Below, piece by piece: positions 1 to 64,000 of a DNA stretch of 64,000 nucleotides. The stretch's first letter is position 1. Every line of letters begins with the position of its first letter. The notes under the pieces are model-generated. The model ran no database searches. It was not told where the DNA came from and was given only the letters and a program-made list of their open reading frames with translations. The DNA is from Turicibacter sanguinis (lineage in GTDB: Bacteria; Bacillota_I; Bacilli_A; MOL361; Turicibacteraceae): the NCBI RefSeq assembly GCF_013046825.1, contig NZ_CP053187.1, positions 1,539,501 to 1,603,500 of the forward strand, in the 5' to 3' direction. Both the position numbers and the translations under genes were made by a program.

Positions 1-259
1 AATTTTTTAGAGGTAATCTTCATTTTTTTAAGCTGATTAAAGTGCGGAAAGGGATAAGGTTCGTATAGTAGAAAAATAAGGGATCAGTTGTGTGATTTAG
101 TTAGCCAATTCAATAGTTTTTTTATTTTACGTAATTTAGTTTAATTCACCAAAATTCAATTTTTTTCGCATAAATCTGATGTTGATTTAAATACTAAAGA
201 TAGTAGCGTGACTCTAAAGAGGCTACCAATAAAAGTAAGATTGATTAGAGGTGTAAAAG
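1..259. other. Leader region upstream of ldh
   Basis: No gene is visible in these AT-rich bases. A hairpin lies at about 202-225 (GTAGC pairing with GCTAC, with an inner CTCT/AG stem), just upstream of the ldh ribosome binding site at about 246-252. I see no convincing -35/-10 pair. The window may also begin inside the 3' flank of another transcription unit. Confidence 0.4.
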
Positions 260-1204
260 TTGAAAAGTGGAGTAAGACGCGTTGTATTAGTCGGAACAGG
301 TTTTGTTGGAATGAGTTTTGCGTACTCAATTATTAATCAAGGTGGAATTGAGGAGCTAGTTTTAATTGATGTTAACCATGATAAAGCAGAAGGAGAAGCA
401 ATGGATTTAAGTCATGGTATTGCCTTTGCTCCTGATAAAACTGAAATTTGGGCAGGAACTTATGCTGATTGTGGTACTGCAGATATTGTTGTCGTAACAG
501 CTGGTGTTAATCAACAACCAGGAGAAACACGTTTAGCTTTAGTTGAACGTAATGCTAAAATTATGCGCGATGTGGTTAAAAATGTGATGAAATCAGGATT
601 TAATGGAATTTTATTAATTGCAAGTAATCCAGTAGATGTTTTAACATATGTTGCCTGGCAAGAATCGGGTCTTTCACGTCATCGTGTCATCGGGACAGGT
701 ACAACGCTTGATACAGCTCGTTTACGACATGAAATTGGTAAATATTTAAATGTGGATCCACGTAACGTGCATGGATACATTGTTGGGGAACATGGTGATA
801 CAGAAACACCTTTATGGTCTCACACAACAGTTGGGGTAAAACCTTTACTAGATATTATTCAAGACGATCCACAATATAAATTTGAAGATTTAGAGCAAAT
901 TTATGTGAATGTTCGTGATGCAGCATATCACATTATCGATCGTAAACGTGCAACTTATTACGGTATTGGGATGTGTACAACACGTATTGTCAAAGCTATT
1001 TTAAATGATGAAAATTGTGTTTTACCAGTTTCAGCTTATTTAAATGGACAATACGGAATTAAAGATATCTTCACAGGAGTTCCTGCCATTATTAATCGTA
1101 ATGGAGTACGTGAAGTATATAATTTAAATATTACAAAAGAAGAACGCGATCAACTTCATAAATCAGTGGATATTTTAAGAGAAACACTTCAAACGGTCTT
1201 ATAG
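260..1204 (+). CDS. ldh: L-lactate dehydrogenase
   Basis: NAD-dependent L-lactate dehydrogenase of 314 residues, the usual family length, reducing pyruvate to L-lactate in the cytosol to regenerate NAD+. The Rossmann glycine motif GTGFVG is at residues 12-17 and Asp37 is the adenosine-ribose ligand. The substrate-specificity glutamine is Gln85 within NQQPGETRL, the mobile-loop arginine is Arg91, and the catalytic Asp151/Arg154/His178 (GEHGD) are all present. This separates it from malate dehydrogenase, which has Arg at the Gln position. The start is TTG, preceded by an AGAGGTG-type binding site. A small helical-repeat gene follows 21 bp downstream, probably in the same transcript, which ends at the terminator at 1561-1594. 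A diverged paralogue lies at 40702. Confidence 0.97.
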
Positions 1205-1225
1205 TCAATTTAAGGAGGTATACTT

Positions 1226-1558
1226 ATGTCAACTCATGATAAATATGAAAAGGTTGTAACAGATACAGAACATTTAGCTAAAAAAGTGGCAAATAAAGCT
1301 GAAGATTTAGCTGAAGATTTAAAATATGGAGCTAAAAAAGCAGCTCGTGGTGCTGAAGAGTTAGCGGAAGATATGGCTCACGGTATTTCAAAAGGTGCTA
1401 AAAAAGCAGCTCGTGGTGCTGAAGAGTTAGCAGAGGATATGGTACAAGGTGTTCAACATGCTTCTAAAAAAGTAGCTAATAAAACAGAAGATTTAATGGA
1501 GAAAGCAAAAGATTTTGTCGATAATATTAATCATCCAAATAATCATTTAGAACAATAA
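1226..1558 (+). CDS. Amphipathic helical repeat protein (LEA/YtxH-like)
   Basis: A 110-residue protein with no membrane segment or catalytic motif, made almost entirely of charged, alanine-rich amphipathic helix. Short units of the type AKKAARGAEELAEDM and KKVANKAEDL recur. A 66-bp tandem duplication (units beginning near 1331 and 1397) gives two almost identical 22-residue blocks. The pattern resembles LEA-like and YtxH/CsbD-type stress proteins that lie along membranes or protect proteins, but no family assignment is certain. It has a strong TAAGGAGG binding site at 1211-1218, starts 21 bp after ldh, and shares the terminator at 1561-1594, so it is probably cotranscribed with ldh. Confidence 0.85.
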   Translation: MSTHDKYEKVVTDTEHLAKKVANKAEDLAEDLKYGAKKAARGAEELAEDMAHGISKGAKKAARGAEELAEDMVQGVQHASKKVANKTEDLMEKAKDFVDNINHPNNHLEQ

Positions 1559-1560
1559 TA

Positions 1561-1594
1561 AAAAATCCCACGATATGTAATCGTGGGATTTTTT
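1561..1594. terminator. Intrinsic terminator after ldh operon
   Basis: AAAAATCCCACGA pairs with TCGTGGGATTTTT around a 7-nt loop, followed by a T run. The A run on the other side means it can also terminate the small minus-strand gene ending at 1601. Confidence 0.9.
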
Positions 1595-1600
1595 ATGAAA

Positions 1601-1717
1601 TTATTTTGTTGCAACTGACATTGCGATGATGTTAATCACATGTGGTGTAACATAGAATAAAGCTGTTCCAATTACTAAACCTTTTGCTGCATCTTTTAAC
1701 ATTTGAATTTGTTTCAT
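1601..1717 (-). CDS. 38-residue hydrophobic peptide
   Basis: A short reading frame with a very good AAAGGAGG binding site seven bases before its ATG. The peptide begins MKQIQMLKDAAKGLVIG, has one hydrophobic segment from about residue 13 to 33 (LVIGTALFYV through VINIIAM), and ends SVATK. It is basic at both ends with a single potential transmembrane helix. I do not recognise a family. The size and layout fit a type I toxin-like peptide, a small membrane-protein modulator or a leaderless bacteriocin-like peptide, and the sequence alone does not decide. The binding site is partly inside a hairpin (CCTTTGG at 1729-1735 pairs with CCAAAGG at 1749-1755), which suggests translational control. It converges on the ldh unit and shares the terminator at 1561-1594. 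Confidence 0.7.
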   Translation of the reverse strand: MKQIQMLKDAAKGLVIGTALFYVTPHVINIIAMSVATK

Positions 1718-2160
1718 TACAAATTCCTCCTTTGGTGTTTTATTAACCCCAAAGGTTTTACAGGCCTTCTTCCTATAAAACGCATGTGCGTTTAAACAAG
1801 AAAAATAAACAGAGCCTAGTGGCCACGTTTCCTTAGGAATCTAAGGAATTAGCCTTCATATTGGTTTCTGTGAGGAGATGACTCTCATCATTTATGTTGT
1901 CAATCTGAGCTCTATTTATGAAAAAGCGCTCGTAATTATCTTTTGTGGTAATTACTTCCTTTTTGTGAATGCTTCGGTTATCATCATTACCGACGATGAT
2001 ATATGCAAAAACACATCAAGAACAGTACGTGGAAATTGTTCTTCCTTCAACCTTCGAAACATTCCTTGTCTTAACGCAAGGGGTTGGTTTTATAGAATAA
2101 CACGTATAGAGATAAAATGCAACAAAAAAATCAAATTAATTTAAAAAAACTGACGATTGA
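1718..2160 (-). ncRNA. Hairpin-rich leader of the small peptide gene
   Basis: Read on the minus strand, this roughly 400-nt stretch contains a run of separate perfect hairpins: CCTTG/CAAGG, AAGAACA/TGTTCTT, ATCATC/GATGAT, GTAATTA/TAATTAC, GATGA/TCATC, TTCCTTAG/CTAAGGAA, AAACGCA/TGCGTTT, and finally CCTTTGG/CCAAAGG over the ribosome binding site. I could not match it to a riboswitch class I know (B12, M-box, T-box, c-di-GMP, c-di-AMP and yybP-ykoY were considered). An 88-codon frame on the plus strand (1878-2144) lacks a binding site and looks spurious. Palindromes read on both strands, so transcription in the other direction is also possible. Confidence 0.45.
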
Positions 2161-2310
2161 TAGGAGAAAATAAAAAAAACAGTCTAACATCGCGAATAAC
2201 TGTATATGATAGAAGAGTAGAAGTTCTTCTTCTCCTAAGTTTCTCTACCGCTATTTATGCGCTTAATTTTTTCATTTTTAGTTTACTTTTTTTGTCTTTC
2301 TTCTTTGTAT

Positions 2311-2343
2311 AAGAACTGTATCACAGGATACAGTTCTTTTTTT
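2311..2343 (+). terminator. Strong terminator, T run on plus strand
   Basis: AAGAACTGTATC and GATACAGTTCTT form a 12-bp stem with a 4-nt loop, followed by eight T. The T run is on the plus strand, so it ends transcription arriving from the left, although no plus-strand gene is recognised between 1600 and 2310. It abuts the stop codon of the minus-strand TetR gene. Confidence 0.8.
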
Positions 2344-2923
2344 ATTTTTGAATAAGGATTTTGGCACCATGATTGATAATATTATCAATTAATAGTGCCA
2401 TTTCTTTTGGTGTTAGGGTCATACCATCAGAAATCCATTGTTCTGTAACACCAATAACGCCATTTGAAACAAAGGATAGGAATAAAGTATACTCAATAGA
2501 ATCACTTTCTTGATAAAGATTTTTCAGTGTATCAAGCCCTATCGTTTTAATTAAGAGTTGGATTTTATTAAAAAAATGTCCTTGTGAATGACTCTGCAAA
2601 AAGGTTTTTAAAATATGTTTATTATCATAAATATATTCAAAGAGTTGTTCTAGTAATAAATAAGTCGATTGATTAGAATTCCTAAAATTAAAATCTTGGA
2701 TCATCATTGAAACATTTTCGATGACTTCATCTTCAAGCTGATTTAATAAATCATAGATATCGAGATAGTGAAGATAAAAAGTTCCACGATTTAAATCAGC
2801 ATGTTCAGTAAGGTCTTTTACCGTAATATCTTTGATTTGTTTTTCAGACATTAATTCAATAAAACTTTCTTTTAATAGTTTTTTTGTTCTCCTAACACGG
2901 CGGTCTTCTAGTTTAGGTTTCAT
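2342..2923 (-). CDS. TetR/AcrR family regulator
   Basis: A 193-residue TetR-type repressor. The N-terminal helix-turn-helix spans about residues 10-60 (ITVKDLTEHADLNRGTFYLHY), and the remainder is an all-helical ligand/dimer domain of typical size. It is transcribed divergently from the ABC exporter at 3148, with 224 bp between the start codons. That is the classic arrangement for a TetR repressor controlling its neighbour exporter and itself. Candidate operator elements in the gap are listed separately. The inducer cannot be told from sequence. Confidence 0.92.
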   Translation of the reverse strand: MKPKLEDRRVRRTKKLLKESFIELMSEKQIKDITVKDLTEHADLNRGTFYLHYLDIYDLLNQLEDEVIENVSMMIQDFNFRNSNQSTYLLLEQLFEYIYDNKHILKTFLQSHSQGHFFNKIQLLIKTIGLDTLKNLYQESDSIEYTLFLSFVSNGVIGVTEQWISDGMTLTPKEMALLIDNIINHGAKILIQK

Positions 2924-2951
2924 TTTATATAATCCCTTCTTTTTTTATTTA

Positions 2952-3049
2952 TTGAACATATAGTTAAAGAATGTTGATTATTTAACACGGTGTAAAAGAT
3001 TGATTATTGTACATTTTATTAAAATGAATAATAATAGACATATGTTCAA
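2952..3049. promoter_or_regulatory. Candidate TetR operators between divergent genes
   Basis: A 10-bp sequence TTGAACATAT at 2952-2961 reappears exactly inverted as ATATGTTCAA at 3040-3049. Between and beside them the word TTGATTATT occurs twice (about 2974 and 3000) and inverted as CAATAATC (about 3054). Symmetric elements between a tetR-type gene and its divergent target fit paired operators. The assignment is inference from position and symmetry. Confidence 0.45.
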
Positions 3050-3147
3050 AAGTCAATAATCTGTTTATTTAGCATTAATGCTCAAATCTGTGAGTAAGCT
3101 ATCTCAGGATGCTAAAAATATAAGGAAACAAAATAGGGAGTGATAAG

Positions 3148-3852
3148 ATGGCAGGTTACATTGAGTTTAAAGATGTAAAAAAAGTTTACAAAATGGGAGA
3201 AGTTGAAATTGAAGCTTTAAGCGGTGTTGATTTTTCCATTAATAAAGGTGAATTTGTCATTGTTGCTGGGGCAAGTGGAGCGGGAAAAAGTACTGTTTTA
3301 AATATATTAGGTGGAATGGACCATGCCAGCAGTGGAAAGATTTTAGTTGATGGAAACGAAATTAATAATTATTCAAATAAGGAATTAATTACATATCGTC
3401 GTCATGACATCGGATTTGTCTTTCAGTTTTATAATTTAGTTCAAAATTTAACAGCTGTTGAGAATGTTGAACTAGCAACTCAGATTTGTGAAAATCCGTT
3501 AAATGTTCAAGAGGTTTTAGAGGCAGTGGGACTTGGACATCGTAAAAATAACTTTCCTGCTCAAATGTCGGGTGGAGAACAACAACGTGTTGCTATTGCA
3601 CGAGCATTGGCCAAAAATCCAAAATTATTATTATGCGATGAACCAACCGGTGCATTAGATTACAATACCGGAAAAGCAATCTTAAAATTATTACAAGATA
3701 CATGTCGTAAAATGGGGATGACGGTCGTTATGATTACCCACAACTTAGCTATTGCACCGATGGGGGATAAAATTATCCATGTTCGTAATGGAAAAGTAGC
3801 TAAGATCGAAATCAACGAAAACCCAATGCCAGTAGAAGGGATTGAGTGGTAA
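3148..3852 (+). CDS. ABC exporter ATPase, MacB/LolD type
   Basis: A 234-residue nucleotide-binding subunit. Walker [10 protein letters not shown] is at residues 41-49, the Q-loop follows in FVFQFYNL, the signature is [15 protein letters not shown] near residue 145, and Walker B with the D-loop reads [12 protein letters not shown]. The FQFYNL and EPTGALD motifs are typical of the MacB/LolD/FtsE-like group that partners FtsX-type permeases. The next gene overlaps its end and encodes such a permease, so the two form one transporter. The divergent TetR gene probably represses the pair. Confidence 0.95.
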
Positions 3853-6800
3853 GAATGAGTAAGAGTTTAACAAAAGATACCTTCCGTGATATCAAAAAAT
3901 CATTAGGAAGATTTATGTCGATTCTAATGATCTCTGCTCTTGGCGTTGCCTTCTTTGTCGGAATCAAATCTGCTCCGCTTGCTATGCAAAAGACAGTAGA
4001 TCAATACTATGATGATTATAATTTCATGGATTTGAGATTAATCTCTACCCTTGGTTTCACCGATCAGGATGTTGAAGCTGTTAAAGGTTTAAATGATGTG
4101 TCAGGGGTTTTTCCAACCTTTACACAAGATGTTTTAACAAAATATCAAGATAATGAATTAGTTATCAGATTGCATGCCTTACCAATTGATAACTTAAATT
4201 CAAATAATCCAGATTATATTAACCAAGTTAAACTAGTTGAAGGGCGATTACCTGAAAAATCTGGAGAAGCTGTTGTTGAAAAAAGTAAATATCTTGGCTC
4301 AATTGAACTAGGTTCAAAAATACAATTACAATCAGGGACAGATGACCCGTTAAGTGATACATTAAAAACAACTGAATATACGATCGTTGGAATTGTTGAA
4401 ACGCCATATTATTTGTCAGCAGATAAAGGAACATCAAATATCGGGAGCGGAAATATCTCAAGCTTTATGATGATTCCACAAAGTGATTTTAAATCAGATA
4501 TCTATACTGAAATGTATGTGAGTTTATCGAACACAAAAGCTCTTGATACATTCTCAGATCAGTATAAAGACACAGTGTCTCACGTAGTAGATGAAATTGA
4601 AGTGCTAAGCGAAACTCAAACAAAGCATCGATATGATGAAGTGATGGAAGAAGCACAGTCAGAACTTGATAAAAATCGAATAGAATACGAGGGGCAAAAA
4701 GCAGAGGCACTAGCAGAACTTGAGGATGCCGCAAGTCAAATCGAAACAGCGAAACAAGATTTAGTAAACGGAAAAGCTCAACTTGCTTCTAATAAAGCAG
4801 AGTTTGAAAGTACGATTCAATCAGCTGAGGAACAAATTGCACAGGGGGAAGCACAGTTAACACAAGCAGAGGATGAGTTAAATCGTGCGTATAATGATTT
4901 TTTAGCTCAAAAAGAAAGTGCACAGTCTCAAATAGCAGCTGCTGAGGCACAGCTTAAATCTGGGGAAGAACAAGTTGCACAACTTGATGCCTATAAAAAT
5001 CAACTACAAGCCTCACTACAAAATCCAGATTTAACAGATGAACAAAGAGTGGCTATTGAAGCGCAACTTGCTCCTATCTTACAAAGTTATGAATCAGCGC
5101 TACAGACATTAAATGCCGGAAGAGCTGAACTTGAGAAAAATAAACAAGCCTTAATTGATGGAGAAAATCAAATTTTAGCTGGAAAACGTACGATTCAAGC
5201 TTCAAAACAAGAATTAGCAGAGCAAAAAGCTAAATTAGAAACGGAAAAATCAAATGCTTATGCACAGTTTAAGACAGCAGAAGATGAAATTGAAAAAGGT
5301 GAAGCAGAATTAATTAAAGCTGAAGCGGACTATGAAAATGGAAAAGCCGAAGCAGAAGAACAATTTAAAGAGGCCGAAGAAAAGCTACAAGAAGCACAGG
5401 ATCAAATTAATGATATGACTTATCCAGAATGGTATGTGCTAGATCGAGATTCTCATTATTCATATGTAGATTATAAAAATGCGGCTTCGAGTATTGAAGC
5501 CATCTCACAAATCTTCCCGATTTTCTTCTTCTTAGTTGCTGCCTTAGTTTGTTTAACAACAATGACACGCATGGTAGATGAACAACGATTAAATATCGGA
5601 ACGTTAAAAGCATTAGGATATAGTAAAGTCAAAATTGCATCGAAGTTTTTAGTTTATGCTGCACTAGCAAGTATGACAGGGGCAATTTTAGGAACCATAA
5701 TCGGATTTAATGTTTTCCCGAATGTTGTGATTGATGCTTATGGTATGATGTATACTTTACCAGATACTATTTTAGTATTTAGTTGGCCATTGGTAATCAT
5801 TGCAACACTTATTGCAGTAGGGGTCACAACCTTATCAGCATTCTTTGCAGTCAATGCGGAATTAAAAGAAACACCATCTATTTTAATGCGACCTAAAGCA
5901 CCGAAAGAAGGGAAAAGAATTTTACTAGAACGTCTTCCATTCATTTGGAATCGCCTAAACTTCATTGCGAAAGTAACGGTACGAAACTTATTCCGTTACA
6001 AAAAACGTTTCTTCATGACAGTCTTTGGAATTGCGGGATGTACGGCGTTACTTGTAACAGGATTTGGAGTTAAAGATTCAATTCGTACAATTGTGGATAC
6101 GCAATTTGGAGAAATATTTAAATATAATATGACGATGAAGTTAAATAAAGATATTTCACTTTCAGATGAAAAAGCACTAGTTACTGAGCTACAAAATGAT
6201 CCGAGAATTCAGGGCGTTTTATCAATTCATAGTGAGAATGGTAAACTATCTGATGATGACGTGACAAAAGATGTTAATGTCTTCGTTCCCCATTCAGTTG
6301 CTGATTTAGATCCATTTGTTTCACTCAGAAATCGTGTGACACAAGAAAAGGTTGAACTTCCAGAATATGGAGTCGTGTTGAGTGAGAAAGTAGGTAAACA
6401 ATTGGGGGTTAAAGTTGGAGATAATGTGACGATTGAAAATGCCGATGGTAAAAAAGCAGAGGCTAAAGTAGAGGGAATTGTTGAAAATTATTTATTCCAT
6501 TATGTTTATTTATCACCAACTTATTATGAAGAATTATTTAATGAGACGCCAACATTTGAAAGTATTTTAGGTGTTGCTAATGATGATACGTTAGAACTTG
6601 AAGAGGCGGTTTCATCAGATTATATGAATCAAGCGGGTGTAAGTGGGATAAGTTGGAACTCATCGATTGGAAGTAATTTTGATAACATGATTCAGAATTT
6701 GAACTATGTCGTTTTATTAATGATTATTTCTGCCGGAGCTTTAGCATTCGTCGTCTTGTATAATTTAACGAATGTTAACATCTCAGAACGTATGCGTGAG

Positions 6801-7100
6801 ATTGCAACGATTAAAGTATTAGGATTCTATGATAAAGAAGTCTCAGCTTATATTTATCGAGAAAATATCATTTTAACCTTGATTGGAACGGTTGTTGGAC
6901 TTGGACTTGGAATTTTACTACATCGTTATATCATGCTCACAGTCGAACTTGATAATATGATGTTTGGACGACAAATTGCTCCACTAAGTTTTATTTACTC
7001 AGCAGGCTTAACTATTTTATTCGCCTTCGTAGTAAACTTTGCAATGTATTATAAATTGAAAAAAATCGAAATGGTAGAATCACTTAAATCAGTCGATTAA
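3846..7100 (+). CDS. FtsX/MacB-type ABC permease with long coiled coil
   Basis: A 1084-residue permease with two FtsX modules. It has a membrane helix near residues 20-40 and an extracytoplasmic region whose stretch at about 260-520 is a long Glu/Ala/Gln/Lys coiled coil (repeated units like AEEQIAQGEAQL). A three-helix FtsX block follows at about 550-670. A second first-helix lies near 710-735, then a MacB-like periplasmic-core region, then a final FtsX block at about 950-1075. GTG at 3846 overlaps the ATPase gene by 7 bp and has an AAGGG site at good spacing; ATG at 3855 is the alternative. Such mechanotransmitter-type permeases drive substrates or envelope processes outside the membrane rather than acting as simple pores. 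The substrate is unknown; drug or peptide resistance is plausible given the TetR gene. Confidence 0.92.
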   Translation: MVRMSKSLTKDTFRDIKKSLGRFMSILMISALGVAFFVGIKSAPLAMQKTVDQYYDDYNFMDLRLISTLGFTDQDVEAVKGLNDVSGVFPTFTQDVLTKYQDNELVIRLHALPIDNLNSNNPDYINQVKLVEGRLPEKSGEAVVEKSKYLGSIELGSKIQLQSGTDDPLSDTLKTTEYTIVGIVETPYYLSADKGTSNIGSGNISSFMMIPQSDFKSDIYTEMYVSLSNTKALDTFSDQYKDTVSHVVDEIEVLSETQTKHRYDEVMEEAQSELDKNRIEYEGQKAEALAELEDAASQIETAKQDLVNGKAQLASNKAEFESTIQSAEEQIAQGEAQLTQAEDELNRAYNDFLAQKESAQSQIAAAEAQLKSGEEQVAQLDAYKNQLQASLQNPDLTDEQRVAIEAQLAPILQSYESALQTLNAGRAELEKNKQALIDGENQILAGKRTIQASKQELAEQKAKLETEKSNAYAQFKTAEDEIEKGEAELIKAEADYENGKAEAEEQFKEAEEKLQEAQDQINDMTYPEWYVLDRDSHYSYVDYKNAASSIEAISQIFPIFFFLVAALVCLTTMTRMVDEQRLNIGTLKALGYSKVKIASKFLVYAALASMTGAILGTIIGFNVFPNVVIDAYGMMYTLPDTILVFSWPLVIIATLIAVGVTTLSAFFAVNAELKETPSILMRPKAPKEGKRILLERLPFIWNRLNFIAKVTVRNLFRYKKRFFMTVFGIAGCTALLVTGFGVKDSIRTIVDTQFGEIFKYNMTMKLNKDISLSDEKALVTELQNDPRIQGVLSIHSENGKLSDDDVTKDVNVFVPHSVADLDPFVSLRNRVTQEKVELPEYGVVLSEKVGKQLGVKVGDNVTIENADGKKAEAKVEGIVENYLFHYVYLSPTYYEELFNETPTFESILGVANDDTLELEEAVSSDYMNQAGVSGISWNSSIGSNFDNMIQNLNYVVLLMIISAGALAFVVLYNLTNVNISERMREIATIKVLGFYDKEVSAYIYRENIILTLIGTVVGLGLGILLHRYIMLTVELDNMMFGRQIAPLSFIYSAGLTILFAFVVNFAMYYKLKKIEMVESLKSVD

Positions 7101-7103
7101 GCC

Positions 7104-7139
7104 AAAAAGGTTCGCTCTCAATAAGAGCGAACCTTTTTT
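7104..7139 (+). terminator. Terminator of the ABC exporter operon
   Basis: AAAAAGGTTCGCTCT and AGAGCGAACCTTTTT form a 15-bp perfect stem with a 5-nt loop and a T run, directly after the permease stop codon. Confidence 0.92.
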
Positions 7140-7214
7140 ATAAATTAAGGTGAGATTAAAACTATATCAGGATATAATAATACTTATTAAGAATGAGACA
7201 AAAAGGAGCCCTAT

Positions 7215-7529
7215 ATGAATAAAGATTTGTTGCTTCAACAACTTTCAACACATCAAATGATGTTGCTCTATTTTAAAGGAAGCCAATGTAGTGCTTGTCT
7301 TGCGTTATTACCGAAAGTAGAAAAATTAATAGAGCAGTATCCTGAAATTGAAATGCGGATAATAGATGTGAATAAGGATGCTGAAATTTCATCACACTTT
7401 GGCGTCTATTCCGTTCCCGCTACGATTCTATTCATAGAGGGGAAAGAATATATCAAAGAAGCGGGAATTTTTAGTATACATACCTTAAATGAGAAAATAA
7501 ATAGATTATACGAAATGATTTATAAGTAG
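7215..7529 (+). CDS. Thioredoxin-like protein
   Basis: A 104-residue thioredoxin-fold protein without a signal peptide, so it is cytosolic. The redox pair is Cys25 and Cys28 in SQCSACLAL, the conserved cis-proline follows in YSVPATILF, and the beta/alpha order fits the family. The active site CSAC differs from canonical CGPC, so it is a thioredoxin-like reductase or bacilliredoxin-like protein rather than the main thioredoxin. An AAAAGGAG site lies before the ATG. The pentapeptide-repeat gene starts 14 bp downstream, probably in the same transcript. Confidence 0.9.
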   Translation: MNKDLLLQQLSTHQMMLLYFKGSQCSACLALLPKVEKLIEQYPEIEMRIIDVNKDAEISSHFGVYSVPATILFIEGKEYIKEAGIFSIHTLNEKINRLYEMIYK

Positions 7530-7543
7530 AGGAGAAGTAGACA

Positions 7544-8185
7544 ATGGAGAAAATTGAGAAACCGAAAAGAACAGGGAAATTAAATCATAACCTTACCTTC
7601 ACAGAGTGCTTGGCAGAAGACTACTACATTCATGGGATGCAATTTGAAAACGAAGAAATTTCATATTTATCCATTGAGCGTCTAAGTTTAAATCAATGTC
7701 ATTTTAAAAATGTTGTGTTTTTAGAATGTGAATTTGATCATATTGATTTAACGGATACGATTTTTGAAAACTGTGATTTGTCTAATATTAAAATGCCTGA
7801 TGGAATTATACATCGTTGTATTTTTCAAAACTGTCGTCTGACAGGAAGTGATTTCTCAAACTGTGGCATCCAACAAACACTATTTAAAGAAAATAGTGGA
7901 CGATATATCAACTTTTCCTTTTCAACGTTTAAAAAAGTAAATTTACTAAGTAATCAGTTTTCACATGGAAGTTTTAATGAATGTCAGTTTAATAAAGTTG
8001 CATTTGAAGAAAATCAATTAGAGATAGCAGAATTTATTCACACCTCATTGAATGGTCTCGATTTTTCAAACTGTAAGATAGACGGAATTGTAATTCCAAT
8101 GGAAAATTTAAAAGGATTAAGTGTCTCACCAGAACAGGCTCTTCAATTAGCGACACTACTTGGACTAAAAATAAAACACCTTTAG
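7544..8185 (+). CDS. Pentapeptide-repeat protein
   Basis: A 213-residue protein dominated by pentapeptide repeats (A/C/S-x-L/F-x-x), seen as runs such as CHFKNVVFLECEFDHIDL and FSNCGIQQTLF between about residues 50 and 185. These build a right-handed four-sided beta helix. Some family members (Qnr, MfpA) mimic DNA and protect gyrase, but most have unknown roles, and nothing here picks out the Qnr type. It follows the thioredoxin-like gene by 14 bp with its own GAGGAG site. Its stop codon lies inside the bidirectional terminator shared with the convergent acetyltransferase. Confidence 0.9.
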   Translation: MEKIEKPKRTGKLNHNLTFTECLAEDYYIHGMQFENEEISYLSIERLSLNQCHFKNVVFLECEFDHIDLTDTIFENCDLSNIKMPDGIIHRCIFQNCRLTGSDFSNCGIQQTLFKENSGRYINFSFSTFKKVNLLSNQFSHGSFNECQFNKVAFEENQLEIAEFIHTSLNGLDFSNCKIDGIVIPMENLKGLSVSPEQALQLATLLGLKIKHL

Positions 8186-8206
8186 GGAGTTTCCTAAAGG
8201 TGTTTT
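8173..8206. terminator. Bidirectional terminator
   Basis: AAAACACCTTTAGG pairs with CCTAAAGGTGTTTT around a short loop. It contains the pentapeptide-gene stop codon and sits three bases from the end of the convergent acetyltransferase gene, so it serves both. Confidence 0.9.
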
Positions 8207-8208
8207 CA

Positions 8209-8718
8209 TTAGAATGTAAGAGTGCCAAAGACGTTATCTAAACTTCCTTCAACTAATTCACAAGCTTGAATGTACTGAGCAGGAATTTCATGACAGTTGA
8301 TGCCAAAATCAACAGAAGATTTAAAGCCGAATCGTTGATAGTAAGCAGGATCCCCAACTAATACAACAGCTGTATATCCCATCTTACGAGCTAGCTCAAA
8401 ACTTTTCATGACAAGTTTTGAACCTATACCTTGACCGCGATAATTTAGGTCAACAGAAAGTGGAGCAAGTAATAAAACGTCATGATTTTGATTCAAATCT
8501 TGAACGATATATTTTGTTAACATGATATGTCCAATAATGTTTCCGTCAACTAAAGCGACTAAGGCAAGTTCAGGAATATAGTTTTCACTGGCGCGAAGCT
8601 CATTGACAAAGTTTTGCTCGTTTCCATCCGATACTTGAGCTGTTTCAAATGCTATACGCACAAAGTCATAAATTTGGTTAAATTCTTTTTCATGTTCAGT
8701 TCTAATAATTAAGTTCAT
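8209..8718 (-). CDS. GNAT family N-acetyltransferase
   Basis: A 169-residue GNAT acyltransferase transferring an acetyl group from acetyl-CoA to an unknown amine. Motif A, which binds the CoA pyrophosphate, reads LSVDLNYRGQGIGSKLV at about residues 88-104. The C-terminal AYYQRFGFK strand is typical of the YjbC/YhbS-like subgroup. I place the start at the ATG preceded by TTGGAGGAT, because an in-frame TTG five codons upstream lies inside that binding site. A short leader peptide and a strong hairpin precede the gene, listed separately. It is convergent with the pentapeptide gene. Confidence 0.9.
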   Translation of the reverse strand: MNLIIRTEHEKEFNQIYDFVRIAFETAQVSDGNEQNFVNELRASENYIPELALVALVDGNIIGHIMLTKYIVQDLNQNHDVLLLAPLSVDLNYRGQGIGSKLVMKSFELARKMGYTAVVLVGDPAYYQRFGFKSSVDFGINCHEIPAQYIQACELVEGSLDNVFGTLTF

Positions 8719-8762
8719 TTTTAAATCCTCCAATTAGTTAGTAGTACGATTTTTGCTACTGT

Positions 8763-8837
8763 GAGAGGACAAATTGGATGTCCTCTCTTAAAGGACGGAA
8801 TCCATTTTACGATGCTTGATCAAACAAACAACTCCTT
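8763..8837 (-). promoter_or_regulatory. Leader peptide and attenuator-like hairpins before GNAT gene
   Basis: On the minus strand an AAGGAG site (8832-8837) is followed at 8-nt spacing by a TTG-started 11-residue frame, MIKHRKMDSVL, ending at 8788. Immediately after it is a perfect 9-bp hairpin (GAGAGGACA with TGTCCTCTC, 8763-8787). The end of the peptide frame can instead pair as GTCCT with AGGAC, which overlaps the large hairpin, so the two are mutually exclusive. This is the layout of ribosome-controlled attenuation, as seen before some antibiotic-resistance genes. There is no T run, so control would be at translation or RNA stability. Inference. Confidence 0.4.
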
Positions 8838-8971
8838 AGTTTATAAAAAATTTTTTCAACACTGTTAGTATAGCATATAAAAAGAAAAGTAAAAAGTGAG
8901 CAATGTTTTTTAAAAAATGACCATCCTATAAATAATGAGTAGAAAGTCGAAATTTGTTGAAGGTGATGATT

Positions 8972-10738
8972 ATGAAAAAAAATAGACGTGAAATCCGTGA
9001 CCTCAAACAATTAAAAGAACAGCTATTCGGCATTAAACAAGTCGTGCACCACACTAAGATAGGAAACCTGTGGAATCACGAGGCGGCAGTTCGAAAAAAG
9101 TTAAAGGTGCTGACTGAAATGGATGGTCAATCGCTTAAAGGGTATCATCAAGTGTATAAGGAATATCGCGACTTGTTAGATGAAATATCAGTTCGATTAT
9201 TAGAAGACTATAATGACAAAAATAATACAAGCTTTGAATTTGATGAAATTGTTCAATCGCATCTTCCAGAGTATTTATCATCGGGTATTTTAACGGCGCT
9301 CGTCAGTAGTCATATTCCTAATTTAATGGCGGATTCATTTAAAACACATTTTCCCAAAAACCCTAAAGATGAATATCAGGAAGCAAGAAATCTTAAACGT
9401 AAAATTTATTTGCATTTAGGTCAGACGAATACGGGAAAAACCCATCGAGCTATTGAACGTTTAAAACAAAGTCAAAAAGGTGTATATCTTGCACCTCTTC
9501 GCATTTTGGCGCTTGAAATTTATGAACGGTTAAATAAAGAAGGGGTACCTTGTACGTTATTAACGGGGGAGGAAGAGGTTATTATTCCCGAAGCAAACCA
9601 TCAAAGTTCAACGGTTGAAAAAGTGAATTTAGATCAGACTTACGATGTAGCAGTTATTGATGAGATTCAGATGATTGGAGATTATCAGCGTGGCTCTTCT
9701 TGGACGCGTGCTCTTTTAGGGCTTCGATGTTCTGAGATTCATGTCTGTGGGGCGTTAAATGCAAAAGAAATCTTACTTGAAATGATTAAAGATTGTGGCG
9801 ATGAGTTTGAAGTCATTGAATATGAAAGACTTATGCCATTAGTTATAGAAAAAGAGCCATTTAATCATCAGGATACACAAGAAGGAGATGCCTTTATCCT
9901 TTTTTCAAAACGAAAAGTTTTACAGCTAGCAAAACAGTATAAGGAGATGGGAATCAATGCGAGTGTGATTTATGGTGATTTGCCACCCGAGGTTCGTAAA
10001 ATGCAGTATTATGACTTTGTGCATAAGAAAAATTTAATTTTAGTGTCAACGGATGCGATTGGAATGGGTGTTAATTTGCCAATTCGACGCATTGTATTCA
10101 TGAATTTATGCAAATTTGATGGAGAAGAAGAACGATTTTTAACGTCCCAAGAAGTCAAACAAATTGCAGGACGAGCAGGAAGGATTGGAATTTATGAAGT
10201 CGGATATGTAGCAGGGTATGGACGTTCTTATTCATTTTTAAAAGAAAAGATTGAGATGGAAGATGACCCGATTGAACAAGCTGTCATTGGACCAAGTGAA
10301 GTGTTACTTCAGATTGAAGGATTACCGCTCAAAGAAAAGCTGGCGCTTTGGAGTACAATGCCTGTTGAGACCCTGTATTATCGTAAGATGGATATCCGTG
10401 ATTATATTTTAGTCTTAGATAAAGTCCGTCGTTATAAATTGGATGAATATGTGGAATGGAAATTGATGAAGTTACCAATTGATGTGCATAATGATGAAGT
10501 CTTATCGACGCTACTATTTTTCATCGAAAGCTATTTTGTTCAAAAAGTGGGTGAAGTACCAAGACCTCATCTAGGTGAAGTTAATTTATCAAATTTAGAA
10601 ACCTACTATCAAGAGGTTAACCTATACTACTCATTCTGTAAAAGTTTCAATATTGAATTTGATGTTGAATGGGTATACGATGAAAGACTGAGAATCAGTG
10701 AACTGATCAATGATTTACTTATAAAAGGAAGATACTAA
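8972..10738 (+). CDS. Suv3-like DEAD/DEAH-type RNA helicase
   Basis: A 588-residue superfamily 2 helicase resembling the mitochondrial degradosome helicase Suv3. Motif I GQTNTGKT is at residues 150-157, motif Ia APLRILALE is near 174, motif II reads DEIQ at 230-233, and the C-terminal RecA domain carries VSTDAIGMGVNLP and motif VI QIAGRAGRIG. The N-terminal 140 residues are helical and poorly characterised. I chose ATG 8972, six bases after AAGGTGAT; two in-frame TTG codons upstream are less well placed. Likely role: ATP-driven unwinding of RNA for decay. There are no operon partners; the terminator is at 10907-10941. Confidence 0.9.
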   Translation: MKKNRREIRDLKQLKEQLFGIKQVVHHTKIGNLWNHEAAVRKKLKVLTEMDGQSLKGYHQVYKEYRDLLDEISVRLLEDYNDKNNTSFEFDEIVQSHLPEYLSSGILTALVSSHIPNLMADSFKTHFPKNPKDEYQEARNLKRKIYLHLGQTNTGKTHRAIERLKQSQKGVYLAPLRILALEIYERLNKEGVPCTLLTGEEEVIIPEANHQSSTVEKVNLDQTYDVAVIDEIQMIGDYQRGSSWTRALLGLRCSEIHVCGALNAKEILLEMIKDCGDEFEVIEYERLMPLVIEKEPFNHQDTQEGDAFILFSKRKVLQLAKQYKEMGINASVIYGDLPPEVRKMQYYDFVHKKNLILVSTDAIGMGVNLPIRRIVFMNLCKFDGEEERFLTSQEVKQIAGRAGRIGIYEVGYVAGYGRSYSFLKEKIEMEDDPIEQAVIGPSEVLLQIEGLPLKEKLALWSTMPVETLYYRKMDIRDYILVLDKVRRYKLDEYVEWKLMKLPIDVHNDEVLSTLLFFIESYFVQKVGEVPRPHLGEVNLSNLETYYQEVNLYYSFCKSFNIEFDVEWVYDERLRISELINDLLIKGRY

Positions 10739-10743
10739 ATTTA

Positions 10744-10906
10744 AATGATATTAATTGGATGATGAAAATCAGGCGCATACGAAAATCAATTTTAAATGAT
10801 AGGATAAGTGAGGATAGCATCATTGTTCATAAGTAGCCAATAAAATAGTATAGGGTTGAGTCTTATCACTTCTACTCAAGTCATACTAAAGCTACTAACA
10901 TCAAGT
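10744..10906. other. Intergenic region, possible degenerate repeat copy
   Basis: No gene is visible. The words TAAGTGAGGAT followed by GC and TGAGTCT-AT resemble the tail of the repeat copies at 55294 and 56811, but the hairpin core is missing, so this is at best a worn remnant. Confidence 0.25.
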
Positions 10907-10941
10907 AAAAAGGTTCAGAAACTTGAGTTCTGAACCTTTTT
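10907..10941. terminator. Bidirectional terminator
   Basis: AAAAAGGTTCAGAA pairs with TTCTGAACCTTTTT around a 7-nt loop, between the convergent helicase and the small gene at 10954. Confidence 0.9.
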
Positions 10942-10953
10942 AGTAATCATTAA

Positions 10954-11229
10954 TTAGAATTTATTAAACATTGATTCATCTTCAATTAACCAAAGCTTTT
11001 TATAAACTGTTCCAAATTCAATAGGGCAAACAAATCCATTTCGGTCAACTAAATGTAGTTGATTCGTAATCGTGTTTTGTTTAAGTTCTCCTGAAAGAAA
11101 AACAATGTCATCATAACATTCTATTTGAATTTTATCATTTAATTTAACGCTACAAATAAATTCACGATCAAAGTAACTATAAACATGAAGTTCATTATTG
11201 TTTGGTTTGATTAAAATATCGTTAAACAT
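10954..11229 (-). CDS. Hypothetical protein, 91 residues
   Basis: A small acidic protein with no signal peptide or membrane segment. Alternating hydrophobic and polar residues (ELHVYSYFDREFICSVKL, then YDDIVFLSGEL) suggest a small beta barrel or sandwich. I do not recognise a family. A strong AGGAGGGG site precedes the ATG, which supports real expression. It stands alone between a bidirectional terminator and a repeat-bearing gap. Confidence 0.7.
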   Translation of the reverse strand: MFNDILIKPNNNELHVYSYFDREFICSVKLNDKIQIECYDDIVFLSGELKQNTITNQLHLVDRNGFVCPIEFGTVYKKLWLIEDESMFNKF

Positions 11230-11483
11230 TTAAAAGCCCCTCCTAGTAAAAAAAACATATTGATAAACAATCTTTTATTAAATGTAAAAGATTGATGATT
11301 TCCTAGTTTTAAATATAACATATCCTAAAATACAAATTAAGCAATATGCAATTCTATATACAAAAGAACTTTAATTCATACATTTATAATCAGACTTACT
11401 ACTTAAGCCCTTCTGTTGATACTAAGGAGAACGATAGGGGCAATCTAACATCTTTAAGAGAATAAGCTTCCACTATTTTGAGT

Positions 11484-11518
11484 AAAAGTTTTCCGAGTGT
11501 GAAAAACTTATTTAGACT
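11484..11518 (+). repeat. Intergenic palindromic repeat, copy A
   Basis: The core AAAAGTTTTCCGAGTGTG continues into AAAAACTTATTTAGACT; AAGTTTT pairs with AAAACTT. It matches copies at 20647, 40518, 49110, 55294 and 56811. The left flank, read on the minus strand, contains TAGTATCAA and AAGTCTGATTATAAATG, which resembles the tail of the 56811 copy. Confidence 0.65.
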
Positions 11519-11559
11519 GAGATAATTCGAGGAGCAAAGTGAGAAGTCGAATAGAATTT

Positions 11560-11600
11560 AAAAACTGTTCAGAGTATATTTAAATCTGAACAGTTTTTTT
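11560..11600 (-). terminator. Terminator of the Mur ligase gene
   Basis: AAAACTGTTCAGA and TCTGAACAGTTTT form a 13-bp stem beginning at the stop codon of the minus-strand Mur ligase, with T runs on both sides. Confidence 0.85.
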
Positions 11601-11601
11601 A

Positions 11602-12984
11602 TTATTTTTTAAGTTTAAGGTTATTTACGAAGTTAATGACTGCCGGGTCATGCATTGAACATTTTGTAAGTAGTGTTGTATCTTTATCAACAATTTGATT
11701 CAATAATCGACGCACTCCTTCTGTTGATGAAAAGCTATATACTTTCCCTTTAAATCCATTTCGACGACATTGCAAAGCAATATATCTAGCTTGGGATCCT
11801 ATAGTGATTAATACGTCGAGATCATACTGGCAAATCATATCCCCAACTTTTTGATGAAGTTGTCTTGAGTTTTTCCCCAGTGCATCAATGCTACCAACTA
11901 GCGCTATTTTTTTACGATTTTTAGCTATTTCACACATTGTTTTAATACTTGCTTCGAGTGAAGTAGGATTGATGTTCCAAGTATCCACAATCAGCTGACA
12001 TTGATTCAATCCTTTCATAACTTCAAAGTGAGAATTTAAATGTTTGAATGAAGGAAGGAGTTTAATAGAATCACGATAGCTAATTCCCACTTCATAAGCA
12101 GCTGCAATGGCAGCCATGCTATTATAAACTTGATGGACACCGTAACCAGGAATGAAAACTTTGTATCTTTTATTATTAACAGTTAAAATGTAACTCATTC
12201 CTTTAGGTACGAATTCAATGTTTGAAGCCTGATAATCGGCATTCTCGCCTACACCATAGTAAATAATTTTTCCTTTAAAATCTTCTAAGCTAATTTTTTT
12301 AATGTTATCATCGTCGGCATTTAAGATTAAGGTTCCTTTTTCACCAACTGCTTTCACCATTTCACCTTTAGCTTTTATGTAACCTTCGAGTGTTTTACAT
12401 TGATCAAGGTGGTCAATACCGATGTTTGTGATGATTCCGATTTGTGGTTTAAAGTATCGTGAGCTTTTTTTTATATAACCAGGAGCAGCCACGGCAGTTT
12501 CATAAACAGCTGCTTCAACACTATCATTTAATTTCATTAAGTAAGAGAGATGTTTAGACTCCCCGTTAGTAGACTTCACGGTTCCCTCTGTTTTATAAAA
12601 ATGCTTTAAAATATGACGTGTCATATCTTTTGTTGTTGTTTTACCACATGTTCCAGTGACAGCGATAACGGGGATATCAAATTGATTACGATAAAAATCA
12701 ATAAAGTCATAATATGACTCTTTTATTTTATTAACTTTGATAATTGTACAGTTATTACCGAATGGACAGTGACCAATAGGCCGATCTGTAACAATTGCAC
12801 AAGGTAAGTATTTTTTGATAAATCTCCAGTCAAAAGTTCTAGGATTGAGTAAGAAAAGAAGGGTATTACTAGATTCTACTTGTTTTGCTTGTGTCACAAC
12901 GGAAGAAATCATGAGATTATCATTTCCTTTAACAAGAGAACCGTGAATCACCTTTCTAATCGTACCTATTGAAAGTTTTTTCAT
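11602..12984 (-). CDS. MurF-like Mur ligase
   Basis: A 460-residue ATP-dependent amide ligase of the Mur family. The central-domain P-loop reads TGTCGKTTT at residues 110-118. A conserved IGIDHLD region is followed by YIKAKGEMVKAV, whose lysine corresponds to the carbamylated lysine of Mur ligases. The C-terminal domain contains NPTSLEASI, matching the MurF DxYNANPxS region (here WNINPTSLEAS). The overall order is that of MurF, which adds D-Ala-D-Ala to UDP-MurNAc-tripeptide. Its company is not the usual division/cell-wall cluster but three ATP-grasp ligases on the same strand. A paralogue making a different peptide bond, possibly sporulation-linked, is as likely as housekeeping MurF. The start is supported by a TAAGGAGATAT site. 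Confidence 0.88.
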   Translation of the reverse strand: MKKLSIGTIRKVIHGSLVKGNDNLMISSVVTQAKQVESSNTLLFLLNPRTFDWRFIKKYLPCAIVTDRPIGHCPFGNNCTIIKVNKIKESYYDFIDFYRNQFDIPVIAVTGTCGKTTTKDMTRHILKHFYKTEGTVKSTNGESKHLSYLMKLNDSVEAAVYETAVAAPGYIKKSSRYFKPQIGIITNIGIDHLDQCKTLEGYIKAKGEMVKAVGEKGTLILNADDDNIKKISLEDFKGKIIYYGVGENADYQASNIEFVPKGMSYILTVNNKRYKVFIPGYGVHQVYNSMAAIAAAYEVGISYRDSIKLLPSFKHLNSHFEVMKGLNQCQLIVDTWNINPTSLEASIKTMCEIAKNRKKIALVGSIDALGKNSRQLHQKVGDMICQYDLDVLITIGSQARYIALQCRRNGFKGKVYSFSSTEGVRRLLNQIVDKDTTLLTKCSMHDPAVINFVNNLKLKK

Positions 12985-13162
12985 AATAATATCTCCTTAT
13001 GATTTAGGGTGGGTCTCCCTTATGATTTGAATTTCATAGTTCCCGATGTTAAGTTAAGTGACAATCTTGCTATAAGTATTATAAGGAATAAAAATATGAT
13101 GTATTTAATAGTAGAACTTTATCATAATGAATTGAACTTAATTAAGAAGGGAACAACTATCC

Positions 13163-14218
13163 TTATCGGTTATTGAGGTGAGATTTATGTTGTTTAGCTA
13201 AATAAATCGTATACTGAATCATTGTGCGCTCAGCACCTACTTTTCCAAATAATGCATGAGGAAGTCCAGGGCGCCAATTTACTTCATAAATCCAAAAATG
13301 TTTATTTTGATCAATACCAATATCAATACCAAGCTCATCTAAAGTTTCAGAATGAACTTGTTGTTGAATCTCATCCATGTGCCGTGCCAAATCCAATGCA
13401 AATCTTTCAAGGCGTTTTTTCATGGCACTGTATTCTTTTGGGTATTGTTGGCGTAAAAATTTTTCAATTGGAACCCGAGATCCTCCGCTACTTAAATTAG
13501 TAACGAACGAATTATTACGAGCTACACGGGCATAAATTAAGGCAACTTTCCACTCACCATTACCATCTTTTTGCACATGCAGTCTTAAGTCAAAAGGGAC
13601 ACCATATCGTGTCTTAGAATTAATACAGGGCTGTATTAAATGTTTTTTACCTCTGATACGTTGTTTCACAAATCTCATCAATTGTGCTTCATTATATATA
13701 AATTTCTGATGATCTACTTTTACACTATATCCTTTAGGTAATTTATCAATAAAAGTCACACCAATCCCTTTATGACCATCATTCGGTTTAAATACAATTT
13801 TTTTATATTTATTTAAAGCGTTTAAAACATCTTTAGGTGAGTAAACCGTAATAGAAGGAATTAAATACTCTGAAAAAGTTTTCGCTTCTTTTAAGCGATA
13901 ATAAACTGTCATTTTTGATCCAATGGAATGGCTTGTAAAAGGAATTTCTTGTTTTAAGACATCAATTTTATCTTGGGAATGAGCCATTTTACCTGGATTT
14001 CCGTGGTTGAATATAACATCTGGAAAACGGCGTTCAACTTTTTTCCACTGATTTTTAACTAAGATATATCCATTGATTTTTCGATTTGCAATATCGATCC
14101 CTTTTGGTGAAAAAAATAAAAATTCTGCATTTTCTTTTTGGGCAGCGACTGCAAAGTAATAAGCCTGCTTCACCGTTCTTGGATTTTTGCGATGGCTTAA
14201 ATATCCAATTAATATCAT
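13163..14218 (-). CDS. YheC/YheD-type ATP-grasp protein
   Basis: A 351-residue ATP-grasp enzyme of the YheC/YheD family, whose Bacillus members are spore-coat-associated. The N-terminal MILIGYLSHRKNP domain is followed by the ATP-grasp core: lysine-bearing KIVFKPNDGHKGIGV, then DLRLHVQKDG, then the Mg-binding WIYEVNWRPGLP near residue 315. ATP-grasp enzymes join a carboxylate to an amine or thiol, but the substrate of this family is unknown. A paralogue with the same architecture lies at 15865. A CATATGATA element 43 bases upstream (plus-strand 14261-14269) matches the CATANNNTA -10 of mother-cell sporulation promoters. The ribosome site is AAGGAGAG. Confidence 0.9.
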   Translation of the reverse strand: MILIGYLSHRKNPRTVKQAYYFAVAAQKENAEFLFFSPKGIDIANRKINGYILVKNQWKKVERRFPDVIFNHGNPGKMAHSQDKIDVLKQEIPFTSHSIGSKMTVYYRLKEAKTFSEYLIPSITVYSPKDVLNALNKYKKIVFKPNDGHKGIGVTFIDKLPKGYSVKVDHQKFIYNEAQLMRFVKQRIRGKKHLIQPCINSKTRYGVPFDLRLHVQKDGNGEWKVALIYARVARNNSFVTNLSSGGSRVPIEKFLRQQYPKEYSAMKKRLERFALDLARHMDEIQQQVHSETLDELGIDIGIDQNKHFWIYEVNWRPGLPHALFGKVGAERTMIQYTIYLAKQHKSHLNNR

Positions 14219-14260
14219 ATTTTTCTCTCCTTAGGATAGATAAAAACACTACCCCAATGC

Positions 14261-14269
14261 TATCATATG
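14261..14269 (-). promoter_or_regulatory. Sporulation-type -10 element upstream of YheC/D gene
   Basis: Minus-strand CATATGATA fits the CATANNNTA -10 of sigma-K (sigma-E shares CATA). The wider context GCATAT-ATA--ATTGGG recurs at the paralogue at 16947-16955. No strong -35 is seen. Confidence 0.4.
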
Positions 14270-14305
14270 CGAATTGAGAGCGAACGGATAATTTTTTCCA
14301 AAATA

Positions 14306-14332
14306 AAAACTCCAATAGGGTTGGAGTTTTAA
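14306..14332 (-). terminator. Terminator after ATP-grasp gene
   Basis: AAAACTCCAA pairs with TTGGAGTTTT around a short loop. On the minus strand it is followed by a T run, so it ends the transcript of the gene at 14350-15633. Confidence 0.8.
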
Positions 14333-14349
14333 ATAGGAAATTTAAAGAG

Positions 14350-15633
14350 CTAACGTCTTGGTTTTCGATTTGAATTTCGACTAAGATTTCGAGTATTAGT
14401 TCGATTGACATTACGATTTGTATAAGGCATTAAGACGAATTTTATTTTTGAAGCAGCATATTTAGCATTTTTTTTGGCTTCATTTTCAGTTTTTCCAATC
14501 GCTACAACATAAGCATAACGATTTCCCATTGATTCTGGGGGGGTTAAGAGTGTACCTTTTCTAGGTTTAATATAAACTGATTTAACATTAGGGGATGTAA
14601 GTGCAGCTTGTTTTCCTAAGACTCGCTCTAAGATTCCTTTTTGTTTGACAATAATATATTGTGCAAATGCATTTTTTTTGTGTTTAGGTTCTAAATCAGG
14701 TTCTTTACCAAGTGCTAGTTTTAACGTTTCTTTTACAAGATTTATACCCAATCCAATTTCAAGAAACTCATTCATTCCACTACCAGAAATTCTAGGATTT
14801 GTTTCAACTAGCTTCCATTGTTTATTAACGAGGCGCATTTCAAGATGACAGGAACCATTTTCAAGCCCGTGAAGTTCAATGATATCTTTTACAGCAACTT
14901 TAAGAGATTCATAGAATTTTGGATTTGGATCAATCACTAGATTATACCCCGTGATGATATAACGATTGTAAAATGTAATCTCTTGCTCGATAATCGCGAC
15001 AATATGAACGCTTTTTTTAATAACCATACATTCAACTAAATATTGAGGGCCATCAAGGTATTCCTCAAGAAGTAGAGGCTCTTGTGGATATTTTTTAGTG
15101 AGTCTTTTTCGATAAGTGTTAAACTCATCCATCGATGTAATTTTAAAAACATCTTTAGATCCTGCTGAAGACGGAGATTTTAACATGAATGGAATTAAGT
15201 CTTTAACTTCACGCTTACTAAAACTTTCATTTGGATTTAGTTTAATAAAACGTGGGCTATAAGGAGAATTTTTAACCGCATTTCGTGATAATAACTTATC
15301 TTCCATATTCATAATTCCAGCTGTTGTGAATTGACTAAGACCAAATTCTTCTGCTAATTGAGCTGCTACATAACAATATTGATCAATAAAGCTAATGATA
15401 CATTTAATTTCAAATTTACCTGTTTTTTGTAAGTTACTTATGACGTTACGAACTTCATCCATGTTTTTAAAATTGACTCGTTTCACTAATTTTATTTCAG
15501 GGTATTCTGAACGATTTGTAAATCCGGATTTATCAGTTAATAAAATTGTAAAGTATCCCATTTTATCTGCGGCTTTAATAGCTTCACGACTAGAGCCGTT
15601 TTTGTTACTATTTATAAATATAATGGTTTTCAT
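14350..15633 (-). CDS. ATP-grasp carboxylate-amine ligase with basic tail
   Basis: A 427-residue ATP-grasp protein of the carbamoyl-phosphate-synthase/PurK/amino-acid-ligase type. A pre-ATP-grasp Rossmann-like domain (residues 1-110) is followed by the ATP-binding region with PFMLKSPSSAGSKDVF near residue 170, LLLEEYLDGPQYLVE near 206, and the metal-binding LVETNPRISGSG near 300. It resembles L-amino-acid ligases and dapdiamide-synthase-like enzymes that make dipeptides. An odd feature is the C-terminal 25 residues, a disordered Asn/Arg/Ser repeat ending in SRNSNRKPRR, which could bind an acidic polymer or nucleic acid. It lies between two YheC/YheD paralogues on the same strand and has a GGAAG ribosome site. 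Confidence 0.88.
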   Translation of the reverse strand: MKTIIFINSNKNGSSREAIKAADKMGYFTILLTDKSGFTNRSEYPEIKLVKRVNFKNMDEVRNVISNLQKTGKFEIKCIISFIDQYCYVAAQLAEEFGLSQFTTAGIMNMEDKLLSRNAVKNSPYSPRFIKLNPNESFSKREVKDLIPFMLKSPSSAGSKDVFKITSMDEFNTYRKRLTKKYPQEPLLLEEYLDGPQYLVECMVIKKSVHIVAIIEQEITFYNRYIITGYNLVIDPNPKFYESLKVAVKDIIELHGLENGSCHLEMRLVNKQWKLVETNPRISGSGMNEFLEIGLGINLVKETLKLALGKEPDLEPKHKKNAFAQYIIVKQKGILERVLGKQAALTSPNVKSVYIKPRKGTLLTPPESMGNRYAYVVAIGKTENEAKKNAKYAASKIKFVLMPYTNRNVNRTNTRNLSRNSNRKPRR

Positions 15634-15864
15634 TACCTATTACTTCCTTTTGTAAACAATAATTTAATAGCTTTGACGATGATTTCATTTGAGTAGTTCA
15701 GCTTTATCCAAGTGTGTATGTGGGAAGTCTTTTATAAATGGAATGATAGGAAATAAGACTAGGAACTTTAGGTATTAGAAATACTTTTGATGTCATATTA
15801 CTAAGTTTCTTATCCTAATCTTCTGATGTAGCATTCTTTTGCTAATCTTACGTTCATTCACACA

Positions 15865-16896
15865 TCATTTTTTACATAAGCTTGCGGCATAACGAATAGT
15901 GTTAGTTTCGATTCCATACTTTCCATAGAAGGAGTGTGGAGTGCCAGGAAGCCAGTTGACTTCATATATCCAGATATTGTTGTGTTCATCAATTCCGATA
16001 TCAATTCCGAGTTCGTCAAATTTATGAAGATGAGATTTTTCCTGTAAATCATCTAAGTGATTGGCAAGCTTTATGGCGAAGATTTCAAGTTTTTTCTTCA
16101 TTTCTTCTCGATGACGTGGATTGTGTTCTTTTAAATAGTCATCTAAGACGGCGACTTTTGCTCCTTGATGAACATTTGTAATTAAGCTTCTTGTTGTAGA
16201 ACTTCGTGCATAAATGACTGATATAATCCACTTTTTATTTCCATCTTTGTGCACATGTAGTCTAAAGTCCGTTGGTTCACCATCACTATTTTTAGAGTTA
16301 ATATAGCGTTGTACAAGATAGTTTGTATGAAGGATTCTTTTTGACACAAATTCATTTAATTGAGATAGGGTATAGATATGATCTACCCCTTCAAATTGAA
16401 CTAAGAACTTTTGTCCTTTTCGTTCAATAAAGGTTACACCTTCACCTTGATGACCACCAACCGGTTTAAAGACAATTTTTCCATTCTTTTGTATAAACTT
16501 CAACAGTTCTTGGGTTGAAGAAACTGTTTGAGTTGGAATTAAGTAACGTGAAAAAACTTTTGCCTTTTTTAAACGCTTATATACCGCCATTTTATTTCCT
16601 ACTGGATAACTTGTAAATGGAATTTCTTTTCTTAATCGGTTAACGATCTGTTTTGAACGATTAAGCTTTGCAGGACTCCCTGCATTGAAAATGACATCAG
16701 GAAATCGTTTAGTTGCACGTTTCCAAATTCCGTCTTTATACACATAGCCATTAATGACTTTATTTTTAAAATCCACCCCTTTAGGTGAAAAATAAATAAA
16801 ATCTACCCCTTCTTCTTTAGCGGCAAGGGCATAAAAAGAAGTTCTTTCAATGGAAGTGGGCATTTTACGATGATGTAACATTCCAATCAAGATCAT
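15865..16896 (-). CDS. YheC/YheD-type ATP-grasp protein, second copy
   Basis: A 343-residue paralogue of the protein at 13163, sharing the MILIGMLHHRKMP start, the RFPDVIFN-GSPAKLNRS region, the KIVFKPVGGHQGEGVTF ATP-binding strand and the WIYEVNWLPGTPHSFYGK Mg-binding end. The two differ widely elsewhere, so the duplication is not recent. The role is presumably amide or peptide bond formation in spore-coat or cortex maturation; the substrate is unknown. An element CATATTATA at plus-strand 16947-16955 fits a sporulation -10. The ribosome site is AAGAAGAG. Confidence 0.9.
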   Translation of the reverse strand: MILIGMLHHRKMPTSIERTSFYALAAKEEGVDFIYFSPKGVDFKNKVINGYVYKDGIWKRATKRFPDVIFNAGSPAKLNRSKQIVNRLRKEIPFTSYPVGNKMAVYKRLKKAKVFSRYLIPTQTVSSTQELLKFIQKNGKIVFKPVGGHQGEGVTFIERKGQKFLVQFEGVDHIYTLSQLNEFVSKRILHTNYLVQRYINSKNSDGEPTDFRLHVHKDGNKKWIISVIYARSSTTRSLITNVHQGAKVAVLDDYLKEHNPRHREEMKKKLEIFAIKLANHLDDLQEKSHLHKFDELGIDIGIDEHNNIWIYEVNWLPGTPHSFYGKYGIETNTIRYAASLCKK

Positions 16897-16946
16897 TTTT
16901 TATCACTCTTCTTTAAAATAGGGTAGGATAAATAGCATCCCAATTT

Positions 16947-16955
16947 TATAATATG
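16947..16955 (-). promoter_or_regulatory. Sporulation-type -10 element, second copy
   Basis: Minus-strand CATATTATA, a full match to CATANNNTA, lies about 51 bases upstream of the ATG with the same GCATAT...ATTGGG context as at 14261. An ACC lies about 17-18 bases upstream, near the expected sigma-K -35 position. Confidence 0.4.
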
Positions 16956-17010
16956 CGGGACTTCGATATTAGGGTAGAGAAAAATAACATAAAAGAAAGC
17001 TTAAAGTACA

Positions 17011-17045
17011 AAAAATCCCTCTACTAGTGCTAATAGTAGAGGGAT
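17011..17045 (-). terminator. Terminator of the flavoprotein gene
   Basis: ATCCCTCTACTA pairs with TAGTAGAGGGAT. On the minus strand it is followed by six T, downstream of the flavoprotein stop codon. Confidence 0.85.
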
Positions 17046-17088
17046 GTATGTAATAGGGATTGACATGTTAGGTAAACAATGATGTTTT

Positions 17089-19029
17089 TTATTTTAAACT
17101 TGCGGCTGCGCTTGCACCGGCAATACGACCAGTTCCATAAGCATATCCTAAAGTTCCACCTTCAAAGAAGACATAGCTGTTTCCATATGCTCCATTTGTT
17201 TCTGATCCAGCAGCATATAATCCTTTAATTGCTTTTCCGTTAGGATCTAATACTTCAGCATTATCGTTAATATCAATTCCACCTAAAGTTCCTAAGAAGA
17301 CTGAAGGAGTTGTTTTAACAGCATATAAAGTTCCTTCTAATTTATCTAAATATTTAGATGATTTAAAGTGATCAGTATCTTCACCAGTTTCACATAATTC
17401 ATTGTAACGTGCGATAGTATCAACTAAGTGAGCCATTCCTAATTTTTCTGCTAATTCTTCAGGACTGTTTGCAGTAATAATACTTCCTGCTTCAATTAAC
17501 GCTTCAATATCAGGCATGATATCCGTTGGTGTATGAGCTTTTTTAGCAGCGTCGGCTGTGTTAACTTCGTGTCCAACTTCAATAAATACTGTTGGATTAG
17601 TTGCTAATTCACCAGTATAAACATCAGTTAAACCAGCAGCTCCTTTTTCTTTAACGATATCGATCATCGTTTGATCGAAGATTTCATAAGCTGTCATTTG
17701 AGGTAATGATTTAATAACATTTGATGTTTTAATTGGTTCGAAAATAAATGATTCTTCATTCATGAAACGATTTCCATCAACATCAACAAATAAGAATGGA
17801 TTAATTAAAGCAGAGTTTAGTGCAGATCCCCAAGATGATCCACCGCGGTTAACTCCATAATGCATTGTAATAGCATCTTCATAACTTGCTGCAGCCCCAG
17901 CAGAGATGGCCATTTCGATACCTGTTCCGATATTTGTTGCAACGCGACCTTTTCCTACGCCTTCACCAAAATATTTAGTTACTAATTCTTCGTTTCCAGC
18001 AAATCCACCTGTTGCTAAAATGACGGCATCAGCATTAATTGTTAAGATTCCACCGTCTTCTTTCTCAGCTTGAATTCCTTTAATTTCACCATTTTCAATC
18101 ATTAAATCTGTTGCTTTAGTTGAATATAGAACTTCTCCACCTAGTGCTACAATTTGTTCATGTAATGTTGTAATAGCAACAGTTCCTCCATCTACATATC
18201 CATGGATAGTTGAATTAGGATGCGTATACTTATGCTCTTCATATCCACCAGTTGAAGGATGAGCTAAGATTAAATTCACCCCATTTTCGATTAACCAGTC
18301 AACAGTGCGTCCAGAGTTTTGAATTACTTTAGATAATAATCCACCATTTGCAGTATAGTTACTTGTATCAACGAATTGATCATAGAACCATTTACCATCT
18401 ACTGTTTTACCTTGTTCTTGTTGTTGAGTTGAATCTGTTCCAAATAATCCACCAGCCATTGTTCCTTGACCAGCAGGAGATGCCGTCATTTCAACTAATG
18501 TTACTTTTGCTCCATCTTGAACAGCTTGTAAGGCAGCAGCCGAACCTGAAGCACCTCCCCCAACAACAACGATTTCAGTTGTGATTTCTTCGTCGATTCC
18601 AACTTTAGCAATTTCAGTTTTAAAATCTTCAATATTAGCGCCTGCTTCTGTTAAACATGTTTCAATAGCTGTTAATAACGCACTTGAACTATTTGTTGCA
18701 CCTGTTACCGTATCAACGGCAATTGTTTGGTTTGCTACGACTTCTTCAATTAAAGATTCTAAAGCTTTATCTCCAAGTCCTGCCGTTTCTGTTGATTCTA
18801 AAATTTTAATACTTTCAATTTTTGTTTCACTTAAGACAACTTCGACTGTAATGGTTCCGTTGTTTCCAGTCCCCGTTGCGGTATAAGTTCCAGCTTTAAG
18901 TGTTCCTTTTGATTGCGTTGATTCAGATACTGAATCAGATGATGTTGATGCTTCATTAGCAGAACATCCAGTTGTAAGTAATGCCATGACTAAAAAAGCA
19001 GCGGCAGCACGTTTAGAAAAATGATTCAT
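17089..19029 (-). CDS. Secreted FMN/FAD flavoprotein reductase (fumarate-reductase family)
   Basis: A 646-residue lipoprotein with lipobox LLTTGC (Cys22). An FMN-binding domain spans about residues 45-130 and contains DTVTGAT (106-112), the motif flavinylated on its last threonine by ApbE. An FAD domain of the flavocytochrome c/fumarate/urocanate reductase family starts with GGGASG at 157-162 and ends with LGGIDINDNAEVLD and ETNGAYGNSYVF. Relatives such as Listeria FrdA act outside the membrane, passing electrons to fumarate or similar acceptors. The true start is the ATG after GGGGAGG; an upstream in-frame extension lacks a signal-like sequence. The acceptor is not identifiable. A MerR-type regulator lies just upstream on the same strand. 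Confidence 0.92.
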   Translation of the reverse strand: MNHFSKRAAAAFLVMALLTTGCSANEASTSSDSVSESTQSKGTLKAGTYTATGTGNNGTITVEVVLSETKIESIKILESTETAGLGDKALESLIEEVVANQTIAVDTVTGATNSSSALLTAIETCLTEAGANIEDFKTEIAKVGIDEEITTEIVVVGGGASGSAAALQAVQDGAKVTLVEMTASPAGQGTMAGGLFGTDSTQQQEQGKTVDGKWFYDQFVDTSNYTANGGLLSKVIQNSGRTVDWLIENGVNLILAHPSTGGYEEHKYTHPNSTIHGYVDGGTVAITTLHEQIVALGGEVLYSTKATDLMIENGEIKGIQAEKEDGGILTINADAVILATGGFAGNEELVTKYFGEGVGKGRVATNIGTGIEMAISAGAAASYEDAITMHYGVNRGGSSWGSALNSALINPFLFVDVDGNRFMNEESFIFEPIKTSNVIKSLPQMTAYEIFDQTMIDIVKEKGAAGLTDVYTGELATNPTVFIEVGHEVNTADAAKKAHTPTDIMPDIEALIEAGSIITANSPEELAEKLGMAHLVDTIARYNELCETGEDTDHFKSSKYLDKLEGTLYAVKTTPSVFLGTLGGIDINDNAEVLDPNGKAIKGLYAAGSETNGAYGNSYVFFEGGTLGYAYGTGRIAGASAAASLK

Positions 19030-19205
19030 GATGATAACCTCCCCAAATAAACTTTGTGTTTTATTTAACAATCTCAGTTTAAGGGTGAGGGTAAGTGGCA
19101 AGTCAACAGGATTTGTGAAAAAATTAATATAAAAAATCTACTTTTTTTATTCATTTTCTAATTAATTTACATATTTGGAATAGACACAGATTCTCAAATC
19201 AGCAT

Positions 19206-19242
19206 AAAAAAAAACTAACCCGAGTGTAGGACACAGGTTAGT
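19206..19242 (-). terminator. Terminator of the MerR gene
   Basis: ACTAACC pairs with GGTTAGT, with an inner GTG/CAC pairing. On the minus strand a run of T follows. The stem overlaps the MerR stop codon. Confidence 0.8.
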
Positions 19243-20044
19243 CTATTGGAATATATATTTTAAAATATTGATACAGAATCTCATCCTCGCAAGTCGATTT
19301 TAATAAGATAGCGATGATATCCCCACTACAATGAAACGGATACGCAGTGAAGATTTCCTTAATCGCATGAATTAGAACTTTGTTTTCAGTATACGGGATC
19401 TTAACTTTTAAATAAGTTGTAAAAACACGACAAGAATCTATACGAATAAATCGTTCATCAACTGCTAACTGTAAAAAATCTAGTGCAGTTTGTGAAATCC
19501 CCAAACACCAGTGATAACTAAAATCCTCCGTCTTTAAATTAGACTTTGGAATATATAATAACGACTCTGTAATTGGGGCATGATCAATTAAATTAATTTC
19601 TCCGATTAAACTATGGTGTTCTTCAATTAATCTTTTATTATCACTCTGGATTAAAATATATCGAGTTGGCATCATTTCAATGAACCATTGATTTAATCTT
19701 TCATCACATTCTACACTCAAATCATATAAATCTATCGCCAACTTTTGTTGTAATTTTAAATTTTCAATTTCAACTTGAAGAGAGTCAATATGCTTTGATA
19801 GCATCTCATTTAGTTTTGTATTATCAATTCCTTTAACTAAGTCAGAAGTATCCTTAATCGAAAAACCTATATTACGAAATTTTTTAGATTGAATCAATCT
19901 TCCAAACTGCCCAAAATCATAATAACGATAATTAGTTTCATGGTCTTTCGTTGGAATAATTAAATCAAATTTTTCATAATGCTTTAATAAATGAGGAGAC
20001 ACTCCCATTGTCTTAGTTAATTGTCCAATCTTATAATTCTCCAT
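19238..20044 (-). CDS. MerR family regulator with effector domain
   Basis: A 268-residue regulator. The MerR winged helix-turn-helix at residues 4-75 contains IGQLTKTMGVSPHLLKHYEKFDLI and NYRYYDF. A dimerisation coiled coil at about 80-110 and a C-terminal region of about 150 residues, resembling a GyrI/SOUL-like small-molecule-binding fold, follow. There are no conserved metal-binding cysteines at the end of the coil, so a metal ligand is unlikely. It lies upstream of the flavoprotein gene on the same strand, but each has its own terminator. Control of that gene is a guess from adjacency. Confidence 0.85.
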   Translation of the reverse strand: MENYKIGQLTKTMGVSPHLLKHYEKFDLIIPTKDHETNYRYYDFGQFGRLIQSKKFRNIGFSIKDTSDLVKGIDNTKLNEMLSKHIDSLQVEIENLKLQQKLAIDLYDLSVECDERLNQWFIEMMPTRYILIQSDNKRLIEEHHSLIGEINLIDHAPITESLLYIPKSNLKTEDFSYHWCLGISQTALDFLQLAVDERFIRIDSCRVFTTYLKVKIPYTENKVLIHAIKEIFTAYPFHCSGDIIAILLKSTCEDEILYQYFKIYIPID

Positions 20045-20127
20045 AACTTCCCCTTAAAAAATATTTGTCAAATGATATGCACTTCATTTTATCAAAAGAT
20101 AAGAGGAATTGCTATAAAACCTATCTT

Positions 20128-20568
20128 TTAATCGATATTTCCAAGGGAATCTTGTTCATAACGATCTAAAAATAAATTCGTATTAATCAGATTTAACTGT
20201 TTATTCAGTGCAAAAATTAATAAAGAATCACGACGATTCTTAGCGTACAACTTATTAAATCCGCCAAGAGTCAAAGCTTTATTAGTCTCCTCAAGGGAAA
20301 AACCACCGCTAATACATAATTTTAAAATGGTATCGCGACTAGGAGATTTAGTTCCATTAAAAATCTGATATGCATAAGAACGTGAAATATCAGCTTGTTC
20401 AATCCACAAGCCTTTCTTTAAGTTTTTGTTTGAACGAATTTCCTCAAGATAATTGATAAACGTTAATGTGTTTTTGGGTAATTGAAGTTTTAAGTAGTCA
20501 TCTAACATTTTCTCATCTTCAATAAAGTTTAATATTGTATCAAGCTCTGTCGTTTTTTTATCGCTCAT
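20128..20568 (-). CDS. Helix-turn-helix (XRE-like) protein
   Basis: A 146-residue protein with a central Cro/XRE-like helix-turn-helix at about residues 55-105 (IEQADISRSYAYQIFNGTKSPSRDTILKLCISGGFSLEET). Here the recognition helix SRSYAYQIFNG is followed by the usual GTKSPSRDTIL turn. The flanks are helical and unassigned. It diverges from the membrane kinase gene at 20737. I recall HTH/kinase pairs of this kind in Clostridia-type genomes, which suggests a functional pair, for example a kinase-controlled regulator. ATG is chosen seven bases after GAGG; a GTG two codons earlier lies within that site. Confidence 0.85.
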   Translation of the reverse strand: MSDKKTTELDTILNFIEDEKMLDDYLKLQLPKNTLTFINYLEEIRSNKNLKKGLWIEQADISRSYAYQIFNGTKSPSRDTILKLCISGGFSLEETNKALTLGGFNKLYAKNRRDSLLIFALNKQLNLINTNLFLDRYEQDSLGNID

Positions 20569-20646
20569 ATTCACACCTCAAATCACAAATTATATATTTA
20601 CAGAAATAGTTTGATCGTTCCTAGGTCCTAGAAATTTAATTTAGTC

Positions 20647-20687
20647 AAAAGTTTTTACGCTGTTAAAAACTTACTTGGACTTGTATA
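20647..20687 (+). repeat. Intergenic palindromic repeat, copy B
   Basis: AAGTTTTT and AAAAACTT form an 8-bp stem, followed by ACTTGGACTTGTATA. The right end supplies the -35 of the kinase promoter (TTGGAC at 20675). It has the same orientation as copy A. Confidence 0.6.
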
Positions 20688-20702
20688 GTATAATAGTATA
20701 AT
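20675..20702 (+). promoter_or_regulatory. Promoter of the membrane kinase gene
   Basis: TTGGAC and TATAAT with a 16-nt spacer, 35 bases upstream of the kinase ATG. A second overlapping TATAAT lies at 20689-20694. Confidence 0.6.
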
Positions 20703-20736
20703 GAGTTAAACTTTAAATCAATGTTAAGGGGATTAT

Positions 20737-21858
20737 ATGGATCAACTAGAACAAGAATATCAAATTTCATTATATGAAACATTAGTTGAATTAAATCATT
20801 CACCTAAAAGTGACGTTTTACTTGTTCAAAATTCGTTAACAAGTAAAATTTATATTAAGAAAATTCTGAAAAATTATAATCTAGATGTTTATCGAAAATT
20901 ACAACATATTAAAAATCGACATCTTCCAAAAATAGAAGAGATATTTGAATGTGAAGATTGTTTAATTGTTATCGAGGAATTTATCAACGGACGAACCTTA
21001 CAAGAATATATGAATGAGCCGTTAGATGAAAGTTTTGCGATTAAATGTGGAATTCGCTTATGTGAAGTACTAGAAGTACTACACAATCAAAAACCCCCAA
21101 TTATCCACCGCGATATTAAACCATCCAATGTCATGATTAGTGCAGACGGAGTTTTGAAACTGATTGATTTTGATGTATCGCGTGTTTACCAAAATAATCG
21201 CCAGCTCGATACACACATTTTAGGAACTAAAGGTTACGCTTCACCTGAGCAATTTGGATTTGAACAAACGGATGCACGCAGTGATATTTACTCGATTGGT
21301 GTGTTACTAAATGTATTAACAACTGGTGATATGTATCAAAAAAATCGATCTAAGATTGGGAGAATCATCGATAAATGTACGAAACTCTCACCGAATGATC
21401 GATATCAAAATGTGCATGAATTAAAGTCAGACTTATCCAAACTGATTCATAGGCCAATAGAACTAAAAGAATCATTAATTAGGCAACAAGTTAACCTATA
21501 TTTATCTTGTTTAGACTTTTTAAACATTCTTCCTAACAAGGAACCTAAAAATCTTGTTTTAAAAGAAATTAGACAAATTCCAGGATACCGACGTGGAAAT
21601 CTACTATTTGTCATTATTGCGACGCTTTGGTATCTGTTTTTAATATTTGGGGGAACTCAAGGTACTTCAATCATTACTTGGATTGAAAATGTATCACTCG
21701 TTATCTGTTTAATTAGTATGACGTTACTCAACAGTAATTATAAACAGCTTCAACAGAGACTTCCGGGTATAAAAGATAATTTATTGACTGGATTAATGGT
21801 TTATAATTTTATTATATTCATGATTTGGGGATTACTTAATGATTTTTTGAAACGCTAA
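20737..21858 (+). CDS. Membrane-anchored Ser/Thr protein kinase
   Basis: A 373-residue Hanks-type kinase followed by membrane helices. The catalytic loop is HRDIKPSN (His124, Asp126, Lys128, Asn131), the metal-binding motif is DFD (144-146) instead of DFG, and the activation segment reads GTKGYASPEQFGFEQTDARSDIYSIGVLL. The N-lobe lysine is probably Lys41 or Lys42 (YIKKI), and the usual glycine-rich loop is not evident. From about residue 280 there are three hydrophobic stretches (LLFVIIATLWYLFLIF, VSLVICLISMTLL, LMVYNFIIFMIWGLL), so the kinase domain faces the cytosol. There are no PASTA sensor repeats, so it is not the PrkC/StkP cell-wall kinase. It is divergent from the HTH gene. The catalytic set is otherwise complete, so activity is likely. 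Confidence 0.9.
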   Translation: MDQLEQEYQISLYETLVELNHSPKSDVLLVQNSLTSKIYIKKILKNYNLDVYRKLQHIKNRHLPKIEEIFECEDCLIVIEEFINGRTLQEYMNEPLDESFAIKCGIRLCEVLEVLHNQKPPIIHRDIKPSNVMISADGVLKLIDFDVSRVYQNNRQLDTHILGTKGYASPEQFGFEQTDARSDIYSIGVLLNVLTTGDMYQKNRSKIGRIIDKCTKLSPNDRYQNVHELKSDLSKLIHRPIELKESLIRQQVNLYLSCLDFLNILPNKEPKNLVLKEIRQIPGYRRGNLLFVIIATLWYLFLIFGGTQGTSIITWIENVSLVICLISMTLLNSNYKQLQQRLPGIKDNLLTGLMVYNFIIFMIWGLLNDFLKR

Positions 21859-21869
21859 TTTTTTATATT

Positions 21870-21908
21870 AAACCAAAAGGGTCTGCTCCTAGCAGACCCT
21901 TTTGGTTT
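21870..21908 (+). terminator. Terminator of the kinase gene
   Basis: An 18-bp perfect stem, AAACCAAAAGGGTCTGCT with its complement, around a 3-nt loop. The same GTCTGCT/AGCAGAC core recurs as a short hairpin at 22834-22850. Confidence 0.85.
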
Positions 21909-22011
21909 AGGTTATTTGTATAATCAATAGGTGTCATTTCAATCGATACTGATCTAATTAAGTTATATATCATCGCATAGAGAAGTAAAAAAACGAAGGA
22001 GGACCTGAATA

Positions 22012-22752
22012 ATGGGAAAAATGATTAAATGTAAAACGTGTTCTAAAGAAATAGCATCTAAGGCTAAAGTATGTCCAGAATGTGGGGCGAAAAATAAAAA
22101 ATCATTTTATAAAAAATGGTGGTTTTGGTTGATTATTTTATTTGTCATGATTGGAGCTTTCGGTGGGGAAGATTCATCAAATCATTCAGAATCAAATCAA
22201 ACTATTGAACAAGAAGTGGATCAAGTAAATAAAGTAGAAGAGACTACTCAAAAAACAGAAAATACTACTCAAGTAGAGGAAAAAGTGGAAGAAAATATTC
22301 CAACAGAATACAAATCAGCCCTAAAAAAGGCAACAACATACAGCGATATCATGAATATGTCTAAGGCAGGAGTATACGATCAACTAACATCGGAATATGG
22401 AGAGAAATTTTCACCAGAAGCTGCCCAATATGCCATTGATAATGTGCAAGTTGATTGGAAAGAAAATGCATTAAAAAAAGCAACAACGTATAGCAATACC
22501 ATGAATATGTCTAAAGCTGGTGTTTATGATCAATTAACATCAGAATACGGGGAGAAGTTTACAGCAGAAGAAGCACAGTACGCGGTGGATAATGTAAAAG
22601 CGGATTGGGAGGAAAATGCGTTAAAAAAAGCAGAAACTTATCAAAAAATGATGTCTATGTCTCCGAGCGCTATTTATGATCAATTAACATCAGAATATGG
22701 AGAGAAGTTTACAGCGGAGGAAGCACAATACGCAATTGATCATCTTCAATAA
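22012..22752 (+). CDS. Zinc-ribbon membrane protein with three Ltp repeats
   Basis: A 246-residue protein in three parts. A zinc ribbon lies at residues 5-27 (two CxxC pairs, CKTC and CPEC). One membrane helix lies at about 37-50 (WWFWLIILFVMIGAF). An acidic Glu/Gln/Thr linker is followed by three near-identical 46-48-residue helical units from about residue 102 to the end, each containing MSKAGVYDQLTSEYGEKF or a close variant. The units are Ltp-type repeats. The named Ltp protein of Streptococcus phage TP-J34 blocks DNA entry of other phages, but most bacterial members are uncharacterised. The repeats would be outside the membrane. It has an AAGGAGGACC ribosome site and stands alone. Confidence 0.9.
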   Translation: MGKMIKCKTCSKEIASKAKVCPECGAKNKKSFYKKWWFWLIILFVMIGAFGGEDSSNHSESNQTIEQEVDQVNKVEETTQKTENTTQVEEKVEENIPTEYKSALKKATTYSDIMNMSKAGVYDQLTSEYGEKFSPEAAQYAIDNVQVDWKENALKKATTYSNTMNMSKAGVYDQLTSEYGEKFTAEEAQYAVDNVKADWEENALKKAETYQKMMSMSPSAIYDQLTSEYGEKFTAEEAQYAIDHLQ

Positions 22753-22765
22753 CTCATAAATTTCT

Positions 22766-22791
22766 AGGAGCGTTTGACGCTCCTTTTTTTT
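22766..22791 (+). terminator. Terminator after Ltp-repeat gene
   Basis: AGGAGCG and CGCTCCT form a 7-bp stem with a 5-nt loop, followed by seven T. Confidence 0.9.
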
Positions 22792-23120
22792 GCTCTTTAT
22801 TAATGAAAATATTATTTATCAAATTAATAGTTTGTCTGCTTGTAGCAGACCAATTTTAATTTGATTCTAGTTATAATAAAAGAGTGGTTCATATTCTAAT
22901 TGCCTTTAAAAGTGTTTGGTGTGTAGTTGAAATGATTTTGTGGGGAAATCATTAATTAGTAGTTGTTATGTTATTTAAATTTCATTTGAGAGTCTATCTT
23001 ATAGTTGTAAGGTAGGCTTTTTTTGTCGTTTATAAACAATAAAGGATGCAAGCCTTCAGATAATCTTGTAAAATGAATGAGAAAGTGAACGTTTAAAAAG
23101 AAAAGTTAGGAGGAGATTTT
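22792..23120 (+). other. Leader region upstream of cobT
   Basis: No gene is seen. It holds a short hairpin at 22834-22850, a TATAAT at 22872-22877 with no clear -35, a second hairpin (ATGATTT/AAATCAT near 22932-22954), and a terminator-like stem at 22991-23025. I looked for the conserved B12-box words of a cobalamin riboswitch and did not find them, so the control of cobT is unclear. Confidence 0.4.
22991..23025 (+). terminator. Terminator-like hairpin before cobT
   Basis: AGTCTATCTTA pairs with TAAGGTAGGCT (11 bp with G-T pairs), followed by seven T. It lies about 100 bases before cobT, so it may be an attenuator for the B12 operon or may end an unrecognised upstream transcript. Confidence 0.65.
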
Positions 23121-24203
23121 TTGTTACAGACAGTCCTCGCAGGTATCAAACCCATTAATCAAGAAACAAAGAAGTTAGCTAAAAAAAGAGTTGATTCATT
23201 AGCAAAGCCCCTAGGGAGTCTAGGTGAATTAGAACATCTTTCAATTCAAATCGCCGGAATTACAGGACGTGTTGTAAATAAGATTGAAAAAAAGTGTATT
23301 ATCATAATGGCGGCTGATAATGGAGTGGTTGAAGAAGGCGTAGCATCAGCTCCACAACTTGTAACATTGGCTCAGACTAAAAATTTTATTAAAGGTAAAA
23401 CAGGCGTTGCAGTTTTGGCAGCTCAAAATAAAGCTGATTTAATGGTGATTGATATTGGGATTAATTCTGACGAAATTATTCCAGGAGTCATTCATAAAAA
23501 ACTTGCGAAAGGAACGCAAAATATTTATAAAGGGCCCGCAATGTCTCATGAAATGGCGGTTCAAGGGATTGAAGTTGGAATTGAAGCAGTTAAAAAAGCT
23601 AGAGAAAAGGGGTACCAATTACTCGGCGTGGGTGAAATGGGGATTGGAAATACCACAACCTCAGCTGCTGTCTTAAAAGGATTAACGGGGATTTCTGTGG
23701 ATAAGCTTGTTGGAAAAGGTGGCGGAATTACGAAAGCTGCCTATGAGAAAAAAAAGCACGTCGTAAAACGAGCAGTTGAGTTAAATCAAGTAAATCCACA
23801 AGATCCAATTGATGTGATTGCTAAAGTCGGTGGATTTGATATTGCAGGAATGGTCGGTGTCTTTTTAGGTGCGGCTTATTACCAAATCCCCGTTGTCATT
23901 GATGGCTTTATTTCAGTTGTAGCAGCATTAGTGGCAACTAAATTAAATAAAGATGTAAAAGATTATTGCATTCCATCGCACAAATCAGAAGAAATCGGCT
24001 ATAACATAGCGATTGAACAATTAGGATTGACACCTATGCTAAACCTTAGCATGCGTTTAGGGGAGGGGAGTGGTTGTCCCATTGCGTTTTCGGTGATTGA
24101 ATTTGCAATGGCTATGATGAATAACATGGCAACATTTGATGAAGCGCATATTGATGATGATTATTTAGATGAAGTGCGGAATGAAGAAAGTTATAAAGTT
24201 TAA
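23121..24203 (+). CDS. cobT: Nicotinate-nucleotide-dimethylbenzimidazole phosphoribosyltransferase
   Basis: A 360-residue CobT, which activates the lower-ligand base (dimethylbenzimidazole or related) to alpha-ribazole phosphate using nicotinate mononucleotide. Typical motifs are KPLGSLGELE near residue 30, MAADNGVVEEGVASAP near 68, the long GVGEMGIGNTTTSAA glycine motif near 170, and HKSEEIGYNIAIEQLG with MRLGEGSGCPIAF near the end, which includes the catalytic glutamate. The start is TTG, preceded by AGGAGGAG. It is the first gene of a nine-gene B12 operon with overlaps or short gaps throughout. The base actually used cannot be read from sequence. Confidence 0.96.
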   Translation: MLQTVLAGIKPINQETKKLAKKRVDSLAKPLGSLGELEHLSIQIAGITGRVVNKIEKKCIIIMAADNGVVEEGVASAPQLVTLAQTKNFIKGKTGVAVLAAQNKADLMVIDIGINSDEIIPGVIHKKLAKGTQNIYKGPAMSHEMAVQGIEVGIEAVKKAREKGYQLLGVGEMGIGNTTTSAAVLKGLTGISVDKLVGKGGGITKAAYEKKKHVVKRAVELNQVNPQDPIDVIAKVGGFDIAGMVGVFLGAAYYQIPVVIDGFISVVAALVATKLNKDVKDYCIPSHKSEEIGYNIAIEQLGLTPMLNLSMRLGEGSGCPIAFSVIEFAMAMMNNMATFDEAHIDDDYLDEVRNEESYKV

Positions 24204-24214
24204 GGAGGCCGACT

Positions 24215-24745
24215 ATGGAAATCGGATTAATTCATATTTATTGTGGAGATGGTAAAGGAAAGACAAGTGCTGCAATGGGACTTGGACTTAGAGCTGTTGG
24301 TCATGGGAAAAAAGTATTGTTAACACAATTTTTAAAAAGTAATAAAACAGGAGAATTAAAATCGATTGAGAAATTATCAGAATTTTTTCATGTTGTAAAA
24401 GGTGAGCCAGCTAAAAAATTTGTTTGGAATATGACAGAAGAAGAAAAAGCAATCGTAAAAATAGAACATACTAATCGTTTTAAAGCAGTCACCAAAAAGG
24501 CAGTCGAAGAAGACTATGATGTTCTCATTTTAGATGAATTGATTGCGACGGTTAATTTAGACTTTGTTCCTGTGCATTTGGTCGTTGATTTTTTAAAGAA
24601 TAAGCCAACATCATTAGAAGTTGTCATGACAGGGCGTAATCCTAAAGTTGAATTAGTTGAACTTGCTCATTATGTATCTGAAATAAAGGCTGTGAAGCAT
24701 CCGTTTACAGAAGGGATTCCCGCACGAGTAGGAATTGAAATATGA
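24215..24745 (+). CDS. cobO: Cob(I)alamin adenosyltransferase, CobO/BtuR type
   Basis: A 176-residue P-loop adenosyltransferase moving the 5'-deoxyadenosyl group of ATP to cob(I)alamin or cobinamide. The P-loop GDGKGKTSAA is at residues 11-20, followed by GLRAVGHGKKVLLTQFLK and the acidic DVLILDELIATVNLDFV motif near 105, all typical of BtuR/CobO. It starts 11 bp after cobT with AAGGAGG, and its end overlaps cobU by 4 bp (ATGA). Confidence 0.95.
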   Translation: MEIGLIHIYCGDGKGKTSAAMGLGLRAVGHGKKVLLTQFLKSNKTGELKSIEKLSEFFHVVKGEPAKKFVWNMTEEEKAIVKIEHTNRFKAVTKKAVEEDYDVLILDELIATVNLDFVPVHLVVDFLKNKPTSLEVVMTGRNPKVELVELAHYVSEIKAVKHPFTEGIPARVGIEI

Positions 24746-25296
24746 TCATCCTTGTAGTAGGTGGAGCTAAAAGTGGAAAATCTGATTATGCTGAAAAAAT
24801 AGCACAAATGCTACATGAAGGCGGAAATCTATATTATATTGCAACGATGAATCCTCATGATGAGGAAGATCAACAACGAATCAAAATTCATCAACAAAAG
24901 CGTGAAGGCCGCGCTTTTCAAACACTAGAAGCAAAGCGACAGCTTCATAAAATAATCGATACGATTAATCCACAGGATACTATCTTACTCGATAGCTTAA
25001 CCTCGTGGATGACAAATGAAATGTTTGTAATGGCTGAGTTTTATCCAAATGTGAGTGTACAAATGCTAGAAGTCGTAAAAAAGATAAACACAAAACACCT
25101 TGTCATTGTGTCAGATTATTTGTTTAGTGATGCCATTCATTATGATGCGTACACCGAGACATTTCGGCGCGAACTAGGCTATGTAAACTGTGAAATCGCA
25201 AAATTGGCTGACGTTGTCATCGAGTGTGTTTACGGAAATACGATTGTCCACAAGGGAAAGGAGGCGCTTCATGAAAAGCTTATATTACGCACTTAA
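24742..25296 (+). CDS. cobU: Adenosylcobinamide kinase/guanylyltransferase
   Basis: A 184-residue CobU. It phosphorylates adenosylcobinamide and transfers GMP to give adenosylcobinamide-GDP. The P-loop GGAKSGKSDYAE is near residue 7, YIATMNPHDEEDQQRIKIH carries the guanylated-histidine region, then LLDSLTSWMTNEM, and a C-terminal FRRELGYVNCEIAKLADVV segment. It is translationally coupled to cobO by ATGA. A second, shorter CobU-like gene lies at 26026. Confidence 0.93.
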   Translation: MIILVVGGAKSGKSDYAEKIAQMLHEGGNLYYIATMNPHDEEDQQRIKIHQQKREGRAFQTLEAKRQLHKIIDTINPQDTILLDSLTSWMTNEMFVMAEFYPNVSVQMLEVVKKINTKHLVIVSDYLFSDAIHYDAYTETFRRELGYVNCEIAKLADVVIECVYGNTIVHKGKEALHEKLILRT

Positions 25297-26029
25297 TATG
25301 GCCATCAGTATGTTCACGATTATTCCACTACCGAAATATGAATGGGATGAATCATCGGCACGTCATATGATGAAACTTTATCCTTTCATCGGACTCATCA
25401 TCGGAGGACTTTGGTACGTGGCGGCTTTGTTGTTAACCGCTCTTCAAGTCACGGAAACTTTAACCGCCTCTATCTTACTTGCCATTCCATTTTTACTGAC
25501 AGGATTTTTACATCTAGATGGGTTCATGGATGTATGTGATGCCTTATTATCAAGACGTTCCCAAGAAGAAAAAATTCGAATATTAAAAGACTCTCGGGTC
25601 GGTGCCTTTGCTGTTATTTCTTTAGTCTTATTATTAATTTGTCAGTTTTCAGCACTTCAGACACTTCTAACACATCAACAATCCTTTCTGTTTTTCATTC
25701 TCATTCCGATTATTTCAAGAAGTCTTGTTGGATACTTTTTAATTACAAAGGAGACGATTAGTGAAAGCTATCTAGGAAAATTATTTAAACAAGGAACTGG
25801 GCGCCTTGACCTTCTTATCTTAAGCCTAATCTACTTCATCACCTTTTTGGGGAGCTATCTACTCGTTGGAATATTAGGGATTGCCGTTCCCCTTTTCATG
25901 GGAATCGCTGCTTTGCTACTTGTACGTAACACCCAAAAACAACTCGGTGGATTTAACGGAGATGTCGCGGGCTATATATTAGTTCTTTGTGAATTTATCG
26001 GATTACTAACCTTAGGAGTGATAAGATGA
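25271..26029 (+). CDS. cobS: Cobalamin synthase
   Basis: A 252-residue integral membrane enzyme joining alpha-ribazole (or its phosphate) to adenosylcobinamide-GDP, the last assembly step. The N-terminal motif MFTIIPLPKYEWD, the catalytic acidic motif FLHLDGFMDVCDALLSRRSQEEK near residue 80, then KDSRVGAF, and five or six hydrophobic helices match CobS. I start it at ATG 25271, just after GGAAAGGAGG, overlapping cobU by 26 bp. A longer in-frame version reads back into cobU without a membrane-like start. Its end overlaps the next gene by 4 bp. Confidence 0.95.
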   Translation: MKSLYYALNMAISMFTIIPLPKYEWDESSARHMMKLYPFIGLIIGGLWYVAALLLTALQVTETLTASILLAIPFLLTGFLHLDGFMDVCDALLSRRSQEEKIRILKDSRVGAFAVISLVLLLICQFSALQTLLTHQQSFLFFILIPIISRSLVGYFLITKETISESYLGKLFKQGTGRLDLLILSLIYFITFLGSYLLVGILGIAVPLFMGIAALLLVRNTQKQLGGFNGDVAGYILVLCEFIGLLTLGVIR

Positions 26030-26403
26030 AACTCATAATTGGTGGCGCCTATAACGGAAAATTAAATTACGTAAAAGAAACATTAAGAGTAGTGGATGAA
26101 GATATTTGTTATATTCAAGACACCCTTGATTTATCAAAATCAGTTCTATACGGAATTCACCACTTTATTTATCACAACGCCTTAAATGGCATCTCATCAT
26201 TACCATTTTTTGAAGAGCATCTCGACGACTTAAAAACTAAAGTCATCGTTTGCGATGAAATCTCATCAGGCATCGTTCCATTAAAAAAAGAAGAACGATT
26301 TTATAGAGAGGAAGTAGGGCGCATCCTGCAATTTTTAAGTCGTGAAAGTAATAGCATTATTCGGATTTTTTGTGGTATCGAGGTGGTCCTTAAAGATGAA
26401 TAA
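26026..26403 (+). CDS. Short CobU-like protein
   Basis: A 125-residue relative of CobU. The start MKLIIGGAYNGKLNYV corresponds to the CobU P-loop, though GAYNGKLN lacks the Ser/Thr that normally follows the lysine. The end, KVIVCDEISSGIVPLKKEERFYREEVGRILQFL, closely follows the CobU pattern NEVGxGIVPxxxxxRxFRDxxGRxNQ. The middle, with the guanylation histidine and the LVDCLTLWL-type motif, is much shortened. It may be a subfunctionalised partner of cobU (24742), which conversely lacks the GIVP motif, so the two could share the family's functions. It overlaps cobS by 4 bp and cobC by 8 bp. Confidence 0.8.
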   Translation: MKLIIGGAYNGKLNYVKETLRVVDEDICYIQDTLDLSKSVLYGIHHFIYHNALNGISSLPFFEEHLDDLKTKVIVCDEISSGIVPLKKEERFYREEVGRILQFLSRESNSIIRIFCGIEVVLKDE

Positions 26404-26995
26404 TATGATTTTATATGTCATCAGACATGGAAAAACAAAAAGTAATGAACAACGACTTTACTGTGGAAAAACAAACGATGTTTTAAGCGAAGCCGGCATC
26501 AAGGAAATCAAAGAGAAACAAAAATGTTACAACTATCCTGTTTGTGCTAAAAACTTTACAAGTGGTGCAATTCGTGCGAATCAAACCTTTGAACTCCTTT
26601 ATCCCCAAACCTTTTATGAGGTGCGTCCATTATTTTGGGAATATGATTTCGGTGAGTTTGAAGGAAAGTCGTATGACATGTTGAAAGATGATGCGCGCTA
26701 TATCGAATGGATCATGGATGAAGAGGGAGCAGTTTCGTGTCCACAAGGAGAGTCAAAACAAGATTTTTATAAACGAATTTCAAAAGGACTTGAATTACTT
26801 GTGGATGAGTTGTTAGAAAGTCATGAATCAGAGGCTTTGTTAGTCTGTCATGGCGGTGTGATTGGAACATTACTTCATTTGTTTTATGATCAACGTAAAC
26901 ATTTTTATGAGTATCAACCCCGTTGTGGTGGCGGTTATAAATTACGTCTTACAAAGGAGACAAGTATTAAAATAGAGATATTAGAGGAGTTTTAG
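26396..26995 (+). CDS. cobC: Alpha-ribazole phosphatase (histidine phosphatase)
   Basis: A 199-residue histidine-phosphatase-superfamily protein. The phosphohistidine motif is VIRHGKTKSNEQ near residue 10, the central acid region reads PLFWEYDFGEFEGKSY, and the second histidine is in LLVCHGGVIGTLL. In a B12 operon this is CobC, removing phosphate from alpha-ribazole 5'-phosphate or adenosylcobalamin phosphate. ATG 26396 overlaps the previous gene and follows a GAGGTGG site; a longer frame upstream is not needed for the fold. Confidence 0.9.
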   Translation: MNNMILYVIRHGKTKSNEQRLYCGKTNDVLSEAGIKEIKEKQKCYNYPVCAKNFTSGAIRANQTFELLYPQTFYEVRPLFWEYDFGEFEGKSYDMLKDDARYIEWIMDEEGAVSCPQGESKQDFYKRISKGLELLVDELLESHESEALLVCHGGVIGTLLHLFYDQRKHFYEYQPRCGGGYKLRLTKETSIKIEILEEF

Positions 26996-26996
26996 C

Positions 26997-27935
26997 ATGT
27001 GGTCTTTAATGATTGGATTCGTCCTTGATGTCATCATCGGCGACCCACATAATCCATATCACCCGGTTCGAATCATTGGAAGTTGGGCGATGAATTTGGA
27101 AAGTGTATTTCGAAAAATAGATTCAAATAACCTTAAATTAGCAGGAGCACTTGCGTGGCTTTGTATTATTGTTCCGACCTTTTTAATCACGTTAATCATC
27201 GTTAAAATAGCGTTCTTTATCCACCCGATGGTCGGGATTTTAGTAGAAGGTATTTTAATTTATTTCTGTCTTTCAGCTAAAGGGCTGAAAGTTGAAGGAC
27301 TTAAAGTGATTAAAACGTTAGAGTCCGGTGATATTGAAAAAGCGCGTCATCAATTATCATATATTGTCGGACGTGACACGGCATCACTTGATGAAACTTC
27401 AATTGTTCGTGCAGTGATTGAAACAGTGGCAGAAAATATGTCAGATGGCATTATTGCTCCGATTTTATTTGCAGGACTTGGTGGTGCGCCGCTTGCGATG
27501 GCGTATAAAGCAGTCAATACGTGTGATTCGATGTTTGGTTATAAAAATGAGAAATACCTTGAATTTGGTTTTGTTTCAGCTAAAATGGATGATTTATTTA
27601 ATTATATTCCAGCTAGATTAACGGGCTATTTGATTATCATTGCATCATTTATTTTAGGATTAGATTATAAACAAAGTTATCAGATTTATCAGCGTGATCG
27701 TTATAATCATACCAGTCCAAATAGCGCACATCCAGAAGCTGCAGTAGCAGGAGCCTTAGGAATTAAGCTAGGAGGAGCGAATTATTATTTCAGTAAACTG
27801 GTTGAAAAACCGACGATTGGCGACGAAACAAAAGCGATTGAAATGAAAGATTTATATCAAACGAATATGATTTTAACAACGGTGAGTTTTTTAGGATTAA
27901 TTGTTGCCTTATTAATTGGAGGAGTGGTGAGATGA
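26997..27935 (+). CDS. cbiB: Adenosylcobinamide-phosphate synthase
   Basis: A 312-residue membrane protein of the CbiB/CobD family that attaches (R)-1-amino-2-propanol O-2-phosphate to adenosylcobyric acid. Recognisable motifs are the start FVLDVIIGDPHNPYHPVRIIG, VGRDTASLDETSIVRAVIETVAEN, DGIIAPILFAGLGGAPLAMAYKAVNT and the end NSAHPEAAVAGALGIKLGG. At least four hydrophobic segments are visible. It begins one base after cobC with GAGGAG, and its stop overlaps cobD by 4 bp. Confidence 0.95.
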   Translation: MWSLMIGFVLDVIIGDPHNPYHPVRIIGSWAMNLESVFRKIDSNNLKLAGALAWLCIIVPTFLITLIIVKIAFFIHPMVGILVEGILIYFCLSAKGLKVEGLKVIKTLESGDIEKARHQLSYIVGRDTASLDETSIVRAVIETVAENMSDGIIAPILFAGLGGAPLAMAYKAVNTCDSMFGYKNEKYLEFGFVSAKMDDLFNYIPARLTGYLIIIASFILGLDYKQSYQIYQRDRYNHTSPNSAHPEAAVAGALGIKLGGANYYFSKLVEKPTIGDETKAIEMKDLYQTNMILTTVSFLGLIVALLIGGVVR

Positions 27936-28996
27936 ACTTAGGCCATGGTGGAAACATTGCACAGATTGCGAGATTACACGGAATTTTTGAAGATAGCATC
28001 ATTGATTTCTCGGCAAATATTAATCCTCTTGGACTATGTCCGAATGTGTTAGAGGCCATGATTCAATCATTAGATAACATTGTTCATTATCCTGATATCA
28101 CGTACTATGATTTAAAACGGGCTATTGCGAATTATGAAAATATAAAGGAAGAACAAATCATACTTGGAAATGGAGCAGCAGAAGTGATTTTTAATGTTGT
28201 TCGTGCACTTCAACCTAAAAAAGCATTGTTGTTTGCACCGACATTTTCAGAGTATGAAGATGCCCTAAAATCGATGGAGTGTCAGATAGAGCATTATATT
28301 TTAAAAGAAGATTTTAAGTTAGAAGATGGTTTTATAGACGCGATAAAGGAAGGGATTGATGTTTTATTTATTTGTAATCCAAATAATCCAACCGGTGTTT
28401 TAACACCGAAAGAATTCATCTTAAAAGTTTTAAAGAAAGCAGTCCAAACTAAGACAAAAGTCGTCGTGGATGAATCATTTTTAGATTTTGTTGAGAACAA
28501 AGAAGACTACTGTATGATAAGTGATGTGAATCAATTTAAACAGTTGATCGTAGTTAAATCACTGACGAAGTTTTTCGCCTTTCCAGGTATTCGGGTGGGA
28601 TATGGTGTTTTAAGTGATCAACATCTGATTGAACAAATCAATAAAATCGCGGTACCGTGGGCGATTAATACGGTCGCTAATTTCGGAGCTCAGGTGGCGT
28701 TAACTCAAACAGAGTATATCTCTAAAACTCTGACCTATGTTAAAGAAGAAAATGAATTCCTATACACAGCTCTTGAAAAATTTGACTCATTGACAGTGTA
28801 TCGTGGGGCGGTAAACTTCTTATTTTTCAAATGTAAAGTGTCATTGGATTTGAAACAGGAATTATTAAAGGATGGGATTTTAATTCGTAGCTGTGATAAT
28901 TATGTAGGGTTATCAGCAGGGTTTTATCGGGTTGCAGTGCGCACACGAGCAGAAAATTTAGCGCTAATTAACGCGTTAGAGGGCATTTTGATATGA
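27932..28996 (+). CDS. cobD: L-threonine-O-3-phosphate decarboxylase
   Basis: A 354-residue fold-type-I PLP enzyme. In the B12 pathway it decarboxylates threonine phosphate to aminopropanol phosphate, the substrate of CbiB. It begins MNLGHGGNI, as expected for CobD, then IIDFSANINPLG. The PLP lysine is in VVKSLTKFFAFPGIRVGYGV near residue 212, and NPNNPTG near 146 supplies the aspartate-family PLP contact. It differs from histidinol-phosphate aminotransferase by the HGG N-terminus and the operon context. It overlaps cbiB and the following gene by 4 bp each. Confidence 0.93.
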   Translation: MNLGHGGNIAQIARLHGIFEDSIIDFSANINPLGLCPNVLEAMIQSLDNIVHYPDITYYDLKRAIANYENIKEEQIILGNGAAEVIFNVVRALQPKKALLFAPTFSEYEDALKSMECQIEHYILKEDFKLEDGFIDAIKEGIDVLFICNPNNPTGVLTPKEFILKVLKKAVQTKTKVVVDESFLDFVENKEDYCMISDVNQFKQLIVVKSLTKFFAFPGIRVGYGVLSDQHLIEQINKIAVPWAINTVANFGAQVALTQTEYISKTLTYVKEENEFLYTALEKFDSLTVYRGAVNFLFFKCKVSLDLKQELLKDGILIRSCDNYVGLSAGFYRVAVRTRAENLALINALEGILI

Positions 28997-29955
28997 AAGA
29001 AGTGCTAATTATTTTAGATGGTTTGATGGAAGAGCAGCTTGACTTTAATCCGACATCCTGGTGTGATTTTTCGGTTTTGAATCGTGATCTGGATAGTTTA
29101 AATTGTATTTTTAATCTGCTTGGTTATTCGTCTAATCAGTTTGAGATTGGTGAACGTGCCTATTACGAAGCTCTTGCAAATGGGATTTCTCTTCAGGAAA
29201 ATGAAGTTGTATTAAGATGTAATATTGTACGAGTTGAGGATGGAAAATTAGTAGACTTTACTGGTGGAAGATTGCCGTCAAACATTGAAAGTATCCTTCA
29301 AGAAATTCACGTACCGGATGGAACGTTGTATGCGGGTGACACGTATAAAAATTTATTGCTTCTAAAAAATTTTTCCTCAGATATTAAGTTATACCCGCCA
29401 CATTTTCATGTAGGTGAAGACCTTGATACTTTAATACCAAAGGATTGGCGACTTCAAAAACTGATGAAGGACTCTAAAGCTGTTTTTAATCAACACGGAT
29501 TAAACGGTTGCATGCTATGGCCTTGGGGATTATCTACGGTGGTTCATCTTCCATCTTTTTATGATCGATATCAAAAAGTTGGAGCAGTGGTAAGTGGGAT
29601 TGATTTAGTAGCGGGAATGGGATTAGCGCTTGGTATGAAATCAATTAAACCAAGCCTAGCAACAGGTTATGAAAATACAGATTTAGTTCAAAAGCTTGAA
29701 GTAGCCCTTTCTTTAATTCAAGAAGTGGATGTTTTAATTGTGCATATTAATGGACTTGATGAATTAGCTCATCAAAAAGATTTTGCGGGGAAGTTAGCCT
29801 TCTTAGAAAAAATAAATACCCAATTCATTTTACCGTTAGTCAATCAACTCAGTGATACAATGATTTATATAACATGTGATCATCGTACCGATTCTAAAAC
29901 TGGGAAACATGAGGTAGGGAAGGTGCCGATGTGGGAAATAGTTTTAGAAAAATAA
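28993..29955 (+). CDS. ApgM-like phosphotransferase/phosphatase in B12 operon
   Basis: A 320-residue protein of the alkaline-phosphatase superfamily, nearest to archaeal-type cofactor-independent phosphoglycerate mutase (ApgM). The N-terminal metal ligand is in VLIILDGLMEEQL. The segment LDSLNCIFNLLGY lines up with the ApgM nucleophile region GSDVANLSLLGY and keeps the serine. NEVVLRCNIV, HINGLDELAHQKD and TCDHRTDSKTGKHEVGKVPM correspond to the remaining conserved blocks. The N-terminus is about 50 residues shorter than usual. A glycolytic mutase would not need to sit here, overlapping cobD by 4 bp and closing the operon. Making L-threonine phosphate (no PduX is seen) or dephosphorylating a B12 intermediate are candidate roles by context. 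Confidence 0.8.
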   Translation: MKEVLIILDGLMEEQLDFNPTSWCDFSVLNRDLDSLNCIFNLLGYSSNQFEIGERAYYEALANGISLQENEVVLRCNIVRVEDGKLVDFTGGRLPSNIESILQEIHVPDGTLYAGDTYKNLLLLKNFSSDIKLYPPHFHVGEDLDTLIPKDWRLQKLMKDSKAVFNQHGLNGCMLWPWGLSTVVHLPSFYDRYQKVGAVVSGIDLVAGMGLALGMKSIKPSLATGYENTDLVQKLEVALSLIQEVDVLIVHINGLDELAHQKDFAGKLAFLEKINTQFILPLVNQLSDTMIYITCDHRTDSKTGKHEVGKVPMWEIVLEK

Positions 29956-29996
29956 AAAAGACTGCTTTTCGTGGCAAGGAAAAGCAGTCTTTTTTT
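29954..29996 (+). terminator. Terminator of the cobT operon
   Basis: AAAAAGACTGCTTTTC and GAAAAGCAGTCTTTTT form a stem of about 15 bp followed by T residues, directly after the ApgM-like gene. Confidence 0.92.
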
Positions 29997-30033
29997 GATT
30001 AAAACATGGCAGTGAAAGAATTCAAAAAGGAAT

Positions 30034-30219
30034 TCATTTCGGTTTGTAAAAATTCAAAACGTAAACATAAGAAGCAACACACACACCCAAAGGAAAATAA
30101 AGTAATAAAACTAAAGGAGTTTGTAAGATTAAGCCGTACCCCAGTAACTTAATCTTCTCTACAATGTATGGGAATAGTATTAGATTTAGAACTAAAATAA
30201 ACTCTTTTTTGAAATTAAT
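30034..30219 (-). pseudogene. Possible membrane-protein fragment
   Basis: A minus-strand frame of 61 codons with no ATG, GTG or TTG near its beginning, ending at the TGA at 30034-30036. It reads like the end of a membrane protein (for example LVLNLILFPYIVEKIKLLGY, then LVLLLYFPLGVCVASYVYVL). No ribosome site is seen and the 5' part is absent. It may be a remnant, or an AT-rich frame that looks hydrophobic by chance. A competing 48-codon plus-strand frame at 30006-30152, rich in Lys and His, also lacks a ribosome site and I do not call it. Confidence 0.25.
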
Positions 30220-30255
30220 TTAGATGTTATGATGAGAATTGAAATGAGGGATAGG

Positions 30256-30630
30256 ATGAGTAAATGGTGGATGATGATTTTAATAAGTATGCTATTAACA
30301 GGATGCACATCACAAGCTATTAAGTTGGATGATGAGAAGTTTTTAGAGTGTGTCGACGGTGATACGGTAGATTTTTCAATGTTTTTTCCTACTGATTGGG
30401 ATATAGTATGGATCTTTCATCCATATACACCACTTGAAAAAGTTGAGGAAACAATTGGAACTCGTTTTAAGCATGAGACAGCGATTGAGTATTCAGATAC
30501 TATTCATTTAGTTATAGCTCTAAAAGATGACCATGTGGTGAGTTATGCTGAGATTAGCCGCTTAGTTTATGATTTCAATACGGCAGAAACGTTAAAAATA
30601 ACGAAGGAAAACCAATTACAAATCAATTGA
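30256..30630 (+). CDS. Small lipoprotein of unknown function
   Basis: A 124-residue predicted lipoprotein. The signal peptide reads MSKWWMMILISMLLTGC, with the lipidated cysteine at residue 17. The mature part is acidic and compact (ECVDGDTVDFSMFFPTDWDIVW, then HLVIALKDDHVVSYAEI). I do not recognise a family. I start it at ATG 30256 after GAGGGATAGG; an earlier in-frame ATG would put charged residues before the signal. It lies between the B12 operon and the B12-transporter riboswitch, with its own short transcript likely. Confidence 0.8.
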   Translation: MSKWWMMILISMLLTGCTSQAIKLDDEKFLECVDGDTVDFSMFFPTDWDIVWIFHPYTPLEKVEETIGTRFKHETAIEYSDTIHLVIALKDDHVVSYAEISRLVYDFNTAETLKITKENQLQIN

Positions 30631-30688
30631 GAATAAAGATTGGGTATGATTCATAAAGTGTTAGGTAATTGGCTATCATTAGACAAAT

Positions 30689-30717
30689 TTGACAAATAGA
30701 AGTGTAACGACTATACT
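30689..30717 (+). promoter_or_regulatory. Promoter of the B12 transporter operon
   Basis: TTGACA and TATACT with a 17-nt spacer, a near-consensus housekeeping promoter. The expected start near 30724 is just before the riboswitch. Confidence 0.8.
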
Positions 30718-30723
30718 TGATTA

Positions 30724-30890
30724 GTCATGGACTCATAGCAGGTGATATGATCTTAATAAGGAATGAAGTGAAATTCTTCAACTATCTCAGTAACCGTGAA
30801 GCGGACAATGTCTTAGTGAGCCACTGCATCAATTGATGTGGGAAGGGAAGACGGCGAATGATGCAAAGTCGGGAGACTTGCCTGATATGC
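30724..30890 (+). promoter_or_regulatory. Cobalamin riboswitch
   Basis: The 3' half carries the hallmark B12-aptamer words in order: GTGAAATTCTTC, then AACCGTGAAG, then GAGCCACTG, then GGGAAGG, then AAGTCGGGAGACTTGCC. Upstream GCAGGTG fits the 5' part. It is read in the direction of btuF and is followed by a hairpin (TTATCCC/GGGATAA, about 30899-30920) and by an intrinsic terminator. Binding of B12 is expected to promote termination and switch off corrinoid uptake. Confidence 0.93.
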
Positions 30891-30974
30891 GAGTGCTATT
30901 ATCCCCTGAGGATGGGATAATGGGATACGTACGTGATTTTACTTAAGTCATTAGGTAAAAGAATTTAATGTAGT

Positions 30975-31000
30975 CATACCTTAATGTGGTATGTTTTTTT
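30975..31000 (+). terminator. Riboswitch expression-platform terminator
   Basis: CATACC and GGTATG around a 7-nt loop, followed by seven T, lie between the B12 aptamer and btuF. This makes the switch act on transcription. Confidence 0.85.
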
Positions 31001-31057
31001 ATGTTAATTTCATACGTATCATATGAACCTCAAAATTTTAAAACTTGGAGGAGAAGT

Positions 31058-32044
31058 ATGAAAAAGTTTAAACAAATCGTGTCATCATCTTTAGTGGCAT
31101 TTGTTACAATGATGTCATTAGCAGGGTGTCAAACAGAAGCACCCGAAAACAAAGAAACAACTGAACAAACACAAACGCCAGTTGAGCAAGCACAAAACTC
31201 AGATGCAACATCTTCAAAAATGGTAGACCGTGAAGGAAATGAATTTGAAGCGCCAGTTTCGATTGAGCGCATTTTATCAACTGCACCATCTAATACGGAA
31301 GTATTAATTGCACTAGGATTAGCTGATAACCTAGTTGGTGTGGATAAATATTCAACAGATATCGAAGGAATTCCAGCAGATGCTGAAGTCATCGATTTTA
31401 GAAACCCAGATTCAGAAGCAATTATTGAAATGCAACCTGATATTATTATTGCATCAGGACATAACAAAGTAGGAGATGAAGATCCTTACGCTTTATTAAA
31501 AGAAGCGGGAATTACAGTAGTATATATCCCAAGTAGTGATAGCATTGAAGGAATTTATGAGGATATTGCTTTTATTGCGGATGTAACAAATAAAGAAACA
31601 GAAGGACAAGAATTAATTGATGAAATGAAACAAGAAGTAGCTGCTATTAAAGCCGTTGGTGATACCATCACAGATAAAAAAACAGTGTACTTTGAAATTG
31701 GTTCATCATCAAAATTATATAGCTTTGGTCATTCAACATTTATTAATGAATTAATTGAAACAGTAGGCGCAACAAATATTTTAGCTGATGAAGAAGGATG
31801 GATTTCACCAAGTGAGGAAGCGGTTATTACAGCTAATCCAGATGTTATCTTGACAAATGAAACTTACTTAGATAATGCGACTCAATTAATTAAAGAACGT
31901 GCGGGATTTGAAACAATCACAGCGGTTGAAAATGATGCCATTTATTTAATCGATAAAAATGCCTCATCACGTGGTAGCCAAAACGTGATTAAAGCTTTAA
32001 AAGAAATTGCACAGGCTGTTTATCCTGAATACTATGCAAACTAA
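31058..32044 (+). CDS. btuF: Corrinoid ABC transporter substrate-binding lipoprotein
   Basis: A 328-residue lipoprotein. The signal is followed by MMSLAGC (Cys24), then a Thr/Glu/Gln-rich linker, then a cluster-A-2/BtuF-FhuD-type binding fold with VDREGNEFEAPVSIERILSTAPSNTEVLIALG at the start and the long backbone helix in the middle. The riboswitch directly upstream and the permease and ATPase genes downstream identify cobalamin or cobinamide as the ligand. I start at ATG 31058 after TTGGAGGAG; a longer frame overlaps the riboswitch terminator. The stop overlaps btuC. Confidence 0.93.
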   Translation: MKKFKQIVSSSLVAFVTMMSLAGCQTEAPENKETTEQTQTPVEQAQNSDATSSKMVDREGNEFEAPVSIERILSTAPSNTEVLIALGLADNLVGVDKYSTDIEGIPADAEVIDFRNPDSEAIIEMQPDIIIASGHNKVGDEDPYALLKEAGITVVYIPSSDSIEGIYEDIAFIADVTNKETEGQELIDEMKQEVAAIKAVGDTITDKKTVYFEIGSSSKLYSFGHSTFINELIETVGATNILADEEGWISPSEEAVITANPDVILTNETYLDNATQLIKERAGFETITAVENDAIYLIDKNASSRGSQNVIKALKEIAQAVYPEYYAN

Positions 32045-33062
32045 TAAACGCAAACTTTTAATACTACTAGCGATTCCGTTAGTAGTATTAATTATATGTA
32101 TCGGAACCATCATCGGAAGTTCGAACATTGACTTTCTTGATATCTTATCGATTATAGGGCATAAACTATTTAATCTCCCGCTACTCGAAAATATCCAAAA
32201 TAAAGATGTCTCAATCATTTGGGTCATTCGATTACCACGCGTCTTACTCGCTTTTTTAGTCGGAGCCTCTCTCGCTGTTAGTGGAGCTGTCATTCAATCC
32301 ATTCTAAAAAATCCACTTGCCTCACCTTACACACTCGGCGTCTCATCTGGAGCATCGCTTGGTGTTGGACTTTACATTATCCTAGGGTTTTCAATTCCAT
32401 TGGTTGGGAATATGGCCTTACCTGTTATCGGGTTTATTTGTGGGTTAGCCACTGTTTTTTCAGTTATTTTATTCGCGAACAAAGTAGATCGTGGGCTCTC
32501 AAATAATACAATGATACTTGCTGGAATGGTATTTTCATTATTTACAAATGCCATGCTCACAACCATAACTGCTTTAAATAGTGAGAATATTACTCAAATA
32601 ACGATGTGGCAAATGGGCTCATTTGCGATGCGGGGATGGCCCTATGTGAGAGCTATTATCCCATTTTTTATCGTCGGTCTTTTTATCGTTTTAAAATATT
32701 GTAAAGAAATGGACGTTTTAAGTTTCGGAGAAGATCAAGCAAAAAGCGTCGGAGTTGAAACCAAAAAAGTTAAAACAAACCTCATTGTAGCAGTTGCAAT
32801 TTTAACTGGAAGTGCGATTGCTTTAAGTGGGACGATTGGTTTTATCGATTTAATCACACCGCATGTCGTAAGGAAACTGGTCGGTTCAAATCATAAATGG
32901 GTCATTCCAATGTGTATCGTTTTTGGTGGATCTTTCATGGTGTTAACAGATTTAGTTGCTAGAACGATTATCTCCCCATCCGAACTTCCTGTTGGAGCTA
33001 TTACCGCTTTAATTGGAGCCCCATTCTTTGCTTATCTATATTTCAGTAAGAGAAGTAGGTGA
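32034..33062 (+). CDS. btuC: Corrinoid ABC transporter permease
   Basis: A 342-residue FecCD/BtuC permease with about ten membrane helices. Family motifs are RLPRVLLAFLVGASLAVSG, then QSILKNPLASPYTLGVSSGA, GFIDLITPHVVRKLVGSNHKW (the ATPase-coupling loop) and the ending PVGAITALIGAPFFAYL. ATG 32034 overlaps the end of btuF by 11 bp, showing translational coupling. Confidence 0.95.
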   Translation: MQTNKRKLLILLAIPLVVLIICIGTIIGSSNIDFLDILSIIGHKLFNLPLLENIQNKDVSIIWVIRLPRVLLAFLVGASLAVSGAVIQSILKNPLASPYTLGVSSGASLGVGLYIILGFSIPLVGNMALPVIGFICGLATVFSVILFANKVDRGLSNNTMILAGMVFSLFTNAMLTTITALNSENITQITMWQMGSFAMRGWPYVRAIIPFFIVGLFIVLKYCKEMDVLSFGEDQAKSVGVETKKVKTNLIVAVAILTGSAIALSGTIGFIDLITPHVVRKLVGSNHKWVIPMCIVFGGSFMVLTDLVARTIISPSELPVGAITALIGAPFFAYLYFSKRSR

Positions 33063-33067
33063 GTCAA

Positions 33068-33823
33068 ATGTTAAAAATTAATCAACTCAATTGTGGATAT
33101 GATGGAAAAATAGTTGTTAAAGACGTTAACCTACACATAAAAAAAGGTCAAACTCAATGTATTGTGGGGCCTAATGGTTGTGGAAAAACAACGATTTTAA
33201 AAGCAATTGCCAACCTTCTAGATTATGAAGGAGAAATTCTATTAGAAGGTCAGAATATTAAACACATCAAACGAAAGCATCTTGCTAAAAAGATTGCCTT
33301 CATGACGCAATCATCAGACCTTTATTTTCCTTATACCGTGTATGAAACCGTCTCACTAGGAAGATATGCTCATTCAACCGGACTGTTTTCCACACTATCA
33401 AAACGTGATAAAGAGATTGTGCTCGATTGTATTAAACGAGTCGGATTAGAAGCGGAAAAGGATAAACTCATCAATGAATTATCAGGTGGTCAATTGCAGC
33501 GCGTTTATTTAGCACGCGCATTTGCTCAAGAACCTGACATCATTTTACTTGATGAACCGACGAATCATTTAGATTTAAAATATCAGATTGAAATTTTGGA
33601 CCATATTAATCAATGGACAAAGGAGCAGGGAAAAACTGTGATTGCCGTTTTGCATGACTTGAATTTAGTTCAAATGTTTAGTGAAGAGGTCATCATGATT
33701 AAGGACGGACAAGTCGTGGCATCTGGTCTTTCAAAAGATGTTTTAGATGAGGAAAGATTACTTGATGTTTACGGAATTAATATCAAAAACTTTATGTTAG
33801 AAGCGTTAGAGAAATGGAGATAA
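33068..33823 (+). CDS. btuD: Corrinoid ABC transporter ATPase
   Basis: A 251-residue FecE/BtuD-type ATPase. Walker A GPNGCGKTT is near residue 35, the Q-loop is MTQSSDLYFPYTVYE, the signature is LSGGQLQRVYLARAF, Walker B is IILLDEPTNHLDLK, and the H-loop is VLHDLN. ATG 33068 has AGGTGAG at good spacing; a GTG three codons earlier lies in that site. It couples to BtuC for corrinoid import. Confidence 0.95.
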   Translation: MLKINQLNCGYDGKIVVKDVNLHIKKGQTQCIVGPNGCGKTTILKAIANLLDYEGEILLEGQNIKHIKRKHLAKKIAFMTQSSDLYFPYTVYETVSLGRYAHSTGLFSTLSKRDKEIVLDCIKRVGLEAEKDKLINELSGGQLQRVYLARAFAQEPDIILLDEPTNHLDLKYQIEILDHINQWTKEQGKTVIAVLHDLNLVQMFSEEVIMIKDGQVVASGLSKDVLDEERLLDVYGINIKNFMLEALEKWR

Positions 33824-33827
33824 GGTT

Positions 33828-34469
33828 ATGAAATTTGTTATGTCATATAGCTGTGGAAAAGACAGTACGCTATCATTATATCGTATGATTAAAGCAGGAC
33901 ATGAACCGTTAGCTTTATTAATTACAGTGGATAAAAAGGTATGTCGTAGTTGGTTTCACGGTGTTCCTAAGCATCTACTTGAAGAAGTATCAAAGTCATT
34001 AAATATTCCGCTTTTATTGGTTGAAAGTATTGGGGATAATTATAAAGAAACGTTTGAAGAAGCACTAGGTAAAGCCAAAGAACAGGGCGCCGAGGCTTGT
34101 GTTTTTGGAGATATTGATTTAGAAGCCCATCGTACTTGGTGTACGGATCGTTGTGAAGCAGTTGGACTTGAGGCAGTCTTTCCTTTATGGTTAGAAGATC
34201 GTGAAGCGTTAACGCATGAATTTATTGATTTAGGGTTTACAACGGTTTTAAAAAATGTGAAGTTAGAATGTTTAGGTGAAGAATTTTTAGGCAAGGTCTT
34301 AACGAAAGAATTAGTTGAGAAAATTAAAGCAACGGGGTCTGATGCATGTGGTGAAAATGGTGAGTATCATAGTTTTGTCTATGATGGGCCATTATTCTCT
34401 TATCCTGTTTCATTTGAAGTTGGCGAAAATATTTTAACCGAGACACACGGTTATTTAGATATTAAGTAG
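33828..34469 (+). CDS. DUF71/Dph6-family ATPase, B12-associated
   Basis: A 213-residue N-type ATP pyrophosphatase. The PP-loop is SYSCGKDST at residues 6-14, then EACVFGDIDLEAHRTWCTDRCEAVG near 95, and a C-terminal GENGEYHSFVYDGPLF motif typical of diphthine-ammonia ligase relatives. Bacteria have no diphthamide. Comparative genomics (the DUF71/COG2102 study from the de Crecy-Lagard group) proposed a separate branch in B12 salvage, and this gene sits exactly between btuD and cobQ. An amide-forming or amide-recycling step on cobinamide or cobyric acid is the likely role. It starts 4 bp after btuD. Confidence 0.88.
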   Translation: MKFVMSYSCGKDSTLSLYRMIKAGHEPLALLITVDKKVCRSWFHGVPKHLLEEVSKSLNIPLLLVESIGDNYKETFEEALGKAKEQGAEACVFGDIDLEAHRTWCTDRCEAVGLEAVFPLWLEDREALTHEFIDLGFTTVLKNVKLECLGEEFLGKVLTKELVEKIKATGSDACGENGEYHSFVYDGPLFSYPVSFEVGENILTETHGYLDIK

Positions 34470-34478
34470 GTAAACAAC

Positions 34479-35939
34479 ATGAAGACAAAACGAATCATGT
34501 TACTTGGAACAGCCTCATCAGTTGGAAAAAGTACTCTAGCGGCAGCGTTTTGTCGCTATTTTAAAAAGCAAGGATATAGCGTTGCACCGTATAAAGCTCT
34601 GAATATTTCACTTAATTCTTATGTGACAAAAGATGGCGATGAAATTGGACGTGCTCAAGTGGTACAAGCCGAAAGTTGCGAAATCGAACCGGTTGCAAAC
34701 ATGAATCCAATTCTAATGAAACCGAGTGTGGGTTATAAAACACAAGTCATTGTTCGAGGTAAAGTTCACTGTACGATGGATGCCTATCAGTATCATGATT
34801 TAAATAAATATTTAAAGGAACAGGCGGCACTAGCCTACAAACAGTTAGCACAAAATCATGACCTAATCGTTTTAGAGGGATCAGGAAGTTGCGCTGAAAT
34901 TAACTTAAAAGCAACAGATATTGCAAATTTTCATACGGCAAAGATGGCAGATGCGCCCGTTATTTTAGTTGCTGATATTGATAAAGGCGGCGTTTTTGCC
35001 TCAATTGTTGGAACGATTATGTTGCTTGAGGAAGACGAGCGAGCACGTGTTAAAGGAATTATCATCAATAAGTTTCGCGGTAAAGTCGAGTACTTTAAGG
35101 ATGCGATGAAGCAAATTGAAGACCTGATTAACATCCCAGTACTTGGCGTCTTACCTTATTTTGAATTAGACATTGAAGAAGAAGACGGCGCAACGGACAG
35201 AGTTCAGACCAAAAGAGGGAGCGGTGTTGATATTGCGGTGATTCGACTTCCACACATGTCGAATTTTACAGATTTTAATGCTCTTAATCGATTGCCAGAT
35301 GTCAGTGTCCGCTATGTCTTTAACCCAAGAGAATTAGAAGGGGCTCATTTAATTATCATTCCAGGAAGTAAAAATACGATTGATGATTTAATCTATTTAA
35401 AACAAAGTGGTTTTGCCAATGGAATTGAGTTTCAACGAACACAAGGAACCTTAGTTTTTGGAATTTGTGGTGGTTATCAAATGCTTGGCCAAATCGTTAA
35501 AGACCCAAAAGGTGTCGAAGGAAATCCGCGTGAGGAAGCGGGACTTGGCTTACTTGAAATGATCACTGAATTTAATCCGATAAAAACAACGAAACAAGTG
35601 TGTGGATTTGATTTAGATGGAAATCAAATCAATGGATATGAAATCCATAATGGCATGAGTTTCACAACGAATTCTGAAAACATCTGGATTAAAGATGAGA
35701 ATGATGTCGTCCTTGGGATGAAAAATAAAGAAGGAAATGTCTTTGGAACCTACATTCATGGATTATTCGATGAAGGTGACTTTGCTCTCAAGTTAATCAA
35801 TCAACTTAAACAAAAATTAAATCTAGAAATAAAAAATCAAATGAATTATAAAGATTATAAAATGTCACAGTACGATCAACTATGCGAGCTTTTAAAAGAG
35901 AATGTTGATATGGAATACATTGAAACCCTATTAAATTAA
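34479..35939 (+). CDS. cobQ: Cobyric acid synthase
   Basis: A 486-residue glutamine-dependent amidotransferase (CobQ/CbiP) converting adenosylcobyrinic acid a,c-diamide to adenosylcobyric acid. The N-terminal dethiobiotin-synthase-like ATPase has GTASSVGKSTLAAAFCR and YKALNISLNSYVTKDGDEIGRAQ. The C-terminal class-I glutaminase has the nucleophile cysteine in VFGICGGYQMLG near residue 331 and the histidine in FGTYIHGLFDEGDF near 430. With no ring-synthesis genes here, it may rescue partly amidated corrinoids, or the ring genes lie elsewhere. It is the last gene of the riboswitch-controlled unit. Confidence 0.95.
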   Translation: MKTKRIMLLGTASSVGKSTLAAAFCRYFKKQGYSVAPYKALNISLNSYVTKDGDEIGRAQVVQAESCEIEPVANMNPILMKPSVGYKTQVIVRGKVHCTMDAYQYHDLNKYLKEQAALAYKQLAQNHDLIVLEGSGSCAEINLKATDIANFHTAKMADAPVILVADIDKGGVFASIVGTIMLLEEDERARVKGIIINKFRGKVEYFKDAMKQIEDLINIPVLGVLPYFELDIEEEDGATDRVQTKRGSGVDIAVIRLPHMSNFTDFNALNRLPDVSVRYVFNPRELEGAHLIIIPGSKNTIDDLIYLKQSGFANGIEFQRTQGTLVFGICGGYQMLGQIVKDPKGVEGNPREEAGLGLLEMITEFNPIKTTKQVCGFDLDGNQINGYEIHNGMSFTTNSENIWIKDENDVVLGMKNKEGNVFGTYIHGLFDEGDFALKLINQLKQKLNLEIKNQMNYKDYKMSQYDQLCELLKENVDMEYIETLLN

Positions 35940-36296
35940 ATCTATATTTTGAAGGATAGTTAATATCTATGGATTTGTTTTTTTAGAGTGAATTAACCAA
36001 TTCAAGTCGAATAATATAAAGTCCAATTTAAAATAGAGCTTAATGAAAATACCTAAATGAAATGATAAATAGAGTTTTAATATTTATCCTCTGTCATTTA
36101 GGTGTTTTTTTATTTATGAAGCGATAAGAAATTGTTCAATGAGCTGATATTCAGGATTCATATTTTTTGAAAGTATCTTAACATAATATTTTCAAATAGA
36201 TACACACTATAATTAGGAACCATCAGCTTAAAAATAGGTGTTTTGATGAGTTCAAAATTAATGTTTTATTTTAATAGAAAGATGGGATTGAAAAAT
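35940..36296 (+). other. Intergenic region after cobQ and BSH leader
   Basis: It contains the terminator at 36051-36111 and a TATAAT at 36208-36213, about 85 bases before the BSH start codon, with a poor -35. A 15-codon minus-strand frame near 36120 is too short to call. Nothing else is recognised. Confidence 0.5.
36051..36111 (+). terminator. Terminator of the btuF-cobQ operon
   Basis: ACCTAAATGA pairs with TCATTTAGGT, with further pairing of ATAAATAGAG/CTCTG-type inner arms, followed by a run of T. Confidence 0.8.
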
Positions 36297-37286
36297 ATGT
36301 GTACAGGACTTAGCTTAGTTACAAAAGATAATAAGCATTTATTTGGACGAAATTTAGATGTACCCGCTACATATGGACAAGCTGTTCATATTGTTCCAAG
36401 AAATTATGATTGGTTCAATATTGTGAGTGATGAAACATATACGTCAAAGTATGCTTGTATTGGGATGGGAATTGTTGTGGATCGTCTTCCCCTTCTTTTT
36501 GATGCAGTTAATGAAAAAGGATTAGCAGGTGCCGGGTTAAATTTTACGCATTTTGCTAAGTTTAACGAAAAAGCTGTTGATGGAAAAACGAATATTTCAG
36601 GTTCAACTTTCTTATACTGGGCATTAAGTAATTTCTCAAATTTAGATGAATTAAAAGAAGCCTTAAAACAGTTAATTATTACGAATATTCCAGTTAAAGA
36701 AGGGCTTCCTGTTGCAGGACTTCACTGGATGTTTACAGATTTAAGTGGAAAAAGTATTGTCATTGAGTACATGGAAGATGGAATGCACGTATACGACAAT
36801 CCAGTAGGAGCCTTAACAAATGATCCAACTTTCCCTTGGCATTTAACAAATCTATGCCAATATGTAACATTAGATACAAAAACTCCAGCACCAAAACAAT
36901 TTGGAGAATATGTTGCTAAACCATTTGGTCATGGGCTTAATATGTGTGGAATCCCAGGAGATGCTTCTCCAGCTGCACGATTTGTTCGAACAGTCTATTT
37001 CCGTGATACAGTTGTCGAAGCAGATGATGAAGTCAGTGGTGTTTCAGCATTCTTCCAAGTGCTAACAGGTGTTACCGTCATAAAAGGAAGCGAAATTGAT
37101 CCAAATGGAGATATGAATTACACCGTCTATAAATCTTGTATGTGCCAAGAATCAGGAACATACTACTACACAGATTATAAAAACCGTCGTATTAGTGCCG
37201 TTTGCTTATCAAAAGCCGACCTAGATGGAAAAGAAATCATCAGCTTTGAATATCAAGGTAAACAAGATATTTTATTCCAAAACTAA
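36297..37286 (+). CDS. bsh: Bile salt hydrolase (choloylglycine hydrolase family)
   Basis: A 329-residue N-terminal-nucleophile hydrolase cleaving glycine or taurine from conjugated bile acids. I start it at ATG 36297 so that Cys2 (MCTGLSLVTKDN) becomes the N-terminal nucleophile after Met removal; an 18-codon upstream extension would block this. Arg18 and Asp21 (FGRNLD), the AGLNF loop, LTNDPTFPWHLTNL (Asn of the oxyanion site) and the SPAARFVR arginine are all in place, as in known bile salt hydrolases. Penicillin V acylases share the fold, but overall motifs and length favour BSH. There is no signal peptide, so it is cytosolic. It is single-gene with its own terminator and points to life in the vertebrate gut. 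Confidence 0.92.
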   Translation: MCTGLSLVTKDNKHLFGRNLDVPATYGQAVHIVPRNYDWFNIVSDETYTSKYACIGMGIVVDRLPLLFDAVNEKGLAGAGLNFTHFAKFNEKAVDGKTNISGSTFLYWALSNFSNLDELKEALKQLIITNIPVKEGLPVAGLHWMFTDLSGKSIVIEYMEDGMHVYDNPVGALTNDPTFPWHLTNLCQYVTLDTKTPAPKQFGEYVAKPFGHGLNMCGIPGDASPAARFVRTVYFRDTVVEADDEVSGVSAFFQVLTGVTVIKGSEIDPNGDMNYTVYKSCMCQESGTYYYTDYKNRRISAVCLSKADLDGKEIISFEYQGKQDILFQN

Positions 37287-37296
37287 ATCAGATAAA

Positions 37297-37345
37297 TAAA
37301 AAAAATCATCTCATATTCTAGTTCATATGAGATGATTTTTTTTAT
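37297..37345. terminator. Terminator after bsh
   Basis: AAATCATCTCATAT and ATATGAGATGATTT form a 14-bp or longer stem with A and T runs on each side. Confidence 0.92.
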
Positions 37346-37485
37346 TCATAAGGATTATAGGCGAAAAAATTAAAAAGATAATAGAGTTAATCTTCTGAGC
37401 TTTACTTTAATCTCCAAAAGATTTTTTATTTAATGTGCTATAATATCTCAATATTAGATGCTTAGCAGTGGGAGGGAAAAATAGA

Positions 37486-38280
37486 GTGAAGAAAGTGAAT
37501 TATCACACGCATACGAAAAGGTGCAAGCATGCGGGGGGAAGTGACGAGGAATATATAGAAAGTGCCATTAAATCTGGTTTTCAAGAATTAGGATTCGCAG
37601 ATCACACACCATGGCCATTTGATTCAAGCTACACATCAAGTATGCGAATGGATATAGAACAACTTGATGATTATGTGAATCATCTGCAAATCTTAAAACA
37701 AAAATATGTCAATCAAATTAGTATCAAAATTGGGTTAGAGTGCGAATATTTTGAGGAATATATTCCATGGCTTAGGCATATAATTGAGGAATATAAAGTC
37801 GATTATGTGATTTTTGGTAATCATTTTTCATCGAACGAACAGAAGAATGTCGGATATGGAAAAATGAAAACTGATGAAACAGCATTAGAGCTGTATTTAG
37901 ACACCGCGATTAAAGCTATTGAATCGAAACTCTTTGCTTACTTTGCACATCCTGATATCTTCATCAGAGGCTATGGAAAATTTGATGACGTTTGCGAACG
38001 GATTTCACGTCAGATTTGTGAGAAAGCGAAAGAATATGACTTAATTTTAGAATTTAATATTTCAAATTACATCTGTGAACCTGATTCAAAACATTATTTA
38101 TATCCATGTCTTGATTTCTGGAAAATTGTAAGTGAGCTTGGATGTCGATGTATTATAGGGTACGATGCGCATCAACCACAGGTGTTAGAGCAACAGAATG
38201 GTTACTTGAAAGTGATAGCCGAACTTGAAAAAATAGGCATTGAAATCGTAGATGTTATCCCATTTTTGAATCATCTATGA
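37486..38280 (+). CDS. hisK: Histidinol-phosphatase, PHP type
   Basis: A 264-residue PHP-domain phosphoesterase. Metal-binding motifs are YHTHTKRCKHAGG near residue 5, ADHTPWPF near 38, EYFEEY, GNHFS, FAHPDIF near 155 and GYDAHQPQ near 230. This is the HisK/YtvP arrangement of histidinol phosphatases, though no histidine genes adjoin, so another phosphate ester is possible. I use GTG 37486, nine bases after GGGAGGG; the in-frame GTG six codons earlier overlaps that site. Confidence 0.88.
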   Translation: MKKVNYHTHTKRCKHAGGSDEEYIESAIKSGFQELGFADHTPWPFDSSYTSSMRMDIEQLDDYVNHLQILKQKYVNQISIKIGLECEYFEEYIPWLRHIIEEYKVDYVIFGNHFSSNEQKNVGYGKMKTDETALELYLDTAIKAIESKLFAYFAHPDIFIRGYGKFDDVCERISRQICEKAKEYDLILEFNISNYICEPDSKHYLYPCLDFWKIVSELGCRCIIGYDAHQPQVLEQQNGYLKVIAELEKIGIEIVDVIPFLNHL

Positions 38281-38308
38281 CTCTGAAAAGAAGTTATTTC
38301 CACAAAAC

Positions 38309-38322
38309 AGTAAGCGCTTCAA
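38309..38322 (+). promoter_or_regulatory. Possible CcpA (cre) site
   Basis: AGTAAGCGCTTCAA resembles the catabolite-response element TGWAANCGNTNWCA, with its central GCGCTT intact, 72 bases before the mgtC start. A single imperfect match; tentative. Confidence 0.3.
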
Positions 38323-38393
38323 AAATAAGGGTATAAGATGTATAATAAAAATATAGAGTTTCGACGTATTTCAACAACTGGGGAGGGGATTAT

Positions 38394-39071
38394 ATGAATA
38401 CTCAGATGATGATTGAGATTGTTATTCGCACTATTTTATCAATGATCATTGGTGGTTTGATTGGGTGGGAGCGTGAAAGTACGCATCGGCCAGCTGGACT
38501 GCGCACCCATATGTTAGTTGCTGTTGGAGCCTGTGTGATTATGCAACTTGGAATATTTACGGCAACACAGTATGGAAACTTAGATCCAACTCGCCTTGGC
38601 GCACAAGTTATTTCTGGGATTGGATTTCTAGGTGCCGGTACGATTATGAAAGAGGGAGCTTCAGTCAAAGGATTAACAACGGCTGCTAGTCTTTGGGCGG
38701 TAGCATGTTTAGGTCTTGCTGTTGGATGTGGAGCCTACTTTATTGCAATTGTTGGATTTGTTGCGATTATCTTGACGTTAACGGTATTCGAACGGGCTTC
38801 AAACTACGTTCCGGATGGAAAATATACGCGATTAACCATTAGTATTCGTTGTGAAGATATCTCGCAAACATTAGCACATCTTAATGAAATTGCCGAAAAG
38901 CATCAAGCTCAAATTCTAGAGCTACAATTAAAAGTAATCGAAGAACATAACAATAAAATTACGTTTAAACTAGCGACCAATAAATCACGTCGTCGATTAG
39001 ATTCAACAGAGTTAATGGGGAATATTTCACAGTACTCAGGAATCAACACCGTTAAAATGACGGAGTGTTAA
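38394..39071 (+). CDS. mgtC: MgtC/SapB family membrane protein
   Basis: A 225-residue protein. The N-terminal 140 residues hold four or five helices with the family motifs GGLIGWERESTHRPAGLRTHMLV, ISGIGFLGAGTIMKEG and VKGLTTAASLWAVACLG. The C-terminal 75 residues form a soluble ACT-like domain (RLTISIRCEDISQTLAHLNEI). MgtC proteins are linked to low-magnesium adaptation and P-type ATPase modulation rather than transport itself. It is a single gene with GGGGAGGGG upstream and a terminator at 39095. Confidence 0.93.
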   Translation: MNTQMMIEIVIRTILSMIIGGLIGWERESTHRPAGLRTHMLVAVGACVIMQLGIFTATQYGNLDPTRLGAQVISGIGFLGAGTIMKEGASVKGLTTAASLWAVACLGLAVGCGAYFIAIVGFVAIILTLTVFERASNYVPDGKYTRLTISIRCEDISQTLAHLNEIAEKHQAQILELQLKVIEEHNNKITFKLATNKSRRRLDSTELMGNISQYSGINTVKMTEC

Positions 39072-39094
39072 AAACGTGATATAATGAAACACTG

Positions 39095-39126
39095 AAAAGC
39101 TATGGAATTTATTCCGTAGCTTTTTA
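39095..39126 (+). terminator. Terminator after mgtC
   Basis: AAAAGCTATGGAA pairs with TTCCGTAGCTTTTT around a 4-5-nt loop. Confidence 0.88.
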
Positions 39127-39152
39127 TATGAGGTAAAAAGGAGTATGAGAGC

Positions 39153-40490
39153 ATGAATATGGATCATATTTTAAATGCAAATTTATTTAAAGTTTGGTCA
39201 AAATTTGTTATGGCATCAGTCATTGGTGTCGTATTAAACACGATTTATACGATTATTGATGGAATGTTTGTTGGTCAAGGGGTTGGAGAAATAGGACTTG
39301 CGGCAGTCAACATTGTTTGGCCTGCCATTACATTAATTATCGGAACAGGATTAATGCTTGGAATTGGGGCTAGTAGTTTAATCGCTATTTCACTCGGTAA
39401 AAAAGATATCGAAGAAGCTGAAAAGTATCTGGGAACAACGATGGTGGCTTCAATAGCAATCGGTGCTTTGATTACAATCGTTGGTTTATTATTTAGAAAT
39501 CCGATCTTAAGAATGCTTGGGGCGGATGAAATGGTGATGCCATATGCACAAGATTATTTCTCCATTTTTTACTGTATTACCATTCCTTATATTTTTTCTA
39601 CAGCGCTTAACCCTATTGTACGAACAGATGGAAACCCAAAACTTGCGATGATGATGGTTGGGATTGGAGCAATTGCAAATATTATTTTAGACTATTTACT
39701 CGTAATAGTTTTTGATTTTGGAATTAAAGGGGCAGCAATTGCTACAAGTGCGAGTATTGTTCTAAGTACTTTGATTTCACTTTATTATTTTTTAAAAGGC
39801 AACTCAACCATTAAGATTAGGAAGCTCTATTTAAAACTTGATGGAAAAATTTTAAAAGAAATTGTGAAAATTGGATTTGTTAGTTTCATGATTCAGCTCT
39901 CGTATGGAACCATTATTTTTGTTCAAAACAATGTCATGTATGCTTATGGAAGTAACATCGATGTAGCTATTTACACTGTTGCATCGTATGTGAATTGTTT
40001 CTTCGTAAATGTTTGTACAGGAATTTCACAAGGTCTTCAACCCTTAATTGGATATCATTTTGGAGCGAATAAATGGACTCGTATGAAGCAATTTTTATAT
40101 TTAAGTATTGTGATAAGCGTGGTAGCAGGTATTCTTGTTTTCATTGGAATTTATAGTTACGGTCGAGAACTCGTATCCATTTTTGGAATTTCATCTGAAA
40201 ATTTAGAGTATGGCTATCAAAGTATTTTAATGTATTGTTTGGGTAGCCCCATTATTGGAATTATTTTTACGATGAGTGGTTATTATCAAGCTATCGGTAA
40301 AAATATTCAGGCCAATATTTTGTCGGTTAGTCGAGGGCTTATTTTTCAATTTATTTTAACACTAGCATTACCACCACTTATTGGCGTATCAGGTGTCTTT
40401 TTATCCTTACCGATAGCCGAAATTTTAACACTGATGATTTTAGTGTTCATGAATGGTAAAAGGGTCATGAGGTTAAAATTTTCCTATTAG
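39153..40490 (+). CDS. MATE family efflux transporter
   Basis: A 445-residue MATE exporter with twelve hydrophobic segments in two related halves. Characteristic motifs are NTIYTIIDGMFVGQGVGEIGLAAVN in helix 2 and the matching IYTVASYVNCFFVNVCTGISQGLQPLIGYHFGA in the second half. It resembles the MepA-like multidrug group, which uses Na+ or H+ to expel cationic compounds. The substrate is unknown. It has an AAGGAG ribosome site and a likely monocistronic transcript. Confidence 0.92.
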   Translation: MNMDHILNANLFKVWSKFVMASVIGVVLNTIYTIIDGMFVGQGVGEIGLAAVNIVWPAITLIIGTGLMLGIGASSLIAISLGKKDIEEAEKYLGTTMVASIAIGALITIVGLLFRNPILRMLGADEMVMPYAQDYFSIFYCITIPYIFSTALNPIVRTDGNPKLAMMMVGIGAIANIILDYLLVIVFDFGIKGAAIATSASIVLSTLISLYYFLKGNSTIKIRKLYLKLDGKILKEIVKIGFVSFMIQLSYGTIIFVQNNVMYAYGSNIDVAIYTVASYVNCFFVNVCTGISQGLQPLIGYHFGANKWTRMKQFLYLSIVISVVAGILVFIGIYSYGRELVSIFGISSENLEYGYQSILMYCLGSPIIGIIFTMSGYYQAIGKNIQANILSVSRGLIFQFILTLALPPLIGVSGVFLSLPIAEILTLMILVFMNGKRVMRLKFSY

Positions 40491-40517
40491 CATTATTTCG
40501 TCAAATTTAAAAATAGC

Positions 40518-40550
40518 GATAAGTTTTTCATACTGTGAAACTTTTTAACA
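40518..40550 (-). repeat. Intergenic palindromic repeat, copy C
   Basis: GATAAGTTTTTCATACTGTG then AAACTTTTTAACAG, a variant of the family core with AAGTTT/AAACTT pairing, in the gap after the MATE gene. More diverged than copies E and F. Confidence 0.5.
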
Positions 40551-40607
40551 GATTTCATTAGTAAATTATGTTAGAGATAAAAGGAATCATCTTGAAAAAT
40601 CGAACTA

Positions 40608-40638
40608 GACCGTCTCTTGTTAGAGATGGTCTTTTTTC
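40608..40638 (+). terminator. Terminator after MATE gene
   Basis: GACCGTCTCT and AGAGATGGTC form a 10-bp stem with a 4-nt loop, followed by seven T. Confidence 0.9.
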
Positions 40639-40701
40639 ATAGATCAATAAAGGAGAAGAATCCATATGATATATTAAGCTTACTATTTTGGAGGGGGAAA
40701 C

Positions 40702-41637
40702 ATGGCAATAAAAATGAGCAAAGTTGCAATTATAGGAACAGGATTAGTCGGATCAAGTTGTGGATATGCTTTAATTAATCAAGGAGTATGTGACGAGATA
40801 CTATTAATTGATATCAATCAAGAAAGAGCAACAGGTGAAATGATAGATTTACTTAATAGTGTTTCATTTATGTCATCTCGTACAAAAGTAAAAGTTGCAA
40901 GTTATAAAGAACTTCATGATGTAGATATCATTGTTTTCACTGCAGGAGCCGCACCAAAAGGGAATCAAACACGACTAGATACACTAGGAGTCAGTGCCGC
41001 TATCTGTGATTCAGTCATTAAAGAAGTCATGGCATCAGGATTTAACGGTTTCTTTGTGGTTGCATCAAATCCCGTAGATATTATTAGTTATCATATTATG
41101 AAACTATCAGGTCTTCCTAAGAATCAAGTAATTGGAACTGGAACCTCCATTGATACCATCCGTTTAAAAACGATTCTATCTTCTTACTTAAATGACATCG
41201 ATCCACGTGATATACACGCCTATGTTTTAGGAGAACATGGAGATTCACAAATGGTACCATGGTCAAATGCAAAAGTAGCGGGAATTCCTTTAACAGAATA
41301 TATAAAAGAACCACTGGATTTAAATGCGATTGCTTATCAAACGATGCAAGTCGGATGGGAAATTTACAAACGAAAAGGGACCACCTACTACGGTATTGCG
41401 GCTGCCGTTGTGAGAATCATTAAAGCTATTTTTAATGATGAACAAATAATCATTCCAACGTCGGCGCTGCTAGAAGGAGAATATGATGAATTTAATATAT
41501 ACATAGGAGTACCAACGATCATCGGAAAAAATGGAGTCGAGTCAGTCCTTGAACTCCCACTTACACCAAACGAATTAAACGCCTTTAAACACTCCAATAA
41601 TGTGTTAAGAGAATCTATGAAAACGATAGGGTATTAG
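40702..41637 (+). CDS. Lactate dehydrogenase-like 2-hydroxyacid dehydrogenase
   Basis: A 311-residue paralogue of the enzyme at 260, aligning without gaps through the first 90 residues. GTGLVG (12-17), Asp37, mobile-loop Arg91 and the catalytic IDTIR and GEHGD motifs are kept. However, the substrate-specificity loop reads GAAPKGNQTRL, placing Pro85 where the other copy and true lactate dehydrogenases have Gln. Loss of that glutamine implies a changed or broadened 2-oxoacid substrate, perhaps a branched or bulky one as in L-2-hydroxyisocaproate dehydrogenases, but this is inference. It has a strong GGAGGGGG ribosome site and is a single gene between two terminators. Confidence 0.88.
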   Translation: MAIKMSKVAIIGTGLVGSSCGYALINQGVCDEILLIDINQERATGEMIDLLNSVSFMSSRTKVKVASYKELHDVDIIVFTAGAAPKGNQTRLDTLGVSAAICDSVIKEVMASGFNGFFVVASNPVDIISYHIMKLSGLPKNQVIGTGTSIDTIRLKTILSSYLNDIDPRDIHAYVLGEHGDSQMVPWSNAKVAGIPLTEYIKEPLDLNAIAYQTMQVGWEIYKRKGTTYYGIAAAVVRIIKAIFNDEQIIIPTSALLEGEYDEFNIYIGVPTIIGKNGVESVLELPLTPNELNAFKHSNNVLRESMKTIGY

Positions 41638-41674
41638 AACATTAGAATAAGTAATGAAAGCATTAGCTTCAATT

Positions 41675-41702
41675 AAAAGACGTGCATGGACACGTCTTTT
41701 TT
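41675..41702 (+). terminator. Terminator after LDH-like gene
   Basis: AAAAGACGTG pairs with CACGTCTTTT around a 6-nt loop and a T run. Confidence 0.9.
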
Positions 41703-41784
41703 GTATGTCATTGATCTCTTGTTGTATTTGAGTTAGAATTAAGAAAATGAAATTAGTAATTAGGGTGATAGAAGGAGTACTAGG

Positions 41785-44613
41785 ATGAAACAAAGTGAGC
41801 CAGTTTTTATTCGCAATACAGGTAGTATAAATGTCTTAGATGATTTATTAAAATCTTTAGATCGTTGTAGCGGGTTTTATTTTACAGTTGCATTCATGAC
41901 ATATGGTGGGATTCAACTTTTATTACAAAAGTTTAAAGAATTAGAAGAACGAGGGGTAGAAGGGAAAATTTTAACGTCAACTTATCAAAACTTTTCGGAA
42001 CCGAAAGCCATTGAAAAGCTTCAAGAGTTTCAGAATATTGAGGTCCGATTATTCGATAAGCAATTAGATGGGGGATTGCATGCGAAGGGGTATCTATTTA
42101 TTCAAGGAGAGGTGGTTGAGGTTTATATCGGATCTTCAAATTTAACGACGAGTGCTTTAAAAGACAATATTGAATGGAATGTCAAATTAACTAAATCCAT
42201 TCAAGAACCGTTTGTGAAAGAGGTTTTAAAAGATTACGAACAATTGTGGAATTTAGCTGGTCCATTAACGGATGAGGCGTTACAAGCCTATAAAGAAAGT
42301 TGTAAACGTTATAAATTATTTGAAAAAGAGAATTCAAGGTCATTAGATGATGTGATGAAAGATGTCGAAGAATTTATTCCTAATCAAATGCAACAGGCTG
42401 CTATGAAGAAATTAGCGTCTTTGCGAAATCGTGGTGAAAAGAAAGCCTTGGTGATTGCGGCAACAGGAACTGGGAAAACCTATATGTCGGCATTTGATGC
42501 TAAACAATTTGAACCTAAACGATTATTATTTATTGTTCATCGGGAAGAAATCTTACAGAGCGCAAAAGAGACATTTGAAAAAGTCATCCCAGGGATTAAG
42601 GCAGGATTGTATACAGGCAATCAAAAAGATAAAGATGCAGATTACTTATTTTCAACAATTCAAACAATGTCCCGCTACTATAAGGATTATAAAAAGGATG
42701 ATTTTGATTATATGATCATTGATGAAGCTCATCATGTGGGTGGTGATACATATCAAAGATTACTCGATTATTTTGAACCTAAATTTTTACTTGGAATGAC
42801 GGCAACCCCTGAACGTTGTGATGAGTTTAATATTTTTGAATGTTTTGATGGTCATGTTGCACTTGAGGTTCGATTGAGAGAGGCGTTAGAAGAAAATCTC
42901 ATCATTCCATTTCACTATTTTGGGATTCGTGATATTGAGGGAATTGATTTAAGTGATGTCAAGTTAGATCAAATTCAAGAAATTACTAAGCGATTAAAGG
43001 TAAATGAACGTGTCGATTTTATTATTGAACAGATGAATTTATTTGGTCAGGATGGAGAATTTAGAAAGGCACTTGGGTTTTGTGTGAGTGTTGAACATGC
43101 CGAGTATATGACTGAGAAATTTAATGAAGCGGGAATTGTGAGTGCTTGTTTAACTGGGAAAAATACACCTGAAGAACGTCAGTCTGTTATTAAGCAACTA
43201 GAAAGTGATGAAGATCCATTGGAGATGATATTCACTGTGGATATCTTTAATGAAGGAGTTGATATTCCTGCAATTAACTTAGTTTTAATGTTACGTCCAA
43301 CGCAATCTCCAATTATTTTTATTCAACAGTTAGGACGAGGATTAAGAAAACAAGAAAATAAAGAATTCTTAACTGTGCTTGATTTCATCGGAAATCATAG
43401 TAAGTCTTTCTTAACTGCTATTGCTTTAAATGGTGACCGATTCTATGATAAAGACAGTTTAAAAGTAGCTGTTTCAACCGGATTTAGTGATATTCCTGGG
43501 GAAAGTTTTATTATCTTAGATACGATTTCAAAAGAACAAATTTTAAGACAGCTTGATACAGAAAACTTCAATTCAATGACTTACCTCAAAGAAATGTATC
43601 AAGAATTTAAACGAATGAATCGTGGACAAACCCCGTATATGTTAGTTGATTACTTGAAATATGAAGGAGCACCAGATCCAATTACCTTTATAAAAAAAGA
43701 AAAAACGTATCTAAACTTTATTGCGAAGGTGGACAAGGATCCATTCATAGGTTCACTAATCCAGTCCGAAGAATTTATAAAAGTTTTAAAAGAATGGTCA
43801 GGGCAGCTTCCATTAAAACGACCATTTGAATTCATTATATTAAAATATTTTTTAACTCATCTTCAAGAAACACATATTGACTTAGAAGTAGCCGAACATG
43901 AAATTTTAAAATATGTTGAATCAGTGAATGAAGCCAATGTGAAACATGCTCTAGAGTGTTTGAGTCAAACATACTATGATTCAACTGAAGTGAATCAATA
44001 TTTGAAATTAGGAGAATACATTGGAGATACTTTTATCATTACTCCTATTTTTAACCAGTTACGGCAAGCTCCACACTTTAAGCCATATTTAGCAGATGTC
44101 TTAAATTATGGGTTAATTCGTTATGAAGAAGAGTTTAGCGATACAGATTACGGTATTCCGTACTTTAAGTTGTATGAGTCCTATACGATGAAAGAAGTAG
44201 CTAAGTTGGCAACATATGATAAAAAGCATAGTGCTTTTAGAGGACAAGGATTATTAACCTTTGAAAATGAATTTTTCTTATTTGTTGATTTGCATAAGGA
44301 AGAAGATATTAAAGAAAGTATTAACTATCAAGATAAATTTATTTCACGTGAAATCTTCCAATGGCAAACTCCAAATGCCACATCTCAAGATTCAGAACGT
44401 GGTCAGAAAATTACGAAAAATAAGGATTATGGTGTGAATCTTCATTTATTCATTCGTAAATTTAAATCAATTGATGGAGTTGTACAGCCATACATTTATA
44501 TTGGAAAAGGAAATACAATTTCAGCTGAAGGTAATAAGCCGATTACGATTCATATGGAATTAGAACATAAAGTACCTCAGTTTTTATATTTAGAATTTAA
44601 TCATAAAGCATAA
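41785..44613 (+). CDS. PLD nuclease-like/SF2 helicase with DUF3427
   Basis: A 942-residue multidomain protein. Residues 1-160 form a phospholipase-D-type nuclease domain with LHAKGYLF (His99, Lys101) and GSSNLTTSAL. A superfamily 2 helicase follows: P-loop AATGTGKTYM at 225-234, DEAH at 313-316, MTATPER, then the second RecA domain with QLGRGLRK. The C-terminal 380 residues are the DUF3427 region, whose final part contains the YKLYESYTMKEVA/FLFVDLHKEED type motifs. One PLD HxK motif implies dimerisation or a degenerate nuclease. Such proteins often lie beside a NUDIX gene, as here (44655), and occur in variable genomic islands. A DNA-repair or anti-phage role is suspected but unproven. Confidence 0.9.
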   Translation: MKQSEPVFIRNTGSINVLDDLLKSLDRCSGFYFTVAFMTYGGIQLLLQKFKELEERGVEGKILTSTYQNFSEPKAIEKLQEFQNIEVRLFDKQLDGGLHAKGYLFIQGEVVEVYIGSSNLTTSALKDNIEWNVKLTKSIQEPFVKEVLKDYEQLWNLAGPLTDEALQAYKESCKRYKLFEKENSRSLDDVMKDVEEFIPNQMQQAAMKKLASLRNRGEKKALVIAATGTGKTYMSAFDAKQFEPKRLLFIVHREEILQSAKETFEKVIPGIKAGLYTGNQKDKDADYLFSTIQTMSRYYKDYKKDDFDYMIIDEAHHVGGDTYQRLLDYFEPKFLLGMTATPERCDEFNIFECFDGHVALEVRLREALEENLIIPFHYFGIRDIEGIDLSDVKLDQIQEITKRLKVNERVDFIIEQMNLFGQDGEFRKALGFCVSVEHAEYMTEKFNEAGIVSACLTGKNTPEERQSVIKQLESDEDPLEMIFTVDIFNEGVDIPAINLVLMLRPTQSPIIFIQQLGRGLRKQENKEFLTVLDFIGNHSKSFLTAIALNGDRFYDKDSLKVAVSTGFSDIPGESFIILDTISKEQILRQLDTENFNSMTYLKEMYQEFKRMNRGQTPYMLVDYLKYEGAPDPITFIKKEKTYLNFIAKVDKDPFIGSLIQSEEFIKVLKEWSGQLPLKRPFEFIILKYFLTHLQETHIDLEVAEHEILKYVESVNEANVKHALECLSQTYYDSTEVNQYLKLGEYIGDTFIITPIFNQLRQAPHFKPYLADVLNYGLIRYEEEFSDTDYGIPYFKLYESYTMKEVAKLATYDKKHSAFRGQGLLTFENEFFLFVDLHKEEDIKESINYQDKFISREIFQWQTPNATSQDSERGQKITKNKDYGVNLHLFIRKFKSIDGVVQPYIYIGKGNTISAEGNKPITIHMELEHKVPQFLYLEFNHKA

Positions 44614-44616
44614 AAC

Positions 44617-44652
44617 AAAAGAGTCTAATCACAATCGTGTTTAGACTCTTTT
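44617..44652. terminator. Bidirectional terminator
   Basis: AAAAGAGTCTAA pairs with TTAGACTCTTTT, between the convergent helicase and NUDIX genes. Confidence 0.9.
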
Positions 44653-44654
44653 AC

Positions 44655-45044
44655 TTATTTACTCAGAAGCTCAACTGCTGGGATATCAGCAGGAGCCCAG
44701 TGGAGAGATTTTAAATCCTGCTTTGGAATCCATTTTAACTCTGCATGCTCACTCGCAGTTGGAATTCCATTAACCAATTTACACATAACAGTTATGAGAT
44801 TTACAAAAATATGTTCATATTCATGTGTATAATCATTAAAGATATCGAAAGCTTCAATCTCACAATTTAATTCTTCTTTAATTTCTCGAATAACTGCTTC
44901 TTGAATGCTTTCTCCTACTTCAATTTTTCCACCTGGAAACTCCCAATAGTTTGGAAGACTCATCTCAGGAGAACGAAGCGCGCACAATACTTCATCTGCT
45001 TCACTTAAAATAATTGCGCCTACTACACGTACTGTCTTTTTCAT
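44655..45044 (-). CDS. NUDIX nucleotide pyrophosphohydrolase (MutT-like)
   Basis: A 129-residue NUDIX hydrolase cleaving nucleoside triphosphates or related pyrophosphates. The NUDIX box GGKIEVGESIQEAVIREIKEEL begins near residue 38 and matches GX5EX7REUXEEXGU apart from the last glycine (Asn-Cys here). EFPGGK and CALRSPEMSLPNYW match MutT/CTP-pyrophosphohydrolase-type members. Convergent with the PLD-helicase gene and sharing its terminator, a pairing I recall as recurrent. It could sanitise nucleotides or act with the helicase. An AAAGGTGA site precedes the ATG. Confidence 0.9.
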   Translation of the reverse strand: MKKTVRVVGAIILSEADEVLCALRSPEMSLPNYWEFPGGKIEVGESIQEAVIREIKEELNCEIEAFDIFNDYTHEYEHIFVNLITVMCKLVNGIPTASEHAELKWIPKQDLKSLHWAPADIPAVELLSK

Positions 45045-45156
45045 CTTAAATCACCTTTAGTTTTTTAGTAATTATAACATAATTTATTGCTATGAGAATG
45101 TTAAATTGATAACAGAAGAACAAGAATAGCCTCTAAAATTCAAACATATAAATAAA

Positions 45157-46941
45157 GTGTATGGATTTATAGGGAGGGATTATAGTGGGGTAAATATATT
45201 ATGTAATAAAGGTATCGAATTGACAAAAGGAGAAAGTATTGTTTTAGAGACTTTAAGAAAAATATATAAGGACGTTACTTATAATGTATTCATATATGTT
45301 CAAGCCATGATTGGAAATAAACGACCAGATTTTATTATTATGGATGAAAAAAGAGGTGTGTCAATCATCGAAGTGAAAGACTGGTCAGAAGATTATATAG
45401 TTGATGTGAATAAAGTTAAAGTCAAACTTGTTGATCGAGAATGTGAAAATCCTATTAAACAAATTAAAGGGTATAAAAATCTTCTTAGTAGTGCTTTATT
45501 TACAAGAGATGTAGATCCTATAGATGAAGAAGATATAAGTCTTAGAATTATATACACTAACTTGAATCAAACCTCCCAATATAATGAAAACTTAACCTTA
45601 TTATTTACTTCTCAGGTAGGCTATATATTTAAGAATAACTTAGCCAACTTAAGAGTCTCTCAATTGTTTGACAAAGAGGCATTAGAAACTCCTCTCTTGC
45701 TAACAGATTTAAATTCAATAAGGGTTTCATTATATCCAGAAATCGAAATAATTACCTTGGATCAATCCATTATTAGTCGAGAGATAAAGGCATTAGATTT
45801 TGACCAAGAAGAGTTTGCTAAAAGAATTCCCCTCGGGCATTATATGGTAACAGGAATTCCCGGAAGTGGAAAAACTGTAATTCTATTATCAAGAGCAGTT
45901 TATTTGATTAAGGAGAACCCAGATTGGCGTATTTTGATTTTAACGTATAATAAATCTCTTAGTCATAAACTAAATAGTCAGTTGGAGAGAATAGCCGAAA
46001 ATTTAAAACAAGATGCGATAAATGATATAAATCTTGAAAATATAGAAATAAGAAATTTTCACTCAGAAGTTAGCCGATTATTAGGGAGAATGAGAAAACC
46101 TGAAAATATGGATAATGATGTTTGGTTTAATGATGAATCGGTAAAGTTAGCGAGTGAAAAAGCGTATCCGATTTATGATGCAATTTTGATTGATGAATAT
46201 CAAGATTTTTATATGAATTGGATTTCTCTTTGTTTAAAATTATGTAAAGAATATACGAATGATACATCTGATAAGATATTTAAAAATATATTTTTAGCGG
46301 GTGATCGTTTACAGAGTATTTATAATCGCAATGAAATTAGTTGGAAAAGCATCGGTATTAATATGCAAGGCCGCTCTAAATTTTTAAAGACATCTTATCG
46401 AAGTGCCAAACAACATTTGAATCTAGCACTTAACTTTTTGCGAAATGATAAAATTTTAAAAAAAGATGTTGATAAATTTTATGTAGATGAATTAAATAAT
46501 CAGGAGTTAGACGCTGTTAATAATGGAAGTGTTGAATTTTTAACAGGTAATTTTGCAATGATTGGAGATAAAATAATTGAATTAAAAAAACAAGGATATA
46601 AAAACGAAGATTTTTTAATTCTTTGTCCAAGTAAAAACTGTTGTGACAGTGTAAAACAAAAAAGTTCGAGTTCAATCAAGTATGAAATGGAATACATAAA
46701 AGATTTAACAGATGAGACAAAGAATATTATTTTAACAACCTATCATTCATCAAAAGGCTTAGAGGCTAAAGTCGTTTTTTTAACAGAAATTGATAAAATA
46801 TATGTAAGTAATGATGCAAGTGATCAGATTAAAAGAAAGATTTTATACGTAGGGATGACAAGAGCTTCTGAAAAATTATATATACATAGTACATCATCTG
46901 AAAATGGAAAGTACCTAACTGAATTGAAAAAACTATTATAG
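45157..46941 (+). CDS. NERD-type nuclease fused to UvrD-like helicase
   Basis: A 594-residue protein. The N-terminal region has a restriction-like PD-(D/E)xK core, RPDFIIMDEKRGVSIIEVK (Asp58, Glu72, Lys74), as in NERD nucleases. An SF1 helicase follows: P-loop GIPGSGKT at 233-240, ILTYNKSL, motif II DEYQDF near 346, AGDRLQSIY, TSYRS, and motif VI YVGMTRASEKLYI. The start is uncertain: GTG 45157 keeps the full conserved frame but lacks a ribosome site, and a GGGAGGG just downstream does not lead to an in-frame start, so an upstream disruption or unusual initiation is possible. Nuclease-helicase fusions of this type occur in repair and phage defence. It lies next to the helicase/NUDIX pair. Confidence 0.85.
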   Translation: MYGFIGRDYSGVNILCNKGIELTKGESIVLETLRKIYKDVTYNVFIYVQAMIGNKRPDFIIMDEKRGVSIIEVKDWSEDYIVDVNKVKVKLVDRECENPIKQIKGYKNLLSSALFTRDVDPIDEEDISLRIIYTNLNQTSQYNENLTLLFTSQVGYIFKNNLANLRVSQLFDKEALETPLLLTDLNSIRVSLYPEIEIITLDQSIISREIKALDFDQEEFAKRIPLGHYMVTGIPGSGKTVILLSRAVYLIKENPDWRILILTYNKSLSHKLNSQLERIAENLKQDAINDINLENIEIRNFHSEVSRLLGRMRKPENMDNDVWFNDESVKLASEKAYPIYDAILIDEYQDFYMNWISLCLKLCKEYTNDTSDKIFKNIFLAGDRLQSIYNRNEISWKSIGINMQGRSKFLKTSYRSAKQHLNLALNFLRNDKILKKDVDKFYVDELNNQELDAVNNGSVEFLTGNFAMIGDKIIELKKQGYKNEDFLILCPSKNCCDSVKQKSSSSIKYEMEYIKDLTDETKNIILTTYHSSKGLEAKVVFLTEIDKIYVSNDASDQIKRKILYVGMTRASEKLYIHSTSSENGKYLTELKKLL

Positions 46942-47052
46942 AATAAATCAGCCCTGCAGTAGAATTATAAGGTTAATTAGATAATTTAGTATAACACATT
47001 ATAAAACTAAACTGTTTGGAATTAATATTAAATTAAAAGTTGATATAAATAA

Positions 47053-47109
47053 AATGAATACATATAAAAAGTGCACTTCAGGAAAGTGCACTTTTTATAT
47101 GTATTCATT
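47053..47109. terminator. 26-bp perfect inverted repeat
   Basis: A 26-base arm (47053-47078, ending AAAAAGTGCACTT) repeats exactly inverted at 47084-47109 around a 5-nt loop. The AAAAAGTGCACTT/AAGTGCACTTTTT part can act as a bidirectional terminator, but 26 perfect base pairs is far longer than other terminators here. A miniature mobile element or extruding palindrome is an alternative. Confidence 0.6.
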
Positions 47110-47140
47110 GGCTAATATTTATTTTATATAAAATTATAAA

Positions 47141-47172
47141 ACAAAAATTAGTACAAATGTACTAATTTTTGT
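47141..47172. repeat. 14-bp perfect inverted repeat next to promoter
   Basis: ACAAAAATTAGTAC and GTACTAATTTTTGT are separated by 4 nt. The right arm ends on the first base of the -35 box of the lipoprotein promoter, so it may be an operator, or a terminator for leftward transcription. Confidence 0.55.
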
Positions 47173-47200
47173 TGACTTGTTAAATTTTGAGTGTTAATCT
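47172..47200 (+). promoter_or_regulatory. Promoter of lipoprotein gene
   Basis: TTGACT and TAATCT with a 17-nt spacer, 94 bases before the ATG. Confidence 0.5.
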
Positions 47201-47293
47201 ATTATGGCAAAGATGATTTGTGAAAAATATATTTTTGATTCAAATATTGGAATTCATTTCAATATTTAGGAGAGTTTTTGGAGGAGAAGAAGT

Positions 47294-47977
47294 ATGAAAA
47301 AGTTAGCTAGTTTATTAGCTGTATTCGGGTTAACGTTATCATTAGGTGCGTGTTCTAATGAAACAGCTCAACCTGAAGAAACATCTACACCTGAAGTATC
47401 TGAAACAACTGAGACTCCTGAAGTTGAAGCAGAAACAGCAGCTTCTGAAGGAAATAAAGAAATCGTTGATGGATATACATCAGCATCAACAACAAAAACA
47501 ACATTAACTGGAGATGCTTTAACAGAAGCAACGACTGGCTTAGTGGCTGTATCATCAGACTTAGCATCATTAGCAACGACCCAAGAGGAGGGGTATATAG
47601 CTCCTGAATCAGCAGCTCATGTTCAAATTTTATCAGTTAATCCTACGGGAACAGTTGGATTCTCAACAATCGCAGCTTGGCAATATCAACAACATGAAGA
47701 TGGAGTTGATCAAGTTGTGGTCCAATTAACTGATGGACAAAATGCTCGTAACTTAGCTGAAATTGGAAAACGTGGATCAATTATCGTTCACAATGGTTTA
47801 TATTACATCTTACATTTAGAAACAGTAGCAGTTGAAGTATTAGAATACACAGAAGAAAACTTCAATAATGGATTATTCAACTATGCTTACACTGGAGCTG
47901 CTCACCAAGCATCTCAATACAACATTACATTCAATGTATTAGCAGTGGAAAGCACACCGGTTGCATTATTAGATTAA
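47294..47977 (+). CDS. Lipoprotein with possible split-barrel domain
   Basis: A 227-residue lipoprotein. The signal peptide ends LSLGAC (Cys20), followed by a Glu/Thr/Pro-rich linker of about 40 residues. The rest (about 65-227) has a beta-rich pattern, AAHVQILSVNPTGTVGFSTI, then ARNLAEIGKRGSIIVHNGLYYILHLE, that recalls FMN-binding split barrels of the pyridoxamine-phosphate-oxidase type. That is fold-level resemblance only. It has a TTGGAGGAG ribosome site. It sits between the nuclease-helicase and a TetR gene with its own promoter and terminator, so no partner is evident. Confidence 0.8.
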   Translation: MKKLASLLAVFGLTLSLGACSNETAQPEETSTPEVSETTETPEVEAETAASEGNKEIVDGYTSASTTKTTLTGDALTEATTGLVAVSSDLASLATTQEEGYIAPESAAHVQILSVNPTGTVGFSTIAAWQYQQHEDGVDQVVVQLTDGQNARNLAEIGKRGSIIVHNGLYYILHLETVAVEVLEYTEENFNNGLFNYAYTGAAHQASQYNITFNVLAVESTPVALLD

Positions 47978-48023
47978 TTTAAAAGTATGTCATGATTTAC
48001 CCCCTTAAAAAATGATATAGATA

Positions 48024-48050
48024 GCTAGTGGCTTCAGTCACTAGTTTTTT
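48024..48050 (+). terminator. Terminator after lipoprotein gene
   Basis: CTAGTG and CACTAG, extended by weak inner pairing, followed by six T. Confidence 0.75.
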
Positions 48051-48176
48051 AATGCCTATGATTACTTAGACTGCTTGATAAACTTTAATGTTTTAAAAGT
48101 CATGTAATTTTGTGCAATAAATTATCTAAAATAGCTCATTGTATTTCACGTCATTTCCATTGAAAACAAAATCAAA

Positions 48177-48202
48177 TTTTGTTAACATTAGCATTAACAA
48201 AA
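48177..48202. promoter_or_regulatory. Likely TetR autoregulatory operator
   Basis: TTTTGTTAA and TTAACAAAA are perfect inverted 9-mers with an 8-nt spacer, immediately before the ribosome site of the TetR gene at 48216. Size and position are typical of a TetR operator. Confidence 0.65.
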
Positions 48203-48215
48203 GGAGAGATGGGAT

Positions 48216-48797
48216 ATGGATAAAAAGCGTCAGATACTTATCACAGCAAGAGCATTATTTAACGAGAAAGGATATCATCAAGTTAAAATGCGTGACATCT
48301 CAAATGAACTAGGAATTAGCGTTGGAAATCTAACGTATCACTATAAAAAGAAGCAAGATATTATTCAGGCCATCCACCAGGAAGTTTATGAAACATTAAA
48401 TGAGGAACATGCAGTCGAAACATTATCCGATTTAATGAACTTACTTCGTCATATGATTCGTACTCTGTTTAATGAGAAATATTACTTTAATGATCGAACA
48501 ATTGGAGATGAACTTCCTGAATTTATTGAAGAACAGGGACGTCGTTCTATTGATGTAAAACAAAACGTGATAGATGGAATGAAAAAACTTCGAGAAAATG
48601 GTCTACTTAACGTGGATGATGAAAGTATAGAAGTTGTCATTCAATTCATTTTATTAAGTCACATTGGGTGGATTTTAGATATTAAAGAATTAACAGAAGA
48701 AATAGAAGATGCCTATATCAATCAGCATCTCATCTTATTAAAACCTTACTTAACAGAAGCAGGGTTAAAAGAATATGAACAATTAAAAAAGCGATGA
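48216..48797 (+). CDS. TetR family regulator
   Basis: A 193-residue TetR-type regulator. The helix-turn-helix is at residues 5-50 (ILITARALFNEKGYHQVKMRDISNELGISVGNLTYHYKKK), followed by an all-helical ligand domain. A palindromic operator overlaps its leader, so autorepression is likely. Its target is unclear: the convergent neighbour at 48808 and the upstream lipoprotein have separate signals. The stop codon lies inside a bidirectional terminator. The ribosome site is AAGGAGAG. Confidence 0.92.
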   Translation: MDKKRQILITARALFNEKGYHQVKMRDISNELGISVGNLTYHYKKKQDIIQAIHQEVYETLNEEHAVETLSDLMNLLRHMIRTLFNEKYYFNDRTIGDELPEFIEEQGRRSIDVKQNVIDGMKKLRENGLLNVDDESIEVVIQFILLSHIGWILDIKELTEEIEDAYINQHLILLKPYLTEAGLKEYEQLKKR

Positions 48798-48819
48798 GAG
48801 AAGAAACTCATCGCTTTTT
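48786..48819. terminator. Bidirectional terminator
   Basis: AAAAAGCGATGAG pairs with CTCATCGCTTTTT. It contains the stop codons of both convergent genes. Confidence 0.9.
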
Positions 48820-49068
48820 AGCTTTAAAATTAGATGTAACATTAGATTTTGATTTAAATTTAGATGTGCCCTTAGATTTAGCCTTATTTTTAGACTGAGC
48901 TTTTAATTGAGCCAACTCTTTCTCTCTTTGCTTTTTTCGTTTAGTAGCTTCAGGATTTTTATCAATCATCGTAAATAAATTAGTACCCGAATCACAATCA
49001 GGACATTTATCAGGGGCTTTGATTCCTTTGTGGATATACCCACAGACTTCACATACAAATTCTTTCAT
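48808..49068 (-). CDS. Rubredoxin-like zinc ribbon with Lys/Ser tail
   Basis: An 86-residue protein. Residues 1-32 form a rubredoxin/rubrerythrin-type metal knuckle, FVCEVCGYIHKGIKAPDKCPDCDSG, with two CxxC pairs. From about residue 38 onward it is a highly basic, low-complexity Lys/Ser/Asn tail with repeated KSKxTSxFKxKS units. The tail could bind nucleic acid or an acidic polymer; similar Lys/Ser tails occur in spore-coat proteins. Upstream on the minus strand is CATATACTA, a full match to the CATANNNTA sporulation -10, overlapping a copy of the palindromic repeat. Adjacent to the SR-repeat/kinase pair, transcribed divergently. The ribosome site is TTGGAGG. Confidence 0.85.
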   Translation of the reverse strand: MKEFVCEVCGYIHKGIKAPDKCPDCDSGTNLFTMIDKNPEATKRKKQREKELAQLKAQSKNKAKSKGTSKFKSKSNVTSNFKAKKR

Positions 49069-49109
49069 TATATAACCTCCAAGTTTAAATTGTAACTCTT
49101 AGTATATGC

Positions 49110-49145
49110 ATAAGTCCATAGAAGTTTTTCATCGTCAAAAAAATT
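49110..49145 (-). repeat. Intergenic palindromic repeat, copy D
   Basis: ATAAGTCCATAGAAGTTTTT followed by CATCGTCAAAAAAATTATAC: the left half matches the family well and the right arm is degraded. It lies in the promoter region of the zinc-ribbon gene, and the minus-strand CATATACTA overlaps its edge. Confidence 0.45.
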
Positions 49146-49225
49146 ATACTTTAGTGGTGTTAGAATTCTTTTCAATGATTTTTCTATTTAAAGTCCATTT
49201 TCTTCTAAAGAGGTCACCTACCTAT

Positions 49226-49252
49226 ACTAAAAGATTTTTAATTCATAAGATG
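49226..49252 (+). promoter_or_regulatory. Possible sigma-K-like promoter of SR-repeat gene
   Basis: AC followed after exactly 16 nt by CATAAGATG, one base from the CATANNNTA -10 consensus, about 64 bases before the start codon. Suggestive only. Confidence 0.35.
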
Positions 49253-49315
49253 TATTGTCGGCAAGATAATTGAAGTTATCGCGTCGGCATCTTAGTACAA
49301 AAAAGGAGTGTCTTT

Positions 49316-49711
49316 ATGAATTATTATCAAGCAAATGCACACAGAGGAAACGGATATTATAGAAGTGGGCGACGCACTAGTACTACATCAGGATCAAGCC
49401 GTTCACAAAGCTCAAGATCAAGCCGTTCACAAAGCTCAAGATCAAGCCGTTCACAAAGCTCACAATCAAGCCATTCACAAAGTTCAAGATTTAGTCGTTC
49501 TCAAAGTTCACAATCAAGCCGCTCTCAAAGCTCAATGAGCAGTCGTTCTCAAAGTTTTCAATCAGGCCACTCTCTAAGTTCAATGAGCAGTGGTTCACAA
49601 AGTTGGTCTAGATTTAGTCGCTCACAAAGCTCACAATCAAACCGTTCTCAAAATTCAAGAAGCCGTTCAAATAGCTCACGTAGTCAGTCACAAAGTTGGT
49701 CTAGATTTTAA
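49316..49711 (+). CDS. Ser/Arg/Gln-repeat (SR-domain) protein
   Basis: A 131-residue low-complexity protein. After a short MNYYQANAHRGNGYY start, almost everything from about residue 21 onward consists of Ser-Arg-Ser-Gln-Ser-Ser units, in the DNA a degenerate 24-bp repeat from about 49390. It ends with two SQSWSRF motifs, one internal and one terminal. It resembles eukaryotic RS domains and the Bacillus spore-coat protein CotG, whose Ser/Arg-rich repeats are phosphorylated by the kinase CotH. A protein kinase gene follows 25 bp downstream, so this is a strong candidate for that kinase's substrate. The ribosome site is AAAGGAGTG, and a sporulation-like -10 lies upstream. Confidence 0.85.
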   Translation: MNYYQANAHRGNGYYRSGRRTSTTSGSSRSQSSRSSRSQSSRSSRSQSSQSSHSQSSRFSRSQSSQSSRSQSSMSSRSQSFQSGHSLSSMSSGSQSWSRFSRSQSSQSNRSQNSRSRSNSSRSQSQSWSRF

Positions 49712-49736
49712 TTGTTAAATCTGACGCCGTGAGATT

Positions 49737-51059
49737 ATGGATAAACATTTTAAAAAAAATCAGTCTATTAACGGATATAAAGTGACAAAAAGACTAGGTG
49801 AAGGTCGATATGGGATTGCTTATTTGGCAACAAATGAGCAATCTCAAAAAGTTGTAATTAAACAATTAAAAAAAGATATGCTTAAGGAAACGAGAAAAAA
49901 ACTGTTTTATGAAGAAAAGATATTAAAAAGTTTAGATCATCCAGCTATTCCGAAATTTATTGGAAAATTTAAAGAGGGGTCAACTGAAGGATATATTCTT
50001 GAATATATTGAAGGAAAAACATTTGATCAACTCATAAGACGAAATGAAGAAGTTTTTACCAAAGATGAAATCTATCATATTGCGGATCAATTACTTGATA
50101 TTTTGCAACCACTTCATGAACAAAATATTGTGCATCGCGATATTAGGTTACCTAATGTTATTGTCAAAGACAATAAAGAGTTAGCGCTTATTGATTTTGG
50201 GCTTGCAAGATATGTAGATAATCAGCGCTATGTTAAAGCCGTTGATTACTGGTATCTAGCTGATTTCCTTCTTCATCTTTACTACACGACATATAATGGA
50301 CTTGAAACATTGGAAAGACCATGGTATGACGAGCTTGATTTATATGATGAAGAAGAAAAGTTTCTTAAAAAACTATTAGGTATTTCAAAAGATAAGGCAA
50401 AGTATCATAGTATCGATGAGATTAGACAGGATTTAAATAAAGTAAAACAGATTCATCAACGAAAAAAAAAGGAAGAGGAGGGGATTAATGTGATTAGTGA
50501 GGTTGAGATACAAAAAATTCATCTTAAAAGTTTTAGAGCGAATATTTATAATCTAGAGCCATTTAGGGTAATTGGTTTAATTGATGTTGATGTGAAATAC
50601 AGTTATGGAATAGAGCGAGTAACGTTGGCTTTTTATCGCTCATCAGGAACGAATAATGGTAAGATTAAAGGACTTTGGTATCCGATTGTCGGAATTAAAC
50701 TTGAAACTGGACCGTTTACTGAGTTTACAGATTATTTAAACCATGCTTTGACGATGTCGACAAGACGAGGATATGGTAAAAAAGGCTGGTTAGCAAAATC
50801 AGTGTTTTTTACAGATAGCTATGTTCCCAAATCACGATTCCGTGGATTTTCTAACGGACCACATTATGAACCTCTTTTTGAAATCGGAAAAACATTAATG
50901 AATCTTTATGATGAGGATAGTTATTATGAAATGCACGAACTAGATGCAAAAACATTAGACGATCTTGTAATAGAAGACAGAATACTACCTGGTAATAAAC
51001 ATACTCAAAGAGAAAACTATAATCGATTAATGGCCGATATCATTAATGGGGTTAAATAG
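49737..51059 (+). CDS. Ser/Thr protein kinase paired with SR protein
   Basis: A 440-residue Hanks-type kinase. The glycine loop is GEGRYG (21-26), Lys42 is the ATP lysine, the catalytic loop is HRDIRLPN (133-140, with Arg where most kinases have Lys), and DFG is at 153-155. The activation segment is very short, with no APE motif (ARYVDNQRYVKAVDYWYLADFLLHL), as in CotH/Bud32-like simple kinases. Residues 250-440 form a separate region (ISEVEIQKIHLKSFRANIYN, later GRGYGKKGWLAKSVFFTDSYVP) that I do not recognise. There is no membrane segment. It is 25 bp after the SR-repeat gene and almost certainly cotranscribed, so phosphorylation of the SR repeats is the natural hypothesis. The ribosome site is weak, implying coupling. 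Confidence 0.88.
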   Translation: MDKHFKKNQSINGYKVTKRLGEGRYGIAYLATNEQSQKVVIKQLKKDMLKETRKKLFYEEKILKSLDHPAIPKFIGKFKEGSTEGYILEYIEGKTFDQLIRRNEEVFTKDEIYHIADQLLDILQPLHEQNIVHRDIRLPNVIVKDNKELALIDFGLARYVDNQRYVKAVDYWYLADFLLHLYYTTYNGLETLERPWYDELDLYDEEEKFLKKLLGISKDKAKYHSIDEIRQDLNKVKQIHQRKKKEEEGINVISEVEIQKIHLKSFRANIYNLEPFRVIGLIDVDVKYSYGIERVTLAFYRSSGTNNGKIKGLWYPIVGIKLETGPFTEFTDYLNHALTMSTRRGYGKKGWLAKSVFFTDSYVPKSRFRGFSNGPHYEPLFEIGKTLMNLYDEDSYYEMHELDAKTLDDLVIEDRILPGNKHTQRENYNRLMADIINGVK

Positions 51060-51079
51060 CGTAACCTTAAGTCAATCTA

Positions 51080-51126
51080 GCTGTAAGTTGTTTGAATACT
51101 TGTTCAAATGACTTACAGTTTTTTGT
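51080..51126 (+). terminator. Terminator of SR-protein/kinase operon
   Basis: CTGTAAGTTGTTTGAA pairs with TTCAAATGACTTACAG (one mismatch region), followed by six T. Confidence 0.88.
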
Positions 51127-51239
51127 TTTTTATCCTAATTTCGTATAAAATATCCAAGTATGGTACAAAATTTAATTAAATTTAAAAATTTTACATGAAA
51201 TTTTTTAAATATCATGGTAGAATATTTAAGTTGAAAATA

Positions 51240-51343
51240 TTCATCACACATATGGAGTAAGTGGTCAAGTGCTATGTAGATAGTGGTCATTTACAATGAA
51301 GTATGTGGTAGTAAAACAAAATTATAATTAGGAGGAAATAATT
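51240..51343 (+). promoter_or_regulatory. Probable S2 autoregulatory leader
   Basis: A leader of about 100 nt between a TAGAAT -10 (about 51218) and the rpsB ribosome site. CACATA near 51246 can pair with TATGTG near 51303, enclosing two copies of AGTGGTCA and a GTAAGTG/CATTTAC arm. Ribosomal-protein operons of Firmicutes often carry such leaders; the specific S2 fold is not confirmed. Confidence 0.4.
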
Positions 51344-52078
51344 ATGGCAATTATTTCAATGAAACAATTATTAGAAGCTGGGGTACACTTCGGACACCAA
51401 ACTCGTCGTTGGAACCCAAAAATGAAACAATACATCTTCACAAGCCGTAACGGAATCTACATCATCGACTTACAAAAATCATCTAAAAAAATCGATGAAG
51501 CTTATGCAGCAATGCAAGAAGTAACTAAAGATGGTGGAAAAGTAGTATTCGTTGGGACTAAAAAACAAGCTCAAGAAGCTATCAAAGAAGAAGCTATCCG
51601 TGGTGGACAATACTGGGTTAACCAACGTTGGTTAGGTGGAACTTTAACTAACTTCAAAACTATCCAATCTCGTATTGCACGTTTAGAGCAATTAGAAGCT
51701 ATGGAACAAGACGGTACTTTCGAAGTATTACCTAAAAAAGAGGTAATCAACTTACGTAAAGAAATGGAACGTTTAAATAAATTCTTAGGCGGAATCCGCG
51801 AAATGAAAGAATTACCAGCTGCAATGTTCGTAGTTGACCCACGTAGCGAGCGCATCGCAATCGCTGAAGCACGTAAATTAAACATCCCTGTATTCGGTAT
51901 CGTAGATACTAACTGTGATCCAGATGATGTTGATTACGTAATTCCTGCAAACGATGATGCAATCCGCGCTGTACGTTTAATCGTTGGTAAAATGGTTGAC
52001 GGAATCATCGAAGCTAACCAAGGTGCTGCTGAAGAAGTAGTAACTGAAGAAGTAGCTGTTGAAGCTGCTGCTGAGTAA
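51344..52078 (+). CDS. rpsB: 30S ribosomal protein S2
   Basis: A 244-residue S2. It begins [29 protein letters not shown] and includes [31 protein letters not shown] and [31 protein letters not shown]. It has an acidic Glu/Val/Ala tail of about 20 residues. Its codon use is more C-ending than its neighbours, as expected for a highly expressed gene. A strong AGGAGG site precedes it. The usual partner tsf (elongation factor Ts) is absent: a terminator follows after 11 bp, then a glycosidase gene. Confidence 0.98.
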
Positions 52079-52089
52079 TTTTTACTCTT

Positions 52090-52127
52090 AAAAACACTTA
52101 TCTCGTAAGAGATAGGTGTTTTTTTTT
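52090..52127 (+). terminator. Terminator of rpsB
   Basis: AAAAACACTTATCTC and GAGATAGGTGTTTTT form a 15-bp stem with a 4-nt loop, followed by a long T run. Confidence 0.93.
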
Positions 52128-52131
52128 AGTA

Positions 52132-52160
52132 TTGACATAAATTGTAAGCGGTGTTATAGT
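52132..52160 (+). promoter_or_regulatory. Promoter of galactanase gene with cre-like site
   Basis: TTGACA and TATAGT with a 17-nt spacer. The spacer and -10 contain TGTAAGCGGTGTTA (52143-52156), which resembles the CcpA catabolite-response element. Binding there would block RNA polymerase, so glucose repression is expected. Confidence 0.65.
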
Positions 52161-52202
52161 GATTTTAATCTACTAAGATGGAAACAAAAAGGGGGAATAA
52201 TA

Positions 52203-53276
52203 ATGAATTTTATAAAAGGAATGGATGTTTCAATGCTTCAAGAACTTGAATCAGAGGGAGCAAAATACTATTTAGACGGACAAGAAATGGATATCTTTGA
52301 CTTATTTAAGCAAAAAGGAATTAACTCTATTCGATTGAGACTTTGGAATTATCCTTATGATGAAACAGGGGCACCTTATGGTGGGGGAACGAATGACTTA
52401 GAAACAACAATCAATCTAGCTAAACGTTTAACTGAAAGTGGATTAGATTTTATTTTAGATTTTCACTATAGTGATTTTTGGGCAGATCCTAAAAAACAAG
52501 TGAAACCTAAAGCGTGGACTGATTTGACTGGCCGAGATTTAGAAAACGCCGTGCATGATTATACGTTAGAGACACTTAAAACATTAAAACAAAATGGTAT
52601 TCAACCGACATGTGTGCAAGTTGGAAATGAAATTACGTACGGATTTTTATGGGGAGACGGGCATATTTCTAATTTAGAAGGAATGACATCCCTACTTCAA
52701 GCAGGAATTTCGGCCGTTAGAGAATTCGATTCAACAATCAAAATTATGCTTCATTTAGATTATGGAACGGATAATAGACTATATCGAGAATGGTTTAGCA
52801 GTGTTAAAAAGTATGAACTCGACTTCGATTTAATTGGCATGTCGTATTATCCTTATTGGAATGGCAGTCTTGAAGTATTGTTAGCTAATATGAACGATAT
52901 TAGCCAAAGATTTGATAAAGATATTGTCATTGCAGAAACAGCTTTTTGTTATACAACGGACTCACTTGGATGTAATGGGATGATTGTTGATGAAGAGCTT
53001 GCCAAAAATGTTCCTTATGAACCAACCAAAGAAGGACAAAAGGAATACTTAGAAGCCTTACTTAATATCATTAAAAGTGTCAGAGATAATCGTGGGGTTG
53101 GTCTTATTTACTGGGAACCATCATGGTTGCCAATTCCTCATGTTGCCTGGGCTAAAGAGGCGGGGGCTAAATATGCTAATGATGAAGGTGAGCTAGGAAA
53201 CTCGTGGGCAAATCAAGCTTTATTTGATGAAAGCGGGAATGCTAATCCAGCATTAGATATTTTCTTAAATGATTAA
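52203..53276 (+). CDS. GH53 endo-beta-1,4-galactanase, cytosolic
   Basis: A 357-residue family 53 glycoside hydrolase cutting beta-1,4-galactan side chains of type I arabinogalactan. The (beta/alpha)8 barrel begins GMDVSMLQELESEGA and includes SIRLRLWNYP, FILDFHYSDFWADP, the acid/base Glu143 in VQVGNEITYG and the nucleophile Glu245 in IVIAETAF. I start it at ATG 52203 after AGGGGGAAT; the upstream frame overlaps the promoter. Most GH53 enzymes are secreted, but this one has no signal peptide, so it should act on imported galacto-oligosaccharides. No transporter adjoins. Confidence 0.92.
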   Translation: MNFIKGMDVSMLQELESEGAKYYLDGQEMDIFDLFKQKGINSIRLRLWNYPYDETGAPYGGGTNDLETTINLAKRLTESGLDFILDFHYSDFWADPKKQVKPKAWTDLTGRDLENAVHDYTLETLKTLKQNGIQPTCVQVGNEITYGFLWGDGHISNLEGMTSLLQAGISAVREFDSTIKIMLHLDYGTDNRLYREWFSSVKKYELDFDLIGMSYYPYWNGSLEVLLANMNDISQRFDKDIVIAETAFCYTTDSLGCNGMIVDEELAKNVPYEPTKEGQKEYLEALLNIIKSVRDNRGVGLIYWEPSWLPIPHVAWAKEAGAKYANDEGELGNSWANQALFDESGNANPALDIFLND

Positions 53277-53283
53277 AAAAGAA

Positions 53284-53335
53284 TGCACTTGTCAGGATCT
53301 AGAAAATTTATAGATTTGGATAAGTGCTTTTTATA
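53284..53335 (+). terminator. Terminator after galactanase gene
   Basis: GCACTTGTC pairs with GATAAGTGC, with an inner ATCTA/TAGAT arm, followed by T residues. Confidence 0.75.
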
Positions 53336-53604
53336 TGATAAAATATAAAAATTTAAAATTAAGTTCAAGAATTTTCATTGTTTGACTTTAAATACCATAA
53401 TGTTATAATCAATGTTGGCAAGTGCGGAAAATGTTATTATTTGTCGAGATACTGTATAAATATATTTACTTGAAGATACGTTTTTCTTTATTAAGAAGGA
53501 TATATCTATTAAATATTGTATTAATTAAGTAAAGGGATGATAGATAATAGGTTTAATTTGGCACTGTCCAATTTTTTATAAAATGGTAGTTAGAGGTGGT
53601 TAGC
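53336..53604 (+). promoter_or_regulatory. Promoter and long leader of AspT-family gene
   Basis: TTGACT (53382-53387) and TATAAT (53404-53409), 16-nt spacer, lie about 195 bases upstream of the start codon. The leader in between shows no recognised riboswitch or reading frame. Confidence 0.6.
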
Positions 53605-55290
53605 ATGTTGTGGTTAATTGATATTTTAAAATCTCGTCCTGAACTAGCTTTGTTCTTAACATTAGCTATTGGGTATGCAGTTGGAAAAATTCAAATTGGC
53701 ACATTTAAAGTTGGAGCAGTTACGGGAGTTCTAATAACAGGTGTTGTGGTAGGTCAGTTGAATATTGTGATTGATCCAACGATTAAATCGGTATTCTTTC
53801 TTTTCTTTTTATTTACGCTTGGTTATAATGCAGGACCACAATTTTTTAAAGGGCTTAAGAAAGAAGGACTATCACAAGTTATTTTTACGTTTCTTGTTTG
53901 TGTGATTGGATTGATTTCTACGATTGTTGTCGCAAAATTATTTTCATATCATGCAGGACAAGCTTCAGGGCTCGCGGCAGGGGCATTAACTCAGTCGGCT
54001 ATTATTGGCGTATCACAAGATGCTATTTTAAATTTACCTGTTGAAGATACAATCAAAACTCAAATGATAAACTTTGTTCCAGTTGGTTACGCTGTAACTT
54101 ATATATTTGGGACGATTGGAGCTGCTTTTGTATTATCAACTTTTGGCCCTAAAATACTTGGCGTTAACTTAGAAGAAGAAAGTAATAAACTAGACCATGC
54201 TTCGCGTGTAGCAATTGAGGATGAGTTACTGAAATCATGTGCAGGTGAAGTTATTTATCGAGTTTATAAGATAGATGAAAAATTTATTGGACAACGTGTA
54301 GAGCAGGTTGAAAAACAACTGTCAACTGAACCGATTCGTCTTTTTATTGCACGAATTAAACGTTCAAATCAGATATTAATCCCAACGGCTGATGAGATCA
54401 TTCAAAAAGAGGATAGAATTGCGATTGTATTTAAAGAAAAAGATTTACCGAATGTTTATTTTGCTGAAATTGGAACAGAAGTTATGGATTATCAGTTAAC
54501 TAGATTGGAAACAGAATCTGTGGCTATTTATTTGAAGAATGTAGAATTAAATGGGAAAACCGTTAAGCATATTGATAACGATGTCTTAACGCGCCATGTT
54601 TTTATTTCAAAAATTCAACGTGCTGGGGAAGAAATAGCATATGATGATCATACCATCATACAAAAGCATGATGTGATAACTTTAACGGGACCTAAAAATG
54701 AAGTAGAAGCGATGAGTTCTGTTATTGGAAAAGTTGCTCGTAAAACAGATGAAACAGATATGATTTTCGTTGCACTAGGTATTTTGTTAGGTTCTTTAAT
54801 TGGAATTCCAACTTTAATGCTTGGAAAGATTGGCATTAGCTTATCAACAAGCGGTGGCGCTTTAATCATGGGATTAATTTTTGGATTTTTACATTCACGT
54901 CGACCGACTGTTGGTAACATCCCTAAAGGAACAGCATGGTTTTTAAGTAATGTTGGTTTAGCGGTATTTGTTGCTATTGTAGGAATTAGTGCGGGTCCTG
55001 GATTTATATCGGGATTACGTGAATCAGGAATGAGTTTTCTATTAGCAGGAGTTATCGTGACACTCATTCCAACATTCTCAGGTATTCTTCTAGGAAAGTA
55101 TGTATTCAAATTTTCAGCTCCGGTTACATTAGGAGCTACAGCTGGGGCTTTAACAGTAACAGCAGCTCTTGGGGCTGTTTGTGAGAAAGCGAAGAGCAAC
55201 GCTCCTGTTCTTGGATATACAATCCCGTATGCTGTTGGTAATATTTTATTAACGATTTGGGGATCTTTAATTATTCTCTTTTTCTCATAA
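53605..55290 (+). CDS. AspT/YidE-family antiporter with two TrkA-C domains
   Basis: A 561-residue transporter. An N-terminal block of five or six helices contains FTLGYNAGPQFFKGLKKEG. Two soluble regulator-of-conductance C (TrkA-C) domains follow at about 205-285 and 290-370 (each with an I-x-E/D-I-L-I-P-like strand pattern). A second membrane block has the matching FVAIVGISAGPGFISGLRESG. This duplicated G-x3-GPxF layout is the aspartate:alanine exchanger (AspT) family. AspT proper exchanges dicarboxylic amino acids and helps generate proton-motive force; the substrate here is unknown. ATG 53605 follows GAGGTGG; an upstream GTG lies in that site. Confidence 0.9.
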   Translation: MLWLIDILKSRPELALFLTLAIGYAVGKIQIGTFKVGAVTGVLITGVVVGQLNIVIDPTIKSVFFLFFLFTLGYNAGPQFFKGLKKEGLSQVIFTFLVCVIGLISTIVVAKLFSYHAGQASGLAAGALTQSAIIGVSQDAILNLPVEDTIKTQMINFVPVGYAVTYIFGTIGAAFVLSTFGPKILGVNLEEESNKLDHASRVAIEDELLKSCAGEVIYRVYKIDEKFIGQRVEQVEKQLSTEPIRLFIARIKRSNQILIPTADEIIQKEDRIAIVFKEKDLPNVYFAEIGTEVMDYQLTRLETESVAIYLKNVELNGKTVKHIDNDVLTRHVFISKIQRAGEEIAYDDHTIIQKHDVITLTGPKNEVEAMSSVIGKVARKTDETDMIFVALGILLGSLIGIPTLMLGKIGISLSTSGGALIMGLIFGFLHSRRPTVGNIPKGTAWFLSNVGLAVFVAIVGISAGPGFISGLRESGMSFLLAGVIVTLIPTFSGILLGKYVFKFSAPVTLGATAGALTVTAALGAVCEKAKSNAPVLGYTIPYAVGNILLTIWGSLIILFFS

Positions 55291-55293
55291 ATT

Positions 55294-55430
55294 ATATAAG
55301 TCCAGATAAGTTTTTTACATTTGGAAAACTTTTATTTTCTCTAGTAAGTGAGGATGGCGATGATATGCCTCCTGAAGATAGGATATATTCGTACCAAAAA
55401 AATTTGGCAATCGAGACTCATGTTTAATAG
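55294..55430 (-). repeat. Intergenic palindromic repeat, copy E, extended
   Basis: The core ATATAAGTCCAGATAAG, then TTTTTTACATTTGGAAAACT (55294-55335), is followed by a tail that ends GAGACTCATGTTTAATA near 55428. Core and tail both match copy F, so the unit is about 115-135 bp. Confidence 0.65.
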
Positions 55431-55445
55431 GTAGAAATAAGTATT

Positions 55446-55482
55446 AAAAAACTTCTCACTTTTTGAGAAGTTTTTTTTGTTA
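55446..55482 (+). terminator. Terminator before the CcdA-TlpA gene
   Basis: AAAAAACTTCTC and GAGAAGTTTTTT around a short loop, then T residues. It ends transcription of the AspT-family unit. Confidence 0.88.
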
Positions 55483-55558
55483 TGATTCTTTATTGTTTTA
55501 ATAAACAATATTTGGTAGAGTATTTCTATATATAAGCCAAATTAGGAGGAAAAACTGA

Positions 55559-56701
55559 ATGGAAGTTTTGGGAATTATTATCGTCTTAATTGAGGGAATT
55601 TTATCATTCTTTTCACCTTGCATCATTCCTCTCTTACCGATTTACTTAGGAATATTATCAACAAGTGATAGTGAAGAAAAATTATTTCATAAAAGTGGAT
55701 TGTTTAAAAATACAATCGCCTTTGTACTAGGCATTTCGACAACATTCATCTTACTAGGACTTTCTTTTCAATCGCTAAGTTCACTTTTAGCAAAATATCA
55801 AAACACGATAACTCTCGTGGGGGGAATTATCATCGTTATCATGGGACTCTTTTATATGGGAGTGCTAAAAATTCCATTTTTAAATCAAGAAAAAAGAATG
55901 CACATTCAAACAAAACGTATGAACATATTGAGCGCCTATCTGCTCGGATTTACGTTTAGTTTTGGCTGGACACCTTGCATCGGACCAATGCTTGCGTCGG
56001 TTTTAATGATGTCAATTACCCAAAGTTTCGTTCTCATTGTGGTTTATACAATGGGATTTATCATTCCGTTTATGATTGTCGCACTATTTTATAATCGATT
56101 GTTACATTTCTTAACTTGGATTAAATGTAACATGGACAAGATTAAGCTCGTAGGAGGAGCGGTGTTGATTATTTCAGGAGCAGTCATGATTTGGGGAAGC
56201 ATGAATGTTTTAAACGCTGAATCGATTGAAAATCAAACCAACATTTCAGAAGAAACCTCAGCTGAAGAAGGAATCAAAGCCATTGATTTTGAGCTAAAAG
56301 ATCAGTTTGGAAAAATACATCAGTTGAGTGATTACAAGGGAAAAATTGTGTATTTAACTTTCTGGACAACATGGTGTAAAAATTGTGTGGCAGAACTTCC
56401 GATTCTAAATCAATTATACGAAGAATATGGATTTAATGAAGATGACGTTGCTATTTTAACGATTGCCTCTCCTAATGTTGGACGAGAAGGTGATGAAGAA
56501 TATATTAAATCATTTATTGAACAAAATGGATATACACTCCCAGTTTTAATGGACGATGGAGGAATGATTGCGTCATACTATGGAATTCAGGCTATTCCGA
56601 CAAATTTTGTTATTAAACCTGATGGAACGGTCCTTGGTTATATTCCAGGGCGAGTTGGAGAAGAAACAATTCGTAAATTAATTGAAGAAGTAAAAGAGTA
56701 A
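55559..56701 (+). CDS. CcdA/DsbD-like membrane protein fused to TlpA-type thioredoxin
   Basis: A 380-residue fusion. Residues 1-215 form a CcdA-type six-helix domain with the redox cysteines Cys21 (FFSPCIIPLLP) and Cys140 (FGWTPCIGPM). After a linker, residues 240-380 form an extracytoplasmic TlpA/ResA-like thioredoxin with WTTWCKNC (Cys273/Cys276) and the cis-proline in IQAIPTNFV. CcdA moves electrons from cytosolic thioredoxin across the membrane, and here the acceptor is tethered. The likely role is reduction of secreted disulfides or methionine sulfoxide, or cytochrome maturation. The thioredoxin-like protein at 7215 could be a donor. It has an AGGAGGAAA ribosome site and is a single gene. 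Confidence 0.93.
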   Translation: MEVLGIIIVLIEGILSFFSPCIIPLLPIYLGILSTSDSEEKLFHKSGLFKNTIAFVLGISTTFILLGLSFQSLSSLLAKYQNTITLVGGIIIVIMGLFYMGVLKIPFLNQEKRMHIQTKRMNILSAYLLGFTFSFGWTPCIGPMLASVLMMSITQSFVLIVVYTMGFIIPFMIVALFYNRLLHFLTWIKCNMDKIKLVGGAVLIISGAVMIWGSMNVLNAESIENQTNISEETSAEEGIKAIDFELKDQFGKIHQLSDYKGKIVYLTFWTTWCKNCVAELPILNQLYEEYGFNEDDVAILTIASPNVGREGDEEYIKSFIEQNGYTLPVLMDDGGMIASYYGIQAIPTNFVIKPDGTVLGYIPGRVGEETIRKLIEEVKE

Positions 56702-56703
56702 TA

Positions 56704-56746
56704 AAAAAAGTATGGTCTTATCGTAAAGTGAGATCATACTTTTTTA
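56704..56746 (+). terminator. Terminator after CcdA-TlpA gene
   Basis: AAAAAGTATGGTCT pairs with AGATCATACTTTTT (one G-T pair), followed by T residues. Confidence 0.88.
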
Positions 56747-56810
56747 TATTGACGACTTAAAAGTGCCAAGGGATAAGTGTAGCTATTTTGATGCAGTGAT
56801 GGTGTAAAGA

Positions 56811-56930
56811 TATATAAGTCCAGACAAGTTTTTCACACTTGGAAAACTTGTCTGGGCTATAGTTAAACCTAAGTATCAAAAAGACTCCGGTACTGAGACT
56901 CATTTATAATAATGACATACATTTCTGTTT
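56811..56930 (-). repeat. Intergenic palindromic repeat, copy F, best palindrome
   Basis: The core is a perfect 13-bp inverted repeat, CCAGACAAGTTTT (56820-56832) with AAAACTTGTCTGG (56843-56855), loop 10 nt, no T run. The tail contains AAGTATCAAAAAGACT and GAGACTCATTTATAATAATG, shared with copy E and, on the other strand, copy A. Confidence 0.7.
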
Positions 56931-56988
56931 CTATATAGATGAGAAGATGGCTGAAATAATCATACTATTCAAAGGATGTGAACGATTA

Positions 56989-57507
56989 TTAATCTTTATA
57001 AGTATATGTTACAGAGACATGACTTAAGAGCTCATTTAATTTCTTATTAAGTTTGAAATCTTTACTATCAATAAAAATCATGGTACTTGCTTGCCATAAA
57101 ATCACACTAGCAGATGTGTCAATGAGAGTATTAAGAAAGGTTTCGGGATAATAAATCTGAAGATAGTAATTTACAATAAAGAAAATTAAAGCAGTCAATA
57201 CATAATAAATTAATCGTAAAATTGATAGTCGACGAATTTGATTTTCATAATTTGAAAAAGATTGATAGTAGTTTTGAATTCCTTCTACAGATAAATTTTC
57301 TTTTGCACAATCCTTGATAGAATGAGGTAAAAAGATATGCAGATTTAACTCGGGAATCTGTTTTAAATCTCTGTTAAAAAGAGCCTCTTTTAACAATGCG
57401 TCAATATTTTCATTGACTGTTCGGATGTTTAAAGGTCGACAATCAATTTCGTTGAAAATCGCATCATAACTCTCTAGCTGGATGGGGACGGTAATAATTT
57501 CTTTCAT
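56989..57507 (-). CDS. Membrane protein of unknown function
   Basis: A 172-residue protein with two hydrophobic segments in its middle (about residues 96-117, LRLIYYVLTALIFFIVNYYLQIY, and about 127-147, LIDTSASVILWQASTMIFI) flanked by hydrophilic ends. The N-terminal 90 residues (ITVPIQLESYDAIFNEIDCRPLNIRTVNENIDALLKEAL) look like a small cytosolic alpha/beta domain. I do not recognise a family. It lies between the repeat copy F and the GH43 gene, divergent from the latter. A CGGAGAG ribosome site precedes the ATG. Confidence 0.75.
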   Translation of the reverse strand: MKEIITVPIQLESYDAIFNEIDCRPLNIRTVNENIDALLKEALFNRDLKQIPELNLHIFLPHSIKDCAKENLSVEGIQNYYQSFSNYENQIRRLSILRLIYYVLTALIFFIVNYYLQIYYPETFLNTLIDTSASVILWQASTMIFIDSKDFKLNKKLNELLSHVSVTYTYKD

Positions 57508-57700
57508 TATAAAAACTCTCCGTATGATAAAAAATGAATAATATTAGGATGGGAAATTTTCATTAATTTATTTTATAAGAAAGGGGTTTTAAAAAAAATG
57601 AAATGATGGTAAGATGAAGTTGTATTTGAATTGTGCGAAATGGGACAGGGGATATGTTAAAAAATGTATGAATCATGTATTAAAAGAGCGGGGATTTTTG

Positions 57701-58642
57701 ATGCAGGCTTATTTATTTGTTCATTTTAGAGAAAAATCGACACCAGATGGTGAACAAGTCCATTTTGGTTTAAGTAAAGACGGATTTCACTGGGAAGCAG
57801 TCAATCAAGGGCGTCCAATTGCATGGGCCTATTATGGAGATAAAGGAGTTCGTGATTTCACGATTGTTCGTTGTCACGATCGCCAAAAATTTTATATTTT
57901 TGCTACTGACTTAAGTCTAGCTTATGGAATGCGTAATCAATATCATAACTCATGGTATGAAATTTCGGTTAATGGAAGCAAATATTTCTCAGTTTGGGAA
58001 TCAGATGATTTAGTAAACTGGTCAGAACAACGCCTTGTTAAAATCGGGGATGATAAGTTTGGATGTATGTGGGCACCAGATCTTATTTTTGATAAAGAAA
58101 ATGAAGACTACGTTCTTCATTGGTCATCACCTCACCATGATTATCCAAATGGAGAAAAAGGTATTTACTACAGTCGTACAAAAGATTTTGAACACTTTAC
58201 CAAACCAGAAGTTCTTTATCGTAAATCGGATAGTGGTGTCATTGATTCAGCGATTTACGAAGAAAATGGGATATACTACATGTTCGTTAAAAGTGAAGAG
58301 AATCCTGCTAAAAATATGCTGCTCAAAGCCAATCAAGTGACAGGACCTTACACACGCATTGAAAAGTTTGATGAATGTATGGCAGATCTCGCAACACATG
58401 TCTATGAAGCGCCAACAGCAGTTTGTTTAGAGGATGGAAAATGGTGCTTGTTCTTAGATTATTATGGTGTCCGTGGGGCAGGCCAAGGATATGTGCCATT
58501 TGTTTCTGATGATATTTCAGAAGGGAAGTTTGAACGTTCAGATGCAAGTTTTAGCTTCCCTTACGGATTCAAACATGGAACCATTTTACCCATTACGCTT
58601 GAAGAATACGAACGGATAAAAAATCATAAATGGGAAGCATAG
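57701..58642 (+). CDS. GH43-like glycosidase, cytosolic
   Basis: A 313-residue five-bladed beta-propeller glycosidase resembling GH43-type arabinosidases/xylosidases. It includes FVHFREKSTPDGEQVHFGLSKDGFHWEAV, GVRDFTIVRC (blade-1 aspartate), FGCMWAPDLIFD (second acidic residue) and DSGVIDSAIYEENGIYYMFVK, with AHVYEAPTAVCLED-type later blades. There is no signal peptide, so like the GH53 enzyme it acts inside the cell, probably on imported plant oligosaccharides. I favour ATG 57701, because the conserved family start aligns there. In-frame starts up to 29 codons upstream exist, and the ribosome site (GCGGGGAT) is only moderate. Confidence 0.82.
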   Translation: MQAYLFVHFREKSTPDGEQVHFGLSKDGFHWEAVNQGRPIAWAYYGDKGVRDFTIVRCHDRQKFYIFATDLSLAYGMRNQYHNSWYEISVNGSKYFSVWESDDLVNWSEQRLVKIGDDKFGCMWAPDLIFDKENEDYVLHWSSPHHDYPNGEKGIYYSRTKDFEHFTKPEVLYRKSDSGVIDSAIYEENGIYYMFVKSEENPAKNMLLKANQVTGPYTRIEKFDECMADLATHVYEAPTAVCLEDGKWCLFLDYYGVRGAGQGYVPFVSDDISEGKFERSDASFSFPYGFKHGTILPITLEEYERIKNHKWEA

Positions 58643-58644
58643 TG

Positions 58645-58690
58645 AAAAAGAGTGACGTCATGAAAAGAGTGACTTCACTCTTTTTCTTTT
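58645..58690 (+). terminator. Terminator after GH43 gene
   Basis: AAAAAGAGTGA pairs with TCACTCTTTTT, with an inner GTCA/TGAC arm, then T residues. Confidence 0.85.
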
Positions 58691-58785
58691 TAGGTAAATA
58701 ATTGGTTTGTAGTAGTCCATAATATAATATATATTCAATTTAATGATTAAATGAGATGATAAAATAATTAAAAAAGATGAAATAC

Positions 58786-58814
58786 TTGTCTCAACTAAAC
58801 TTGTTTCGTATAAT
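58786..58814 (+). promoter_or_regulatory. Promoter of the iron-type ABC importer operon
   Basis: TTGTCT and TATAAT with a 17-nt spacer; predicted start near 58821. Confidence 0.75.
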
Positions 58815-58823
58815 CCAATTATC

Positions 58824-58841
58824 AGTTAGCTAGTGCTAACT
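58824..58841. promoter_or_regulatory. Palindromic operator, DtxR/IdeR-like
   Basis: AGTTAGC and GCTAACT separated by TAGT, right at the predicted transcription start. It recalls the DtxR/IdeR iron-box half sites (TTAGGTTAG and its complement), and the genes downstream encode an iron-siderophore-type importer, so iron-dependent repression is likely. The regulator is not in the window. Confidence 0.6.
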
Positions 58842-58880
58842 AAATGACATTATGAAGAAATAACAAAGGAGAATCATAAA

Positions 58881-59837
58881 ATGAAGAAAAGTCTTTTATT
58901 AATAATGAGTACATTCGCTTTAATGTTTGGTTTAGTAGGATGTTCAAGTTCTGATAAAACAGTTGAAGAAAATACAAATCAAACAGTTGAAACAACAGTT
59001 GTAACAGATGTTAAAGGAGAAGTTGAAATTCCAGCAAATCCACAGCGTATCGTTGATTTAAGTGGTGCAAGTGATATCTTAGCTTTAATTGGATATGATG
59101 TAATCGGAACAGCAAATAGTGATGGATATGACTATACAAAATTCCCAACTTACTTAGAAGATGTATTAGGAAATGCACAGATTTTAGGTTATAGTATGTT
59201 AGCTGAAATGGATGTTGAGGCTATTATTGCTTTAAATCCAGATTTAATTGTCATTTCAACAGTACAAGAGAAAATGTATGATCAATTATCTAAAATTGCA
59301 CCAGTTGTTATGGTTGAGATGAAACAAGTAGATTGGAAAGAAGATTTCATGCATGTTGCGAAAGTATTTGGAAAAGAAGAAGTTGCAACAGAATGGATTA
59401 ATGACTATTTAGCAAAAGCAGCAGAAGTTGGAGCACAAATTAAAGCAACATATGGTGAAGATAGCTCATACTTATCATTCTTAGCAAGCGGTGGAAGCTT
59501 ATTTATCTTTGATCAAGCTGGTTTAGGATCAATTTTATATAATGATATGGGATTAGCAAAACCTGAAGGAATGCCTAAACAAGAAAATATTAGCTTACCA
59601 GTTGTCACATTAGAAGGATTAGCAGAAATTAACTCAGATTATATCTTTGCTGTTGGAACAGATGAAGATTTAGCGACATTAACAGCAAGTAGCATCTGGA
59701 ATAACACAGAAGCAGTGAAAAATGGAAATGTTGTAACATTACCAGCGAGTCCATACTTTAACCAAGGTTATAGCCCAATTGGACGCTTAGTATTTGTTGA
59801 AGAAGTACAATCTTTATTAGCGAGTATGCATGAATAA
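58881..59837 (+). CDS. Iron-siderophore-type ABC substrate-binding lipoprotein
   Basis: A 318-residue lipoprotein with the signal ending FGLVGC (Cys21). A cluster-A-2 binding fold follows (VKGEVEIPANPQRIVDLSGASDILALIGYDVIG, later AIIALNPDLIVIS and GRLVFVEEVQSLL), which resembles FhuD/YclQ-type proteins binding hydroxamate or catecholate siderophores. Heme or corrinoid cannot be excluded, but two separate FecCD permeases downstream and a palindromic iron-box-like operator favour ferric siderophores. It starts the four-gene importer operon with AAAGGAG; its end overlaps the next gene. Confidence 0.9.
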   Translation: MKKSLLLIMSTFALMFGLVGCSSSDKTVEENTNQTVETTVVTDVKGEVEIPANPQRIVDLSGASDILALIGYDVIGTANSDGYDYTKFPTYLEDVLGNAQILGYSMLAEMDVEAIIALNPDLIVISTVQEKMYDQLSKIAPVVMVEMKQVDWKEDFMHVAKVFGKEEVATEWINDYLAKAAEVGAQIKATYGEDSSYLSFLASGGSLFIFDQAGLGSILYNDMGLAKPEGMPKQENISLPVVTLEGLAEINSDYIFAVGTDEDLATLTASSIWNNTEAVKNGNVVTLPASPYFNQGYSPIGRLVFVEEVQSLLASMHE

Positions 59838-60810
59838 AAAAACATTTATTCTCGTTTTAGGATGTAGCATAGTTGCAATAATCGGGCTAATTGTTGCAAT
59901 CTGTGCAGGAGCAAAGAGTATTCCTTTGCAAACTGTATGGGATAGTATCTTCCACTATGAAGACGTGTTAGATATGCAATTAGTTAGAGATGTTCGAATA
60001 CCGAGAGCCATTAGTACCGCCTTTGTAGGCGGTCTTCTTGGTATTACGGGTGCTATGATGCAAGGGGTCACAAGAAATCCTGTTGCCGAACCATCTCTAA
60101 TGGGAATTACTCAAGGCGCGACATTTGCAATCGCGCTTCTTGGCATGAGTTCCTCTTTATACGGATTACTTGGAAACACACTGGCTGCTTTTGTTGGAGC
60201 GATTATCAGTGGATTACTCGTCTTAGCTTTTAGTATGAAAAGTGCTCGAAACATGAATATGTCACGCTTGTTATTAGCGGGAACTGCTCTTAGTACTTTT
60301 TTCATTTCAATGGCAACTGTTATTGCTCTGCTTACAAATAAATCACAAAGTTTAGCATTTTGGATAACTGGGGGCTTTCGAGCTGTGACATGGAACAGTG
60401 TCATGCTACTGCTTATTGTTGGAGGAATGACTACGATAATCGCCCTGTTTTTAGCACCGAAAATTAACATCGTTAATTTAGGGGAAGATGTCTGTATTGG
60501 ACTAGGTGAAAATCCTGTTAAAATTCGTATGATCACATTACTTTTAATTATTCCGATGTGTGCAGTATGTGTGGCAGTAGCGGGAAACATCGCATTCGTT
60601 GGGTTAATTGTGCCACATATTATTAGAAAACTTTTAGGAACTGATTATCGAGTGATTATGCCGGTTTCTTTTTTAGGTGGGGCAATGCTCGTCATTTGGG
60701 CAGATGTTTTAGCGCGACTTGTTAATCAACCGTACGAGACGCCAATTGGATTATTTACGTCTTTAGTAGGAGTTCCATTATTTATTTGGATGGTTAGAAA
60801 GGAGAGCTAA
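59830..60810 (+). CDS. FecCD-type permease, first subunit
   Basis: A 326-residue permease with nine or ten helices. RIPRAISTAFVGGLLGITGAMMQGVTRNPVAEPSLMGITQGA is the family motif, AFVGLIVPHIIRKLLGTDYR is the coupling loop, and PYETPIGLFTSLVGVPLFIW the ending. It forms a heterodimer with the next gene's product, as FhuB/FepD-FepG-type transporters do. It overlaps the binding-protein gene by 8 bp. Confidence 0.94.
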   Translation: MNKKTFILVLGCSIVAIIGLIVAICAGAKSIPLQTVWDSIFHYEDVLDMQLVRDVRIPRAISTAFVGGLLGITGAMMQGVTRNPVAEPSLMGITQGATFAIALLGMSSSLYGLLGNTLAAFVGAIISGLLVLAFSMKSARNMNMSRLLLAGTALSTFFISMATVIALLTNKSQSLAFWITGGFRAVTWNSVMLLLIVGGMTTIIALFLAPKINIVNLGEDVCIGLGENPVKIRMITLLLIIPMCAVCVAVAGNIAFVGLIVPHIIRKLLGTDYRVIMPVSFLGGAMLVIWADVLARLVNQPYETPIGLFTSLVGVPLFIWMVRKES

Positions 60811-60812
60811 TT

Positions 60813-61814
60813 TTGAAAAAACGTTTAATAATTGTCAGTATCATGATTACTCTTCTTCTAATCGGAATCTTTTTGCTCGCCATTAGTTGGGGAAGTTATA
60901 ATATTCCACTTCAAGATGTTGTAGCGACCTTATTCGGAAACGGAACTAGACTTCAAAATGCAACGATTTTTGATATTCGTCTACCACGAATTGTTGTAGC
61001 GATGGTGGTCGCTGTTTGTTTATCAACAGCAGGATGTATTTTACAAAGTGTCACACGAAATGAACTTGCTGAGCCCGGAATGATTGGAATTAATGCCGGA
61101 GCAGCACTTGGAGTGGTGTTGTTAATTTCGTCAGGACGTACGAATTATTATGATGCGATTGGAGACGCGGCATTATTTGTCATGCCAGTTGTAGCCATTA
61201 TCGGAAGTGTGATTAGTGGAGCCTTAATTTATAGGTTAAGTTATAAAAAAGGCGTCTCACCAACTCGCTTAATTTTAACTGGAATTGGTGTGAACGTTGG
61301 AATTAATGCCTTTATCTCATTGTACCAATTAAACATGGCGCAAGGAGATTATAATCAAGTCTTAACATGGACGAGTGGAAGCTTATGGGGAAGCAGTTGG
61401 AAATTTTTCTATTTGGTGACTCCATTAGCGATTCTATTTTTAGCTTTAACGATTTGGAAAGTTAAAGTGTTAGACGTTTTAAATTTAGGAGATGAAATTG
61501 CAACAGGTCTTGGTGTTAAAGTAGAAAAAGAACGTAAAATTTTATTTTTCTATGCCATTGCCTTAGCAGGACTAGCAACCTCTGTTGCTGGAAATATTGC
61601 CTTTTTAGGATTACTCGGACCTCATATTGCTAAACGCTTAGTAGGTCCAGTACACAGAAGACAAATTCCTGTTTCAGCTTTGATTAGTTGTATCATTATT
61701 TTATTTGCAGATTCTATTTCACGAAATGTATTCTCCCCAATTGAAATTCCAGTAGGGATTACCATCTCAATTGTAGGAGTTCCTTATTTCATTTACTTAA
61801 TGATGAAAGAATAA
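60813..61814 (+). CDS. FecCD-type permease, second subunit
   Basis: A 333-residue permease paralogous to the previous one. Motifs are RLPRIVVAMVVAVCLSTAGCILQSVTRNELAEPGMIGINAGA, AFLGLLGPHIAKRLVGPVHRR and SPIEIPVGITISIVGVPYFIY. The start is TTG after AAGGAGAGC, 2 bp after the preceding stop. It pairs with the previous permease around one ATPase dimer. Confidence 0.94.
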   Translation: MKKRLIIVSIMITLLLIGIFLLAISWGSYNIPLQDVVATLFGNGTRLQNATIFDIRLPRIVVAMVVAVCLSTAGCILQSVTRNELAEPGMIGINAGAALGVVLLISSGRTNYYDAIGDAALFVMPVVAIIGSVISGALIYRLSYKKGVSPTRLILTGIGVNVGINAFISLYQLNMAQGDYNQVLTWTSGSLWGSSWKFFYLVTPLAILFLALTIWKVKVLDVLNLGDEIATGLGVKVEKERKILFFYAIALAGLATSVAGNIAFLGLLGPHIAKRLVGPVHRRQIPVSALISCIIILFADSISRNVFSPIEIPVGITISIVGVPYFIYLMMKE

Positions 61815-61833
61815 ATTGTGCCGGAGGGATAAG

Positions 61834-62616
61834 ATGGACGCGATTGAAGTTAAAGACTTAGATGTAGCATACGAACAAAAATATATTATTAAAAATATGA
61901 ATCTCGAAATTCCTAAGGGAAAAATTACGATGATTATTGGCTCAAATGGATGTGGAAAATCGACGTTATTAAAAACAATTGCTCGTATTATCACACCTAA
62001 AAAGGGAGAAATCAAATTAGATGGTGTGAGTCTTAAGGCGCAAGCACCAAAAGAAATCGCAAAAAAAATGGCTGTCCTGCCACAAAGTCCGATTGTTCCT
62101 TCAGGCCTTTTAGTCAAAGAATTAGTCTCTTATGGACGTTTCCCTTATCAAAGTGCGATGGGGGGATTAAAAGAAAAAGATATTGAAATGGTAAACTGGG
62201 CAATGAAAGTAACAGGAATTGCTGAGTTTTCAGAGCGTTCAGTTGATAGCTTATCAGGCGGGCAACGTCAACGAGCATGGATTGCCATGGCTCTAGCTCA
62301 AGAAACCGAGATTCTCGTTTTAGATGAACCAACGACGTATCTTGATATGGCGCATCAACTAGAAATTTTAATGCTACTTCAAAAACTAAACAAAGAGGAA
62401 AATCGCACGATTGTGATGGTTTTACATGAGTTAAATAATGCGACGAAGTTCGCAGATTATTTAATTGGGGTGAAGGAAGGCGAGGTTGTTTTCCGTGGGA
62501 AACCACTCGACGTGATTACTAATGAGAATTTATATACCTTATACGGGATTGATGCAAAGTTACAATTAGATGAAACGGGGCAGTATCCAATCTGCGTCGA
62601 CTTTAGTATCAAATAA
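61834..62616 (+). CDS. Iron-siderophore-type ABC ATPase
   Basis: A 260-residue FecE/FhuC-type ATPase. Walker A GSNGCGKST is near residue 36, the signature is LSGGQRQRAWIAMALAQ, Walker B LVLDEPTTYLDMAHQ, and the H-loop VLHELN. ATG 61834 follows CGGAGGGAT; an upstream in-frame TTG is within the spacer to the previous gene and lacks a site. Confidence 0.94.
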   Translation: MDAIEVKDLDVAYEQKYIIKNMNLEIPKGKITMIIGSNGCGKSTLLKTIARIITPKKGEIKLDGVSLKAQAPKEIAKKMAVLPQSPIVPSGLLVKELVSYGRFPYQSAMGGLKEKDIEMVNWAMKVTGIAEFSERSVDSLSGGQRQRAWIAMALAQETEILVLDEPTTYLDMAHQLEILMLLQKLNKEENRTIVMVLHELNNATKFADYLIGVKEGEVVFRGKPLDVITNENLYTLYGIDAKLQLDETGQYPICVDFSIK

Positions 62617-62631
62617 GCTTAAGGAGAGAAT

Positions 62632-63894
62632 ATGTCAAATAAACTATACCACAAGAATTTTAACATCTTAGTTTTAGGGCAAATCATTTCGTTATTTGGA
62701 AGTTCGATTCAACGATTTGCTTTGTCATTATATTTATTAGATTTAACAGGATCGGCGAGTATCTTTGCAACCATTCTTGCGATTTCAATGATTCCAGTCG
62801 TTTTAATGTCACCAATTGCGGGAATTTTAGCCGACCGTGGAGATAAGAAAAAGTTAATGGTTAGCCTTGATATATTAAGTGCTATTTTATTAATTTTCTA
62901 TTCAGTTATTGTCTTAAATGGGCAAGACAGTGCTTGGATGATTGCTATGGTAATGGTAATATTATCAGCTATTTCAACCATTTATCAACCTGTTGTGAAT
63001 ACGTGTATTCCAATTGTTGTAAAAGATGATCAATTAGTTCGCGCCAATGCGATTATTCAACAAGTCTCTTCACTAAGTAACTTCCTTGGCCCAATTTTAG
63101 CCGGAATGTTATATGGATTTTTCGGAATTACAGGTGTGATTACGCTAAATATGGTGAGCTTTTTATTCTCAGCTATCCTTGAGTTATTTTTAGATATTCC
63201 ACATCAAAAATCTGAGGAAAAACAATCGTTTAAAACTGTGTTTGTGACGGATATGAAGGAAAGCTATCGTTATTTAAGATATAAAAATCCAATCGTTTTT
63301 CGCATGCTTTTATTCTCGGGATTTTATAATCTCTTTTTAGTACCAGTCTTTAGTGTTGCGGCACCTTACTTAATTAAAGTCACATTCGGATTATCGTCAC
63401 AAGTTTATGGAATTGCAGAAGGAATCATTGCTCTTGGGATGATTATTGGAGGATTGATTATTACCGCGAAACCAACAAAATTCCACATCAAACGTGTACA
63501 CCATTTACTGTACTTTACCTCAATATCAATGGTGATGATGGGAATCTCAGTTTACTTATTTCAAAACGGACTAAGCACAGCTCTTATCAGTGTTATCTTA
63601 TTTACCGTATTTGGGATGATCATCATGGGAATTCTAGGTGTAGCCAATGTATTAAGTGCTGCATACTTATATCAAGCAACTGATGGGGCTATGCTTGGAA
63701 AAATTTTAGCCTTTGGATCAGCTTTTGCAATATTATGCATTCCACTAGGACAGATTCTATTTGGAGGCATGATTGAGATGTTGACACAGAACATTTACTG
63801 GTTGATTTACGTGGCAGCCATCTTTGTATTTGGAGTCACAATGCTCGTACGCTCAAATGTTTTACAAATTAAAGGAGAAATAAAAAACAGTTAG
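62632..63894 (+). CDS. MFS transporter (MFS_3/EntS-MefA-like)
   Basis: A 420-residue twelve-helix major facilitator. It begins NFNILVLGQIISLFGSSIQRFALSLYLLDLTGSASIFA and has the motif-A loop GILADRGDKKKLMV between helices 2 and 3, as in the group containing the enterobactin exporter EntS and macrolide effluxers. It follows the iron importer by 15 bp with AAGGAGAG, so it is probably in the same operon. Export of a siderophore or of the spent ligand is plausible; general drug efflux is the alternative. Confidence 0.9.
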   Translation: MSNKLYHKNFNILVLGQIISLFGSSIQRFALSLYLLDLTGSASIFATILAISMIPVVLMSPIAGILADRGDKKKLMVSLDILSAILLIFYSVIVLNGQDSAWMIAMVMVILSAISTIYQPVVNTCIPIVVKDDQLVRANAIIQQVSSLSNFLGPILAGMLYGFFGITGVITLNMVSFLFSAILELFLDIPHQKSEEKQSFKTVFVTDMKESYRYLRYKNPIVFRMLLFSGFYNLFLVPVFSVAAPYLIKVTFGLSSQVYGIAEGIIALGMIIGGLIITAKPTKFHIKRVHHLLYFTSISMVMMGISVYLFQNGLSTALISVILFTVFGMIIMGILGVANVLSAAYLYQATDGAMLGKILAFGSAFAILCIPLGQILFGGMIEMLTQNIYWLIYVAAIFVFGVTMLVRSNVLQIKGEIKNS

Positions 63895-63914
63895 AGTTCA
63901 TCTAACTGTTTTTT
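63882..63914. terminator. Bidirectional terminator at operon end
   Basis: AAAAAACAGTTAGA pairs with TCTAACTGTTTTTT around a 5-nt loop. It contains the MFS stop codon and abuts the stop of the convergent AraC-type gene. Confidence 0.92.
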
Positions 63915-64000
63915 AATTTCTACTATTATTTCGATATTGAAGTGGGGTGCATTCATACGTTTGTTTAAACATTTTAATAAAATTACTACTATAAAGATAT
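63913..64000 (-). CDS. AraC-family regulator, C-terminal end only
   Basis: The last 28 codons of a minus-strand gene that continues past the window. The frame ends NFIKMFKQTYECTPLQYR followed by NNSRN and a TAA at 63913. The pattern F-x-x-x-F-K-x-x-x-x-x-x-P-x-x-Y-R is the second helix-turn-helix of AraC/XylS regulators. Such regulators commonly control siderophore uptake loci (for example Btr-type), which fits its place convergent with the iron importer. Confidence 0.8.
   Translation of the reverse strand, partial: YLYSSNFIKMFKQTYECTPLQYRNNSRN

Follow-up and report, generated by a model that had tools for sequence, protein, structure and literature searches.

What is the function of a gene made up largely of Ser/Arg repeats and placed immediately in front of a protein kinase gene? 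The question is raised by a locus of the gut spore-former Turicibacter sanguinis, within a window of 64,000 nucleotides (the whole stretch of DNA that was analysed, G000:C1:1539501-1603500 of a 3.0-Mb genome). The first gene (49316–49711, + strand, with its ATG at 49316 and its stop at 49711) encodes an SR-repeat protein of 131 residues, a putative kinase substrate. This protein contains 60 Ser, 20 Arg and 17 Gln residues, together 74% of its length, and has a net charge of +20; a 24/48-bp tandem repeat underlies the DNA of the ORF. No match was found with Pfam or NCBIfam models. The description "almost wholly Ser/Arg/Gln" in the initial annotation of this DNA is slightly overstated in view of the N-terminus (MNYYQANAHRGNGYYRSGRR), which is unlike the repeats and bears a conserved motif, here RGNGYY, with the Ser/Arg/Gln repeats following. 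The kinase ORF (49737–51059, + strand, ATG at 49737 and stop at 51059, 440 residues) begins 25 bp downstream, and the arrangement first described, an SR-repeat ORF directly 5' of a Hanks-type kinase, was confirmed in its coordinates, its 25-bp gap and its domain match.

The Hanks-type kinase domain (49737–50489, + strand) is YbdM/PrkD-like according to a family HMM and a tree. The Pfam model Pkinase (PF00069) matches residues 14–176 (E = 9.5e-32), nothing matched beyond the domain, and the domain is confined to residues ~1–240 of the 440. Both the HRD motif (residues 133–135, in a catalytic loop HRDIRLPN) and the DFG motif (residues 153–155) are intact, as had been noted from the sequence, and the very short activation segment is genuine, since just 17 residues lead from the DFG Asp to the next invariant residue, Asp170, and the APE motif is absent. 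With its activation segment shortened and no APE motif, a YbdM/PrkD-like kinase of this kind would probably be independent of activation-loop phosphorylation. The Pfam search gave no match with the CotH domain (PF08757), in agreement with the earlier view that the kinase differs from CotH in sequence type. A CotH is encoded elsewhere in the genome (PF08757 match at G000:C1:2363625-2364875); this match is in two pieces within one open frame of 722 residues, as if interrupted by an insert. PrkC (Stk1/PASTA) shares the Hanks kinase fold with the window kinase, but its NCBIfam model NF033483 scored 75.3 bits, below the cut-off of 450, aligning with the kinase domain only. An anti-phage kinase (MADS6, PD-T4-6) was rejected, as the PADLOC matches span the kinase domain only; the anti-phage model NF047741 reached 92.5 bits (cut-off 460), and phage records gave just generic kinase-domain matches. 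A second Hanks-kinase-like ORF is located in the window at 20737–21858 (+ strand, 373 residues), with HRDIKPSN and a hydrophobic C-terminus. The ORF after it (22012–22752, + strand) resembles a zinc ribbon at its N-terminus and contains repeated units of about 50 residues.

Single-protein scans with the window kinase yielded nothing in the genome or viral contig collections, and a three-sequence alignment was required as query. Scanning one genome per species (84,980 species) with this alignment identified six full-length relatives, 53–61% identical in the best segment, in Paraclostridium, Clostridium, Lachnoclostridium and Christensenella, as well as many kinase-only relatives in Bacillales. 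A family profile was built from 25 members, window sequence included. Family members scored 286–340 bits with it (about 300 bits for the window kinase, which is itself part of the profile), against at most 116 bits for all other Hanks kinases in 17 genomes, each of which contained one family member. Invariant alignment columns include the Lys and the Asp residues of HxD and DFG; HxDxRxPN is the pattern of the catalytic loop, and there is no APE region. In the tree, the window kinase is nested in the clostridial group (SH-aLRT 98 and 100). The other species of its own genus that were scanned lack the family kinase and have just 28–31% identical kinase-domain matches; this absence from sister species, together with the scattered hosts, suggests horizontal transfer of the kinase. 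The family kinase was found in 79 of 300 Bacilli genomes, and in 8 genomes of a separate sample of 291 from the class Clostridia. In the Bacilli it is enriched with SpoIVA, which is present in 76/79 kinase-positive and 133/221 kinase-negative genomes.

A conserved non-kinase domain occupies residues ~250–440 of the kinase ORF (50490–51059, + strand, 189 residues) and had been overlooked earlier. In all seven relatives (the six clostridial ones and L261, described below) this third domain is a separate gene, with its own ORF immediately 3' of the kinase. In the window a Shine-Dalgarno-like GAGGAGGGG is retained, as is a GTG in frame at 50490, precisely where the separate genes start, so that the kinase ORF is a fusion from which the free third domain may still be produced. 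Each of the 8 genomes of the window's clade has a single copy of the domain; 42 other genomes, those of other Turicibacter among them, have none. It matched no Pfam family over the cut-off and gave no significant match in a PDB sequence search; the AlphaFold pLDDT was 61.8 for the fusion protein and poor (38.9) for the third domain alone.

The window kinase is no orphan novelty, being a member of the known YbdM/PrkD-type family. YbdM/PrkD is one of the three Hanks kinases of B. subtilis. As query we used a putative B. subtilis YbdM sequence, both ends of which agree with primers printed in PMC3033389. A locus in a Bacillus-type genome is 84% identical to this query over its full length and reaches 277 bits against the family model; by way of this locus, B. 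subtilis YbdM would belong to the same family as the window kinase. Profile comparison places YbdM/PrkD and the window kinase in one family, but the window kinase is only about 30–35% identical to the YbdM type, has a shorter activation segment and carries the fused clade-specific domain. One YbdM-like kinase (L083, 4935–5720) has HSD in place of HRD, and two others (L093 and L114) have HQD. The B. subtilis and B. cereus enzymes are active Ser kinases in vitro (PMC3033389; PMC12583987), and YbdM phosphorylates DegS at Ser76 (PMC3033389) and CodY at Ser215 (PMC12583987) in vitro. A ybdM knockout has no strong phenotype (PMC3033389), and the gene is listed in the sigma-G (forespore) sporulation regulon (PMC3416734). 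The literature searched names no SR partner for YbdM. The 84%-identical locus contains a convergent small S/R/H-rich ORF (at most 88 residues, ...MFKKIIKTIKSLSSSSSDRHHRHRHYSSSRRRHYRSYSSSSGRRRHDDRYGGSHRYKRRSYSSS) about 43 bp from the kinase gene. The reported targets of YbdM stem from in vitro assays (PMC3033389, PMC12583987); a tiny SR-like gene that accompanies this kinase throughout Bacilli offers a concrete candidate substrate.

Partner genes of this kind recur throughout the family. A Ser-rich low-complexity ORF adjoins the kinase in all six full-length clostridial relatives; including L261 (genome G838, from the 291-genome sample), the partner is located upstream in L071-L074, L076 and L261, and downstream in L075. 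L261 has (SR)n repeats upstream and also the third gene; with it, the clostridial relatives of the window's clade number seven, each with a Ser-rich partner and the third gene. Under a strict call (a small basic Ser/Arg/Lys/His/Tyr-rich ORF within 250 bp), an adjacent partner was found for 48 of the 77 Bacilli family kinases, compared to 4/304 control genes and 0/99 non-family kinases (Fisher 9e-36 and 3e-23, respectively, with genomes treated as independent; the counts ignore kinship, and many Paenibacillus rows are near-identical). Calls based on composition only took in a few false small ORFs, recognized by eye (L213, L232, L233, L236, L237, L251), which slightly inflate the loose counts; the figures given here are those of the strict 250-bp call. 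A partner neighbour was also present in 21 of 23 separately found YbdM-like loci. About a quarter of the Bacilli family kinases have no partner nearby. In 18 of 20 kinase-positive genomes without an adjacent copy a partner was found elsewhere in the genome, and none was found in 20 SpoIVA-positive (spore-former) genomes without the kinase. Co-occurrence across genomes, which the initial annotation had put forward as one check to make, is observed in the clostridial relatives, in Bacilli and in the YbdM-like loci; a majority of kinase homologues without an SR neighbour, which it had named as the contrary outcome, did not occur. Recurring in many spore-formers, among them a near relative of B. 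subtilis, the pairing points to a dedicated kinase-substrate module that is widespread and apparently unrecognised; no report of it was found in the literature searched, which took in few subscription journals. In Cytobacillus spongiae (L062, 4760–6553) three genes are consecutive: an unannotated partner ORF, the kinase and a Spo0M-family gene. Beside the Mesobacillus kinase (L061), the real partner gene (5866–6054, - strand), a conserved SR-like ORF, was missed by annotation, since the annotated hypothetical protein (5862–6104, - strand) is in a different frame.

The explanation that we favour, and consider fairly probable from sequence comparison, is that the two window genes encode a dedicated kinase and its disordered SR-type substrate, working in a CotH/CotG-like manner with unrelated sequence, probably at the spore surface. 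In the spore coat of Bacillus, CotH acts on two proteins, polyphosphorylating CotB and phosphorylating CotG (PMC7821199). As in the window pair, a Ser/Thr kinase gene is found there beside Ser/Lys/Arg-rich disordered proteins, but CotH belongs to PF08757 and the window kinase to PF00069. The window SR protein has Ser/Arg/Gln repeats, but its neighbour is not CotH, in contrast to CotG/CotB-like coat proteins, which are encoded beside a CotH kinase. An analogy in mechanism only is provided by eukaryotic SR proteins, on which SRPK kinases act, and by MARCKS, a target of PKC, where the substrate is a disordered Ser/Arg or basic Ser-rich tail. For the SR protein/kinase pair we infer phosphorylation, docking, location and function as follows. 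The kinase would dock the SR protein via a conserved G(H/N)xYY(K/R)-like motif and phosphorylate many of its 60 serines; the disordered polymer of charge +20 would thereby become a polyanion, by which its assembly would be controlled. The cassette of SR, kinase and third-domain genes appears to be expressed from a sigma-K promoter in the mother cell of Turicibacter and the clostridial relatives, late in sporulation, and multisite phosphorylation would then pattern a spore surface layer, as CotH does on CotB/CotG.

The partners themselves fall into several sequence types. Bacillales-type partners follow the pattern MLKKIxKxLL...YSSSD...YGHxHYKKK...SFFSS, and in some Bacilli a transmembrane helix replaces the amphipathic MLKKIxKxLL start. 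Clostridial-type partners have a G(H/N)xYY(K/R)-like motif near the N-terminus, with Ser repeats after it. One clostridial partner (L264, 1215–1490, + strand) opens with about 25 consecutive serines. A regular expression for the motif, composed after the sequences had been inspected, matched 47/53 Bacilli and 7/7 clostridial-type partners, against 8.4 and 1.3 expected from shuffles. Another clostridial branch (L077-L080/L262) has HYKxGxxGSxHYQKKG and, in place of long Ser repeats, a double zinc ribbon; these zinc ribbons were the only family detected when tested partners were compared with Pfam and NCBIfam. An alternative that we regard as unlikely, albeit the strongest of the rivals, is that the partner is a docking, activating or pseudosubstrate subunit, with the repeats as a scaffold, and that the kinase acts on other proteins. 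The short GHxYY(K/R)-like motif is indeed the sole element common to all partner types, the zinc-ribbon partners dispense with long Ser repeats, and YbdM has other substrates in vitro, i.e. DegS Ser76 (PMC3033389) and CodY Ser215 (PMC12583987). However, serine outnumbers every other residue in both partner sets (41% of clostridial-type partners' residues and 24.5% in those of Bacilli), and Ser triplets are kept (YSSSD, SSS C-terminus), features that pure docking would not require.

Promoter conservation likewise speaks for a dedicated kinase with its SR-type substrate. The sigma-K-like AC-N16-CATA element reported initially is present as a predicted sigma-K-type promoter, AC-N16-CATAAGATG (49226–49252, + strand), ending 63 bp before the SR ATG; AC-N16-CATA arises in 15/3000 dinucleotide-type shuffles of the upstream 110 bp. 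The sigma-K promoter consensus is AC-N16/17-CATANNNTA, from which the window -10 sequence CATAAGATG differs by one base, at the last position. Conservation extends to the six clostridial relatives examined, which have AC-N17-CATAATATA at the corresponding place (CATATAATA in L074), and the sigma-K-type pattern was found for the window and six clostridial partners alike (7/7, vs 4/99 control genes). The window genome encodes sigma-K (336.9 bits, over the cut-off), and the promoter element of the window's clade fits sigma-K, as predicted from the general consensus. Upstream of 37 of the 50 Bacilli partners, and of none of 151 control genes, we found GAAAC-N15-17-CGTA, which we take to be the ECF sigma-W promoter type. 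In the YbdM-like subset no sigma-W-type match was found (0/15), the partner promoter being of neither type, and a search for sigma-G promoters gave 1/23, none convincing. Since promoters of the sigma-K type, the sigma-W type and neither type are predicted, the pair is conserved while its control evidently differs between lineages.

For the spore-coat role that had been suggested at first, this means that the sigma-K-type promoter supports it in the window's clade, but that it cannot be general, as partners in Bacilli often have promoters of the sigma-W type, or of neither type, and membrane-type N-termini. In the window a spore-surface role appears most likely; in Bacilli a membrane role seems as likely as one at the spore surface, and in many of them the sigma-W-type promoter and the N-terminal amphipathic or transmembrane helix point to the membrane or envelope. 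The partners of L282, L283, L287, L291, L292 and L293 have an N-terminal transmembrane helix, all with a sigma-W-type promoter. In MARCKS, a basic tail is bound to the membrane until phosphorylation releases it. By analogy, the pair could serve the envelope-stress response as an electrostatic membrane switch, with a basic tail freed by phosphorylation, from which the Turicibacter version would be derived. The amphipathic MLKKIxKxLL or transmembrane start of Bacilli partners, followed by a tail of charge +5 to +19, would agree with such a switch, as would the sigma-W-type promoters (37/50 partners vs 0/151 control genes) and the Spo0M-family gene after the kinase in L062. Nevertheless, both the helix and a sigma-W-type promoter are missing from the window protein and its clostridial relatives, and we rate the switch as improbable. 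Still less credible is a protamine-like SR protein that compacts nucleic acid in the developing spore and is tuned by phosphorylation: the high Arg/Ser content, the strong positive charge and the listing of ybdM in the forespore sigma-G regulon (PMC3416734) would be in keeping with it, but the window's clade has a promoter of the mother-cell type, and membrane-type N-termini are found on the partners in Bacilli. Low-complexity ORFs arise easily, and lie within 250 bp of 4/304 control genes, but a chance neighbourhood can practically be dismissed, being refuted by the adjacency enrichment, the genome-level co-occurrence and the conservation of motif and promoter.

More tentatively than for the window alone, a dedicated kinase with an SR-type substrate might be a Bacillota-wide module, in which one Hanks kinase per genome has its own disordered SR-type partner. 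It would act at the spore surface under sigma-K in clostridia and Turicibacter, and at the membrane under sigma-W-type control in Bacilli, and the SR protein could be the missing physiological substrate of YbdM/PrkD. If so, spore-formers evolved dedicated SR-substrate kinases on at least two occasions, as CotH/CotG and as the YbdM/PrkD-like pair, and one such module moved between sporulation and envelope-stress control. Counting against the favoured explanation are the listing of ybdM in the sigma-G forespore regulon (PMC3416734), sigma-K being of the mother cell, the poor predicted fold of the third domain (pLDDT 38.9) and the quarter or so of Bacilli family kinases that have no neighbouring partner.

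The region downstream of the kinase (51344–53276) contains rpsB, followed by a glycosidase-like ORF. In the related genomes examined (L063-L069), the genes after rpsB are instead tsf, pyrH and frr; the only copy of rpsB has seemingly been moved.
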